Positions 1 to 64,000 of a stretch of DNA of 64,000 nucleotides are shown here, piece after piece. The stretch comes from Chytriomyces cf. hyalinus JEL632 (taxonomy: Eukaryota > Chytridiomycota > Chytridiomycetes > Chytridiales > Chytriomycetaceae): assembly GCA_025435555.1 (NCBI GenBank), contig JAIWWG010000016.1:434001-498000 (forward strand), written 5' to 3'. Numbering within the stretch: the first letter of the stretch is position 1; each line of letters opens with the position of its first letter. A model generated the notes under the pieces. It made no database searches. It was not told the DNA's origin and saw nothing but the letters and a program-made list of their open reading frames with translations. The position numbers and the translations under genes are program-made.

Positions 1-2
1 GA

Positions 3-299
3 TCTAAAAGCGCGGCATCCATTCGAAGCGAAGCGACGGACTCGGGGCGGCGGTCAGACAAAATCCGCGTCAAGTGCAACTACAAGGATACGCGGCAGAT
101 TATGGTTCCAATGGATGTAACGTTCAAGGAGCTGCAGTCCAAGATTCAGAAAAAGTTTGAATCATCGCGTCCTTTGCAGCTAAAGTTTAAAGACGGCGAC
201 GCCATGGTCATGATGAACGATCAGGAAGACTTGGAAATTGCATTTGAAATTGCAGGGGTGGCGGCAGGGAACAGCGTTGAAATTTGGTGCTTTGACTGA
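3..299 (+). CDS. C-terminal PB1-domain fragment of a gene cut by the window start
   Basis: The frame is open from the first bases to the TGA at 297-299, so only the last 98 residues are present and the start lies outside the window. Residues 20-98 read as a PB1 domain: a basic cluster at the start (KIRVKCNYKDTRQIMV), then a KFKDGDAMVMMNDQEDLEIA stretch with the acidic OPCA-type loop, and a closing VEIWC strand. PB1 domains mediate heterodimerisation of signalling scaffolds. The pattern resembles the C-termini of NoxR/p67phox-type NADPH oxidase regulators and of Cdc24-type exchange factors; I cannot choose between them from 98 residues. The domain call is firm, the family is inferred. Only 112 nt separate it from the next gene. 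Confidence 0.8.
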   Translation, partial: SKSAASIRSEATDSGRRSDKIRVKCNYKDTRQIMVPMDVTFKELQSKIQKKFESSRPLQLKFKDGDAMVMMNDQEDLEIAFEIAGVAAGNSVEIWCFD

Positions 300-411
300 G
301 ACTAACGACGCGTGTTTTATTCGAGTTTTATTCTGTTTGTATTTGTTGGCTGTCCTTGGCTCATTCCATTTATTATTTTTTTTTTTTTCGATCAATGAAA
401 ATCTCGCAACT

Positions 412-2778
412 ATGTACTTGGACAATCCCAACATCGCGTTTGGAATCTGGGCGTGGTTCGCGTTCTGGGCAACGTCCATGGTTGTCTTCATCGCCAGAAG
501 GAAGAAGACGGTTATTAAAGTGCGCGGCCTAATGCTCACAGCCACGCAGTCCATTGCAACGGCCGTGGCAGTACTGGCTGTCATGATTCGTTACATCCTG
601 GCCGAGATAGTGCCATGCTTTCTGATAGGTAGTTGCTGATCTTAAGTATCGAATTTGCATCGCTCATCTTCTTGCTGCTGTTGTGTGCCCACCCCAATCA
701 GCTTGGACCATTAACCTGGCCATCGTTGTCTGGACAACCAGCATATTCCTGCGGATCATCTACCTATACATCAATCACAGATACAATCAAAACCTGCTGT
801 TCAATGAAAGCGTGGATCTGGAACGCCCGGGCGCTGTGTCTCTGGGAACAATAGACGAGTTTGGATACCCGTCCAAGGTGGAAGAAGCCAACAACCGCAC
901 ACGAGCAAGCGTCAACCAGAAAGGAGAAACCTCGAAAGATGTTACCCAGCCAGACGGAGTTAACCATGGGCTCAAGCAATGGTTTGTCCGGAAAACCGAT
1001 AGCTGGGTCATTGAGAAAGGGCTGTACAGACGCATTAGAAAAGTCGTTCTCGTTTGGTACATTTTCACGGTTGTATACTGCGCCATTGCTCAGGTGATTT
1101 ATGTGGAATTATTTTTGTGCCGCATGCTAAATTCAGTTTATTCAAGGGCCTTACAAAAAAACTACGGCTCTATCCTATGGACTTTTCGTGTAAATTCGAA
1201 ATAGTCTTCTATGGCCTCGTAGTTTTTAGCGTTCTTTTTGTACGGTGTCTCCCCTTTCTCCCACACATTGTTTGACAGCATCTAACTCTCTCCGCCAACT
1301 ACCACTTCATTTAGCTTTTCATTGTCGTCGGAATATTCTCTACATGGCTCATTTCAGATATTAGAGACCACAGCTTTATCGCCAAAGAGCTCATCATTAC
1401 GTACTTGATTGGAACTCCGAATGGTGCGTCAACAATTTTGAGCTTTCTCGCACAAGCTGAATGCTTTTTACTACTACTGCCCACAGCCATCCTGTACCTG
1501 CTCTTTCACGAAATTCAAAGCCTTCGAGACTATGTCTTTGATTCTGCGTGGCTGTGAGTTCTGAAATAATTGGAACGCGCGAAACACCGGTTTTCCAACT
1601 CAACCCCCCCCCCCCCCCCCCCCCTTTTTTTTTCTTCGGCAGAATCGTGATTTCGCTCATGACGAGCCACGTAACATCAATTGTAATACCAATCATATTG
1701 ACCTACATTGAGGACTACAAAACTTCAAGAGTCACCATTGATCTCAACCTGGTTTCATTCCAAAAAGCGTTGGGCGACAGGGCATTGTTTCAGGAAATCA
1801 AAGACTTTTCAATAAGAGGTGTTTGCATGTGATGTTGGTTTATTTTGAGGAAGCGCTAACTTGCCGCACAAGATATGTGTGGAGAGAATTTCTACTTTCT
1901 GGAGGCTTTAAAGGTGAGCGGCTGCTTTCCCGCGCGAGCTCATTCCAAGGATAATCGCTTAAATTTCTTGTTAAAACCAGGAGCTCAAGTTCGAAGCAGC
2001 CACTCTCGTCTTGAAGCATGAGCGGAAAACCTCAGAAACGTCTCGGCTTCCCTCTCTCTCAGTAAACCTGCTCAAAGTCAACCCTTACGACATGATGCAT
2101 CGAAAGAAAAGCCTTTCCATCATTGAAGATGCAAGCGCAGTCGCCGACGACGAACACAACACCTCTGAACCCCGCGTCAGATCCGCCGAAGAAAGCGGGT
2201 CCGGGTTATCCCCAGAACCCAGCTCCAACACTGACTCCCGCGCAAGCCATTTATCCATCAATCGAATAAAAACGCGTGCAGAGTCCAATTCCTGTCTCAA
2301 ACCTGCGGCGAGACTTTCGATTGAAGTGCGGACGAGCGGGCAATCTCATACAGAGTACTTGCGGCCTCGTGAGAGTTCGACGATTGTTCGGATTGGGTTC
2401 TTGGGCACGGAAAGTGTCACGGATGATGAGTGGGATGCGATTAACGCGAAAGTTGTCCCGACGGAGCTTGTTTTTAAATACATTCAGTTTTACAACATTT
2501 ACTGCAGGAGAGGAGGGCAGATGGAGGTCAATCTCTCCGGGGACACGAAATGCAAACTCGAAGACATAGCTGCTGCTGGGGAGTGGAAAATCGGAGACTT
2601 TGATTTGGCGCGGGATGAAATTATGAACGTTTTGGTAAGACTTCTTCAGCTGTGTTGGTTTTGGCGTGCACTTGTGTTTTTTTGAAAGACGCGCGTTTTT
2701 TAACAGTTTACGAACGTGTACTGCCGCTGGGCATTCCAGAAGAAGGAGCAAAAAGCCGAATCTTCCTTCGTAAAGTAA
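412..2778 (+). CDS. 7TM-RGS protein, tandem copy 1
   Basis: Nine exons: 412-628, 702-1093, 1147-1239, 1315-1423, 1487-1553, 1643-1818, 1873-1913, 1981-2634, 2707-2778. They sum to 606 codons plus stop, in frame throughout. Seven hydrophobic segments fill about residues 5-320, with a conserved PCF-x-x-A-W at the TM2/TM3 junction and a long polar loop before TM4 containing DEFGYP. A regulator of G-protein signalling (RGS) box follows. Its first half runs from SFQKALGDRALFQEIKDF through CGENFYFLEALK. A polar Ser-rich insert of about 155 residues interrupts it. The second half runs from VPTELVFKYIQFYNIYC to FTNVYCRWAFQ. RGS domains accelerate GTP hydrolysis by G-alpha. The 7TM-RGS fusion is the architecture of plant AtRGS1 and fungal GprK-type receptors, so a membrane receptor or off-switch for G-alpha is inferred. 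The ATG at 412 matches the start position of the two paralogs downstream. Confidence 0.85.
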
Positions 2779-2815
2779 AAATAAAGATTTTCATGAAAAT
2801 CCCTTCAAAAAAAGA

Positions 2816-5181
2816 ATGGTTCTGGTTTTCCCTGAGGGCCACTTCCTATGTGTCTGGTTCGCGTTCTGTCTGCTGTCCTCGCTCATGTATTATCTGCGTC
2901 GGGAGAAGCCACTCATCAAGGCTCGGCCCGCAAACTTAACCATCAACCAGACGCTGTCAAATCTGGCGGCAATGTTCTTTATTCACTCGCCGTACTTGGT
3001 CCCGGTACCGTGTTTTGTTCGAGGTAAGACCAACATGCTTGCTTTCTTTTTCAGATACAAGTGCTGACACGCTGACACAAACATTTCTAAACAAGCATGG
3101 GCCATCAACTTTGCAATCGTTATCTGGTCAACCACAACGCTTGTGCGAAACTTTCAGCTATACGTGCAGTACAGATTCAACCAGAACCTGTTGTTCAAAA
3201 ATGATAAACGCCAGGCATCAGGAGCAATAAACACGGCACCGCCAGGAGCTGTCGATGAGTTTGGATACCCAATTCTCACCGCTTCTGTGGACGCGCCAAA
3301 CGCGGAAATCAAAAAGGAAAAGGACAGCAGCGAGATGGGCACCGATTCTGAAGAGTCTCTGCACCGAAAAGGAGTGGGATTGAAGCGCGCTTTTATCAGG
3401 CTCACTGATAAATGGATGATTGACAAGGTTTTGTATAAGCGCATCAATCGAATCATTTTTGGGATGTATGTTCTCACTGGTCTGTACATGATCATGGCTC
3501 AGGTATCTGCTTGTTATTTAGGTGGTGATATTGCTTGAATTCATTGGTTGTCTTCCTTTTCCAGTTTATGTCGCCTTCGATGGCTGTGACTCCCACAATT
3601 AATTTCCTATGCACGTTTGACCTGATTCAGTACGGACTTCTTGCTGGCGGAGTCTTTTTTGTTGAGTGCATAAATTCCACCCAGTCACAGCCAATGCTAA
3701 CGTGTTCCTGGTGTTCTTCAGCTTTTAATATGCGGCGGGATCTTTTCAATGTGGCTGATCCATGACATTACCGACTCCAACTTTATCACCTCCGACTGCT
3801 TAATTACTTACTGCGTGGGTCTTCCCTCTGGTAATCTGTACCCCGCTTTCTTTGTGAACCTGGGAAGGGGGTCTCTAACACCCTTGGAAAACAAAGGAAT
3901 CATATTTTTGGCATTTGTGCAAATACCCGCCTTAACTCAACTCCAGTTTAACCCGAATTGGATGTGAGTGGCTAATGTTTTCTACGATGTGTGGCGCTCA
4001 AGCTCATCGCTAATTCCTTTTTGGCAGCATTGTTATTCCGCTGTTTACGAGTCAAATCACATCGATTGCGTTTCCAGTGATTCTGACGTTCTGGGAGGAT
4101 TACAAATCAATGAGGGTGAAAATCGACATGAATCTGATCTCGTTTAAAGCGGCGCTTGAGGAGCGGCAGCTGTTTGAGGAGATTAAAGAGTACGCGATTC
4201 GAGGTATTTTTATATTGTTTTTATATTATTTTATTTGAATGGCTTGAATAATGCGCGTGTCTTCATTGTTTGCAGACATGTGCGGCGAAAATGTCTTCTT
4301 TCTGGAGGCACTCAAAGTGAGAAAGATGTTGAATACTGAAGGACTTGGTGCTGACAGCAAATCCAAAAAAAAAAAAAAAACATCCAGGAACTCAGAAAAG
4401 AAGCCATTTCTGAACTTACGAAATTCCGATCACGTGCGCCCAGCTTCACTGAGCGAAAGTCGTCAAGTTCGATTGTACAAATGGGCTTTACAACTTCGAA
4501 ACACTCGCGGTTGAGAACTAGCAGTGTCCAGGTTGCTTCGGAGAATAAGCAGAGCCAGGAAGCGCTGAGGTTGGCGGATGTATGTGTGTGCTTATGTTTC
4601 GCTTCCCACTGGGCTGGTATAACTTATTGTTCATATTGCATGCCACAGCTGCCGTCGGTTCCTGAGAGCAGTTCAAGCATTGCTCATCGACCCGAAATTG
4701 ATCTTACTTCTGCACCACCGTATAGCGGCGCAACGAGCGGTGTAGGCCATGACTCCCAAAGCCGCTTAGGCTCTCTTGAGCAAGTTGGCACGAGCCGTTT
4801 CGCGACAGAAACTCGAACGAGAAGGAACCCAAAAGACGCGCATTTCTATGACAATGAACCTGTTCCTCCTTCATTGATTTATAAATACAAACAGTTCGAT
4901 AAACTGTATTGTACGGCTGGCGGGCAAATGGAGGTGAACCTTTCTGCTGAGGTGCGGAGAAATTTGAGCAGTGTGCGGGATGCGGAGGATTGGCGAATCG
5001 GATCGTTTGATCGAGCGAGACTTGAGATTTTGAACGTGTTGGTTCGTGCATTGTTGTTTGTTGCTGTTGTTTAAGCCGTGCTTGCAAAACTAACGCGCCG
5101 CGTTCATTTCAGTTTACAAATGTATATTGTCGGTGGGCGCATCAGAGGCTGGAAAAGGACAAAGAGATCAAAGTGGTGTGA
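2816..5181 (+). CDS. 7TM-RGS protein, tandem copy 2
   Basis: Exons: 2816-3023, 3096-3502, 3565-3660, 3722-3830, 3897-3963, 4028-4203, 4276-4316, 4388-5041, 5113-5181. A stretch at 4580-4648 (69 nt, GTATGT to CACAG) is in frame but reads like a retained intron; with it removed the protein is 585 residues, otherwise 608. Layout is as in copy 1: seven hydrophobic segments, then an RGS box that begins ISFKAALEERQLFEEIKEYA, passes through MCGENVFFLEALK, is interrupted by a polar insert of about 130-155 residues, and closes with FTNVYCRWAHQRLEKDK. Exons of 109, 67, 176 and 41 nt match copy 1 exactly in length and phase. Two donors are weak (GTTGAG at 3661 and GTTCGT at 5042) but are dictated by alignment with the paralogs. 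The ATG at 2816 lies 37 nt after the stop of copy 1, so any promoter must be tiny or inside the upstream gene. Confidence 0.84.
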
Positions 5182-5259
5182 CCGTAACCGTCCGATGAAT
5201 AAAAGAAAACAAATCACAAGTCGATTTTTCTGACACGAAAGATTTGCGAACTCCAAAAA

Positions 5260-8200
5260 ATGGCCAATTTTGGATCAACGCAGGCCCACTTCCTGCTCGT
5301 GTGGTCTATCTTCTGGCTTCTCTCGGTGTCGCTGTTCTTGCTGCGGCGGAGGACGCGTTTGGTTGACGCTCGGAATGTTCCGCTGTCAGTTGTCCAATCG
5401 CTGGCGAATCTGGCGGCTGCGATCAGCATCTGTTTAGACGCACAGCCTGAAGGGATGCCGTGCTTTATTCAAAGTGGGTAGGCGGTCTTTTAAACACGAC
5501 GGGAGACCTTCTGCAGCTGATCCTTTTGCTTATTGCAGTGTGGCTGATGAACCTGTCGATCGCAACATGGATTGGCTGCCAAGTCGCGCGAAACTTGTTT
5601 CTGTATATCCACTACCGCAGCAACCAGAGCCTAATGAGATTCCCGGGTAATTTTGGGGAAAAGAGAGACATGGGCGAGGCAGGGATCTTGTTGACGGACG
5701 AGTTTGGGTTCCCTTTGGATCAGGGCGCTGCTGACAATATACCAAAGATGCGCAGTCCAGAATCAACGAAATATCAGTCTCAGAACGAAAGCGACATTGC
5801 CTCATGTGGCTCTTGGCTTACGCGTTTGGTGGATTTGTATGTTAAAGATAAAAGCGTGTTTCGGCGCATTTACTGGAGCATAGCATGTGTCTATGTGGCT
5901 GTTGTAGCGTATTTGTGCGTGGCGCAGGTAATACGAAGTCGCGTTTTTGGTTTTTTCAGCCTTCTTTTCTGAAGGAATGCCCACAGGCGCTGACCTTGAG
6001 ATTCACTGTCTCGCCCATGGCCGTGAGCCCGTGCGGACTCCATCCATTCGAATACGCCTCATCGATTGCAGCATTTGTAATAGTGAGCCACGCGTGTTCC
6101 CTGAATGAGTGATGTGGGGTTGCTGAATACAAGCCCTTGCAGGTGTACGTCATGGGTGGGCTGGCATCCACCTTCATATTTAACGACGCGCACAGCAACG
6201 ACTTTGTCTTGAGCGATTTCAAACTGACCTACTTTGTGACGTTGGTTCTTGGTGAGTGTTTTTTTTATTTGGAGCTTGCCGTTATATTTCGCGTTTTTAA
6301 ACACGCGTCGATTACAAACAGCGATACTGCACACGCTCTTTCAGGTTGTGCCATATCTGAAAACGCGTTTTCCAGATTCGAACTGGATGTGAGTTTCAAC
6401 GATCGATGGCCCGTTTTTGAAGCTGACTTGTGATTCTTTTGCCCCAAGATTGATTCTGATTCTCGTTTGGAGCCATGTTGTTTCTGTCGTTTTGCCGGTC
6501 TGGATGTCCTTTGCCGAGGAGAGAAGAACGAACCGACTGATGCTGGAACTGACGCTGTCTTCGCTGCATCAAGTTTATGATGAGCCCGTCATGTACCAAG
6601 ATTTGAAGAAATTTGCAATCCAAGGTTTTTTTCCACTTGGTGTCCTTTCTGCCTCACTTCAAAACTAAAACGCGGCCCTCAGACATGTCGGGAGAAAATT
6701 TCTTCTTTTTGGAGTCTTTGGACGCTCTGAAATATCAGTCCCGAGTCCATCTGTTACGCACACAGGAAGCAGAGGTCAAAAGGAGCCAGCCTAGGTCCAG
6801 CATATTCCACTCAATCCACAAAATATCCATCTCCAGAAGCAACAGCGTGAGTATCACCTCGCACGAACGAAACAGCAGCTCCGGCGTAGAATCAAACGCC
6901 GCTCCAATCAATTTCCCTTCACTTCGCGTCTCGACCATGTTGAAACCGCAGCAATACCAAATCCCAAATTCGTCCTCCTTTTCCATCAACAACTTGCTCA
7001 ACTCTTTTTCGTCAGCGCCGTCTCCCACTGGCACATCAAAGCCCGAACAAGATCAAAAAAGCGTAAAGCGTCGATTACTCCAACACGATGCGCTTCAAAT
7101 TGACTCTGAAGCTTCGAGTTCTTTTTCAATTGACTCTGCGCCGCGAAACAGCGGGCTTTCCAACGTGGGCGGGGGCAGGCAGCAGAAAAAGAGTCTTCTT
7201 CGAAACGTTTTGCGAGATTCTGTTGGAAGTCGGATCAGTAGTTGCGACAGTCAAGAGAGCATGGCCGCAATTAAAGGAGAAACTATTTCAGCTTTCGTGA
7301 TTCCAACTCACCATCGTCGCAAATCTCCTGCTTTGGCAACGGCATCCTTCTGTGGCGTGGAAGCAAAGGATAGCTCACGGAGCTTGCAGTTGGAAAGCAC
7401 AAGCGCGGGCAGCGTTGTTGGCAGCGAAAAGAGCGAAAAAGTTGTCTTCACCTGCTCGCCAACCAGCTTTGCTGACGCGGCGTTCAAACCATCGCATCTG
7501 GTTTCCGTCAACCAAGTCTTGCAGAACAACGTCAGCAGCAGTACCAACAGCAACCCTCAAAACCTGTCTGCGAGTTTGTTTGAAATCCCCGTTTCCAGCA
7601 GAAAGGCGGACGAAGTCGACAGCCAACTGAACCTCAACTCAACCAGCAAAGACGTTAAAAGCCGACTCAGTCTAAAGAGCATCACCAACGACAGCAGCTT
7701 CAACATTGCCGCAAACCAGCGAAAGAGTCAAGCGAGTCTTGGCATTGAACTCAAACGCAGTAGTCAGGCGTCCATTTCACAGAGTTCCATCCGGGGACAA
7801 CCCAGCCTCGTGAATCGAAAAAGCGCCTTCAGCCTGGCCCCGGATCCTAAACAAAGCCAAGCGTCGCTGGACCACAACAGCCAGTCCTCCCTTGGGAAGC
7901 GAAAAAGCTTAGCTGCTGCGGAAATTGGGAGGAACAGCCGCTCCAAAGGCAGGAGACTGTTGCCGGAGGAGGAAGCAGCACTGGATTTAAAACCGGTTCC
8001 GAAAAGTCTCATTTCCAATTATAATCACGTGTTTGAACTGTACTGCAGCGAATCGGCCATGTTTTCAGTCAACTTGAGCGCGGGGACGAGGGGCCATCTC
8101 AAGGAAGTGTTCAAGACACAAAGCTGGATAGTCGGTGATTTTTCAAAAGCGCGCGAGGAAGTGTTTTCAAATATTGTAAGTGCATGCATGCATATACATG

Positions 8201-8323
8201 AAGGAATGAAGGGACTAACGTTCCTTTGCCGTGTTCTGCCCGAAGTTTTCGAACGTGTTTTGCCGGTGGGTGATGGACAGGCGCTCTAAAACCCCCTCGG
8301 ACATGCGGTCCATGGGGTCCTGA
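5260..8323 (+). CDS. 7TM-RGS protein, tandem copy 3 with greatly enlarged RGS insert
   Basis: Exons: 5260-5473, 5539-5927, 5987-6082, 6143-6251, 6322-6388, 6449-6624, 6683-8175, 8246-8323; 873 residues, in frame. Seven hydrophobic segments occupy about residues 8-320. The RGS box opens with LSSLHQVYDEPVMYQDLKKF and MSGENFFFLESLDALK, and closes with PKSLISNYNHVFELYC to FSNVFCRWVMDRR. Between these halves lies about 415 residues of Ser/Asn/Lys-rich, probably disordered sequence, with recurrent RKSQASL- and SQASL-like motifs that look like basophilic kinase sites. The intron separating the 41-nt exon from the next one in copies 1 and 2 is absent here, so the insert is one exon of 1,493 nt. Role inferred as for the other copies; the insert may regulate or localise the GAP domain. 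Confidence 0.85.
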
Positions 8324-8508
8324 GTGCTTCCGTGTCATCTGTCAGATATAAACATATATGTGAATCGCTTCCTGTGGTCCGATTTTTCAATTCCCAACTT
8401 CACCATTGTATGCACCAAGGTCAGGTACATATACTCAGTATCAACGAAAACAAATGTTCAAGGCAGTGGCGATTGTTTTATTGAGCCATTTCCTTCAATT
8501 CTTGCTTG
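8324..8508. other. short intergenic stretch between convergent genes
   Basis: 185 nt between the stop of the third 7TM-RGS gene (+) and the stop of the minus-strand gene that follows. It is AT-rich and probably holds both 3' ends; I see no further gene or repeat. Confidence 0.5.
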
Positions 8509-11500
8509 TCACATGAGGGAATAACTTCCCTCCCGAGCACCGCCCGTGCGCCATTCACCACCGCCACCGATCCGATGATTTTCCAGACCCACATAGTACT
8601 CGTACAACAGGTCAATCACTCGCACGATAGTTTGTGTCAGTGTGCGACGTCGCTCCTGCTCCAAATCAGAAAATGCCATGCGATATTTCGATTCATCCGG
8701 AATGCTGTTCGTTTTCGTCAGCATACGCCGCAAACGAGATATCTATATCGACAAGTCACTCACCCGTAGATCCACCACAGCAACATGCATCCAGACAAGT
8801 AGAAACAAACAACAACAAACACCAGCAGAGTAACCCTACGAATCCACTTCCCAATGGAATACGCCCATGAATGCTGACTCGGAGAAGTCTGGAAAATATT
8901 GATTTTGTTCATCAGGATAAATCAGTTCCGATGAAGGAGCTCTTCGAAATACCTTTTTCTTTTCCTCCAGACTTCTTCCTTCTTTAGCAAGGTCTATCAA
9001 TTCTCGATTCTGTGTTTTGAATCGAGCCACCTCGAGGCGTGACTGTTCCAGACTACTCTTGAGGCTTGCTAATTCTGCGCGCGCGGTTTTTTCCAGTTCT
9101 ATTTTTTCGACGAGTTTTACTTGCAGATCATCCAACTCGCACTGTCTTGCCCTGATACGTATCTGATACGAACTAACATCAAGATGCGATTTAGTATGCA
9201 GAGTTACAGAAATGTTTTGAAAAATGCTCTCACGTTTCATCCATTTTGTCCTTCTCGACTGCTTGCCACACTTTTGAAAGTGCCACGTTAAATTCAAAAA
9301 GCAACCTATCTTGGACGTCTTCCCATGTTTCATCACCACAAGGTATCAGGATGTTGGAAGCAGCATTGTTTTCCGCCACAGTTTTGATGAGCGCATCGAC
9401 TCCAGAGAAACGGCTGTCTAGTTGAGCAACCGGTTTCGAAGAGGTTTGCTTCGCAGGAGTTACGGATGGCACCCGGTGTCCCGAGTTGGACTCATGTTGA
9501 TTTGCCCCTTTTCGCGCCTTTTCCTCGTCCTCATCATCATCATGGTTTCCGCGATTACTCACGGTTTTTCCATTGGGTTTTTGCGCCGTGAAACTTTGAG
9601 CCGTTTTAGAGGCACTGGAATTCCCGCGAGCACCAGACTGCTGCTGCTGCTGTGACGATTTTTTTCCACTTGATCCCCCTGCCGCAGTTTTCACATTTTG
9701 GCCAGATGGACCGCCAAAGATTGAACCAAACAGCCCAGCGCTCCAGTTTGGAATTTCTTTTGTTTCGGTGGTTTGCCGATGGAATACATTTTGATTTCGA
9801 GGCTCTGCCAGATCGCTAGCAATGACATGGGCGACACTCTGGCCTTGATCTACGGAAACCTCTCCTTCCAGACATATATTTTCCTCCGTAGATTCGGCAA
9901 ATCCATCAAACGGAGAAACTCCTGGAAGGTCCAGCACAGAAGTCGGCACAACTTCAATTTCTTCATCAATGGCGTCAATCTCAGAAACAATCTCCTCAGT
10001 TTCGATACCTCTTACTTCAACGACTGGGGTTGTTGCTTCATCCGTAATAATGTCATCCTGGGAAGAAGTCGATTCTGTCGTCGATGAAACCACAACAACG
10101 TCCGCCGTTTCAGTTTTAACATCCAAATCACTTTCGCTGAACGAATCAGGGTGGACTTTTGCCACATGAACGTCTGCATGCGGCTCGTCATTGGCGGATT
10201 TAGGGACAGCACCTGCGGTAACTTCCACTGAACTGAAGCTTTTGGTTTCGAGAGACACGCTAGCAGCGCTTTCGCTGATTTGAACATTCGAAGTACTGAT
10301 TTGTTCTTCAACCATGCTGATCTCCACATCGTTTACCGAGACATCCTGACTAAACTCATCCAACCCGGTAACTGGAAACGGCGTTGAATGGAGAAGAGCC
10401 ACTGAATCCGTCAGGACGGAGGCTAGCAAGCTCAAGCCTGAATTTTCGGCATCTGACGCTGGTAATGGTATGCTTGAGCGGCGTTGCGCTTTCGCACTAC
10501 CAGCAACGTCCACTGGAGTGTGCAGAATTGCATTCAGATATGCAGTGTTTGGAGTGACGACAGCATCTGCTGCAATATTAGATGGTGCAGGTTTATGGAC
10601 CTTTGCTGCCGGTGTGGATGTTTGTATGAACGACACCAAGTCTTGAAAAGCCGGCGCGTCCGATGCAAACGAATCATCCGTTTGTTCGATGGGACGCGTT
10701 AGTGGCGTTTCTTCCCTGACTTCGCTGATTTTAGAAGGGTTATTCAAGTTTGCAGGGGTTGCTGGCTTTGACGCTGGATTGGTCAAACTGGCGGTTCTCG
10801 TATGCTCCTGGCGCTGATCATGCACAGACGAGGGCCCGGCAATCAAACTTTTTGGGACAGGCAAGTGACTTTTGGGGAGAGGAATCTTGGATGAAAGCGA
10901 AGGGATTGGACTGATTCCTGAAACTGGCGGTGTTGGAGCGGCGGCAGCAGGTTTTTTGAGCCGCACATCTACCGCTTTGATAGATTTTACTGAGTTCTTT
11001 TCGGCTGAAGCTGTTCCTAGAGGAAATGTTGCGTGCGACTTTGAAGATTCGTTCAGAGACAGGTCAGAGGGTATGGACTGAGAAGGAACTTTTGCAGCCG
11101 CCACTGGAGCAAAGTGAGCAATTTTGCTTACACTTGATGAAGAAGCTGCAGTAAACAACAAGGATGATTTTGCGGTGGATGAAGATCCAAACACAGAGTC
11201 GTCGGTGTCCAACAATGCAGAATCACGAGGAAAATCACTGTCGATTCCAAATGGCGGAGACTCATTTTCAATGCCGAAATCCAGCATCTTTGATGACGAA
11301 GGAGAAGATGCCTGCGCGAGAGAGCGAAAGAAAGCGGCATTGGAGAGGGAATTGTTTGCGTTATTTAAAAGCATTGACGAAGAACTTTGGCCGGCGGAGT
11401 TCCAATTAAATATCTCCGAGTCCTGCGAAAAGGAAATAGGGACGGCAATGGTATTTTGTGAGCCCGGTTCGGAAAGTGCGTTTAAAAAGCCAAAGGCTGC

Positions 11501-11782
11501 AGTAAAATAGACGTACGTCCGCGTCGACTCCAGTGCTCTTTGCTATTGCGCTTACGGAAATATCGCGGAGCATCTGTGAGCATGGCGTTGTTTCTTCGGT
11601 CCTGCCAGCCTGGGAGAGCTGCTTGAGGCTCGCGTGCGGTGTGCTCGACATGGCAACCTGGACAAGACACATAACACGGGTATACAGGACGATGCTCAGT
11701 CTCACTCTATCTGTGGCATGCAGGGCATACTCACGCGCTCGTGGTCGCTGCTTTCATCCTCTGGATCAAACCCGGACAGCAT
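8509..11782 (-). CDS. Ser/Thr-rich coiled-coil protein with C-terminal transmembrane anchor
   Basis: The main coding exon runs 11374 down to 9234, followed by 9151-8953, 8888-8764 and 8704-8509; from the ATG at 11374 this gives 886 residues in frame. The first about 550 residues are low-complexity and rich in Ser, Ala, Val and acidic residues. A GSSGKKSSQQQQQSGARG stretch and a DDDEDEEKARKG segment follow. Then comes a coiled coil (LDDLQVKLVEKIELEKTA and onward) and one hydrophobic span, VTLLVFVVVCFYLSGCMLLW, near the C-terminus, then about 65 polar residues. Upstream, 11782-11735 (beginning MLSGFDPEDESS) and 11657-11517 look like genuine 5' exons with good splice sites, but I could not close the frame between 11517 and the main exon, so the true N-terminus is unresolved. 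The shape resembles tail-anchored Golgi or ER tethers, but I do not recognise the family. Confidence 0.65.
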
Positions 11783-12229
11783 TTTAGTTTCTTTTGGAGT
11801 AAAATGTGAAGGATAAAATAAAAAGTATTACCGCTTATTTCTTTCTGTTCATCTACATTGTGCGCTGTCGGGTGGACGTGAGGCCGACTAGAGAATTAGT
11901 TTGTTTAGAGGATGGACGGTTGATGCTGTGCAGTGGTCGATGCAGGAAGGGATTCACATTCTCTGCATCGCGATATCCTTCAGAATTTGTGAGCCGACAT
12001 GAGGTACCACCGCAGTGCAGCAATACTGAAGGACTGCAGCGAGATTATGTCCAACACTTTGATCATGGGCATATTGGGCAAGGTCAGATTCCAAACTCCG
12101 TGGTGGCTTGATTGGATTGCTTGTAGGCTTCACGCATTCGCTAAAGGCGCTTGTGATTGTGTTTCATTAAAGCATCTGCATGGATGGATTCTGCAATGAT
12201 CGCAGTGTTTATTCTGAAGTGCAGAGTTC
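11783..12229. other. intergenic region, nothing recognised
   Basis: About 450 nt between the putative first exon of the coiled-coil gene and the 3' end of the MoaE gene, both on the minus strand. Only short, unsupported frames; presumably the coiled-coil gene's promoter plus the 3' end of MoaE transcripts. Confidence 0.4.
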
Positions 12230-12835
12230 TTAGCAGCAGTTTTGCTTCCAGTTGGAGGTTCCATCCGAGTAAACTTCCTTCTTCCAGATTGGCGCTATTC
12301 GCTTCACTTCGTCAATCAAGAACTCAACAGAATGCAGGGCCGCTTTTCGATGAGGACTTGAGACTGCAATTGCAATGCTTGCCTCCCCAGCAGGAACAAC
12401 TCCTGAGGAGGAGAAGAGAATCCCAATGTTAACGATAACCTTTAGCCAGATGGAATAACAAATCATACCAATGCGATGGTGGACAGCAATGTGAACAATG
12501 TCCGGCCATTTGGACCGAGTTGTCTGCGCAATTGCTTGAATCTGTTTGACAGCCATTTCCGTGTACGCTTCGTACTCCAGCCGAGTGACTTGCTTATCAA
12601 CGCCATCCACTGCGGATAACAAGTTCAGTAGAGAACATGAGCAAGCATTGAGGAATGGCGCACCTGCAAACGTGTCTCGAGTTGTCCCAAGGAATGTGGC
12701 AATGGCGCCGCATGAAGTGGCACCGACGAGATCCTGCAGTTGATCCAAGGTCGCTATCTCCGTGCCAATGTGGAAGAGCTGGCTGCTCTGAGTTGTAGTT
12801 GTTGTCGTTGTGGGTTTCGGTTGTCCTTGTTGCAT
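12230..12835 (-). CDS. Molybdopterin synthase large subunit (MoaE/MOCS2B/CnxH family)
   Basis: Three exons: 12835-12664, 12609-12469, 12402-12230; 161 residues in frame. The enzyme transfers sulfur from the small subunit (MoaD/MOCS2A) to cyclic pyranopterin monophosphate to form molybdopterin, in the cytosol. Family signatures are in order: GAIATFLGTTRDTF near residue 45, LEYEAYTEMAVKQI, IAVHHRIGVVPAGEASIAIA spanning the second intron, and the C-terminal block EVKRIAPIWKKE that carries the conserved catalytic lysines. Length matches the roughly 150-residue family. The N-terminus has a run of seven threonines encoded by a trinucleotide-like tract. No small-subunit or other Moco gene lies nearby, as expected in a eukaryote. 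Confidence 0.93.
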   Translation of the reverse strand: MQQGQPKPTTTTTTTQSSQLFHIGTEIATLDQLQDLVGATSCGAIATFLGTTRDTFAGAPFLNACSCSLLNLLSAVDGVDKQVTRLEYEAYTEMAVKQIQAIAQTTRSKWPDIVHIAVHHRIGMICYSIWLKVIVNIGILFSSSGVVPAGEASIAIAVSSPHRKAALHSVEFLIDEVKRIAPIWKKEVYSDGTSNWKQNCC

Positions 12836-13212
12836 TTGTTGATGTTCAAAATGGTCATCGGCCTCACTGATTCATGTTCTTGAGCATCAGCACCCATCCC
12901 ACTCTTTTCACAGTGAATCATACATGCCCAATCGATTTCCTGTGAGCTAGTTTTGCGCTGTGTTGAAACTGCGGGATATGCAGTACAAGTAATTTGAAGT
13001 CAACCGGACCAAAACCCTCTGTCGCCTTTTGCGATTGCCCAGTCTTTTCATCCACTGTGCGCCTGCACACTCCAGCTCATTCCATCATTCTAGTTCCAGA
13101 TCATAAAAGCGACTCTGTTTGTATTCCTCCCATTCGTCTGGCTGGCACGAAAATAGGGACCAAAAATCACCTCCTCTTTGGCGGACTTCCCATGCACCAA
13201 AAAGAACACTGA
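12836..13212. other. divergent intergenic region
   Basis: About 375 nt between the divergently transcribed MoaE (-) and Sel1-repeat (+) genes. It presumably holds both promoters; no recognisable element or convincing reading frame. Confidence 0.45.
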
Positions 13213-14875
13213 ATGGCGGAGTCACCCAACAGCAACAACAAAGGCACTGTCTTCAAGCACTTCCCCTCTTACGGCGACTGGTTGTCACAGCAGGAGGGCG
13301 CAGCAACCATTGACAACTATCACGACGCTCTCTTCCAGCACGCCGACGAAATCAAGTTCAAGCGCCAGTATCCTGAGGACGCATTCGCAGTGTTTCAATA
13401 CCTTGCGCGTCTCGGGCATGTCGCCAGCATGTACAGTTACTGCTGTTGCAGCATGTATGGCGAAGGGGCGAGTGAGTGGACTTCCCCCCCCACGCTTGGC
13501 AAAATGCATCCCAACGTTCTCAACAAAAAGCAATCCTTGGGTGGCTTAAATCACAGCTGTCGATCGCACCGGAGGATTTGCATCGGTTGAAAAGTCAGCG
13601 ACGCTTGGTTTCGCCAAGGCGCAACGCCAGTTGGCCGTCTGCTTATCGAAAGGTATTGGATGTGAACAAAGCGGAGTTGAAGCATTGCGCTGGGCGCAAT
13701 CTGCGATTGATCAAGGCTTTATCAATGCATACAGTACAGTTGGAACGATGTATTTTGAGGGGCTGGATGTTCCTGTGAACCGCACCAAAGCAATGGAACA
13801 TTATCTCCTGGGAATGGACGCTGGAAGTATCGAATGCATCAGCCAAGTAGGAATTGAGATGAAACAGGACGTCAAGATGGCAGTTGAGCTTTATGAGAAA
13901 GCAATAAGTCTCGGAAGCAGCATGGGATGCTGTTATCTTGGGGATCTTTATCATAATGGGGATGATGGCTTTCCAAAAGATCCGAGCAAAGCAGCAACAT
14001 ATTACGAACAAGCAGTCCCACTGGGGGATGATTCTTCTGCCGCAAAGCAGAAGCTAGCGTACTTGTATGATAAAGGAACCGATGTTGAGCAGAATTACGA
14101 GCTATCTTTACAATATTATCTGGAAGCTGCGAAATTCGAAGATGCATGTGCGCTATACCAATTGGGTGTCAAATACATGATTGGAACGGGCGTCGAGCAA
14201 GATAACGTTAAAGCATTCGAATTCCATGAGCGTGCCAAACAGAACAACGCAGCAGCTATTACCAATCTTGGTTACCTGTTTGGTGAGGGTCAAGGATGTG
14301 CGAAAGATTTAGTTCGTGCGGCGCAGTTATACCAGCAGTCAGCAGCATTGGGCAATGGAGTTGGTGCACACAACTGTGGTGTTGTATTTCGGAACGGGCT
14401 ATGCGTAGAAGTCAACCTCTTCAAAGCACTCGATTACTATCAAATGGCAGTTCGCTTGAAATACGACGGTGCCAAATCATGTTTGGGGCCAGACTCAAAC
14501 ATCAGTCGCGATTTGTACAATACCGCGAGAGTCCTGCAAAGACACAATAAGGATAAAGAAGCCCTTGACCATTTCCGTGCTGCTGCAGGCCAAGGCCACT
14601 CAGAATCAATTGCTGCAGTGTATCGAAACGCTGCTGGACTTGGACCAGTATCGTACGAGACGGACTTGCGATATTTTGAACCCCAGAAGCACCAGACTCC
14701 ACTCTTTCAGCCATGCCAAACGAACTCCTCCTTCAAATCTTTCAATGGCTTCATCCAAAGGAATGCATCCTTTTGCGGCACATTTCGCGCAGAATCTGGA
14801 CGCTTTTCGAAGATGACTGTGTCCCACGACATTTATTCAAATTTCAGTTTCATCTTCTGCCATCCCGCGATATGA
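13213..14875 (+). CDS. Sel1-repeat (SLR) protein; 3' end uncertain
   Basis: Two exons, 13213-13471 and 13557-14875, give 525 residues. From about residue 110 the protein is a solenoid of Sel1-like repeats, for example AVPLGDDSSAAKQKLAYLYD, ALYQLGVKYMIGTGVEQDN, ITNLGYLFGEGQGCAKDL and AHNCGVVFRNGLCVEVNL. Each is about 36 residues with the A-x-x-x-L-G-x-x-Y-x-x-G spacing. Such repeats act as scaffolds in ER-associated degradation and signalling complexes. The last 70 residues, after ESIAAVYRNAAGL, no longer look like repeats. In that stretch an F-box start codon (14713) lies in another frame, so either the Sel1 gene ends differently or the two are parts of one spliced gene. Confidence 0.8.
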
Positions 14876-15457
14876 GTGAGCGACACTGGTTCGATCACAT
14901 GTTATTTCACGGACCGCGCGCATTTCAAAGAGTGTATTGGAAATGAAATTCAATGGGTTTAAAACACTTCATCGGCAACACAAGAAGTACGTGTCGTTGC
15001 GAGACAAGATGAATATCTTCCCTGCCATCTTTAGCGACTGGACAAGTCTTACTTGCATGCAATTAAGCAACAGTGGCCTGGTGGGCGCGATTCCAGACAG
15101 CATCAAATACTTGCGCAGTTTGAAGGAATTAGTACTGTCACAGAATCGGTGCGGTTATCGTCACGTTCAACTTCTTATCTCGCGTTGATTTTTTTCTCTT
15201 GACCTCTCTGAGTATGCAGGTTCAACGGCACAGAAATCCCTGCTTCCATCATGGAACTGACCCAACTGGAAGTTGTGTTTCTGAATAGCTGCGGGTTGAC
15301 GGGATATTTGGGAAAGGATTTGGCTCAGTTTTTCAAAAATCTGAAGCGGTATTCTTTACGGGATAACCGACTTACCAGTCTTACCGATGCTCCATTCAGG
15401 TGGTGTTACGATGATAACACTGCCAAGTCCCAGAGAAGTGCACCAACTGAGACGTAA
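14713..15457 (+). CDS. F-box / leucine-rich-repeat protein, small
   Basis: The proposed exons are 14713-14931, 14985-15148 and 15220-15457. Residues 1-45 form an F-box, starting LPNELLLQIFQWLHPKE and continuing with an SRRIWTLFEDD helix; this motif binds Skp1 in SCF ubiquitin ligases. Three or four plant-type LRRs follow: LTCMQLSNSGLVGAIPDSI, LKELVLSQNRFNGTEIPASI, LEVVFLNSCGLTGYLG and LKRYSLRDNRLTSL. The reading ends at TAA 15455-15457, soon after a possible donor (GTGGTG) near 15401, so further exons are possible. The first intron (14932-14984) uses a weak donor. Its 5' end overlaps the nominal end of the Sel1 gene in a different frame. Family assignment is firm, exact structure is not. Confidence 0.6.
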
Positions 15458-15594
15458 CAAGCATGCTTGAGAGCATGTTCACAAAATGCAACATGGGCAG
15501 GGGCTTTGGTCTGTCGAGAGGTGTTGCTGATAAAAATAAAATTACCCTATATTCAGTGCACGCGCCCATCAAAAAAACCCAGAACGGCTGACTT

Positions 15595-15790
15595 GCCCAA
15601 CAAAAACTCCGGCACTGTCTTCAACCACTTCCCCTGCTACGACGAGTGGTCTTCAAAGCAGATGAACAGAGTGACCGTCGATAGCTATCACGACACCCTT
15701 TTCCAATCACACCGACGAGATCAACTTCAAACGGCCGTTGCTGCAAAAAACGCATCCGACCACGGTGCAATCATTGAGTATGCTGCCTGA
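15595..15790 (+). pseudogene. Decayed partial duplicate of the Sel1-gene first exon
   Basis: The reading NSGTVFNHFPCYDEWSSKQ and then VDSYHDTLFQ closely matches the Sel1-protein N-terminus (NKGTVFKHFPSYGDWLSQQ, then IDNYHDALFQ), and nucleotide identity is visible across about 140 bases. An extra base near 15711 shifts the frame, after which the other frame continues the match (HTDEINFKR against HADEIKFKR). No Sel1 repeats follow. It lies downstream of the F-box/LRR gene, so the duplication jumped over or included that gene. Confidence 0.75.
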
Positions 15791-16020
15791 ACACCAAATA
15801 TAACGCGTTTTACGCATTGTGTAAAAACTCATTTGTTTGTTTTTATTGTTAAGGGCAGACTTGGGGTCAGAAGCTGTTGTTTGTTTTTTCCAGGACTTGG
15901 ATTCAGATTTCAAAAGTCGGGATGCTTATTAGGAGTCTAGGATGCGCACACATCCTAAAGGCACTCCTGGCCATGACCAGTCAGAAAACTGATTTCCAAT
16001 TGGTGCAAAATTTCCAGGTT
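15791..16020. other. intergenic, nothing recognised
   Basis: About 230 AT-rich bases between the Sel1 relic and an LRR relic, without a supported reading frame. Confidence 0.4.
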
Positions 16021-16245
16021 CTACAAGCTTTGGATTTCGCGGGACGGTAGTTCTCCGCTGAACTGATTGTTGGACGCGTCCAAAGACTCAACCTGGTGTA
16101 AGTTGCCCATCCCTGCAAGGGATCCAGATAACTGGCAGTTGCCAATTTGCAAGTAGCACAGGGCTGTCATGTTCCAAATTTCAGGAGGTATTTCGCAAGC
16201 AAAAAGGATCCCATTGATGTTCAATTCGTCCAGGGGGCAACGCAC
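16021..16245 (-). pseudogene. LRR gene relic
   Basis: An isolated 74-codon frame reads as three leucine-rich repeats of the LxGxIP type: INGILFACEIPPEIWNMT, LCYLQIGNCQLSGSLAGMGN and VESLDASNNQFSGELPSREI. It has no F-box, signal peptide or flanking repeats. It is most likely a fragment of the LRR family represented at 44.4-50 kb and at 14.7 kb. A terminal exon of an undetected gene is possible but less likely. Confidence 0.6.
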
Positions 16246-16505
16246 ATAAAAAGCAACTTCACACGCAGCGATGCAGTACTATAAAATTGCTATCGTTTCT
16301 GGACTCCTTGGGATGGAAAATAGCTAATCTACCAGCCCACCAGGAATCTTTCTTGGTGATTGTGCCAGGGACAACACCAACAGTTCCCAACTACTACGCA
16401 AGCATGGGTGAACTACTCAGGCCTCCAGATGACGGATGCTTCTTGGTTTTCCGCTTCCATTTTATCAAGTTTATGTAAACAATTTGTTCTGTCACCCCTT
16501 CATCC

Positions 16506-18495
16506 TCAATCAAACCCTTCAAATTCAGAAAATGAAATCTCCTCCCGAGTTTGAGGCAGCATCCTCCAAGCTTCTCCGTTGAAACTGCACTTTACATCTA
16601 CAACCCCGCGTTCCGTAATCACTCCAATCCCAGGAACGCTAACTACATAAGAATCATCGCCGTTATCCTGCACAACCGCAACACATGGAATCGTATGCCT
16701 TGCTTCTACAGGCATGGCGACCATGTAGTGTGCAAGTCGTTGCTTTAACGCCTCAATATCGGCGAAGCCCCCGAAATCTCCGACATTGTGATACATACGA
16801 TCCAGCAGATTTCGGTAATCAGTCAAAGTGAACGGACGAATACAGAACCGAATCGTACTCAAATCCAATCCTGCGAGAAGACTTGCAGTTTCGACCTCCG
16901 TATCGCCACCCTCAGCAGATGCCGCAGGTGAAACGCTCACAAAGAATCGATTATCCCACAGTTTCACTTCTCCAGCGTAAATCAGCATCTTATTCGCTTT
17001 TGATTTCGGAATTGGTGCTCGCGCGAGGACCCAGTGATCGGCACCATTCCGTGGTGGCTCGAGTTGAACATGTGAGTTTGCAAAACGTGGGAATTGGCGG
17101 CCGGTGTGCAGTCTCTTTTTGTGTTCTACCACTTCATTCAATTGGTAGTACTTCATAATGTTTGCGCGGAAGGATTCTGCACACGTCCCATGCACTGATG
17201 TGTGCGAGCCAGTTGTCCATGCAATAATGTCTCCGAGAATATTTTGCGCCAGGAACGTATCAAACATCCAGTTGTTATGAAGAAGGCTGCCTGTTCCAGT
17301 TGTCGGCATTTTTATGAAAGTTGAGCCTGTGGGTGGATCGTGCATGATGCAGGACGAGATAACTTGGTCCACTTTTTCGCGAAGGAAATAGGTATTCAGC
17401 ATAAAGTATCGCAACATTGGCAATAAACAGAAAACAGAGTAGCACCTTCTGCGTCAAAGTCCTCAAACGCTTGAGAGACGCGCTGAAGGACATGCACAAC
17501 GTCTTCAACTTGGTCAACTTCTTTCGGCGTGATTTCAACAATCGCGCCGGTAGTATTTCGATTACTGATGCTCAGTTTGAGTGATTTTGCCATTGATTCG
17601 CGCTCTGCCTGAATTTCCAGCGGACGGTACGTAAAATTCGAACTGGTCTCAGAGTCCTCGGCGTCACTGCTGTTTCTAGCGCCGCTACTGCTTGCACTTT
17701 GGTCGTTTGCATCATATTGGATTGTTTTGCAGTAATTATGAATCTCGGCCTGTGGGTAATTTCGTTCGTGAGTGCGTGCGCAGATAGTATCGTGAATGCA
17801 CCTCACATCGGTCATTCCTATTAATGGTCTGTAAATATCAATTCCAAAGGCAGAGGCGTCTTTCGAGCCCCACAGCCCCGCGTTCTTTGGTTTTGTTTTC
17901 CTGCATGTTGTTCAGTGGATTTGTCAAGAAAAAAAAAGAAACTAGTTTACCTCAACAACGCTCGAAAACAGTTTTGATGGCTAAACTCGTGAAACACTTT
18001 GCGATTTAAGAGATGGCCCACGTCCAATGAATCTGACGATGAATCGCTTTCTGATTTCTGACTGAACGGAAACGATTTCAACAGCGCCAGATAATCGTTT
18101 AGAGTGGCATGCGAAACTAGCGTCGAAATTTCGTTCGCCCTTGATTGCCGTGCAATTGCGTCCAAGATGGAAACAGTCGACGTGTTGCTTTTTGCCGAGT
18201 TTACGGCGACAAACAGCGGTGATGTGTTGAACGAGTGCAGCATCTTTCCACAAGAATCCGAGATCAGGGCACTGGGATCTTTGACAGTGTCCGAAACTGG
18301 GACAATGAGATGGATTGGGCTGCCGTGGTTCATTGCGTTCAAGATGGACAGCGTCGCAGCCAAGCTCTTCCTGTCGCGGATCCGGGCATTGCCTGCGTCT
18401 GCTGAAATGGTCTGAAGCGACGTGGGGACACCGAGACGTATGCCCTGGTTGTGTTGCAGAAGCTGCTTCAGTTGACCGAGAACTTTGTTGGCCAT
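16506..18495 (-). CDS. Unrecognised 597-residue protein
   Basis: Three exons, 18495-17951, 17828-17446 and 17371-16506, splice in frame with good sites. I do not recognise a family. The first exon is polar and helical with an SSSDSLDVGHLLNRK segment. The middle exon contains GMTDVRCIHDTICARTHERN, with two Cys and two His, followed by a Ser-rich acidic stretch. The last exon is a globular-looking domain with ISSCIMHDPPTGSTF, WTTGSHTSVHG, IRFCIRPFTLTDYRNLLDRM and a C-terminal beta-rich part (VVSVPGIGVITERGVVDVKC). An ATG at 18588 is also in frame but would overlap the first exon of the divergent PRA1 gene, so 18495 is preferred. No signal peptide or membrane span is evident. Confidence 0.7.
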
Positions 18496-18512
18496 TTTAT
18501 TCGAGCATAAAA

Positions 18513-19381
18513 ATGCAATCAATCCGAAGATACATCCCACTGCAGGACAGCACCATCGATAATATCCAGGAACAGGTACGTGACCCATCGCATTTACAGA
18601 GATGAGACTGCGCAGCTTAAGATCTTGTGTGTGCTGTTAGGCGTCTCAGCGGCTGCAGACCTTGAAGCCGTGGGGTGACTTCTTGGATCGCACTCGCTTC
18701 TCCGTTCCCAAATCGTACAACGAATTCATGCTGCGGGCGAGGCTTAACTGGAACCACTTTAACGCAAACTATCTGCTCGTTGCGCTGATTGCAGTTGCCT
18801 ACTCGCTCATCAGCAATTTGCTGCTTCTCCTTGACGTCGTCTTTGTCCTTGGTGAGACTCGCATCCATGATGTATCGAGAGTGTTGAGGATATATCGATG
18901 CTGCTGCTGCTGAGGGTTTATCTTTATCTGGGTTGAGGCTGGAGTTGAGTGGAGGGTGGTCCACGTGTCGTGACATGCGATTTGTGATCTGCAGCGCACA
19001 TAATCCTTCACTTGAATTAAGCAACCTGACTTGGTCTGGTGTCATCGGCCAAAATGCGTCCTTTTTCACGTCTGATTTCCGCTGCCCTTCATTCGCCGTC
19101 TCTAACATTTTCTTCACATTTTTGCATGCACAGTCGGCTCACGCTACGTGTCAAGTGTTTCTCCAAACCAACCCGAACATCTTTTTGGACACAAATCTTT
19201 GCCCATGATCACCCAAACGCAGGGATGGCTCGGACTGGCGCTCGTGTGTGCCGTGTTGCTGTACTTGACTGCAGCGGGTAGCACCATTTTCTGGATCATT
19301 TTCTGGGTGGGAGCAGTTGTGCTTGGACATGCTGGAATGATGGAGGCGCCGTTGGAGGCTGACTTTGACGAGCAAGTTTGA
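18513..19381 (+). CDS. PRA1-family protein (prenylated Rab acceptor, Yip3-like)
   Basis: Exons 18513-18575, 18641-18851 and 19134-19381 give 173 residues. PRA1 proteins are small Golgi/ER membrane proteins that bind prenylated Rab GTPases and assist their membrane delivery. Family features in order: a cytosolic N-terminus with LKPWGDFLDRTRFSVPKS, the conserved R-x-x-x-N-x-x-x-F-x-x-N-Y box (RARLNWNHFNANYL), two hydrophobic hairpins (LLVALIAVAYSLISNLLLLL and LGLALVCAVLLYLTAAGSTI followed by FWIIFWVGAVVLGHAGM), and an acidic C-terminal tail. Length is typical. Its start codon lies 17 nt from that of the minus-strand gene upstream. Confidence 0.92.
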
Positions 19382-19543
19382 AGGAGGGCGGTCATCGTAC
19401 GATGCAGTTTACATTTGGGAGCATATATACAGCTCAGAGAACTACATTTGGTGCTGGGTTGTGGGGAGCACTGTTTTCCACTTGACAATGCTGTGTGTTC
19501 AAATCTTTGTGGATGGAACTCGTAAACTTTCCAAAACAAAAAT

Positions 19544-20224
19544 ATGAAAGAGATTGGCAGCTCCGAACTCTGCCCAGCTTTCGCTCCCTTCTTTGGGCTC
19601 GCCGGAGCAGCCAGCGCAATGATCATGTCGGCCATGGGCGCGGCGTATGGGACCGCAAAGTCTGGGATCGGGATTGCCGGAGTCGGAACCTTCAGACCCG
19701 AGATGTGCGTCACGCCTTCTTCTTTCCATCCAGTGACTCCTCAATGTTAATCGAAATATTACAGCATGATGAAATGTCTCATTCCTGTCGTCATGGCCGG
19801 TAAATCACGTTCTTTTTGATTTTGTTTTATTGCAGCGCCACTAAACAACGCCCAACAGGAATCGTCGCTGTGTATGGCCTTGTTGTCGCCGTGCTGATTG
19901 CAAACGATCTGAATCCTGCGAATCCGTACTCGCTATTTGCTGGCTTTGTTCACTTGGGCGCGGGGCTCTCGTGTGGATTTGCTGGTCTGGCGGCGGGGTA
20001 TGCTATCGGTGCTGTGGGGGATGCAGGCGTGCGTGCATATTTGTTTCAGCCACGAATGTTTGTGGGCATGGTGAGGACTACTTTTTTTTTTTCTGTTGTT
20101 GGCTGAACCAAGGCTCACTCTCGGGTTCCAGGTTCTTATTCTCATCTTTGCCGAAGTACTTGGGCTATACGGACTCATTGTGTCCCTGATTCTCAACACG
20201 AAAGCAAAATCAGTGTGCATTTGA
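19544..20224 (+). CDS. V-type ATPase proteolipid subunit c (Vma3 family)
   Basis: Exons 19544-19704, 19765-19799, 19859-20070 and 20132-20224 give 166 residues, the usual length. The protein forms the rotating membrane ring of the vacuolar proton pump. Four hydrophobic helices are visible: [59 protein letters not shown] and [20 protein letters not shown]. The last contains the essential proton-carrying glutamate in [21 protein letters not shown] and [19 protein letters not shown] are family hallmarks. A tiny 35-nt exon (19765-19799) is included because it restores the conserved [11 protein letters not shown] block. Confidence 0.97.
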
Positions 20225-20444
20225 GCAGTGTTTTTTTGTCGTTAACGTGTCATGCATCCCATCCCCCTCCCCTCCGTCAAAAGAATGTCCCAACCCCGTC
20301 GTTTAACCCGTTTACTGGTTTAAATAAACATCATTTTTGTGCTGAGTTCCGCGTTTTCCCGTGTTGGTGTGCAGTGTCCGTGTCACCAAAAGCCTTACAA
20401 GACTCGAGACTTTTATTCATGCTGTACCAAATGACGCCAAAAAA

Positions 20445-23400
20445 CTACATTCTCAACGAAGAGCGCGCCTTCTCCAAAATCTCTTTCCGAATCTTGGGAT
20501 AATCCGGATACATTCTCAACACCTTGTGACAAATCTCGATGGCCTCCACAAACTTTTTGGCCTTGAGGTAGTTGAAGGCAAGTTTAAATCCGATTGTAGC
20601 GTTGGATTCTCGCTCCAATTTCCAAGCGCTTGTATACGACTCTGCGGCGTCTTTGTATGACGCTTCCTTTTCCATAATGTACCCCATGTATTCATACGCT
20701 TTGGAGCAGGACTTGTTTTGGGCGAGGCAGCGCTTAAGAAGGTCAGTTGCGAGATCGTATTTGCCGCCCTACTCGGCTTTACTGTTTAGTATTGACTACA
20801 GGAACTATGTCCCGTTTTTAGTCTTACCTGGATGTGGATATCGGCCAACAACAGCCACGCTCGCTCGAAATCATCTGAATGTTGAACATTCCAATCCATC
20901 TTGACGATGCGTTTCAGCTGGTTTCTTGCCCGCGGTGGTTGCTTTAGTAGCATATATGCTACCGCAATGCCCTGTGCATGTCAAAGTAAGGCTATTGACA
21001 CGGGATGAAGGAGAAACATAAGCTCGTACCAGCAAAGATGGAACATGGTCGGCCTCCTCTTGGAGAATTTGTGTGAAATGGTTCAAGGCGCGTTCAATCT
21101 CGGACTTCTGTTTTGTCGCCATCCATGAATGGCATTCGAGAATCTGTGTGCGCACTGTTTTTGGATTTTGGGGAAGTTCCTGAAATGATGTGTTGGTGTC
21201 AAATGCCTGGCCAACCATGCCCAAAAAATACAGCACTCACTTTGAGCAACTTGTCCGCCGTCAAAAGCGCCAAAATATCTGCATCAGTTTGATCGCCGCT
21301 CCCTGAACTGTCTGTCGCAGCCTCCAAAACATCACCGCCCATTGTTTCATTGTCTGGGTTCAAGAAGATTTCAACCATATTGTAAAGGGCCTCCACACCC
21401 CATTCCGAATCCCTCCTGGCAAAGTTGAACTCCTTCAACGCCTCGTTGGGACTATTTGTGTAACGGTACTGCAGCCCTTTACAGAAATGGTACCCCGCAT
21501 GCAAAAATACGGCTTTTCCTCCCACCTTTTCACAAATCTCAAAAAACGCAGTCGCGTCGGCCATTTTCCCTGCTCGCCGCATCATTTCTACAACTTTCCT
21601 CAACGCGCTGTATAAGGTGGGTTGTTTTTCTAACAGCGATTTGTAATGCGCTACTGCGTTTTCGTACGAATTGTTGAGGAATTGGAGTTCAGCCATCATG
21701 AGGGTTGCAGCTTGGTTGTCTGGATCGGCTTTGAGGAGGGATGTGCATTGGATTTGGGCTGCAGTGATGTCGTTTTTGCTGATGGAGAGACGGCAGAGGG
21801 CGAGTGTGGCCTGTGTTTTTAACTGCGTCAGAAGCGACAAACAAAAAGAAAAGGAATCGTATGAGTTTGAGATGAAATGTACCTTTTGGTGCATATTATA
21901 ATGCTGAATTGCTTCGTTGTAACACACGAGGGCTTGGTTTTTGTCGTGCATGCAATTGCAGTAGGTCTCTCCAAGCTCGAAGCAGATATCTGACGCGGCC
22001 ATTTTCAGTTCCGAAATATCCGAAACCGTTTCGGAAGATATGATTCTGGCGCCAAAAAGTAAAAAAAGTACAAAGTTAAAAATTTTGAAGTTGGAGGTGT
22101 TTTTTTCAGGAACAAAGCTTACCTGAGTTGTGTGTCACGCGCTTTAATGAAGCTACGGACTGCCGATTCAAATTTGGATGTTGCTCGATGCGTTTTTGCG
22201 AGCAGAATGTGCAGCTTCGTGTCCAAAGCCAGGACTGCGACATCATCAGCTGAGGTCAAACACGGTGAGTTGTCGCAGCAAGAACAAGCAAAAAGGAAAG
22301 GTGTTGCTTTTTTACATCGTGAATGATCAAGCGCTTCTGATGCGACGCGTTCAACGTCTTCGTAGTTTTTGAGTTTGAAATACAATTCGCCGAGGTCGTA
22401 TCGAAGGGAAGATGAGTTTGGATAGTTTCTGCCCAACGCTGTTTCATAGTATGAGATGGCCTGTTGAAGTGGTTAATAGGCAGAAAGTATAGCAAAACTC
22501 CTTCCGGTACCCTCGCGTAATCATGAGTTTTAACCAGCGCTTTCCCAATCTTGCACGGTAAGATGGCACCATCGTCAAACGCGTCTAATCCATTCTCGTA
22601 CACTTCGATGGCCTTCTCAGGCTCCTGAATATTCATGTACGCTTCTCCAAGTAAAATGCAGCTTTCTATTGTCTTATTTCGTTCGTACAGGTCGCTGTAG
22701 CATCGTGCGTACGCTTTTCGATCTTTTTTGTGGTTTAAATAGATTGAAGCCATTTGGACTTTTGCCTGGATAAACGACCTGAGCAAGTAAAGTTTCAATG
22801 TGTCTCCTTTTGAATCACTTATGAAGAAAAATAAAAGGAAGTCCCTTACTGGTGCGTGGGACCCATGTTTGCAAGAATCACAAGCGCCGCGTCAATCTCC
22901 CCACGCTCTATACATAAATTGGCGTTTGCAAGAACAATGCGGTGAGCTTCCGTCGTGTTTCCAAAGATTCGGTTGGCTTCATCAATAATGCGTGAAGCTT
23001 CAGCTGAGTTCTTTGCTTTACTGAACGTGTCGGCGAGCTCCAGATACAGAGTCGCCTTTTCGCTCATGCTTGGAAGGACGTCGGATCTTGTTAGGGACGG
23101 TAGTTGGCGGTCTTCTGTCCGTATCAAATGGGCAAATCGGTGTCAGCATTGTTTGTTCAGAAGTTTTTTTTTACAACGCAGGTTACCAGATTCACGTAGA
23201 GAGGGCATAGCCATTGCTGCTGTCAATGTTTTCAGTGCATCGTCATTGTTTCCTTGAGCTTTCAAGGCTTTGGCTTTCAAGATATGGAAGAGGAGGATAT
23301 GCCGCACTTCGAAATTGTTGCTGAGACCAATGTCGAGGGAAGCGAGACATGCACGAGCGTTTCCATTGGATAGTTGGATTTGCGCGGTTAGAACGTGAGC

Positions 23401-25884
23401 CTGAACATTTGTTTTTGAGTAACTTTTTGCGTTTCTGAAAGTGAAATCATTAAAAATGGTATCACCCTTGCATGCGTGGAATCGAGCTTCAAACATGTGT
23501 TGACCATACTCTGGGCGGCGACGAAATCACCCATCAGATATCGTGTCTTTCCAAGGGTGTACGCGGCCTCAGCCGACCCTGGCGCAATTTTGATAATCTG
23601 CAGCAAGATCTCATACGCGCTTACGAGTGACGGGTGAAGCACTTCTCCTGTTACATTTCCGAAAGATGGTCAGTGCTGGAGCCATGGTTTGAGTCCTTAT
23701 TTTAAGTGAGAAACCTTCTCGACGCGCAACTTGCGGGCAATTTTCGAGGAAATCCAACGCCAGGTCCATCATAAAATCGGGGTTTGTTTTGACGTAGTAA
23801 TTGAGGCCCAAGATTTTGTTGTTTAAAGACTTTCGCACGATTTCGTATGATTGCTTCAAGTATCGGGTTTGTTTTTCAAAGTTGTTGTGCCTGTACTTTG
23901 CCATGAGAGATGAAAGATACGCAGTTTCCGCGCTCATGCCTGTGCCAAAAAAAAAAAGACGCGTTAGTTTTCAAACGAAGTCGGTTTATTGGATGAGGTT
24001 TATATACTCACTCGTGGATTGGACGGCATCCAAGAACTCGATCTGGTCTTCAGCTTCATCGAAGCGGCCTTTATAGATGAAGCACTTAATCAAGCCTGTG
24101 AGCAGTAAGTCTGGGTAAGTGACAGTCGAATATTTTCAATCAGTTGAAGCATGCCTTGAATCGCTGCCATGTCGTGCGAATTTTGAGAGAATGCAGTTTT
24201 GTAAATTTCGGTCGATCTGTCGAGATTTCCTGTGCGGTCGATGGAAAGTCAGAGACAAGGAGACTTGAGGGCGAGGGCTACGAACCGAGAAGGAAATGGT
24301 TAAAGGCGAGTTCGCATTTGTATTCGCTCTTTGACGGATCGATTTCGATGGCTTTCGAGGCAAGAACGACTGTTTGCTCTAGGATGCTGCGGCGTGCAAA
24401 ACGAGTTACGATGTTATCTTCAAGAGATGATGTGTTTTTACACTTCTTTTCGTCCAGACAGGCGCGAAAACGCTTGAGCCATCGAAAAATACAATCCTGC
24501 ATTTAAAGGCTCGGTTTTGGAGATGGCCTTGTTTCGGAGGTTAATACGGGTTCAACAGAGACCATTGTTACTTAAAAAGGCAAGTTACCAGATTTAAGTT
24601 GGACAAATGATTCGCGGCCACTTTAGACCTCCCCTCTCTGCATAGTTCGTTCAAGCAAAGAACCGCATACGTGTCCACGCAGTCTGGGCTCATTGTGCTC
24701 ACACGTTGCGCGGCTTCCACAACGAGCTCCCACGACCCCATTTCCAGCATAACGTACATTCGTTCAATGTACGCGGGAATGAAGGAGTTGTGGTAGGCTA
24801 TGATTTGTGAGTTGATGTCTAGAGCGACTGCGAGTTTTTGGCGTGTTGTTCGAAGGCATTGGAGGCGGCCCATCATGGCCTAGTATTCGCACGGTTCAGT
24901 TAAAGGTGCGTTTTTTGATGGAGGTTCCGTGAAATTTGTACTCACGTCAAGATCTTTGGAGTTGAATTCATCCAGAACTTTGTCGAACCAAGAAATGCTT
25001 TTCGAAACGTGAGCTTCTTGGCCGCAGGTTAAATCAACCCAGCCCATAAAGGTAACAGCTGTCCAAAAAGTTGAGTTTGAAGATGTCCCTGGTGCGTTTT
25101 TGTTTTTTTTGTCGTTTCAGTCATTTTCCCCTGAGCACTCAAGAATTGATGGAAAAACGAACCCGCAGCCCCGCTGGCTTGTGGTGTCTTTGAAACGCTG
25201 TTTCGTGCACTACTCGTTCCGGAATTGCCCGAGTCAATAACGCGTTTTAAAAGCGCCCTGGCGTCAGCGTGGCGTCCAGTCATCCAGTGGAACAAGGCCG
25301 TCTGAACCAACGCTTTATCGCTTAAATTCGAAGCACTATTTGCGATCGTGAGTTTCGCGTTGAGTTCATGAACGGCTTCCTGATCTGAGTTTAATTTCGC
25401 GATTTGTAAACGAACTTTTTGGATTGTTCGAGCCCACGCGACTGTTTTTCATTTACCAACGAGTTTGCAGTGTTCGTGAGCATAGATCATTGCTGCGGGA
25501 GCTGCGAGAATTAGATCGCGTTTTTCTTGAAGCGGTTCGAGTTCTCGCAGACTTTCTCCTGGGCGTCCTGGTAAACAAATCGTTTTTGCTGTTATGGAAC
25601 AAGTCGGTCCCCTTCAAATGCGTGCTTTTGGAAAACCTTGCATCATGAGCGCGATGGCTTTCCAGAACATGAGCACTGGATCCGAAGTGCGTCTTCGCAG
25701 CGCAAGTTCGCATTGCTTGTATGCGGAGTTGTACAGGGATCGCTGGCAGTAGTAAATGACCTGGTGCCCTTGTTGTTTGAGATGACCAGGATATTTGATG
25801 CGAATAGATGAACTCAACAGCCGAAAGCACAGGATCTGATGAGTTGGTGGCAGCAGCTTGTCCAGAGTCGTTGTTTGAAAACAT
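20445..25884 (-). CDS. IFT139: Intraflagellar transport protein 139 (TTC21B/THM1 family)
   Basis: A large TPR protein in many exons with short introns. The first exon is 25884-25831 (18 codons, phase 0); the second starts at 25760 after a 70-nt intron and reads [20 protein letters not shown], matching the IFT139 N-terminal NYYCQ block. The next exon carries [20 protein letters not shown] and IYAHEHCK. Many TPR-containing exons follow to the C-terminus. The last (ending 20445) contains [40 protein letters not shown] and [12 protein letters not shown], the diagnostic IFT139 ending. IFT139 is a core IFT-A component that drives retrograde transport in cilia and flagella, so the organism should make a flagellated stage. 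Not every internal junction was fixed; I estimate about 1,300 residues. I see no internal stop that splicing would not remove. Confidence 0.93.
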
Positions 25885-26500
25885 GATTTGTTTTCCCAGC
25901 GACAATTCTTTTGCACGTTTCTTTCAGCTTTTATTAAATGGGCCCAGGGGGTTTGCCTAATCGCATACAGATGCCAGTCCCTGAAAACCTCATGATGGGA
26001 TGGGAAGCCTGTACCGTTTAATTTTAAAGCGAGCGGTTTTATTCTTTGCGCCATTCATCTGTATGGAACCGTGTTGGGAAGTAGCTTGCTACGCGCCTCT
26101 GGAACCCTTGAGGTCTTCATAACCTGCATTATGCGCGGGTTTGCTTCCAACACTGTGTTCATTTGTGGGGTCCATGATTCTGCAGCCATAGCTCCCGGCA
26201 GGCCAGTTGGGTACATGTAGAATGTAAAGAGGTAACTCATGTGTTCCCCGGTGATTTGGAATACCTGAGGCGTAAGACTGACGCGTCGCGCTTGTCGGTG
26301 AACTGTTTTTTTTTTTTTGGACATTCCAAGTCTGCTTCTTCCACCATGGCTGCCTTTGTCGTCAGAACGACGCAAGAGGAATTCGATTGGCCTAACAGAA
26401 TGCTTGCGAATCTCCTTGTTTGCGGATGATATATCTATATTTTTAACGGATAGGTTATAATTGCTAGATTGCCATTTAACTGTTGCAAGATCGACGCGCC
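25885..26500. other. divergent intergenic region with an unassigned minus-strand ORF
   Basis: About 615 nt between the IFT139 start (-) and the next gene (+). A minus-strand frame ending at 26055 reads VFQITGEHMSYLFTFYMYPT and NTVLEANPRIMQVMKTSRVP, which looks protein-like and could be the 3' part of a small spliced gene. I cannot name it or fix its start; the rest of the stretch shows nothing. Confidence 0.3.
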
Positions 26501-28988
26501 ATGAATTCAGAGGATGAGTCCTCGGCAGCGCACCACAGCCCATCTGACCAGGGCCACTCACGTGTCAGCACCGAAGCGCCGCTGCTGCCACCAGAAGCCT
26601 CGCCACCGCAGCCAGATAGCAAATTGCAACCGCGCTTGAGTGCCCACTATAAACCTTTATCCAGATCGGCATCGACTCGATCAGCAAACACGAGCTTGAA
26701 AATCGTGTGCACCAGTTCTGATGATGAGGTCTCGGGTGTGAAAAATAGGAAACCTTACGCGCATGGTGATGCTCATAAATCATCCAAGGCCTCGTTCAAA
26801 AAAGATGCGGAAGAGGAAGATGGAGTACGTACGGCTATTGCGCCGATATTCCCAAACTCGAAAGAAATCAGTATCGATGGTGGAGTCGCTGAGAAAGGGA
26901 TGAAAGGAAGTCAACAGCCGATGAACCGGAGCCACGAGCAGGTGATTTCTTTTCAAGGAGTCAACAAGAGCTATGTTTCTTTGAGAAAGGCCACCAATGA
27001 TGCGTTGGAAGCGATTGCTGCGGAGGACGATGATGGTGGTTTTTGTCTCCAAAAGAGTAGCAAGCAGTCGAGCAGGTACGGGGATTATACTTTTCTTTTA
27101 CGCGTTTCGAAATCGCTCGCTGAAATCTAACTCTCTGACTGAACAGCCGGGGATCCTCATTTTCTTCCATTGGTGGCAAGGTCCATCCCATCCTTCAATG
27201 GATAAACAGAACCCAAGATGCAATCTTAAAGTCCCCTCTCTTCAAGAGAGTCATCAAATTCCTCGCTGCAGATTCTACCAAAATCCTCATCTGCTTCTTC
27301 ATCATGTGTGCCATGCACGGGAGCGTGATTGCCGTGTTTATCGTCTCCCTCTCAGTCACCATGCCAGGAATATGGGTCTACAACTTTATGCAGCTCTATG
27401 TGATGGCATTTGCCCTGATTGCCCATGAAGCCGCTGGCAAGCTGTCAAGTCTGATACGTACCTCCATCACAGCTGGGGATTTGATCAAAGGGCGCATAAC
27501 CATGCGACAGATGTCTGACTACTGGGTCAGAGGTCCCAAGTCTCCTGCGCATCGAATCATTTGTGCGAGTGCTACGATTGGGACATTGGCAGAGTTGATT
27601 TTGGCGGCGAGTAGTATTGTCTTTTCGTGGGAAGCTATTCAGACAAAGTTGAAGACGGACTTTTGTATCCCTCCCACTTACGAAGGTTCTACTTTGCCGC
27701 CTGGCATTGATATTCAGCAGTTTGTGCAGGGTGATATCAACTTTGCAGAAGTTTATAATTATGGACTGCCGTTGGGCGACGGACTGGTGGGTGGATGGCC
27801 AGGTTGGCCCATGTACAACCCAATGAGCCAGTTTCAGATCCATGGGGAAGGCCCCGTCTATGTGATCCAGGTTCTCTGTGACAATGGAGTTTCCAGACCC
27901 GACTTGGACTTTGGCACGGGAACCGTTGTTGAAAGCAAGATTCTGTCGGAAGACTATCGCGGATTCATGCTTCAAATGAAGTTGTATTTCCCTGGGGGAA
28001 GTGTCTTTGACGACATTACCGAGCAATATCCCACTTCAACCGTGCTGCTGTCTTGTAGCGCAATGGTCACAGTGGGCCATGGGTCAATGTCGTACCATTT
28101 TGTTGCCGATCAGTGGGAAATGGTGACGAACGGGCAGCTGGCATCGGTACAGTCACCGCGCGGCGAATTCCATGCCAGGCACCCCACCTCGATACATCAG
28201 TACACCTCTGATGCTCACAGCGGCATGGCCAAGTACAATGATGATTACAAAATCCTCCCGTTGTTGAAGGAGGCTGTGATGAAAATGTTCGGGAATCAAA
28301 CGTTCTACCCATCTCAGGGAGCCACATTTTGCAATGCACTTTCACAGGGTACCCTTCCCGATGGGTACTACCACACTCTCTACATGTTTCGGGGAGTCTC
28401 CGTCGGTTTGTTGTTTTTTTTTCTATGACCTGGAAGGATCGGTTTATAAATGTTACTACTTTAGCAATCGGGTCAGCCGCGCACTTTGCCGTGATGCAGT
28501 TTATGGCCAATGCAACGCTAGTTCCTTGCGACTACTACGGGTATGCCGGCAGCGGGATGCTCATCATACCACAGATTGCCATCTACCTCAGCGTGTCAGC
28601 CAGCGCAATTGCATGCCTCATCAAGTGCTTTGAGATTCTGTGGTGGTACATGGCGCAGAACGGTGTTGAGTACGACTCATACCGTCGAGCCAGGAGGGTT
28701 CTAAGACATCCGCTACGCTTCGCTATCGATGCGGCTGAGATGCTGGCGTCTGGAATGGCGGCAGCGGAACACGGTGAGGATACGTGTGATGCCACTACGA
28801 CCCGGGTTATTGAGGAGCTTGGAAACCCGAGGATTCTGTATGGGGAGGATCTTGCGACGCGTGAAATGCCGGTGGGGCATTTGAGGATCGGCGAGTTTGG
28901 GAAAGTGAAGGGGATTACGAAGGGTAAAAAGTATGGAACCTATCGGGGTTCAGCTCATATGGAATGGGAGGATTTCGTCGGAAAATAA
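26501..28988 (+). CDS. Unrecognised multipass membrane protein (probable frameshift near 28414)
   Basis: Exon 26501-27075 encodes about 190 polar, Ser-rich residues. After a 71-nt intron the second exon starts at 27147. It carries hydrophobic spans (ILICFFIMCAMHGSVIAVFI, WVYNFMQLYVMAFALIAHEA, IICASATIGTLAELILAASS), then a large globular loop of about 230 residues with several Cys and N-glycosylation sequons. Its frame ends in a stop just after a run of nine T (28414-28422). One base of shift there continues into TWKDRFINVTTLAIGSAAHF, further hydrophobic spans (IPQIAIYLSVSASAIACLIK) and a cytosolic tail ending at 28988. A homopolymer error in the assembly, an unusually short intron, or a real mutation would each explain it. 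Topology suggests a receptor- or channel-like surface protein; no family recognised. Confidence 0.65.
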
Positions 28989-29254
28989 GGCAGTGGCAGA
29001 CTCTTTATCAAATCATTTCTCGGACACGCATGCGCGCAATAAAGGTGAAGTTGCATAGTAAATGGGTTCCTGCTAGCCGTGGGAGAGTGAGTGAGGCGAA
29101 GCCATCGATCGGACTTTTCCATTTTTTCAACGATTTCAATTTTTACGGTAAGTAAATTTAGGAATATTTTTACATCACACAAACAACCCACACCCACACC
29201 ATACAAAGCAGCACAACCAACGCATACAATCCCAACCGACTATCGCACACACAA
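28989..29254. other. intergenic region upstream of AMP deaminase
   Basis: About 265 nt; the part just before the next ATG is a CA-rich tract (29170-29250). No supported gene. Confidence 0.4.
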
Positions 29255-32200
29255 ATGGATCTCAATTCAAACAGTCCTTCATCCGATATACTCTCAAACG
29301 AAGCACACGCGCCGAACCTGTCGAGCCAGCCGCCAAGCGGACGGCCGTCAAGCTATTTCGACCCGGCCGACTTGGCAGCGACCGGAAACACACCCAACAT
29401 TCAGCGACGCGGGTTCTACAGTTCAGTGCTTGTTTAAGTTGTTTTTTTATTTTAAGCCTGTCTGCATGTGTCTGCATGTGTCTTGGGTGTATTAACAACA
29501 CGTGCGCAGACCAAACGGCGGATCGATCCGAAGGCGCCTCCTTCTGGTGAGACTCTCGCGCCATATCGCAATCCCTGATCCCTGTGTCGCCTGCCTTGTC
29601 CCATCTCCATCGGATCTCCACTCAACATCTCCGTTTTATTTTTGCTTTTTGCGGGGCTTTTTCCCCTTCCGATGTGCCCTCCCTGCCCATATTTTGCCAT
29701 GATTAATTTCTTTTTGTCAATGCCAATTCCTGTCAATGCGCGAGGGTGGGGACCTTCCCAACTGGCAACAACCTGCTGTCCCTCCGTCGCTCATGCTGCA
29801 TTGTAAACATTTACTTACCTCCTGCATTCGAAGGATTCGCAAAATCAACAAAGCCGCCACCTTTGGACAAATACCCGACGCTGATCGTGACGATGAGGAG
29901 CTGATTCGAAGTATCGGTGCCGTCAATATTAGTGGTCGAGCTAGTTTGCACTCGATGCAAGGATCCATGGCGTCTCTTGCCGAGGTACAATGAACATCTT
30001 TTGTAACTGCAAACACATTTGACTGATTTCTCCGCTTTTTTTTTTCCGCAGGTTGGCCAATACCCGTCCATGAGTCTCGCTGAGCGCATGGCGAACGTGA
30101 CGGGCACTGCAGTCACGTCTGAGAGTGTCGCCGCATTTTCGAAAGCCAGTCCAGATGACCCTCGAGGTGAAAACATTGGACCACCCCCACCTTGACGAGT
30201 GGCGATTTTTTAAATTCCTTCCTGCAAAACCATACAGATGATGAGCTTTCAGAAGAACTCCAAGGGATTTTTAAAAATTTGAAAAAGTGTCTTGAATTGC
30301 GGACAAAGTACATGCATTACTCTCTGCAGTGCCCTGGAGACAACCCCAAAGACAGCGATGATTGGGTCGCTTATCCCCCGCACATAAAAAAAACCAGCTA
30401 TGACCCTGTAACTGGGCATTTTATGCAGGCGGACGAAGAGGAAAAGCGCAAGGCGAATGAGTTTGAGTTTGAGAAATGCGTGATTCCTGGGGAGGATAAA
30501 GAGGTTTGTTTCCTTAATTTGTTTGCGTTTTATTCTCAGGCCTTTGACTGACGTACCCTATCTTAGAAAACGTTTGGTTTCTCTGCCGACGGAACATACG
30601 GTGTCTTTACAACTGCCACTCCTGAATCGGGAGAGGCACCTCAAGAAAAGAAAGCTCTGTACAAATATCCCAGTGCCAAAGAATACTATCAAGATCAGGA
30701 CTTTATTCTTAACGCAATCAGCGATGGACCCATGAAATCATTTGCTTTCCGCCGTCTCCGTTACCTCGAATCCAAATTTCAAATGTACGTGCTCCTCAAT
30801 GAATACCAAGAAATGGCCGATAGCAAGCGCGTCCCGCACCGTGACTTTTACAATGTCCGAAAAGTCGACACCCACGTACACCACAGCAGTTGCATGAATC
30901 AGAAGCACTTGTTGCGCTTCATTAAGGCAAAGTTGAAGAAGAGGCCGGATGAATTTGTTATTTTCAGAGATGGCAAGCATTTGACTTTGGAGAAAGTGTT
31001 TGAAAGTTTGAATTTGACTGCATATGATTTGAGTATCGATACTTTGGACATGCATGTAAGTTTCTTTTGGGGTTGTATACCTGTGAGATGTTGCGCTTTT
31101 TTTTTTATTTATATCACTACTTGCGCAGGCCCATAAAGACTCGTTCCATCGGTTCGACAAGTTCAACTTGAAGTATAATCCGGTCGGGGAAAGTCGATTG
31201 CGTGAAATTTTCATGAAGACGGACAATTTTATCAAGGGTCGTTACTTGGCGGAACTGACAAAAGGTGGGTGCGAAGTTTGACCAAAAGACGCTTCGGATC
31301 TGAATGCTCATACTATCAATGCTTCATTTTTATCGTAGAGGTGTTTACTGATCTTGAAGCGTCAAAATACCAAATGGCCGAATACCGCGTCAGCATTTAT
31401 GGTCGAAACAAAGACGAGTGGGACAAACTAGCCACCTGGATTGTGGACAATAAGCTTATTTCGGAAAATGTCCGTTGGTTGGTTCAGATTCCTCGTCTGT
31501 ACAATGTCTACAAGAGCCAGAACTTGTTGAAGAACTTTCAGCAGTTGCTTGAGAGTTGAGTTTCATTTTTTGGCTTATATCTCTGATTTTTTGGTGGTGA
31601 GGCATGTGCTGACTGGTTTGACTCAACATGCAGACATTTACGAGCCCTTGTTTGAAGTGACCAAAGATCCGACATCGCACCCGAAACTGCACGTGTTTTT
31701 GCAGCGCGTCATTGGATTCGACAGTGTGGATGACGAGAGCAAGCCTGAAAGGCGAACATACAAAAAATACCCGACACCGCAAAACTGGGACATCGCACTC
31801 AACCCACCGTACTCATATTACCTCGTAAGTTATCCACCTTTGTTCCTCCCATGGTCTGATCTAAATCTTGGTTTCAAGTACTACATGTACTCCAACTTGT
31901 GCAGTTTGAATGGGTGGAGAAAAGATCGTGGATTCAACACCTTTGTGCTGCGCCCACATGCTGGTGAGGCGGGTGATACGGATCACTTGACGTCAGCATT
32001 TTTGACCTCTCATAGTATCAACCACGGTATCTTGTTGAGAAAAGTGCCTGCGATTCAGTATCTGTATGTAGAGCGAGTGATTTTTTTAGGCCATGATGGT
32101 TAATCCTTTTTTTTGTTGACGCAGGTACTATTTGGATCAGATTGGAATTGCCATGTCTCCACTCTCCAACAATGCCCTGTTTTTGAACTACGAGCGAAAC

Positions 32201-33130
32201 CCCTTTTTCACGTTTTTCCAACGAGGATTGAACGTTTCATTGTCGACGGATGATCCGCTGCAATTTCATTTCACCAAGGAACCGTTGATTGAGGAATTCA
32301 GTGTCGCGACGCAAATTTGGAAGCTCTCTAGTACGGATCAATGCGAGATTGCTCGCAACAGTGTTTTGCAGAGTGGTTGGGAGATGCAGTTTAAGAAACA
32401 CTGGTTGGGTGAATCATGTCATTTGCCTGGACCAGCTGGAAATGGTGCGTTTTTTTGCTGTTTTTCCATCGCCGAGTATGGTTCTCTTGTTGACACATGA
32501 ATTTTCCCAGCAATCCACAAAACCAATGTTCCAAATATTCGCTTGGCGTACCGGTACCAGACTTTAATGGAAGAGCGTTACATGGTATTCACGTCCATCC
32601 CGAGAAGAACGGAAACATCTGAAATGTTTGATGTGACGACACCAACGACAGTCGACTCTGCGCATATTCCACTTCCATTACCTCGTGAGCAATTGGACGG
32701 TCGCAGCCGTCACAACTTTCCTCAAGAGTATGTTCAACCGGTGGACGTTTTGAATGACATTAACGCTGCCGCCAGCGCGTCGATTCGTCGTCAAAGTGGC
32801 GCGGGTGTGAGCATGAATCTTGGACGAGATGCGTCTCCGTACATGGCGCCGGAACCGCTTTTATCCATGTCGACGGATGGATTGGAACTTGTTGGACCTG
32901 CTGCCAGCAGTGCGTCCAACAGTCCTGTAGCGAATCCATCAGCCATGCCATTATCAACGTCGTTTAAGCGGCAAAACTTGATGGCGGACATGTTGGAGAA
33001 GGGGGATGTGAATCGGGAGCATTTGATTCAGAATGCGCCAACGTTGCCGTCGATTCCTGTAGGTAATTTTGCTAGTAGAATGACTCCGGGGGGGATAAAT
33101 GCGGAGGATATTGGCAAGGATTCTGTTTAG
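29255..33130 (+). CDS. AMD1: AMP deaminase
   Basis: Exons: 29255-29425, 29510-29546, 29854-29984, 30052-30166, 30238-30503, 30567-31055, 31129-31264, 31339-31554, 31634-31824, 31879-32063, 32125-32444, 32511-33130; 958 residues. The first three junctions are less certain than the rest. The enzyme converts AMP to IMP and ammonia in the cytosol (purine nucleotide cycle, EC 3.5.4.6). Zinc-ligand and substrate motifs are present: [20 protein letters not shown] (HxH), the [18 protein letters not shown] block, and [20 protein letters not shown] with the catalytic aspartates. The catalytic part ends near [13 protein letters not shown]; about 180 disordered residues follow, unusual for the family. 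The N-terminal 250 residues are regulatory-type, as in yeast AMD1. Confidence 0.95.
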
Positions 33131-34039
33131 AAACTTGTTTTTTTTTTTTTTGGGGGGGGGGAGGGGGGGGGGGGAGGGGGCGGGAGGGTGCGCGTGTATC
33201 GACTCTGTTTTTTGTGAGATGTGGGAAGGTGTTTGTTTTGAAAATAAAGGCTGCCGCAGTCGCGAATTGAGCTTGACTTCAGCTGAAATCAAACCGGCTA
33301 ACTGTGACGGAATTCTCCCAATTATGTTGCTTAACTCTCTAACTCTCCAATCCTTGGCAGAACACAACACTGTGTCCGTGAAAACACACACCCTAAAGAC
33401 GAGCAGAGGAGGCAATGCGTTAACTGGGCTAAGATGTAATTTTGAATCAAAGATACGCGGCGCCATTGGACAGTGATGCAGGGACCGAGGTTGCAGAAAT
33501 CCTGATATTTATGAGTGCAGAACTGCATTTGGGTTGGATAGAGGTAATGATGCTTGTGACTTGATATTAGTTCCATTACCAGCCAACTTGAAGAAAGATT
33601 GCACAACGGTGTGGGGAAGTACTGCTTGAGCGTTTCCACTGAAGGAGAGCCAGTTTGAAACATGGAAACTTAAAACCAAACCGAATCTAGTTTTGGTGAC
33701 ACCCGAGCTCAGAGAGCATTCTTTCTTGGTAGAGCGGTTGTGTCTGAAGCTGGTTGATGGCCGCCAGAGCCAGCTGATGCTTCCACATCTTTGATCTTCA
33801 AAATCCTTACACAAAATTGACATTGGGCATCCGTTTCCGAGACTTTGTTTTGTGCGTGGGGTCAAGCTGGGATTTGAATGCGGGTTGGGTTCGGCCGGTG
33901 TGAGGGGACGATTTTTTGGGTAAGAGAGTAAACCAACACTAAAATCGTAAACATCAATCAGACCACAGACATCCCCTCAGCGTCCAGCGTGCTTGGAGAC
34001 CGACAGCGCGCACCGAACCCTCTTCCCGTCCATCCCAAC
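33131..34039. other. intergenic region with a long poly-G tract
   Basis: About 900 nt. It begins with T11 followed by an almost pure G run (about 33152-33185). The rest shows only short unsupported frames, including a minus-strand frame at 33509-33865 without recognisable similarity. It probably holds the 3' end of AMP deaminase and the promoter of the RING gene. Confidence 0.5.
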
Positions 34040-36999
34040 ATGTCTGCTCAACGGGGTATGGGAGCACGCTCCCAGCCTCGGGGCTCCAGCCACGATCGAA
34101 GTGAGGCGCCTCCGAAACTGCTTCCGAAGCCGCTCCGGGCGCAGAGTTTCCATGCCGGCACTGAGTCAGCGATAGGCGGGTTGTCCGAATTCCAACCAGG
34201 CGACGGTGCCAGTGCCCAGCATGCTCCGCTATCTCAACGTTCTGAAAGCTTGGACAGTCGACCCTCGGTCCCAACAAAGCCGCCGCATCTCAGCCAACAT
34301 CGCCAACTTCAGCCATCGAGCTCTGTTTCATCCTCGTCCGCATCAACTCTGTCGGCCGAGTCTTCGAATTCGTTGTCATCTCCGAAACCTCAAATTTCAA
34401 CACGGCTAACAGCCACACAACAATCTTTGCTGAGTTCGCAGCACCAATCGCATTCACCTCGTAAATTATACCCTCCGAATTCCCTGTCAATATCATCCAC
34501 CTTTTCATCCCCCGAAACATCGTCACCATCCCCGCAACTGGGTCCCGAAATCTTGCCGAAACCATGGTCAATGCACTCATCAACTTCATCATCAGCAGCG
34601 GCACAACAATCATCTCCTACATCAATACCATTAAAAATGCCAGTTCCAGATTTCACTCACCACAACATGAACAGCCCTTTAAGTCCTCGTTTCGCCCGCA
34701 TCAGCCCCGTTCCTTCTTTGGACGAGTACGAATCCTCTGAACTCACTCTTGAAGATGAAGAAGAAACCGATCCAGACGCAATTCAAGCACATACGCTCCT
34801 GCATACCCATCCTTTTGCATCACAACAGCAGATGAATATACCTTCTTCCTCCTCGTACGCAACTCCTAGACGAAGTCATGCAAATGCGCCGGCAAGAATA
34901 ATGAGGGATGCGCGAATGGGGCGTGTGCGAAGGAATTGGATTCAGCATTTTATGGGGAACTTTGGTGCAATTTCTAGAAGTTCTAGAGTGTTGCTGGTTT
35001 TGTCTTGTATGGTTATGGTTTCGGAGGTGAGAATTGTTGCTTGCTTTGCCCATCATCATTTGACCACCTTTTTTTTTTTTCGTGGAAATTTCAGATCATC
35101 ATCACAACTTTTGTGCTGCTGATTGCCCATAGTACTGGAGAAGTGTGCGATACTTCGTTAGACTTGTATTTAATTGTGTATGAAGTGCGCGTATTGCTGT
35201 CATTACCTCTGGTTGTGTACCAATATCTGCATCCTCCGTTGGAAGAAGCCTATGGTCATCATCGTGTGGGTGGGGCATCGCCATCGCCTACACCAGTTTC
35301 GAGCCGTCCAGTAATACCGTCCCGCCCATCTATTCAATCATCAGCAGCAGATTCCACCACAACGATAACATCCCAGACATCAATATCTGGCACCCATACG
35401 AACACCAGTCGTGATGCGAATAACTCTAACCAACCGTCTAGCCATCGCGTTTATGCGAACCCATCCAGCCATCATCATCGCCGCGCACCGCGTGCCAACT
35501 TCCATGTCAACAAAGAACTCAGCCTCCTCATTGATCGACTGAAATCGCTGCTCGATATATTCAGTGTCATTTGGTTCCTTGCTGGAAACTATTGGCTCCT
35601 TACGAGCAATGGATGTTACAGAACCGCTCCCCTTGTGTACTACCTGAGCCTGGCGTTTTTGGGCATGGGATATGTCGTTGTGAGTATACCTGTGTTTATG
35701 TGTTTGGGGATTGTGTTTTGTTTGCCGTTTGTGTTGGTTTGGACGAGGGTTTTGAGGATTGGTGGGGCTACTGCTACTGCTAGCGCTGGCGGTGGTGGTA
35801 ATCAAGACGGTAATACGGTTGGTGCTTCAAGGGATGGTGGGGATGATGGGGATAAGACCGGGAATCCTCTTGGATTGAGTGATACTATGATTCGCGGAAT
35901 TCCTGTCCTGACATTTAGAAAAAAAGATGGAAAACAGGGGATGGAAAAGAAGCGAAGCAGTGGTTATAGCGATCCACAGTTGCTGTTGGCTGTTCCTGTG
36001 GTTGGTGGAGTTGCGGCGAATGGTTCCATCATGGGGGAAGGTGGTGGTATTGGTGTGGGTAATGCTGGGGCTGGTAATAATCTAGGCGGTGTAGAGAGTC
36101 GACGGAGAGGAGGTGGGGTTACTACCTCTCCACAGGCGAATGTGATTGTTGAAGTCAGGGACAGGTGAGAGTCTTTCTTCAATCAAATTTTGCGAACAAA
36201 GTCTCTAATATGCCGTTTATATTTTTGGCAGAATAAGTGCTGCTGCAATATCTGAAAAGCTGGGACCTCGGCATGAGTTGGGCGAACCAATTACAGGACC
36301 ACGGCTCCCGCCTCGTCCCCGACCCTCCTCTGTCGCGTCTTCCAACTTGAGCAACTCTTCTGCATCTGTTTCGATATCATCTAAACTATTTGAGCAAACC
36401 AGCTCCATATCTGTTTATCCACCAAAGCCATCACCATCATCCGCGAAACCTCCGTATAACAACCGACCAATTCCGGTTCCACCCCCCACTACTACCACTG
36501 CATCCTTAAGCAATCAGGCGGAATCAGTGCATTCCTCAGTACTTCCCTCACGTAAAAGTCCTCACATTCCTCCGCGCCCGAAACCTCCACATCAATCTCC
36601 CTCGCCCCCACGTAATGTATCCAAATCATCGAGCCCTGTGCCTGCACCTTCCCCGCCACCGCCCGTCTTGCGTCGTCCGGCGCCTCATACGGAAGTGAAT
36701 GCGCTTGAAGGTCTTGATGGGCGGGTTGATACGGCTTTGACGGAGGAAGACTCTGTCTGTGTGATTTGTTTGTTTGGGTATGAAGATGGAGATCGGGTGC
36801 GGAAACTTGTATGCGGGCATCATTTTCATGTGCAAGTGAGTAGTTGTTTTTTGTTGGATTTCTAATTTTTGCGCGTTGGTGGTTTCTGACTGTATATTTA
36901 CTTTTTGGTACACAGTGTGTTGATGAATGGCTGCGATGTAACAAGACGTGTCCGTTGTGTGTTCAAGATGTGACTACTGATTTAATTCAGCAGGCGTAA
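34040..36999 (+). CDS. Multipass membrane RING-H2 protein, probable E3 ubiquitin ligase
   Basis: Exons 34040-35026, 35095-36164, 36232-36835 and 36916-36999 give 914 residues. The N-terminal 300 residues are Ser/Pro/Gln-rich and disordered. Hydrophobic segments follow: VLLVLSCMVMVSEIIITTFV (across intron 1), LYLIVYEVRVLLSLPLVVYQ, LLDIFSVIWFLAGNYWLLTS, APLVYYLSLAFLGMGYVVVS and SIPVFMCLGIVFCLPFVLVW. Then come Gly-rich and Pro-rich linkers. The C-terminus is a RING-H2 finger: CVICLFGYEDGDRVRKLVCG, then HHFHVQ (end of exon 3) and CVDEWLRCNKTCPLC (exon 4), with all eight zinc ligands. The layout is like fungal and plant transmembrane RING ligases that ubiquitinate membrane or endocytic substrates. 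ATG 34040 is the first in the open frame. Confidence 0.9.
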
Positions 37000-37210
37000 A
37001 AAAGCTGTGCCCGTCGACCCTCGTCATTCAGGAAGGGGTGTGTGGGTCCGTTTCAACTTTCTTTTTTTTTTTAACTCGTTCGCGCTGGCTTTGCGAAAAA
37101 CACGAATATATAGAGACATGTCTACAAATAATGAAGGGATTGCATATATTTCAAAAAAAGAGAGACTGCGCTGACCAAACGATGGGTTGTTGATAAAAAA
37201 AATAATAATT

Positions 37211-37228
37211 ACACACACACACACACAC
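37211..37228. repeat. (AC)n microsatellite
   Basis: A perfect AC dinucleotide run of about nine units just beyond the 3' end of the Yippee-like gene. It contributes to no reading frame of interest. Confidence 0.85.
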
Positions 37229-37249
37229 TGGAGCCGAACCCCCGCTGCT

Positions 37250-37937
37250 TCAAATGTCCGCTTGCCGCATTGTAACCAACGGCACTTCAACAATGAAACA
37301 TCCTTCCTTGTATCGCTGCGAAAGTTCCATCGCCTTGATATACTTCCAACCGACTGTTGTCCCGCAGCTTACGCAGTCAATGTCGGCGACTATATGGACG
37401 CCTGTTGTCATTGAGCGGGTTGAAGAGTCTCCGACGACAGTGTTGAAGACTGTGCGCATGAGCCATGCTTTCCCGTGATGTCCTGGGAAAGTGGGGGGTC
37501 TCAGTTTTGGTTGCGAAGAAAAGTGCGCTCTTGTTAAGCACATAGAGAATACCGTGAAAGTCTTTTGAAATCAGGTTGTTGTTCCCGTTGTGGCTGAGAT
37601 GCGTGCCGCATTGCCTGCATGCGAGAATCTTGACGATTGGAGTCTTGTCATGTGGTAATGAATGGGTGTCATGGTTTAGACCTTCAGCGCTTGCAGCAGC
37701 CACGGGGATTGCAGTGGTTTGTAAATTGAGGGATGGACTTTGATGAACATGTCGTGGGATGGATCTCGTCCCGGAATGATCCGACGTATGAGCGGCGCCG
37801 AGGCTATCGAATAGATTCAGTTTACTGCTTTGGAGGCGTTTTGAGGCGGTTGTTGAGAGACGGGGAGGGGTTGGAGGTGGGATGATTCCGAGTGTCTCTG
37901 GTCTGTCGTCGAGAAAGAGGCGGTGGACGCGCCCCAT
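37250..37937 (-). CDS. Yippee-like zinc-binding protein
   Basis: Exons 37937-37553 and 37482-37250 give 205 residues. Residues from about 108 to the end form a Yippee domain: ILACRQCGTHLSHNG supplies the first CxxC, followed by LISKDFHGHHGKAWL across the intron, and DIDCVSCGTTVGWKYIKA supplies the second CxxC. The conserved RSMTTGVHIVADI and SQRYKEGCFIVE segments follow. Yippee proteins are small zinc proteins of nuclear/centrosomal location in animals; a related fold serves in substrate receptors such as cereblon. Most family members are about 120 residues, so the 105-residue N-terminal extension is unusual. Confidence 0.92.
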
Positions 37938-38550
37938 GTTTTATTGCTGAAGGATCGTTTGTGGTTGTTGTTGTTGTAGGTTGGTTGAGGGGAGGGTTTC
38001 GCTGGGTGTTTTTTTATTCGGCTGCTGTTGGCGTGGGCGTTGGTGGTTGGTTGGTATCTGTGTGTGCGTGTTGATTTTGGAGATTTTTCGTGCTGGGCCA
38101 CCCAATTTCCAAACAATGCAAAATGAAGGAACGAGGAGAAGGAGAATGGAAGAAAGTAAACAGACGTGCTTCCGTCAGGAGAAGTCCATGGGATGTGATC
38201 ATAGTTACGTATATCCGTGGATGCATTGTGTGCCTTGTCAGCGGTGTCTGTCTGTCTGTCTGCAGTCCATGTGAGCATCTCTTCCTCATGTCCATACTCA
38301 ACACGCTCCGGTATCTCCGGATCGGCATCAGGAGAAGCCCACTGAACTGGGCGCGACACCAACAGGCCCTCCATCCAAGAACCCAACTCAGCTGATCGAC
38401 CTTCAAAAGCAACAAAAGTCATTGGCACATTTTCAAAATCTTGTTTGAGCAATTTGGGTCACCTGATTCTGATTTCACCAAGGCCAAGTCAGGACAATTT
38501 ATGGGTTCCACCCGAAACAAGACCCGGCACTTTCAAAAAAGAAGAAAAGA

Positions 38551-39648
38551 ATGATCGCTCCCGCTCTTCTCGTTGCCATCGCCGCCGTCTCCTCCGTCTC
38601 CGCCTGGGGCAGTCTTGGACACTCCACCACTGGAGAGATTGCCCAGAGACATCTCAACAGCAACGCTAAAGCAATGGTCGCTGCCTTGCTCATGCCAGAG
38701 TTCAACAAGTCCCTCGGCGGCAAGACCCCAAACTGGGCCGACAGCTGGAGAACGGGACACCCGGAAACTGCGCCATGGCACTACGTCAACTACATCCGCG
38801 AGGACGGCACTGACAGCCCGCAAACCTGTGGATACATCCCTGCCCCAAGCACTTGCACTGGCACCGGATGCGTTTTGACCGCCATCACCAACCAGACGGC
38901 CATCCTACTCAACTCCAAGTGCAGCATTAGTAACGAGTCTACGCTTGCCGTGCAGTACCTCACTCACTTTCTTGGAGACATTACTCAACCGCTTCACAAC
39001 TGTCTCCGCGATGTTGGCGGTAACAAGGCTGAACTCGTGTACAACAGTAAAAAATCCAACTTCCACTCCATCCATGACACTGCCATTCCTGAACAGTACG
39101 CTGCCGAGGTCGGAATTAATGCCACAGACTACTCTGCTTTTGCTACCCACATCATCTCCAAGTACGGTGGCTTGAAAGACAACGCAACTAGCTCTAGATT
39201 CGTTGACCTCCGCACCTTGAGAGACGGGTACCTCAGCGCCGCTGTTGAAATGTCGATTGAAGGAAACCTGTACCTGTGCGAAAAGTCGCTCTTCTGGACC
39301 TTGTACGATGCAAACCCGAAGCAAGATTTTAATGGCGCTTATTACCAGGCTACCAAGGACGTGTTGAATGGACAGATTGCCAAATCTGGGTTCAGGATTG
39401 CTGCGTGGTTTAATGCGATTGCGGATGAATGTGCTGCGTCTGTGGATACTTCTTCTTCTTTAAGTGCTTCTTTTGCCACTGCCACGGAATCTGGTGCGAC
39501 CGAGTCTGGAGTTCCCGTTGTTTACTCTGCTGCTGCCAAGGCTTCGGCAACATATGTTGCGCCAGAAAACAAGAACTTGTACGCAAGCAGTGCAAAGTCT
39601 ATCGTTGCTTCTGGTTTTGTTGCCTTGATCTCTGCCTTCTTGTTTTAA
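38551..39648 (+). CDS. Secreted S1/P1-type nuclease, probably GPI-anchored
   Basis: Single exon, 365 residues. Residues 1-18 are a signal peptide (MIAPALLVAIAAVSSVSA) followed by W19, which in this family is the new N-terminus and a zinc ligand after cleavage. Other zinc ligands and motifs: GH in WGSLGHSTTGEIAQ, WAD in KTPNWADSW, HYVN, and HFLGDITQPLH (His, Asp, His). In NFHSIHDTAI the usual NLHxxWD motif has Ile-His in place of the tryptophan position. These enzymes are zinc-dependent 3'-nucleotidases and nucleases for single-stranded DNA and RNA. The tail is Ser/Ala-rich and ends in a hydrophobic segment (SIVASGFVALISAFLF), as for a GPI-anchor signal, suggesting attachment to the cell surface for extracellular nucleic-acid scavenging. 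Confidence 0.93.
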   Translation: MIAPALLVAIAAVSSVSAWGSLGHSTTGEIAQRHLNSNAKAMVAALLMPEFNKSLGGKTPNWADSWRTGHPETAPWHYVNYIREDGTDSPQTCGYIPAPSTCTGTGCVLTAITNQTAILLNSKCSISNESTLAVQYLTHFLGDITQPLHNCLRDVGGNKAELVYNSKKSNFHSIHDTAIPEQYAAEVGINATDYSAFATHIISKYGGLKDNATSSRFVDLRTLRDGYLSAAVEMSIEGNLYLCEKSLFWTLYDANPKQDFNGAYYQATKDVLNGQIAKSGFRIAAWFNAIADECAASVDTSSSLSASFATATESGATESGVPVVYSAAAKASATYVAPENKNLYASSAKSIVASGFVALISAFLF

Positions 39649-40025
39649 ACAGCCCTATATTGTTGCGGGCAAGATTTTAGAATAAAAGTCTTCAATGTTT
39701 GCGTTTCGACAGAGTTCAGACTGGGTCGATATCGATAAAGTACTTTCTTAGAGCGTGTGCGAAGCATGTCCGGAAAGAAGCTGATGCTGGGTGCATCCTT
39801 GCCTCGTTTATTCCTCCTTCATGATTTACAAGCCAAAGTTGAGCAAAGGTATTCACCAGCTATTTCCGTGCTGGATCCCTCACCCTTCCCCATATCCAAT
39901 CCTCCACCGCACAAACCCCAGAAGGAACGTCTGCGGATGTCCCACCACACGCTTAGCCCAAGTAAAAAAAAAAAAAAAAAAATCGCGCAAGACAATTCGA
40001 TTTCGATAGGAATATATAAAGGGAT

Positions 40026-40814
40026 TTATTGCGGTGGAAATTGCGGTCTGAATCCGGGAGGTGGCATTGGCATTCCCCGACCTCCAGGTGGGGGAGGAAA
40101 CATTCCAGGGGGCATGCCAGGAGGCATTCCTGGAGGTGGCATTCCACGGCCTTTGTTGAGAAAAAGTTTGGTTACTAGTTTGTTGGGATACACAGTTTGT
40201 ATCATGCGTTATACCCATTGGGGGTGCGCCGCCTGGGAATGGTGGCATTCCTGGCATGGGTGGACGTCCGTATGCGACAGGAGGAGCCATTGCAGCAGCA
40301 CCGGGACCACCGAGGCCTCTGACGGGACCAGCAAGTCCTGGATAACACAGAAAGATGAGCATGAATGAGATACAAATGTTTATGAACACAAACACACATA
40401 CCAGCATTTGGAGCCATAGGAAGACCACGGCCAGCAGGTCTAGCAACACCTGGCCCTGCAAGCGCACCCGGCACTGATGGTTTATTATCGGGATTCGCAG
40501 GGGGCGGAGCCTCCACGGCAATCGAGACAACGCCGTCTCCACGCAGTACAACGAGTCCAAGGGCACGGCGTTCACTCTTTCCCTCGCGTGTGCGACGGTG
40601 CTCTTCGCAGTCTCCCAGGACCAGGTTCATGTGTTTATCGAATGCGAGCATTTGGCCAATGAGGCTGCGGCCGTCGCTGACGGTGATTCGGACCCGGTAG
40701 TTGATGAGTCCGAGGATGCGGCTTCCTGATGACTTACTTCGGGATGCCTGTGTGTTTGTGAGTGAGTGAGTAAGTGAGGCGGTTCACTGGGAATGCGGTG
40801 GCAGTTCATACCAT
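40026..40814 (-). CDS. SMB1: Sm protein B (SmB/B', SNRPB), spliceosomal snRNP core
   Basis: Four exons: 40814-40812 (only the ATG), 40747-40402, 40337-40215, 40150-40026; 198 residues in frame. Sm motif 1 is VRITVSDGRSLIGQMLAFD followed by KHMNLVLGDCEE, and Sm motif 2 is RALGLVVLRGDGVVSIAVE. The tail contains LAGPVRGLGGPG and proline-methionine-glycine repeats (RGMPPPGMPPGMPPGMFPPP) as in metazoan SmB, where the arginines are methylated by PRMT5. SmB is one of seven Sm proteins that ring U1, U2, U4 and U5 snRNAs. The one-codon first exon relies on the donor GTATGA directly after the ATG; a different upstream start cannot be excluded. Confidence 0.93.
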
Positions 40815-41050
40815 GATGGTTGATGCTTGGTGATGGTTGAAAAGTGAGAAATGTTTTAATGCCATGCGCAGTCGTAAATATTCACCAGATGTTCAGTAAA
40901 TATTTATGCTCAACCGCACCGACGCGTAGTTTCTAAACGCTCTTTATTCCAACGAAACGATAACTGGTAATAACATCTATAACATATGTTCACGAAAGCA
41001 CAACTACTCTGGAAGTAGTCCGCATTCTTCGCTTGACTCCTCGCGACCTT

Positions 41051-42746
41051 CTAGAGTGTGTACAGGCTTGAAGTTCGCTGTGTCTTCCTCCTCTCATTCT
41101 CGACGTTTCCGAATATGCAGTCGATTGGAAAGAGTCCGCTTTGGCCGGTTCTTGGGTTCTTGCCCATGGCCCATCCGTCGTCAAACTTTTTGATCAAAAT
41201 GATGGCATCTCCAGCACGCACAATCATTTCATCCTCAAGCTCAGGAAAGAATTCACACACGGCGCGATGCTGTCTACCCAAAGTTCCCGGAACTTCTGGC
41301 GTCGTGACAGGCACGGCGCCGAAAATGCTGCTAGCTCGTTTAGTTTGCAATTTACCAAACGGATCATTCTCGGGTGCTTCAAACACATAAACCGGGAACA
41401 CGCCGTCTTTGATTGTGCGGTTGTTGAACCCTATTGCCCACCCGTCATCGTACAGGTGGTCGATTGTGATCTTGTCGCGGCGTTTGATGGCGAGTTCGTC
41501 AGGCTGGGATGGGATAAAGTCTACCAGCGCCTCACGGATATGCAGCGCGGCGCCGCCTTTCACGGTACCGAGGGAGCCTTTTGATGATAGAATTCCTGTG
41601 GATGAGTATCCCTTTTCTGATAGGTTTGATGCAAGCTTTGTGTCACTGGATCGACCGCTGAGGGCGATTCCGTCATTGAAGGGAGATTCAATATTGCTCG
41701 CGCGCCTTCGGCGTAGTTTGTAGACAATGAGGACGACTGCGACCAAGACAACGACGCCTACGGCAAGTCCTGTGATGGCAACCATGGGGACTTCATGTGG
41801 AGGAGCAGAAGGAAGTGTTGTGTTTTGGTTCGAGGAAGGGGATATGGAGCCTGCTTGACCAGGAGCATTGATGGCGGCACCGCTGACGACGGTATTCGTT
41901 GCTGGAGCAGATTTGGTTGTTGAAGTGGAAGTGAGTTTGCTGGAAGCTGATGATGGCTCGTTCGAAGGGGCAACTGAGACTTCGGCTTTTGCAACAGCGA
42001 TGGGTTTGGGGGGAACTCCTGCGACGCGGGAGCAGCATGGTTGTGACTCTGTGGCTGTAGCACTGCAGTATGCAATTGCTTCCTCTGAAGTAAGGAATCC
42101 TGATTGATTTTTTTGAAAGGTTTGAACAGTTCAGCCAACTGTCGTGAATTACGATTCAAGAAACTCACCACAGGTATTGCCGTCGCCCAATTCTCCAGCG
42201 AGGCAGTTGCCATCGGTGGAGGCTAGTCTTTGACTGGCCATTAGCATTTCTTTGTAGCTCTGGGCTGCAGCTGGCATCCCAGATGGGCAATATGCCGGAT
42301 TTGTAAAGATGGAATCCCACGCTGCCGAGAACGCATCCAATGTGGAAGAGCACAGGGGTATAACTTGAGGCACAATCAGCCCATTACAAGTCACGGGCGA
42401 CCTTACAGAGTGGGTAAACCCCATCTGTACGTAGTATGCGCAAATGATGCTGTGCATGTATCTCATCCCGGATCCGTCCCAGCCGCTGCAGCCGTACCCT
42501 CCCTGAGTGTTTCTTCGAACGAGGTCAATGAAGCCGGAACCATAGGACTGGCCAACAAATGTGTCGAATGTTCTGACGTCTAGGATTGGTGCGCCAGCTG
42601 GAACAAACGCTTTGAATCCTGTGGCATGATGGGGGGTCAGAGCAGCTTTCCTTGTGGTAGCAGAGAGACGAATGGGACTCACCGGCAAAGTCTGGACACA
42701 TTGCCGTGCCAGTCAGCGGCATACACACGGACACATGAGACGTCAT
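41051..42746 (-). CDS. Single-pass membrane protein with two cytoplasmic SH3 domains
   Basis: Exons 42746-42683, 42618-42169 and 42099-41051 give 520 residues. A Cys-rich extracellular region opens with VCMPLTGTAMCPDFAG and includes GYGCSGWDG, SPVTCNGLIVPQVIPLC and EAIAYCSATATESQPCC. A Ser/Thr/Ala-rich stalk follows, then the transmembrane segment MVAITGLAVGVVVLVAVVLI with a basic KLRRRR stop. SH3 domain 1 (REALVDFIPSQPDELAIKRR, then DDGWAIGFN) and SH3 domain 2 (RAVCEFFPELEDEMIVRAGD, then DDGWAMGKNPRTGQSGLFPI) follow. The organisation recalls fungal Fus1/Sho1-type cortical proteins that link the surface to actin or MAP-kinase signalling; the role is inferred. No signal peptide is evident at the annotated ATG, so a 5' exon may be missing. 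Confidence 0.88.
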
Positions 42747-44452
42747 TGGTCGGTTGAGGATGCGTTGTAGTTCGAGGAATGTTTTTGCGATGTGTGCGCT
42801 TTAATCAGGTGGGAAAGAACCCCTGCGATTTTTGTCAAATGAGGACAATCAGCTTATACCCTAAAAGTAATGAGCGGCAATCACAATCAGCTGATGCAGG
42901 TGCAGGTGCAGGTGCTGCAATGTGCTGTGCCGGTAGCGTTGAGACAGTACTGTTACGCACAGGCAACTGTATCCATCGCAGTGCAAGACACGCTGTTTGC
43001 GTACAGTTTACAACTGCGAATGTCGCACTTCCGCACGCGTTTGAGTGCCTGCAATTTGTTGGGTTTGCAAATTGGCCATTACAAAAAATCTCAAAAAACT
43101 TTGCGCTCATATTTCAACACTTCGAAATCGCATCTCCGCTTTTTGTTCGTTTGGTTTGTTTGTTTGCACTCATCCTTCCCCCCCAAAGTGCGCACCCACA
43201 AACGAGCAAGTTTCTGCTCTGGAATAAACAAGGAGAATAAACACGGATGTGCCGGTGGTGTGGAATAAACGAGAGCCTGCGACGCGAGATGAGCATGAAT
43301 GCTCATGCGTACATCCACAATATCCGCTGGTAAGCATCAGCACGGATGCAGCGCATTAAGAATTCTCATCGTCGAAAATGGTTGATATTCCAACAACACA
43401 TGTAATAAGGTTACCCCCATCAGTAACACGCTGAGGATTGAGAAGGGATAGCATTTATAAGTGCGAGTCTGTGGGTGTGTGATATTCGAGATCCACCAAA
43501 AAAAAAATGGAAGATCCAACGCCATATCATCTCGGCCATGAACACATATGAGCAGATGACCGTCACCCGAACCCAGAATGCATTTCTATCCCATCCAAAG
43601 AATGAGCGACGCAACGAAAAGGGAATTCTGCGCTGCTTTTGAGGAGTTCCTCACGTACGTGAAACTATATCGGCCTTCACGCGCTTCACGGCATTCGTCG
43701 GAGACCGATCCTACGAACTATCAGCACTCATACGGTGGACTGAAGCCGTTTGCGCTACCCCTGATTTCGTGCAAGCGCCAACAAGCCTTGTCCAAAAAAA
43801 AAACAAGCCAGCTCCAAAACTGCCGACGAAGCCAATCTCGGCGAAGAGATGGTGGTGTCCGGCGCGGGACCTCTTCGGACTGCGGGCTGCCGAGGCTGTG
43901 TTGCTCGGGTTCCGGGTTTGTGGTTGGAGTTGCGCGATGACTTCTCCAGGCATACGCGATCAAGACTTGTAAGTTCTCTTTTACCTTGTTTCATGTTAAA
44001 CAGGAATTCAGAGAATTTAGGGACTTTAAATGCCATAAGACGTGATGTGATGCTCAGAACCACGACACGACTGAGCGAAGGACTTTGAAAACAGCGTAAG
44101 AAGCGGTTCATCTTTACACCACACAAACCTGTTGTCATATGCAATCACCTCAACACTATGTAATGTTCCCATCATGTTCCATTTACATCCGATTGAAACG
44201 ACGGCTGAAAATAAGTCAATGGCAATACGGCGCCGTTGTATCCAATGCCTGTTCCTTTACAGTCAGTTGCAATGATCGATAGAGTTGGCGCAAGACATTT
44301 GATGAGCACCTCTTCCGCGCAGGAATTACATCTTTTTATTGAATTCACCGACCGGGCCATTATCAGGACGAAAGTTTTGCAAGGAGGAAAGCTGACGCTC
44401 TCTATATGTACGCACAACATCAAATACTCTTTATTCAGACAATTTAGACATC
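42747..44452. other. 1.7-kb region without a confident gene
   Basis: Only short frames occur. The most protein-like lies on + from about 43605 (MSDATKREFCAAFEEFLTYV), running to 43940; near an A9 run at 43795-43803 another frame becomes plausible (KLPTKPISAKRWWCPARDLF). This could be a small frameshifted gene, but I recognise nothing. The rest appears non-coding. Confidence 0.35.
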
Positions 44453-46658
44453 TCAGTGTGAATCACTGTCTGATGGTTGGGATTTCGTTTCAGTCTCCCA
44501 GCGCAATGGAATCACCGGCCTATCCGCCGACTGCTTTCGAAAACGCACAGGCAAATCCCCGTCAAAATGGTTGCCGCTCAGATCTAGCAGATCCAGCGTA
44601 CTGCACGTATCCAGGATATCGTGAATAAACCCGCTGAATTGGTTGTTGCTCAAATCAAGCTTCTTGATTCGTTTCATGTTTTTCAGCAACTTGCAGGGAA
44701 CATTACCGCTGAAGCTGTTGTTGCTCAGATCCAAACCTTCGATCGATTGATACCACAACATGGACGCAGGGAGAGGGCCCGATAACTGATTGTGGCTCAA
44801 GTTCAAGCGTTTCAGATAATTTAGGTTTCTCATGTGTGATGGGATTTGACCAGAAAACTGATTGTGATCCAGGCGGAGGGTTTGAATGTACTTCCATTCA
44901 TTAAATTTCGGTAGCGAACCTGACAGTTGATTGTGATTCAATTTTAGCGTCCAAACGCTGCGGCAATAAGCTTTCAGGCACGGTACCAGTCAACTGATTA
45001 TGGCTGAGGTACAAAGTGTTCAGCATGGTTAAGGCTCCAATATCTCGATGTAATGAGCCGACAAAGCTGTTGTTGTTCAATCGAAGCGTTCTGAGGTATG
45101 AAAGCATGAAAATGCCGCGTGGAATCTCTCCAGTAAGTTGGTTATGACTGAGATCCAATGTCCACAAATGACGAAGGCTCCTCACAGAGTCTGGAATTTC
45201 GCCACACAACTGGTTGTGACTCAGGTTGAGCATAATGAGGCAAGTCAAGCGTCCAATTTCTGTCGGCAACGGACCACTCAGTTTGTTGTGTTGCAGCGAC
45301 AGTTTAGTAAGATTTGCAAGCGCGGTGATTGAATCAGGTATAACGCCACATAATTCGTTTCTGTCAAGATGCAGTTGCACCAAGTTCGATAACCGTCCAA
45401 TTTCCGTTGGGAGCGGCCCTTGGAGGTTATTTCCTTGCAAAACGAGGTACTTAAGGTTTGTAAGCGACGTGACAGAATTGGGAAGTCTCCCAGAGAGTTG
45501 ATTTCCAGAAAGGTCCAGCGATATCAACAGTGAAGCTTCATCTTGTACACCGGCTCCTTCGAACTGATTCCGCTTCAGTGACTGCGAAACAACCGATACT
45601 GATGGAAGCGCAGAAGTGATTCCAGTGATGCCATCGGATTCGAGAGGAACAATTGGGGTGGCAGGTGAGCTTTCGGAGATGATCGATTTGCCGTCAAACT
45701 CTGCGGTATGAAGCAATGGGAGTCGGAATATCGATTCAGGGATAGCTCCAGAAAATCGATTCTGTTCGCAACGCAGCACTGTCAATTGCATGCATCGACC
45801 AAGGGATTCCGGAATCGGTCCTTCGAGATGGTTGCAGCCTAAAAACAGCTCTTGTAGCTTGGTCATCCCTCCAAACATATCTGGCAACTTTCCAGAAAGC
45901 TTATTACTGTCCAGATTCAACTCGACCAAGTTCTCCAAGTTCCTTAAACTTTCAGGAATGCAGCCAGTCAGGCTGGCAAACGACATGTTCAGCACCTCCA
46001 GGTTGACCAAGTTCCCGAAACTATTGGGTATCGTGCCTTCAAGGACAGTGTGACTCAGATTCAGTTTTTTTAAATTGACGAGACTGCCCAACTGCGGCGG
46101 GATTGGACCGGTCATGGTGGGGCCCAACGAATTGCTCTGTACGCTTTGAATACCACACGAGCTGCGGAAAATGTCGGCACGACGTTTGCCCCCAAAATCC
46201 AACGATGTCAATTGTTTCAGGCTGTTGATCGTGTTTGGCAGAGGACCTGTCAGATGGAAAGTTTTCATGGGGTCGTTGACTTCCGAAGGGAAGCAGTCCA
46301 GGAGGGAAGACGCATTGTTTGACTTGGCAGGATTGATTGGAACGGCTTTGAGAGTGTTCCAGGAGTACTGATGGAAAGCTTCGTATTTAACTGATTCAAC
46401 TGTTTCTGCTTGGACTCGTCGCAAGAAGTCCTCCCCAAACGAAGCAGGTGCAACGAAACAGAAGACATCTGAAAGGGTGTTCGTATAGGCATAGTGGATG
46501 TGTCCAATGTGAACGAGCCCAATCTGATTCGAGAAGGAAGAGCCGGTCAAGACGGTGTTGAAGGAGCGACAGACTTGCCGGTACTTGGCAATCTTGAATG
46601 GGTCGAGTTGCAGAAAGATTTGCTCCAGCACTTCGATGGGTAAGTCGAGCATATGCAT
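44453..46658 (-). CDS. F-box / leucine-rich-repeat protein, interrupted by a 1-nt frameshift
   Basis: The reading starts at ATG 46658 (MHMLDLPIEVLEQIF), with the F-box in residues 3-45 (DLPIEVLEQIFLQLDPFKIA, then YRQVCRSFNTVL). From about residue 140 there are some fifteen plant-type LRRs of 24 residues with the LxxLxLSxNxLxGxIP pattern, such as LNLSHTVLEGTIPNSFGNLV and LDLSHNQLTGEIPRGIFMLS. That frame stops at 44901. From about 44951 the repeats continue in another frame (LKLNHNQLSGSLPKFNEWKY) down to 44453. Dropping one of the paired bases at 44951-44952 restores an uninterrupted repeat. The product would be an SCF ligase substrate receptor. The repeat class resembles plant receptor LRRs, but there is no membrane span. 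Confidence 0.8.
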
Positions 46659-46979
46659 GTGCCTCTGTTGTTTTGTTGAACTTTGTTTCAAGTGGAAAAT
46701 TTTACCGACGAAACTTGAAGAATCCAAAGGATTCACTTTACTTTGCGATACTCCAGATCCCAAATAAACAGCAAAGAATCAACCAGCTCGCACGCGCTGA
46801 GCTGTCCATCTCATCTTTTCTGAAGATTCCTGCAGTAAATTGTTTCGAAAGCGGCCTGGTAAAGCCCTCAAGAGCGTTTCCCCCTCCAATCCAGCACCTT
46901 TACCTCGTCGAATTTACAAGGCTCTTGGAACAGGCCAATGAATTTGTTGTTGCTCGATATATCATAAATTGAAGCTGAG

Positions 46980-48467
46980 GTTCAATTATTGAGCACGCGT
47001 CAACTCCAAAGAATGAGGAAGAGGGCCAGAAACAACTTGCTGCTCACATTCAAGAGATGGATTTCACATGTACGATGTCTGTTGGCGACCAACCGTCCAG
47101 GCAGTCGCGTTCAAGTCTGAGCTCCCGAAAGCAATGGACTCGGTGTGATTGAACTTGCCAGCCAGCTAGTTATGGCTCAGAATCAAAAGTAAATGCGACC
47201 CGAATGCGCAATCGCCTCAGGAATGACACCACCAAAACAGCTGTGGCTGAGATTCAACAGCGACACACCCAGAAGCTTCCAAAGTCCGAGTCCGTTATGC
47301 TGCAGTCGCTGCTTATGAACATCTTGTGACTTGAATTCAATGCATGCATTGGCACAAGTTGCGAAATTGAACCGGAAATCGGACCAGAGACCGTGTTGTG
47401 TCAGCTGAGATTCGGGTTCCCCATTGGGTTTGAAGGCGCGGTGTCTTCTGGTCAAGCGTATTCCAGTTCGTTTCAATCCAGATAGTGAATCGCGAGGTCT
47501 TTACAATTTGGAACTATTCCCGCGAGTACAGTGTGGGAAAGCTACATTCGTGCCAAGTGGACCAACTTCCTCTCATCGCTGGTGATCAAGTGGTCCAGCT
47601 TCGTTATCCGATTCGACGACAGCGCGAAGGAATGTATTTACGGAATCCATATAAATATGTGGGGAGAGTTACAGAGATACGGCTCGAATTGAGATGAATT
47701 GGATCGGTGGCGATATCTAATTAGGTGCATTCACTGGCAGAGGGTCATCGCAGCGTATCAGTCTGATTGTTCTAACTGGAGCGGAAATTCTCCAACAGCG
47801 GGAATTGGCAAATTGATTCGGGCAGCGCCTGAAAATTTGTTCAAATTCGTCATTCCGGCAAACGCATCTGTAAGAATGCCTGTGAGTGTGTTCATGCACG
47901 CTTTGAATTCGATCAAGTTGACTAAGTCGATCCTGCGAGCATGTTTCGCCGAGGATTCCAAGGGCAGAGATATGTCCAGAGAACATGTAAAGCTCCAAGT
48001 CCAGCACTTTAAGTTGAGCCATGTCACACATGCTGGTTAGAATGCTGCCGTTGAGTAGATTTCGCTGAAATGCCAACACAGTCAGATGAAATATGCCGTT
48101 CACTGTTTCTGGCAGCGGACCAACGCATTGAAACTGTTTTCTGCCACGATCTCTGATTCAAGAATAGTTCGCCAGCATTGCGACTTTGTTTTGAGGATTT
48201 GCCGGAATTGAAGTGTGTTCCAACTTGGCAACCGGAAACGATTGAACCACATGATTTGCGAGAAAGCCATGGCCGGCACTCGAGCACGCTGTGACGTGAA
48301 ACTCAATCCAAGAATGCACTCCGAAAGGTCCGCGTGCTGACGAAGCAGATCGAATCCACCGGGCCAAGGGGACAAGAACAGCAGCGTGCGAGCAGTAAGC
48401 GCTCGGCAGCGAGCCATGGAGGTAGCGGCATACAAGCGTCCGCAGTGCCAAATTTAATAAAATGTTT
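46980..48467 (-). pseudogene. Field of decayed LRR copies
   Basis: Minus-strand frames broken by stops preserve isolated LRR pieces: SLLNLSHSCFGGVIPEAIAH near 47250, LKVLDLELYMFSGHISALGI near 47990, and IEFKACMNTLTGILTDAFAG near 47870. None is long enough to be functional, and spacing between pieces is irregular. They lie between two better-preserved LRR genes on the same strand and are best explained as remains of one or more tandem duplicates. Confidence 0.6.
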
Positions 48468-49487
48468 TTATTTTTTGGCCACTTGCTGTTTTGCTTCACG
48501 CGTTCCTGAACTGCCGACCTGTGAGTTGATTCCACACGTACACACTGGCAACGGACCCACGATTTGATTGTGATCCATTTTACACGTGTTTAAACGCAGC
48601 TTCAAAACACCTCTTGGCACGCTACCAGTCAACTGATTATAGCTGACGTCCAAGTAGATCAGCCTCCTCAAAGCTCCAATGCCCATGTGAATTGGACCAA
48701 CCAGGTTGTTGTTGTTTAAACAAAGGTCCATGAGCACCCGAAGCATGCCAACGCCTTCTGGAATCTCGCCCGACAGCTGGTTGTGACTGAGATCATATCT
48801 CAGTAGCTGTTGAAATCTTTTCACTGAGTCGGGGATTCTGCCACAGAAGCGGTTGTGGCTGAGATCCAGCAGCAGCAACTGTCCAAGGCATCCCACAGAG
48901 TCTGGAATTTCGCCACACAACTGGTTGTGGCTGAGGTCCAAAAACCTGAGAGAAACCAGAAATCCGATTCCCGCTGGCAAGCGCCCGCTAAGCTGGTTGT
49001 GTTGCAGCTCCAGATGAGTGAGGCTTACCAGAGAGGTGACTGAATTTGGGACTGCGCCACAGAATTGGTTGGTACCAACGGACAGGAACTCCAATTTAGA
49101 TAGCTCTCCAATTTCCGTTGGCAGCAGAGAGTCGAGGTAATTGCTATGGAGGTGAAGGTAACGGAGCGATGTAGCGCGACCAATTGACTTAGGTACCGGC
49201 CCTTCCAAGCAGTTGTCACTCAAATTCAAAGTCTGCAGCTTGGTCATCGTTCCAAACTCGTCTGGTACCTTGCCAGAAATATGGTTGCACTGCAAAAGGA
49301 ACTCGGCCAAGTTGACCAAGTTGCCAAAACTGGCAGGAATGGAGCCAGTCAGACTGGCATTGGACATATCCAGCACCTTGAGGTTGACCAGGTACCCAAA
49401 GCTTTCGGGGATCGAGTCGCAAAGACGCGCGTTACTCAGATTCAGAGTCTTCAAGCTGGTGAGCTTGCACACGGTGAGGGGATGCAT
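48468..49487 (-). CDS. LRR protein that has lost the F-box
   Basis: A single open frame of 339 codons from ATG 49487. It begins directly with repeats (LTSLKTLNLSNARLCDSIPE) and contains about twelve 24-residue LRRs, ending with VPRGVLKLRLNTCKMDHNQI and a short Cys-containing tail. It is clearly paralogous to the F-box/LRR gene at 44453-46658, sharing LDLSHNQLCGEIPDSV, GEIP and LRLNNN-type blocks in the same order. Sequence just upstream of the ATG aligns with the nucleotides preceding MHMLDLP in the F-box gene, after which the F-box and about 150 residues are missing. Whether it is expressed is unknown; without the F-box it cannot act as an SCF receptor. Confidence 0.75.
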   Translation of the reverse strand: MHPLTVCKLTSLKTLNLSNARLCDSIPESFGYLVNLKVLDMSNASLTGSIPASFGNLVNLAEFLLQCNHISGKVPDEFGTMTKLQTLNLSDNCLEGPVPKSIGRATSLRYLHLHSNYLDSLLPTEIGELSKLEFLSVGTNQFCGAVPNSVTSLVSLTHLELQHNQLSGRLPAGIGFLVSLRFLDLSHNQLCGEIPDSVGCLGQLLLLDLSHNRFCGRIPDSVKRFQQLLRYDLSHNQLSGEIPEGVGMLRVLMDLCLNNNNLVGPIHMGIGALRRLIYLDVSYNQLTGSVPRGVLKLRLNTCKMDHNQIVGPLPVCTCGINSQVGSSGTREAKQQVAKK

Positions 49488-50360
49488 GTCGCCTCACTTT
49501 TTTTTTGGTTGAATTTCATGGAAATGTTTCAAGTGGAATAAGGCACCAAAAAAAGAATATTACCCATCGAATTCATACAATTCGCTTGTCGAGGATCATG
49601 ATACGAGAGGACCTAAATATACGAACCACTGGTTAACGAGTGGTAAATGCATCCAAGCTGTCGTGGATGAATGTCTTTTCTACTGTCTAGTTAGCTGGTA
49701 ACGCGAAGAAATGTTGCGATCGACTCAGGGATGGCATGAATGAACTAGTAGTGATCGAGACTGACCGGCCGCCAAGTCACCTGACCAGACTCTTAACGAC
49801 GCGTTTTTCAGTCGTGGCTGCGGTTTGATGGATGATCATACAGGTGGAATTATTCAAAGTGTGAACCTGGTAATCTGCGCGATTGGGGCTGCAGGAATGG
49901 TTGCGTCGAATTCAAGATCTATCAGGCCATATCATTATAACTCAGTTTTAGGGAACTCAAACCTCGCGGGAAACTGGCATACTGCAAGGAACCAGTCAAA
50001 GGATTGTGGCTGATGTCAAACAATCTTCACTGAAATAAACTTGAAAGATCTTGATGCAAGGGACCAGTGAGGTTGTTGTTGTTCAGTCGAAGCGTGGAGA
50101 GATTGGATAGCATGAAAATAGGTGGAATTTCGCCAGAGAGCTGGTTATGACTGAGACCCCACTGCCTAAATATGGAGAATGGATGCGGGTCCAATTTGGA
50201 TGAGAAGATTAAATTTTCGTTGACAGGCAGAAAGGTAACAACAACTCAACGATCCGAATCCAACCCCAACCCTCACAAGACAACCCGCACGCATCAACTC
50301 TGTCGAATCTATTTGCCGTCATCCTGGTGCTTCTTGTCGAGCAGTTTCGCTTCACTGGCA
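49488..50360. other. intergenic region with one further LRR relic
   Basis: Minus strand 50162-50040 reads LSHNQLSGEIPPIFMLSNLS and LRLNNNNLTGPLHQDL, matching the end of the LRR genes nearby; it is closed by a stop and has no continuation. The remaining bases show no supported gene. Confidence 0.6.
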
Positions 50361-51807
50361 ATGGAAGCACCAAACAAAGCGTTGCGCACGTTGCTTGAGC
50401 GGGTACGGAAAGATACCGATCACGCCGACGTGGATCTTGTCTTCGAAGGGGGCGCTGTATTGACTACCCATGCGAATATTCTTGCCGCCGCGAGCGATTA
50501 CTACAAAAAGGCCCTCTCAGCAAAATGGGTGCACAGGAGAGAGACAAACATGGACGAAACCCTCGAAGATGTAACTGAAGAATCAAATGCGACATGGGCC
50601 ACCCACACCACCAAGAAGAGGCGGAGATCAGCGAAACTCACCCTAAACCACCCAAATGTTGATACGGAGACAGCCAATGTTGTGCTGGATTTCATATACT
50701 TGGGCGATGTGGATGTTCCGTTGTCGCACATTTACAGCGTGATTACCTACGCGGATGAAATTCTTCTTCCTAAGCTTGTGCAAAAATGCATTGATTGCAT
50801 TGTGGACGAAAACAAGCTGTCACCGAATTATGCGCTCGAATGTTACCAGCACTTCGCCAGGGTGCATGCGAATGACAACAGCAAGTCGTAGGCCCTCAGC
50901 AGAATGTTGCAGAATCTGCCGGTATCGTTGGAATTCGGCCGTGAGGAGTTGGCGCAAGTGAACGAAAACGTAGTTGAAACACTGCTCCTGTTTGAGCGAT
51001 TTGAACCATTACATCGCTGGAGAATCCTGATTGCCTGGTGCAAAGCCTATCTGCAAGGGGACCTCTCGCTGGAGTCGAAACTTCCTGAAAACTTTCCGAT
51101 TGAAGTGGCCAGCAAGTTGATAGAGCTGTTACTGACTGCGGTAGAGCTGATCAAAATTCCGGCGACCAACTCCAATTTGCTGGAACCATTCAAAGTTCTG
51201 CTTCCAAAGTATGCGCAGGACAGGCTTGCATTCCACCTGAAAGGGACAACGCGATCTGGAGGGAACCAATGGAAAGCCTCGCATCAGAGCATTATGGAGA
51301 TAATGCGTGCAATCAAGCAGTATCTTCCAGTCTATTTACAGTCTCACAATGTTGCCACAGATCCTGTTCTCTTGTTTCATGGAACGCCAGGCGCTAACAG
51401 CATTCAAAATGACTTGCACAAGGCATGCGATGGAACACGCAACACACTTACACTCATTAAAATCAAAAATTTGAACGTTTGCAGGGCTTGTTGACGTCAA
51501 ATGGACAAAAAAGCAGATTTCCGTCTCCCAGATATTGTTCATGTTCCTGATTGCGCCTAACGGACCATTCCAGCTGTTGTCTTTGAAGAAGAGAGAGGCT
51601 GAGGAAACATATTATGAGGGCCATGAACCCATGGTCCGATTGACTTTCAAATGGTTTATGAAGGAATTTGCAAAGACTGCTGAGGCGCACAAGGCTGTCT
51701 TTTCTGGGTTTGATGAGAACGACAGACGCGCATTTGTCAAAAAACTGTCAGCGGGTGCGAGTGATTGCGGTGCGATTGAGTATATCAAAGTGTATCACAT
51801 CAACTGA
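50361..51807 (+). pseudogene. BTB-BACK-TLDc-like gene with an in-frame stop and a frameshift
   Basis: From ATG 50361 the frame encodes a BTB/POZ domain: DVDLVFEGGAVLTTHANILA, ASDYYKKALSAKW, then a charged insert, VDTETANVVLDFIYLGDVDV and a YADEILLPKLVQKCIDCIV helix. A TAG at 50889-50891 interrupts, but the same frame continues with a BACK-like helical region (VNENVVETLLLFERFEPLHR) and a TLDc-like start (RNTLTLIKIKNLNV). It then stops at 51494, while a +1 frame from about 51487 continues with GLVDVKWTKKQISVSQILFM to 51807. BTB-BACK proteins are Cullin-3 adaptors. Both breaks could be small unrecognised introns, but neither is flanked by convincing splice sites, so a recent pseudogene is the simpler reading. 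Confidence 0.6.
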
Positions 51808-52018
51808 TGCGCGAGTTCTTTTCTTTATCACTTGTTCACAATGCACTCTTGCATAAACGAAAATTTCGACGCGTGTTTCTGACTCGGTATGGATCTATAT
51901 TTTGGCATTTCAATTGCACAATGTGCTCGATTGCATCAATGCAACTATGCATACATTTATTCAGTTCCTCCAATCTACCATGGAAACAATGAAAAACAAA
52001 AGTGAGAATATGCCCAGA

Positions 52019-53553
52019 CTACCGCTTGGAGCATTTATACCGGCCACCAATGACCCCACTCGAAACACCCTTCCGCTTCTCCGCAACCCGCGGACTTGAC
52101 TTGAGCCAACAGATTTTGTCCGTGTCAAACACCCACGCAACGCATTTCCTGTCACCTTCGCACAGAGACTCACTCGCTTTCCCGCTGGATGACTTGAAAT
52201 GGCGGTACTCTCCACCTTTCCTGTCCAGGTCGACTTGAAACACGGTTTTGGTTCCATGGAACGCTGTGTAGATGGATCCCATGGTTGTTCCCATCTTGGG
52301 GTTTAGTTGCTTGTCCCATAGACCGGTCTCGTAAAGTTTTTGCATTTGCCAGGGTAACACGTGGTGGAATACGCTTGGTTTTTCGCATGGGTCGTCGGGG
52401 TAAATGAATTCTTCATTCGGACTGAAGGAAGCAGCACAATTTTCAGATGGAAGGCACACATTTTGCGCGCTTAAGAAAATGAGCACTCACGGAACTCCAT
52501 GAAATCCCACACCCCAATCAACTAGAACACCTGCATCTCGAAAACACAGCGCAGTTCGGATATCCCCCGCCCAGCAGTCTTTATATTTGATGATGCATGT
52601 GTCGACTACATTGAGGAGAAGTTTCATTGCACCTCGCGACGCTAAAATTCCCGCGCCGCCTTGCGCAATCAAGATCCCAATCCCAAATTCTTTGATTCCA
52701 TCGCACCCCTGTTGATATACATTAAGTCTTCGAACAATAGTGCCAAAAATTGAAAAAGCAGCATGTTTCGCGCACCTTGAAATGGTTATTTGTCCCGTGT
52801 AATACGGCTTGCTTGGATCCTTGCCTTTGAGATATTCCGCGAGGTTGTCCCAGTACACGTACGAGTCATCGTCAATCATCAGGAACCAATCCGCGTCTGG
52901 ATATTTCTCAAACAAAAGTTTGAATACGGGCAAGTTTTTGTGTGCGTCGGCTTTCCTGTGTTTTTTCGCACAAAACTGTCAAACACACACAAAACATTGG
53001 GCATGAACACAGAATAACTCACCACCCATCCGCCTGAATATCCTATCCACTCACTACACGATCCCTCCGCTCAAATGCCAACTCATCCCACCTCCGATCC
53101 ACCTCATTCTTGTGCGCATTGTTGTTTCACACCCGCCAAATCGTCTTGCGATCCATCCAACTTCAACCCCATCCGCTTCCTCGTATCCACATACAACTGC
53201 GAATATACATCCACCATTTCATAATCGCAAATAGCAAAACCTGGCTTGTCTCCCACGACCAGCAGGTTTTCAATTCGGTTCAAAAACGTGGCGAGCTGGA
53301 TTGCGACACGGTCAATCAGTGTTTCGGAACCGGTTTTGAGAACGACGGCAATGTTTGGGAATGTTCCTTCTGCTGTGGGTGTTGTTGTTTGGTTGATGGA
53401 TGGTTTGATGGGTCTCGGTTTTGGTTCGGAATTCGGGGGTACGCCGGCGTAGGGTGGGTGAGATGGTTCGCTTTTCTGAAGAATGCCGAAGCTGAGGAGG
53501 GTCAGCGCGATGAAGAGCGTGCCGCCGAGTAAGAGGAGACGGAAGTTGCGCAT
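52019..53553 (-). CDS. Type II membrane glycosyltransferase (Fringe/beta-3-GT-like) with C-terminal PAN-type domain
   Basis: The first exon from ATG 53553 encodes a short cytosolic tail and a signal anchor (LLLLGGTLFIALTLLSFGIL), then a Pro-rich stem and IAVVLKTGSETLIDRVAIQL. Later exons give KNLPVFKLLFEKYPDADWFL and the DxD-type motif MIDDDSYVYWDNLAEYL, then GGAGILASRGAMKLL, CIIKYKDCWAGDIRTALCFR and DWGVGFHGVP. The last exon (52421-52019) carries FIYPDDPCEKPSVFHHVLPW and a Cys-rich segment (GDRKCVAWVFDTDKICWLK) like a PAN/apple domain. Fringe-like enzymes transfer sugars from UDP-sugars in the Golgi using a metal-binding DDD. The introns around 53040-53110 and 52710-52780 were not resolved. 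A diverged copy lies at 57725-59333. Confidence 0.75.
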
Positions 53554-55744
53554 ATTTTTATTTTTGGATTTTTGGAAACAACGTGCGGCCAATTTTGGTT
53601 TTATCGCCAACAACTTTACCCTCGTTTTCCAGTGGGAGCCGCGAGGAGGCCCTGAATCATGTCCCACCAAAACGGGTGTAAGTAAGATGACAGAAAACAA
53701 AGCTGAGGCACTGCGAAATAAAACAAACAAACTGCAAACAAAACTAAGAATAAAGGCACTGCAAAAGAAAAACAACTATTCGTGGCTTCCAAGAAGCTCC
53801 CCCGCCAAGCAACGCTGTCCACCGCGTGCCAAACCCTCTCCAATTGTTGCGACCCATACCGCAGGTCATCACCCGAAGCCGACTTGCTCACGCGTTCATT
53901 CGCTTTCCTTGGCTCATTGTCCGTCTTTCAATTGGTTCCTGGGTTCGTCAAGCTTCCGTCTGGTAGAGCCGCACACACAACCGTTGGAACTCGACCGGGT
54001 GAACTTGTTTTTCCAAACCCGTACACGGCGTCTTGTCACAGCGTGGGGGTCTTTATCCAGCCTCGTTTTAGCGCGTGCGGTGCTGTGTGGAAGTAAAGAC
54101 GCCGTCGATGTAGATAGATGTCGGCCGAGTCCCGTGTGTATGAGAGTATAGAACGGTGTGTGTGCGGCCAGACATGGGCGAGAACACCAGGAACCAAAAG
54201 AAAGATGGATTTGAGTACAAGTAAATAAAATAAAACACGGTCAAAGGGAGAAGATACTCCCCATTGCTCAAGCTATCGCAGTCACTTGCGGCTTCTTCCT
54301 GTTGTCAGCTCGATCCATCCACTTGCGCACGGGGGAACTGCAGGGCCCTGCCGATCCGTGGGACAATGAGCCAAGTCTACGGGCCAAGCACGACGAAGGA
54401 AGCAGCCGGCGACCAGCAGTAGCCGTTTCCAGCCTTGCGTAGCGACCTCAAGAACACCCGGCCAGTCGCGAGCCACGAGTGTCGTCCTGCCGACCCTGCT
54501 GCTATAGGTCGGGATCCGATCGCTCTAGACTGGGGAAGCGGGCGCGAGGTTGGAACTTGGGTGCTTTGCAGTTGGCCACTTGAGGCGCCTGGAACGGGCG
54601 TGGTTGTCTGCTGCCCGTGCTGTAAACCCAATGCGATACTGAGAGTACTCGAGAGGGACAGTGGGTGTGGCTGGGTCGTCTTTTACTTTTTGTTTTGGGG
54701 GAAAGCCAGACAATTTATAGCATTTTTCACTTTTTTTGGGTGTCTTTAGGGTTGTGTAGAAAGTATTAGGTGGGCAAACAGGTAAACAGCGACGCTTCTT
54801 CTGGGCCGCGCATCACGCGAGCAGCGACAGATTCGTGTAGAGACGGTCGAGACGGTCATTTTGAGGTGCGGTTGGAGCTGTCTGATGCGTGTATTCTTGT
54901 GTGACTGTCGCCCATCACCCCATTTCTCTGCAAGCACCAAAGACCCCTGGCGGGACCTGTCAAAGCGCACACTTTTGACGCTCTCTCAGCGCTGACGTGC
55001 TTCCGAGGCAGGCGCGCATCAGCTGTGCCGCTGGCTGGAAGTATCGACACAGCCACTCCATCACGATATCTGTACTCAAAGCAAGCCCCGGAACGCTGCG
55101 CACGCGTGCGCCCATCCAGCGCTGATGTTTTTAATTCTTACGTCAAACATGCGTATTGCCCCCTTGTCTCTAACAAACCCAACACTGTGACGCGACGATC
55201 CACCTTATGTTCTTTCCCCCAAAAACGCGATCCGCATTTCCAAGCAGATATTCGTGCTCAGCAAGCCCACCCTCTGGAAACGCATTAGCTTTCGGGTGTG
55301 ATTTTGTTGAGGAGGGTTGTGCGCCTGTTGGTTTGCAGAACAGAATCGGCTAAAAGGGTGATGGAATCAGCATCATTATGCACGGTCTCCATTTGTTCTC
55401 AGCTCGTAGGTTGGGCTCTGTTGAATGGGGTTCCACTCTGGAGCCTTTGATTAGATAAGCGCTTGAAGAAGAGAAACGATTCTAGTTGTTGCTTGGTTGC
55501 AGTGTGTGCTTTCTGTAAAGAGAAGTTATTCTGAATTGCATGCTCATATGCGTACGTACCATATGAGCATCGATCGACGGAGTCCAACTGCGGCCACAGT
55601 TGATGATCCACTTGAAAAGAAAAATACGTGCATTTCAACTCTGAGAAGGCAATGATGGATCGGCAAATAATCTTCGGCGCGAATCTGCAACCAGTGATTT
55701 TATTGATCATGGTCCAATCTGCCAACCGTCACATATGAACCCCT
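53554..55744. other. 2.2-kb region without a recognised gene
   Basis: Several short frames exist on both strands but none shows a domain, splice support or paralogy. The segment 54280-55300 is GC-richer than its surroundings and could be a non-coding transcript or an old repeat; I find no tRNA, rRNA or snRNA hallmark. Confidence 0.4.
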
Positions 55745-56800
55745 TCATTCTCTGTTTACCAAACTCCGCAATTTGTCGCTCACCTGCGCTAAAACAGTAT
55801 CAACACTAAAGTCGTCCTCGGCATCGTCACCCGCTCCAGCCATCTTCCAAATCAAGCACGCAGCTTTATGTGAAGCAAGCGCAGTGAGATTGGGATGTTT
55901 GCTTACATCATCATCCGCGAAGTAGACAGCGAAGTGGGAAGGCAGTTCGTTTTCTTCGACCACTACAGTCCTGCTGGCAAAACCAGCATTCCTTCGGATC
56001 TTCCCAAAGCGTTGCCATTGAATCACTGTTACGGCATCAACATAATTCTCATCATCACGATCGCTCGTCAGATTAACAACCTTGGCCACCAAACGTCCAT
56101 CCTCAACATCAAAATAGCGTCTGAGGTTGTCAAATTCGCCATGGCACACCTTGCACAGTAGAACACCGTTCTGGACCCGGTAGATACTGTCGAGGCCAGC
56201 CTGATGAAGATGATTTTGAATAAGAGCCGCAACTGCAACTCCTCCCTTTTGAGCAATGAGGTGAGCAGCGTCAAGCCCCAGATGTCCCCAACAGAAAAGG
56301 CAAACTTTGTCTCTTTTGAGAAGCGCAGATCGAAAGTTGCCCGGTCCTGGGTTCGAAGCATTTGACTCGAAAGCAGTCGACGATCCGCCAGGCGTTGAGG
56401 GACAGGATTCGTGGGGAGTCGAATGGGAGCTTCCCTGGCTGTATTGCTTGAAGGGATAGATGAAACGGTTGTACAGGAGGTCCAAACAGCTACATTCTTC
56501 AGGTGTATCTGGAGCTGGGAGACTAGGTGTGCCAAGTGTCCAATAGAGCTTTGCCGCATAATCATCCCTCATTTTTTGATCTGGTGAATGGGTCAGAATG
56601 CCGTAGAGGAAACCGAACTTGTTCTTGTTCTTGAAGTATGACCAGGTGGGTCTCTCTGGTTCGCTGACAGAAAGGACCTCATTCAGCGCACCAGCAACAT
56701 CGTTGATCCCGTAGAAGGCCGCTAGCTTTTGAATTACCCGATCGTAGGTGATGACCTCAGGGGCGCCGGAGGCAGGGGGATCGCAGAACACAAAATCCAT
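55745..56800 (-). CDS. HNH nuclease-domain protein
   Basis: A single open frame; the first ATG in frame is at 56800, giving 351 residues. Residues from about 165 form an HNH fold: ALLKRDKVCLFCWGHLG (CxxC), LDAAHLIAQKGG (the first His), and YRVQNGVLLCKVCHGEFDNL (Asn, CxxC and the last His). Such domains bind a metal and cut nucleic acid; stand-alone fungal versions are common and mostly uncharacterised. The N-terminal 150 residues contain ITYDRVIQKLAAFYGINDVA and WSYFKNKNKFGFLYGIL, unrecognised. It sits between two glycosyltransferase copies on the minus strand, in an accessory-looking region. No intron is needed. Confidence 0.85.
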   Translation of the reverse strand: MDFVFCDPPASGAPEVITYDRVIQKLAAFYGINDVAGALNEVLSVSEPERPTWSYFKNKNKFGFLYGILTHSPDQKMRDDYAAKLYWTLGTPSLPAPDTPEECSCLDLLYNRFIYPFKQYSQGSSHSTPHESCPSTPGGSSTAFESNASNPGPGNFRSALLKRDKVCLFCWGHLGLDAAHLIAQKGGVAVAALIQNHLHQAGLDSIYRVQNGVLLCKVCHGEFDNLRRYFDVEDGRLVAKVVNLTSDRDDENYVDAVTVIQWQRFGKIRRNAGFASRTVVVEENELPSHFAVYFADDDVSKHPNLTALASHKAACLIWKMAGAGDDAEDDFSVDTVLAQVSDKLRSLVNRE

Positions 56801-56842
56801 TGCCTTGTTCAAATTCTCAAAGTGAAACACATCTTCCCTTTT

Positions 56843-57724
56843 TTATGATCCGAGACTCAAGCATCTCCCACCCCACCATGGACTTAACTGTGTTGAGCAT
56901 CGATGCTGAGTCTGAGTCGCGATTATCTCTTTCCAGGTTACTTTTATCAAAGACTGGTAACAATTACCCGTACTTGTGACCAGTCGCATTTGACATGGCA
57001 ACATCTCATTGCGGCGTTTGATTCGGGCATGAACCAAGCACATTGATCATTAGACAGAACGTCTTCATTTCTTTCAGAACTTTGTTGACGTTCTCGTCCT
57101 GATAATGGCCGTGAATTCGATAAAAAAGTTGTAATTCCTGCGCGAAAGGAGCGTTCATCCAAAGTATTACACTCGCGAATAGAGCCACAAACCAGTTCAT
57201 GGTTCCAGGTCCAGCCAGGGAGGGCTTGGCACCAATTTTCGATCTGTCGAAAGGCTGTCTGGTACTTCGGCAACACGCGGACCAGCACGCCACTCCGCCA
57301 TTCCAATAACTCTGGTCCAAATAAAGCTGTTATAACCTCCTGGAGATGCGTGTATTTTTGTGTCACTGTTCCCAACCCTGATTTCTCGGCAAAAAGACCC
57401 TGGTCTGTCTGCCCTGGGAGAAGAGCTGGATGCTGACACTAATATACTCGTGGGTCCTGACGCACGGTGCTCCAATTTTGTGTATCATGTTGGATGCAGC
57501 TGTATCGATCATGTCGCCGAAGCTGCACACTTGTGAACAATGACCAATGACAAACAAAACATGTCCTTTTAGCTGGCTCGTTTGATATTTAATACTTCAA
57601 TTTCGCAAGATTGTCTTGTTGTGTAAAGACAATGTGCAGTACTATTGGTGGAGTGTAAATCTTGACTTGTCATTTGATGAGTAAACAAACAAATAAACAA
57701 AACAAAAAAACAAACACATTCACC
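56843..57724. other. Region with broken minus-strand frames, no recognised gene
   Basis: Minus-strand frames at about 57375-56947 (ITALFGPELLEWRSGVLVRV, QIENWCQALPGWTWNHELVC) and 57320-57006 (LQLFYRIHGHYQDENVNKVL) look protein-like but overlap in different frames. They may be exons of one gene or a decayed gene. I cannot name a family. 57376-57724 shows nothing. Confidence 0.35.
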
Positions 57725-59333
57725 ATGAAACCACACAGGAAACTCCTCAACCTGACCGCCATCCGCACATGCATAATTGCACTGCTCACATCGGTCTACT
57801 CAATATCCATTCAAGTCTCTGTGCACTTCACCCATCGCAACCCCACACCCCACATTCGAAGCACACTCCTCATCTGACTCCAATGCCATCAACTCAGCCA
57901 CTTCAAATATATCCATCGCAATTGCTCTCAAAACTGGCCGCGAAACACTTCACACGCGCGTTCCGATGCAGATGTTGACTTTCCTGAGAGGACATAAAGA
58001 GTTCCTGCTTCTCGGCGACGCGTCTGGACATGCACTCGGTGTCACGAGAATGACGGATGTTCTTTTGGGTGCGTACGATGAAGCGCAGAAAGTGGTGGAT
58101 GCGGCTGGCGGGCTCAAAAACCGGACTGCTGCCTTTGAAGCTTATCGAAAGGCGTTTACAATGGCTGAGTTGGAGGACGCATTGAAAAAGCGATCTGAAG
58201 CAGCAAGTAAAGGAAGACTAGCGAAGCGGGGGTCTCTGGGCGTGGGTTTAGATCCGGCAAAGGATCGGGTGAAATCTGGCGAGGAGGATTGGTCTGGCGG
58301 CTGGGCCCTGGATGCCCACAAGGTATGACCTCTATCAGCTTTTGATCCGCACTGACACCATTATTATATCCAATTCATTCTCGAAGAACCTGCCGGGTCT
58401 CAAACTCGTGTACAAAAAGTATCCAAACGTCGATTGGTACCTGATGATCGATGATGACTCGTACGTGATGATTGACAACCTCAAAATGTATCTGCAAAAA
58501 CTGGACCCCAACAAGAAACATTACATTGGCCAAATGAACCGATTCAAGGGTTGCGACGGCGTGAGCGAGTATGGGACAGGACCGCATTTCGCGCAGGGCA
58601 GAGCGGGAATATTGAGATGATGGAGAATATTGACGACTGCATTGTGCGCTACAAGGACTGCTGGGGTGAGTTCGGCATCTTCGAGAGATAGGGAATGAAA
58701 CTTAACAACCCACGAACCCATATCAGCGGGCGACATTCATGTGGGGCTATGTTTGCGAGATTCGGCGATTCCGATTCATCACCAAGTTGGATTCCATGGC
58801 ATCCTGTCCGTCTTGAAGGATGTGTCCGTCTTGAAGGAGCCACTCATTTTATGAATAGGCCTACCAAAGATTTCATATTTCCTACAAATCCTTGCGAAGT
58901 CCCATTCGTATTTCACCATATTCTTCCGCTTCAGGTACCGGCTCGCATTTTCAATCTCGGTGAAACAACCCCTTTAACGACAAACTCTCCGGAACAGATG
59001 CAAATGCTGCACTCCATCGAACTCCGCTTCCCCAGCTCCACTCCACAACGTCAATCCACAATGGGCGACGTGTTCCACACATTCCTGCCATACGCAGGCA
59101 CGCATGAAAACACGGACCGACCAGGCGGTGATTTCTTGAAAGGATTCATGAAGACATCGACGGAGTGTGAGACACGTTGCATCGAAACTGAAAAGTGCGT
59201 GGCGTGGGTGCATGATGCGAATGATCATGATGGGGTCTGTTGGATGAAGGGGTACCCACCGCCGATTGTGGAGGGAACGAAGGGGAAGAGTGGAGTAATA
59301 ACGAGTCGGTACGTGTGTGAACCGAAGGAGTAG
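57725..59333 (+). pseudogene. Diverged, probably decayed copy of the glycosyltransferase/PAN gene
   Basis: The pieces follow the order of the gene at 52019-53553 but in several frames: a signal anchor from ATG 57725 (TCIIALLTSVYSISIQ), then IAIALKTGRETLHTRVPMQM, an intron (donor 58323, GTATGA), and NLPGLKLVYKKYPNVDWYLM with IDDDSYVMIDNLKMYLQKL. At FAQGRAGIL (about 58605-58618) the frame ends and about six residues corresponding to SRGAMK are missing. Later, DDCIVRYKDCW and GDIHVGLCLRDSA appear, then FIFPTNPCEVPFVFHHILPL and a PAN-like end (TEKCVAWVHDANDHDGVCWM) closing at 59333. A near-perfect 18-bp tandem duplication at about 58805-58840 adds another disturbance. Splicing alone does not repair all breaks. 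Confidence 0.6.
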
Positions 59334-59734
59334 TGCGTATATTCGAGCATGTGTGTGCAATATAATGAAAGGGGAAGTCCCCCTTGGAATTGAAACTTGG
59401 TGTTTACATTATTCACGGACGCACCACAGAATTCTCTCAATATTCTTCATCGGATCGAAATATTGTGGTGGAAAGAGCGGATATCTTGCCTCGAGCTGCT
59501 CCGATCATTCCAACACCTTCTTCAACCGAAGTGGAAAAGAAGAGCGAATCCGGTTACGGAGGCATTAAATCGTTTTGGGAAGTCCTTGGAGGCGGAAAAT
59601 CCGGAAGTTTGACGACCACCACTACCACAACCACAATATTGAAGACAAAAGCATCGTTCCTCCTGCTCCGTCTACTGCGCACGCGGTAGTTCTTGAAAAG
59701 TCAGTTTCAGAAACCCCTAAGGTCGAGGCATTGA
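59334..59734. other. intergenic, nothing recognised
   Basis: About 400 nt between the glycosyltransferase relic and retroelement sequence. A plus frame with ACC/ACA threonine codons (59610-59640) is low complexity; no gene supported. Confidence 0.4.
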
Positions 59735-59737
59735 ATG

Positions 59738-59790
59738 GAAGTGGTTAAGGGTAGGGTAGGATTAGAAATAAGCCCTAGGCTTAGGTTAGG
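59738..59790 (+). repeat. Telomere-like TTAGG(G) motifs upstream of a truncated retroelement
   Basis: The stretch contains GGTTAAGGGTAGGGTAGG, then after a short spacer CTTAGGTTAGGATTAGG. These are degenerate TTAGGG-type units. The same TTAGGATTAGG string recurs at 60847-60857 at the start of the next element. Confidence 0.6.
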
Positions 59791-60845
59791 ATTAGGCACA
59801 TACCGCCAAGGCCTCGAACGAGACCACAGACCCGAATCCACATCACTCATCAAGCACACCCTCGCACACAACCCACACTTCCGATCACTTCCCCGCCTCG
59901 CACTCATTGTCAACCCGCTCACCGTCAACAATCGTCAACCCATGCTCATCACTCCTCGTGGATCCACCCACAAGATCCCCGAAGACACCATTGACGAATG
60001 GCACCACCAAGACATGCTCGCGCTTCAACAGAAATCCCAAGCCCGGACATCGAAAATTCTCCCAGTCCCTGCGACCCGCAAGCAGCGCCACGCGCTTGTC
60101 ATGGCCGGCCCCGCAATTTCCAGACCAGTCTCCCGCACCATCCTCCTCTGGCTCCTTGGCCGTATATGCAACCACCAAGAGTGCCGCACGTGCGGCGTCG
60201 AACTGTCCCGCCAGCATGGCATTGAGTGCTCCGGCATTGAACCCGCCCTGCAAGCCGCCTTCGACAACGATCTCGGACCGCCACCAGAACTCCTCGCGCA
60301 TGGAGCCACTATCATCGACGAAGCCATTAGCAAGCTGGAGTTCAAATCCGGGACCAATACAAGAATCGAAGCCACTTACCAGGCCATCAACACGATCCGA
60401 CTCGCCTGCGGCGGATACAGCGAGATCATCGACGCCAGCACCGCTACGCTCCAGCAAGAGCTCGACGCCATCTTCGCGGACTACGAGGGCCTGCGAAGCA
60501 TCCGAGTTCAGGCCACCGCCATCATGAACGCCCACTACAACCCAGCGAAATTCAAACCAACTTACCGAAGCGGGCCATCAAACGCACAAGCACCCCACCG
60601 CGGGGCGATCCGGAACCGAGGAGGTCGACCGAGAGGCCGTGGACGAGGCGGCTGATGCGGCGGACTTGCGCTGCTGTTGTTGGCAGATCGACATTTTCTG
60701 TCAACTTTTACATTTAACCATTTCGAAATTTTTTTTCGCGACTTAGTCGTTTTTTCTCTGTATCCTTACCAAACACGGCCCAAAAAGGGAACCGATTACC
60801 ATTTTGAAAGCGCGCTTTATCAAGCAATAAAGACACACTGAAAAC
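59791..60845 (+). mobile_element. 5'-truncated non-LTR retrotransposon: ORF2 C-terminus plus 3' UTR
   Basis: An open frame ending in TGA at 60655 encodes about 285 retroelement-like residues. They include ILLWLLGRICNHQECRTCGV followed by ELSRQHGIECSGIE, a Cys/His cluster like the one near the C-terminus of many non-LTR reverse transcriptases. A basic RG-rich tail (GGRPRGRGRGG) follows. A 190-nt 3' UTR with T-rich runs precedes the next TTAGG motif. The frame is open back to an ATG at 59735, but that part reads through the TTAGG-like motifs and is probably not element sequence. The endonuclease and polymerase parts are absent, as in typical 5' truncation. Assignment rests on position and the zinc-knuckle-like motif, not on a search. 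Confidence 0.6.
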
Positions 60846-60874
60846 GTTAGGATTAGGAAAAAAGTCTGTTTGAA

Positions 60875-62758
60875 ATGTCCACGGTCATCAAAAGCAGCAG
60901 CACCAACACCAAGCACCCGTTCGTGATGCTGGAGCTCAACATCGCAAAGCGCCTCAAGGGGACGGCTCGCTGTCCCGTGGCGGGATGCGGGTCGGCCTCT
61001 CTGAAGAGCCTTGGGGTGGGAGGGAATCCGAACCAGTTTGGGTTCTCCACCATCCAAATGCAGTGCACCACGTGCACCAAACGTTGCAGACTCAACGCAG
61101 CGCTGAAGGCAGGAGGGTCGGCCTCTGCGGACCTGTACGCAGAGTGGGAGAAGGCTTTCGGTAAGCTGGTCCCAGTCACTTCCACCACAGGCACAGCAGC
61201 AAAGCGCCGCCGCCAGAACTCCGAAGCAGACACTGCCACTGCAGTCTCTACTTCCACACCCAGTGCTTCCCAGAGTCGTCTGATCCAACAGACCCTCTCA
61301 TTTGCTGCAGCCACCGCTGGCCGCTCTGTGGATCAGCCACCAGCAGGCTCAGCAGGCTCAGCAAGCACAGCAACAACCTCAACAACCAATCTCACCACCC
61401 CAGCTGGTTCCGCAGGCCTTCCACAGAGCGAATTCAGCTTCATGGCACCCGCGCCAGCCATGCAGACCACCGCTGCAGCCTCCGAAATGTCGCCATCAGT
61501 GATTTCGAATGCATTTCCACCCCCTGCTGTGCCTGCCACAGCTGTCAACTGGCAGCAGCGTGCAGAGGCAGCAGAGGCCGCTACAGCTTCCCTTCAGACG
61601 CAGCTGCAGTCCCTGATTGCGCTGCTGGCCCAGCTGGTCACCCAGATGCAGCAGGGCTCAGTTGGTGTGGGTAAGTCATCAGGCACAGCAAATGAGTGTC
61701 AGCCAACTGTGGCGCAGCCATTGAGCACAGCAACAGCCCTCTTGGCTTCCATCAGTGCTTCAACTGCTCCCACGCTCGCAGCACCAACTCCCAATGGAGC
61801 CCAGTCCACCCACGTGCAGCCCCATGTGCGTACCTCTCGAAAAAGCGGTCGTGGAGGTCGCACTGGACCTGGAGGGCGTATTGTCCCAGGTGCTGCCCCT
61901 GCCTCAACAACAACTGTTTCTGTACCCGTTGCTGTTGAAAACACTTCCACACAGGTTGTTGAAGCCGCCTGGTCCACTGTTGCACGTAATGGAACGCGTC
62001 GTGCCCCTCCACCATCTTGCGAATCTCGTCAACGCGCGCCGCAAACTCAGCAGCAGTATGATGAAAAAACACACCGCATGCGTCAAAAGAAGGCATTACA
62101 GATGGCGAAAGCTGTCCCTGAACCGAAAAAGTTTGCAGTGATCCGTGTTGAACTCCACAGCAGTCGTCAGTTGCGCGGATGTTCCTTCCGGGACCGGAAA
62201 CATTTGATCGATGCGTTTGTGGGACAGATGGGGGTTCGCCACAATGTGGCTCTTACCTCATCTATTGGTAACTCCATCATTGAGCTGTATTGTCCGACTG
62301 ATGTTGTTCTGGAAGTGGTGCGAGTTCTTAGGGAGCGTGGCCAACAAGTCCTCCTTGCAGCCTTCAACCCACTCATATCCGACATTGACGGAAATCGCCT
62401 TGACTCCACCCAGACAGAAAAAGCTGCCAAGCGCCTCGCGTTTTTGTGCAAAGCCGCACGTACTGTCAATCTCCGTGCTGCCATCCTTGCCGGTGCCTCT
62501 CAGCAACTCAAGGAAGCCACGCAGAAAGTGTTTGAAACCATCCGAGGCTCCCCATCCGACTCCCTTCTTGCACCCCCACGCCCCCACCGTAGCGCGTTTG
62601 CGAAATTTGCTGCCCCAGACACACTGTCGCTAACTGATTTTGTGACTCTCGACCCAGTTCCGGAATCTACTGAGTTTGTCGATAGTCAAGACGATGTTGC
62701 CATGTCTGTGTCCAATCTGGATCTTGGTCCCGCGGCTGACGCCGCCGACCAAGAATGA
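60875..62758 (+). CDS. Retrotransposon ORF1 protein
   Basis: 627 residues. The N-terminus has a Cys pattern (GTARCPVAGCGSASLKSLG and QMQCTTCTKRCRLNAALK) that could bind zinc. A Ser/Thr/Ala/Gln-rich middle follows, with an AEAAEAATASLQTQLQSLIA coiled-coil segment and an RTSRKSGRGGRTGPGGRIVP basic patch. The C-terminal part (FAVIRVELHSSRQLRGCSFR, VVLEVVRVLRERGQQVLLAA) resembles the RNA-binding C-terminal part of ORF1 proteins. It probably coats element RNA. The TGA overlaps the ORF2 start. Confidence 0.8.
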   Translation: MSTVIKSSSTNTKHPFVMLELNIAKRLKGTARCPVAGCGSASLKSLGVGGNPNQFGFSTIQMQCTTCTKRCRLNAALKAGGSASADLYAEWEKAFGKLVPVTSTTGTAAKRRRQNSEADTATAVSTSTPSASQSRLIQQTLSFAAATAGRSVDQPPAGSAGSASTATTSTTNLTTPAGSAGLPQSEFSFMAPAPAMQTTAAASEMSPSVISNAFPPPAVPATAVNWQQRAEAAEAATASLQTQLQSLIALLAQLVTQMQQGSVGVGKSSGTANECQPTVAQPLSTATALLASISASTAPTLAAPTPNGAQSTHVQPHVRTSRKSGRGGRTGPGGRIVPGAAPASTTTVSVPVAVENTSTQVVEAAWSTVARNGTRRAPPPSCESRQRAPQTQQQYDEKTHRMRQKKALQMAKAVPEPKKFAVIRVELHSSRQLRGCSFRDRKHLIDAFVGQMGVRHNVALTSSIGNSIIELYCPTDVVLEVVRVLRERGQQVLLAAFNPLISDIDGNRLDSTQTEKAAKRLAFLCKAARTVNLRAAILAGASQQLKEATQKVFETIRGSPSDSLLAPPRPHRSAFAKFAAPDTLSLTDFVTLDPVPESTEFVDSQDDVAMSVSNLDLGPAADAADQE

Positions 62759-64000
62759 TCAAAATCGCATTTTCGAATCTCAACGGGCTGTCTGGCAAAG
62801 CCGAAGAAGTCCTGAGATTCAAGTCTGCGCAATCTGTTGACCTTTCTTTAATGGTGGAAACGTGGCTCTCCCCAACATCCTCCATTCCTTTTCGACCACA
62901 CCTATTTAATATCACAAGTACAAACACGGAGGCAATTGCGGGAGGTCGGCGCAATTTTGGCGGCATTTTGGCGTTCTCAACTGCAACTCTCTCCCCCCAA
63001 TTCCGAGTTATCTATGAAGATCCCTTGGGGTTCTATTGCGCAATGCGCATCTCTGATCTTATCCTCATCACTGCCTACATCCCCCCCTCTGCTGACAATC
63101 GGGTAATCGGGGACATGCTTCAAAAAGCGGAAACGTTATCTGAAGGCTTTACGTTGCGTTGTCTTTTGGTTGGCGATCTGAACGCACGGATGACGGATGC
63201 TGGTGATTCACTCACAAACACACGTGGAACGTATATGCAGCAGGAACTGTTCAACTCTGGACTTGCGCTTCAAATCCCGGAGTCTGGGAAATGGACGTCG
63301 TGGGCTGGTGGTGGTCGAGGGATTCCGGATGTTGTACTCTCGAGCTTCCCAGTCTCTAACCTCACAGTTCATGAAGGCGAGTCACTTGGAGGTTCGGACC
63401 ATCGGCCGCTGACATTTTCTGTGCCACTGGATGTCGAAACCAAGCCCAAGTCTTTTGCGCGCTGGAATGTTCGTCGCCTCACAACTGCCAAATACCATCA
63501 GCGTTTTGCTGAGGAGCTGGAGTCCACGCAGCAGGAGATCATGGATCAACTGGAATTGCTGCGAACACGCTTGGAAAGCCCTGCTGTGGGATACGTTGCG
63601 GGTGTATCACAGTGCGATGCACACACCGTGGCACCTGCAGTAGGCGCCAACCCTCCGGGAAGTACTTCCCATGCTTCTCTTGATCCTGTTACCCACACTG
63701 CAGATTGCCCCAGAGCCACCACTCACATGTCTGACAGTCCTTCTCAGTCCGCTGGTCCATCCCACTCCCATCCACGTTCTGTCGATGCTCCCAACCCATC
63801 TACGCAGCAGGACATGTGCTTATGCCTGGAATTGCTGCGAACGAGCTTTGAAAGCCCTGCTGTGGGGTACATCGCGGGTGCATCACAGTGCGATGCACAC
63901 ACCGCGGTACCTGCAGTAGGCGCTCCCCTCCCGGGAAGTACTTCTCGCTCCTCGCTCTTGAACAATACTCACACACCAAACCGTGCTAGAACTCAAGAGT
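62755..64000 (+). CDS. Retrotransposon ORF2, endonuclease part (truncated by window end)
   Basis: The ATG at 62755 overlaps the ORF1 stop (ATGA). The frame is open for all 415 remaining codons. Residues 1-230 are an endonuclease/exonuclease/phosphatase-fold domain: IAFSNLNGLSGKAEEVLRF, LMVETWLS, ITAYIPPSADNR, LLVGDLNARMTD and the C-terminal GGSDHRPLTFS with the catalytic Asp-His. This domain nicks target DNA for target-primed reverse transcription. The following linker carries a duplicated segment. The reverse transcriptase should lie beyond 64000. Confidence 0.88.
   Translation, partial: MIKIAFSNLNGLSGKAEEVLRFKSAQSVDLSLMVETWLSPTSSIPFRPHLFNITSTNTEAIAGGRRNFGGILAFSTATLSPQFRVIYEDPLGFYCAMRISDLILITAYIPPSADNRVIGDMLQKAETLSEGFTLRCLLVGDLNARMTDAGDSLTNTRGTYMQQELFNSGLALQIPESGKWTSWAGGGRGIPDVVLSSFPVSNLTVHEGESLGGSDHRPLTFSVPLDVETKPKSFARWNVRRLTTAKYHQRFAEELESTQQEIMDQLELLRTRLESPAVGYVAGVSQCDAHTVAPAVGANPPGSTSHASLDPVTHTADCPRATTHMSDSPSQSAGPSHSHPRSVDAPNPSTQQDMCLCLELLRTSFESPAVGYIAGASQCDAHTAVPAVGAPLPGSTSRSSLLNNTHTPNRARTQE
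63550..63668 (+). repeat. In-frame direct repeat within ORF2, copy 1
   Basis: 119 nt encoding LELLRTRLESPAVGYVAGVS and onward; a near-identical copy lies 276 nt downstream in the same frame, with no gaps between the two. Confidence 0.85.
63826..63944 (+). repeat. In-frame direct repeat within ORF2, copy 2
   Basis: 119 nt encoding LELLRTSFESPAVGYIAGAS and onward; pairs with 63550-63668. Confidence 0.85.

What the first reader, a model, noticed from the sequence alone, without database searches (positions are those of the whole stretch)
59738..60870. Head-to-tail non-LTR elements separated by TTAGG-type telomere-like motifs
A 5'-truncated retroelement end starts directly after CTTAGGTTAGGATTAGG. 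The next, apparently full-length element starts after GTTAGGATTAGG, with under 20 nt of 5' UTR. GGTTAAGGGTAGGG also occurs in the first block. Same orientation, recurring TTAGG strings at both 5' junctions, and truncation at the junction are what telomere-repeat-specific elements (SART/TRAS in silkworm, MoTeR in Magnaporthe) produce. This could be a chytrid telomere-associated retrotransposon, with the window end near a chromosome end.
Basis: partly seen in the sequence, partly recalled or inferred. Interest (0 to 1): 0.8.

Follow-up and report, generated by a model that had tools for sequence, protein, structure and literature searches.

The report
Retrotransposons nesting in telomere-like target sites
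A group of jumping genes lands on a 12-letter, telomere-like DNA site and copies that site on both sides as it lands, so that others can land beside it again and again, building same-way chains, many of them at what look like chromosome ends.

Summary
In detail: a 5'-truncated LINE (59797-60845) is followed by a full-length one (from 60858), same orientation, with GTTAGGATTAGG directly before each. They belong to two related families (A truncated, B full length; ORF2 28% identical), each encoding an apurinic-type endonuclease and a reverse transcriptase. In the assembly, 100 three-prime ends of A, B and kin were read: the next 12 nt match GTTAGGGTTAGG at 10.5 of 12 positions on average (control 3.2). 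Spacers between elements are 11-13 nt at 42 of 44 junctions, not variable telomere tracts as in MoTeR. The spacer is a 12-bp target-site duplication: of six solitary copies tested, four have the identical 12-mer on both sides, one a copy with one mismatch, one none. Spacer variants follow the array, not the family (16 of 61 neighbours share a variant; permuted mean 2.1). In the window the two 12-mers are identical, rare A included. Best reading: R1-like LINEs that target GTTAGGGTTAGG-like sites and reinsert into their own duplicated target. The telomere idea is partly right: many arrays look terminal with 3' ends outward, but copies also lie inside contigs. MoTeR membership is excluded; R1/SART membership could not be tested by phylogeny. 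Host unidentified.

The parts
59741..59796 (+). Degenerate TTAGGG-like tract before the first element
   Evidence: Read directly; the call 'degenerate telomere' is by eye
59785..59796 (+). Left copy of the 12-bp target-site duplication, GTTAGGATTAGG
   Evidence: Identical to 60846-60857
59797..60845 (+). 5'-truncated family A element (positions 4404-5452 of the 5452-bp unit)
   Evidence: 100% identity to the C66 copy
59797..60655 (+). 3' part of family A ORF2, including a C-terminal CX2CX8HX4C motif
   Evidence: Frame and stop from the complete copy; motif read by eye
60656..60845 (+). Family A 3' UTR, ending ACTGAAAAC, no poly(A) tail
   Evidence: 24 places in the assembly; shared last bases
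60846..60857 (+). Right copy of the 12-bp duplication, GTTAGGATTAGG; also the left border of element B
60858..64000 (+). Full-length family B element (continues to C68:500759)
60875..62758 (+). Family B ORF1, 627 aa, N-terminal cysteine motif shared with A and C ORF1
62755..64000 (+). Family B ORF2 (first 415 codons of 1273; overlaps ORF1 by ATGA): endonuclease domain in the window, reverse transcriptase beyond it
   Evidence: PF14529 at residues 104-219 and PF00078 at 651-895 of the complete copy

Best explanation
Related non-LTR retrotransposons (autonomous A and B, an ORF1-only family C, and further families D and F known mainly from their 3' ends) insert at 12-bp sites resembling two telomeric hexamers, GTTAGGGTTAGG. 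Shown: an insertion leaves the 12-mer on both sides of the new copy, full length or 5'-truncated. Inferred: the endonuclease nicks the C-rich strand just 5' of GTTAGG; the element RNA, which leaves no poly(A) in the DNA and may read through into the next 12-mer, pairs with the exposed CCTAAC end and is reverse transcribed; the G-rich strand is cut 12 bp downstream. Since every insertion makes another copy of its own target, elements of any of these families can insert there again, so chains grow with 12-bp spacers that carry the variant of the founding site. Founding sites are telomeric or telomere-like repeats at chromosome ends and, less often, chance matches inside chromosomes.
For: Of six solitary copies tested, the 12-mer after the 3' end also stands before the 5' end on C2, C221, C210 and C12 exactly and on C180 with one mismatch; left flanks were read on all five. 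C198: the same rare 12-mer at the left border and after two elements. Window: both sides identical. Fixed spacer: 42 of 44. Target conservation over 100 of 100 ends from two lists that do not presuppose TTAGG: 10.5 of 12 against 3.2 in the control stretch. Array-specific variants: 16 of 61 neighbour pairs; 0 of 20,000 permutations reach it. Eight distinct truncation points in arrays or the window, each directly after an intact 12-mer. Open ORFs and domains. The same logic is published for R1 with 14-bp spacers (PMC2718515, passages).
Against: C13 gave no second 12-mer. C172 shows no matching left flank by eye. About ten other dispersed copies were not tested for a left copy. Some ends fit the target poorly: C1 (ATTATAATCAAG), C32, C4:84701, C134, and 11 F ends with G(T/C)AACTTTTAGG. 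In three of the 16 neighbour pairs (C140, C142) the variant base could belong to the following A-run, and segmental duplication explains part of the rest. Why insertions go to the 12-mer beside an element rather than anywhere in a long telomere tract is not explained.
Confidence: 0.85

Rival explanations
1. Insertion at random positions in true telomere repeats, as published for MoTeR and SART; the TTAGG strings are leftover telomere tract.
For: C111 and C60 have longer repeat tracts before the first element; C94 ends in (TTAGGG)8; arrays with exact GTTAGGGTTAGG spacers look terminal.
Against: Spacers are 11-13 nt at 42 of 44 junctions; solitary copies inside contigs carry duplicated 12-mers that are only partly telomeric.
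Confidence: 0.08
2. Arrays arise by template jumping, or the 12-mer is the encoded 3' end of the element RNA.
For: Fixed spacer length; AATAAA or ATTAAA lies about 25 nt upstream of the spacer end in each family (by eye).
Against: Solitary copies have different 12-mers after the same 3' end, equal to their own left flanks; variants follow the array, not the family.
Confidence: 0.03
3. Arrays are tandem duplications by unequal crossing-over or break-induced replication.
For: Near-identical A units of 5452-5453 bp on C66 and C78, a B truncation at 3258 shared by C66 and C78, equal spacings of 1206 bp on C10.
Against: Eight distinct truncation points in arrays or the window, and A, B, C and D ends interleave, each with a 12-mer. 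Recombination may well enlarge arrays but does not create such junctions.
Confidence: 0.04

Closest known systems
R1 (28S rDNA-specific LINE of arthropods) and its tandem arrays
   Same: Apurinic-type endonuclease LINE (recalled for R1); tandem arrays with copies separated by the target-site duplication and explained by insertion into it; off-target insertions share a few bp with the target (PMC2718515, passages).
   Different: Target is a telomere-like 12-mer, not 28S rDNA; duplication 12 bp instead of 14; several families share the target and the arrays.
SART1 of the silkworm (and TRAS)
   Same: Telomeric target, sense strand on the TTAGG side (PMC7265360, passages).
   Different: SART1 has a poly(A) tail joined to AGG within TT^AGG; here no poly(A), junction before GTTAGG, fixed 12-bp spacers and insertions at internal sites.
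MoTeR / FoTeR / Cnl1 (CRE-clade telomere elements of fungi)
   Same: Head-to-tail arrays in telomeric sequence, 5'-truncated copies, a non-autonomous partner (MoTeR2).
   Different: Those use a restriction-like endonuclease; MoTeR 5' ends face the chromosome end and its spacers vary from half a repeat to over twenty (PMC7367193, PMC12857005, passages).
HeT-A/TART/TAHRE of Drosophila
   Same: Head-to-tail arrays at chromosome ends, several families mixed, one without reverse transcriptase (recalled).
   Different: They attach by the 3' end to the chromosome end and replace telomerase (recalled); here the orientation is opposite and a telomerase-domain match is present.

Membership tests
SART/TRAS (telomere-specific LINEs, R1 clade) | Apurinic-type endonuclease plus reverse transcriptase in ORF2 | tested here: met
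   PF14529 and PF00078 above cut-off in A and B
SART/TRAS (telomere-specific LINEs, R1 clade) | Insertion into telomeric repeats | tested here: inconclusive
   Many copies at telomere-like 12-mers and before or after TTAGGG runs, others at internal sites sharing only part of it
SART/TRAS (telomere-specific LINEs, R1 clade) | SART orientation: sense strand carries TTAGG | tested here: met
   All spacers read GTTAGG-like on the sense strand; compare PMC7265360 passages
SART/TRAS (telomere-specific LINEs, R1 clade) | SART1 3' poly(A) tail joined to AGG | tested here: not met
   3' ends read ACTGAAAAC then GTTAGG, no poly(A)
SART/TRAS (telomere-specific LINEs, R1 clade) | R1-clade position of the reverse transcriptase | not testable with these tools
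   No reference set of eukaryotic LINE proteins at hand; solved matches name LINE-1 and R2 proteins
R1 | Fixed-length target-site duplication that separates copies in arrays | tested here: met
   12 bp here, 14 bp in R1
R1 | 28S rDNA target | tested here: not met
   Target is GTTAGGGTTAGG-like
MoTeR/FoTeR/CRE clade | Restriction-like endonuclease | tested here: not met
   N-terminal apurinic-type endonuclease instead; no other endonuclease family in the scan
MoTeR/FoTeR/CRE clade | 5' end toward the chromosome end (MoTeR) | tested here: not met
   3' end toward the contig end on C94 with its terminal (TTAGGG)8 and on eight longer contigs
MoTeR/FoTeR/CRE clade | Variable TTAGGG tracts between elements (MoTeR) | tested here: not met
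   11-13 nt at 42 of 44 junctions

The most novel reading that the evidence does not exclude
The genome keeps two opposed classes of telomere-seeking apurinic-type LINEs: the A/B/C/D group, inserted 3'-outward with 12-bp duplications, and the poly(A)-tailed family T, attached 3'-inward to telomere-like tracts. Together they build and rebuild chromosome ends alongside a telomerase. If the host is a fungus, this is a silkworm-like SART/TRAS pairing evolved outside animals and working through R1-style self-nesting.
Probability: 0.35. Interest if true: 0.8.

Novelty: new variant of a known kind. Interest (0 to 1): 0.62.

Why it matters
It shows a LINE group multiplying its own landing site: an insertion at a two-hexamer, telomere-like 12-mer makes a new one, so chains grow in place and keep a readable record (the spacer variant) of the founding site. 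It joins R1-type self-nesting to a telomere-like target, with several families sharing one target and one 3' end. The fungal telomere elements described in the passages read here use another endonuclease and, for MoTeR, the opposite orientation, so this gives a separate case for asking how retroelements and telomerase share chromosome ends.

Tried and rejected
Rejected: template jumping or an RNA-encoded spacer (solitary copies carry different 12-mers equal to their own left flanks); tandem duplication as the origin of the junctions (eight truncation points); MoTeR-type membership (endonuclease, orientation, spacing). The list from CTGAAAACGTTAGG (76 places) presupposes TTAGG; to meet this a second list without it was made (also 76 places). 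27 of its places had not been read and were then read; many have other 12-mers, which sharpened the target and showed family F.

Led nowhere: host identification by 18S rRNA (did not complete with a result); endonuclease structure from the single window sequence (mean pLDDT 35, not used further); endonuclease-only PDB search (B: no meaningful match; A: weak matches to exodeoxyribonucleases, E 0.001-0.006); a tRNA-like look of the C2 left flank, not confirmed by ARAGORN on the 101 bases held. The zero microhomology is trivial, since the alignment start absorbs matching bases; it shows only that the 12-mer is intact at ten truncation junctions.

Not found in print: searches (held open-access papers; titles and abstract starts as listed) showed no apurinic-type telomere-targeting LINE of fungi. 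Papers PMC12857005, PMC7265360, PMC7367193, PMC2718515, PMC10088271, PMC11797018 and PMC8381367 were seen as passages; all others only as search listings.

Mended since: the contig-orientation count (now with its criterion and the contrary contigs C1 and C231), the best solved match of A, the reach of the duplication test, the tRNA remark, and the odds of the rivals (lowered so that they fit the unchanged 0.85).

Full report
What is in the window. The window is bases 434001-498000 of contig C68 (508,360 bases) of an unnamed 37.8-Mb assembly in 242 contigs. At 59797-60845 lies a 5'-truncated LINE identical to positions 4404-5452 of a repeated 5452-bp unit, family A. At 60858 a full-length element of a second family, B, begins and runs past the window to C68:500759, followed by another B and then an A that the contig end cuts. 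GTTAGGATTAGG precedes each of the two elements in the window; TTAGGATTAGG occurs nowhere else in the 64 kb and is not expected by chance.

The elements. In A and B the open frames ORF1 and ORF2 overlap by ATGA. B ORF1 begins with an ATG; the ORF1 frames of A and C are open from near the 5' end but have no early ATG (first Met at codon 217 and 148 of the open stretch), so how they start is open. ORF2 holds an N-terminal apurinic-type endonuclease and a reverse transcriptase. The best solved matches are LINE-1 ORF2p for B and, for A, chain 8c8j, named only RNA-directed DNA polymerase, followed by LINE-1 ORF2p. The two ORF2s are 28% identical over 869 columns, and 29% over 282 in the endonuclease part. 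Family C (2332 bp without its spacer, C94) has ORF1 but no reverse transcriptase; the ORF1s of A and C are 21% identical to that of B, with a shared cysteine motif. D and F stand for further 3' ends whose bodies were not read; C and D ends were counted together. These families share the last bases ACTGAAAAC and lack a poly(A) tail. In the stretches held, at least 9 A copies have an open 1215-aa ORF2 and at least 4 B copies an open 1273-aa ORF2; other copies are cut, frameshifted or truncated.

The spacer is fixed. Among the junctions held, 44 have a full-length element after an element's 3' end; 42 have a spacer of 11-13 nt, one of 15 and one of 20. MoTeR arrays carry from half a repeat to over twenty (PMC7367193, passage).

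The spacer is a target-site duplication. For six dispersed copies I asked whether the 12-mer after the 3' end also stands before the 5' end. It does exactly on C2 (GTTAGGGAATAG), C221 (GTTAGGGAGTAA), C210 (GTTAGGAATATG) and C12 (GTTAGGACTCAG), and with one mismatch on C180; C13 gave no second copy. Flanks read directly on the five agree: the two sides part right after the 12-mer (on C2 one base later), and the left side runs into a full-length C (C210), a C from position 1176 (C180) or an A from 3779 (C12); the C2 and C221 bodies match none of A, B, C and were taken as D by their 3' ends. The C172 copy shows no matching left flank by eye. About ten further dispersed copies were not tested. On C198 the rare 12-mer GTTAGGGTTATA, found 4 times in the assembly, stands at the left border and after two elements. 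In the window the truncated A has GTTAGGATTAGG on both sides.

Variants follow the array. Two lists that do not presuppose TTAGG were combined: 24 places of the A 3' UTR and 76 of the B/C/D/F tail; the search tool calls such counts lower bounds. All 100 flanks were read. The following 12 nt match GTTAGGGTTAGG at a mean of 10.5 positions (control stretch further downstream 3.2); 70 of 100 begin GTTAGG, 97 begin GT, 89 contain TTAGG. For the neighbour test 7 junctions of the list were added (107). Of 61 adjacent pairs, 16 share an identical non-consensus spacer; permuting spacers within families gives a mean of 2.1 and a maximum of 8 in 20,000 runs. C10 has GTTAGGGTTATG seven times across A, B and C/D ends, C5 GTTAGAGTTAGG three times, C203 GTTAAGGTTAGC three times. 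Three of the 16 pairs (C140, C142) rest on a base that could belong to the following A-run, and equal spacings on C10 and a shared truncation on C66 and C78 point to some segmental duplication, so the figure overstates the number of independent events. Exceptions: C1 does not resemble the target; C32, C4:84701 and C134 do so partly; 11 F ends share G(T/C)AACTTTTAGG, six of them with much the same following sequence.

Mechanism. A LINE that duplicates its 12-bp target makes a fresh target at every insertion. R1 arrays in Drosophila are explained in this way, with 14-bp spacers, and R1 insertions outside 28S DNA share 4-9 bp with the target (PMC2718515, passages). The nick position, the read-through RNA and the 12-bp stagger are inferences from the junctions. 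Twelve bp is two telomeric hexamers, so in telomere repeats the duplication keeps the register.

Chromosome ends. C94 ends in (TTAGGG)8, its six A-group junctions all 3'-outward; C111 has 21 perfect TTAGGG repeats and an imperfect one before a truncated B that starts 5.8 kb from the contig end; on C209 a B cut at position 5391 of 5917 runs into a telomere-like tract at the contig end, as if a broken end had been healed. On 5 of 5 contigs over 50 kb with an exact GTTAGGGTTAGG spacer the 3' ends point to the nearer contig end, and so they do on C111, C60 and C209. This grouping was made afterwards, and for C48, C238, C5 and C40 it rests on junction coordinates and contig lengths. Against it: B-type ends with other flanks on C1 and C231 point inward near a contig end, and C10, C198 and C203 arrays lie far inside contigs. 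A telomerase RNA-binding domain is matched above cut-off in two pieces on C172.

Family T. Another kind of element, poly(A)-tailed, sits the other way round: its tail is followed by degenerate CCCTAA sequence in 13 of 19 flanks by a shuffle test at 0.05; 6 are not significant and a twentieth place has no 3' end. C94, C193 and C76 carry T directly on TTAGGG repeats, while an older copy at C193:243240 does not. T was matched at 24 places. One open piece is 25% identical to B ORF2 over 247 columns.

Verdict. I file it as a new variant of a known kind: R1-like in mechanism, SART-like in orientation, with clade membership untested.

Noticed in passing
L036 (C193:243000-249066), L034 (C94:22266-22814), L067, L079-L098: Family T: a poly(A)-tailed LINE in the opposite orientation, whose tail is followed by degenerate CCCTAA repeats in 13 of 19 flanks; on C94 a truncated T is capped by (TTAGGG)8.
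   Followed up: partly
window 63523-63668 and 63799-63944: Two copies of a ~146-bp stretch, 84% identical, inside family B ORF2 between the endonuclease and reverse transcriptase domains.
   Followed up: no
L123-L124, L129-L131, L133-L134, L138-L139, L145-L146: Family F: 11 three-prime ends with the same ACTGAAAAC but followed by G(T/C)AACTTTTAGG, at scattered places; a possible change of target or spread inside a larger repeat.
   Followed up: partly
L037 (C209:193530-193648): A B element cut at position 5391 of 5917 runs into a degenerate telomere tract at the contig end, as if a broken chromosome end had been healed.
   Followed up: no
whole assembly: GTTAGG-containing 12-mers are scarce against the same patterns read backwards: 16 against 85 and 31 against 149; a third pattern shows 12 against 15.
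   Followed up: no
L042:340-1929, L034:3571-5637: The ORF1 frames of families A and C are open from near the 5' end without an early ATG, unlike B.
   Followed up: no
5' ends of full-length elements: Full-length elements begin with 5-11 A's of varying number at 44 junctions; slippage, untemplated addition or sequencing error.
   Followed up: no
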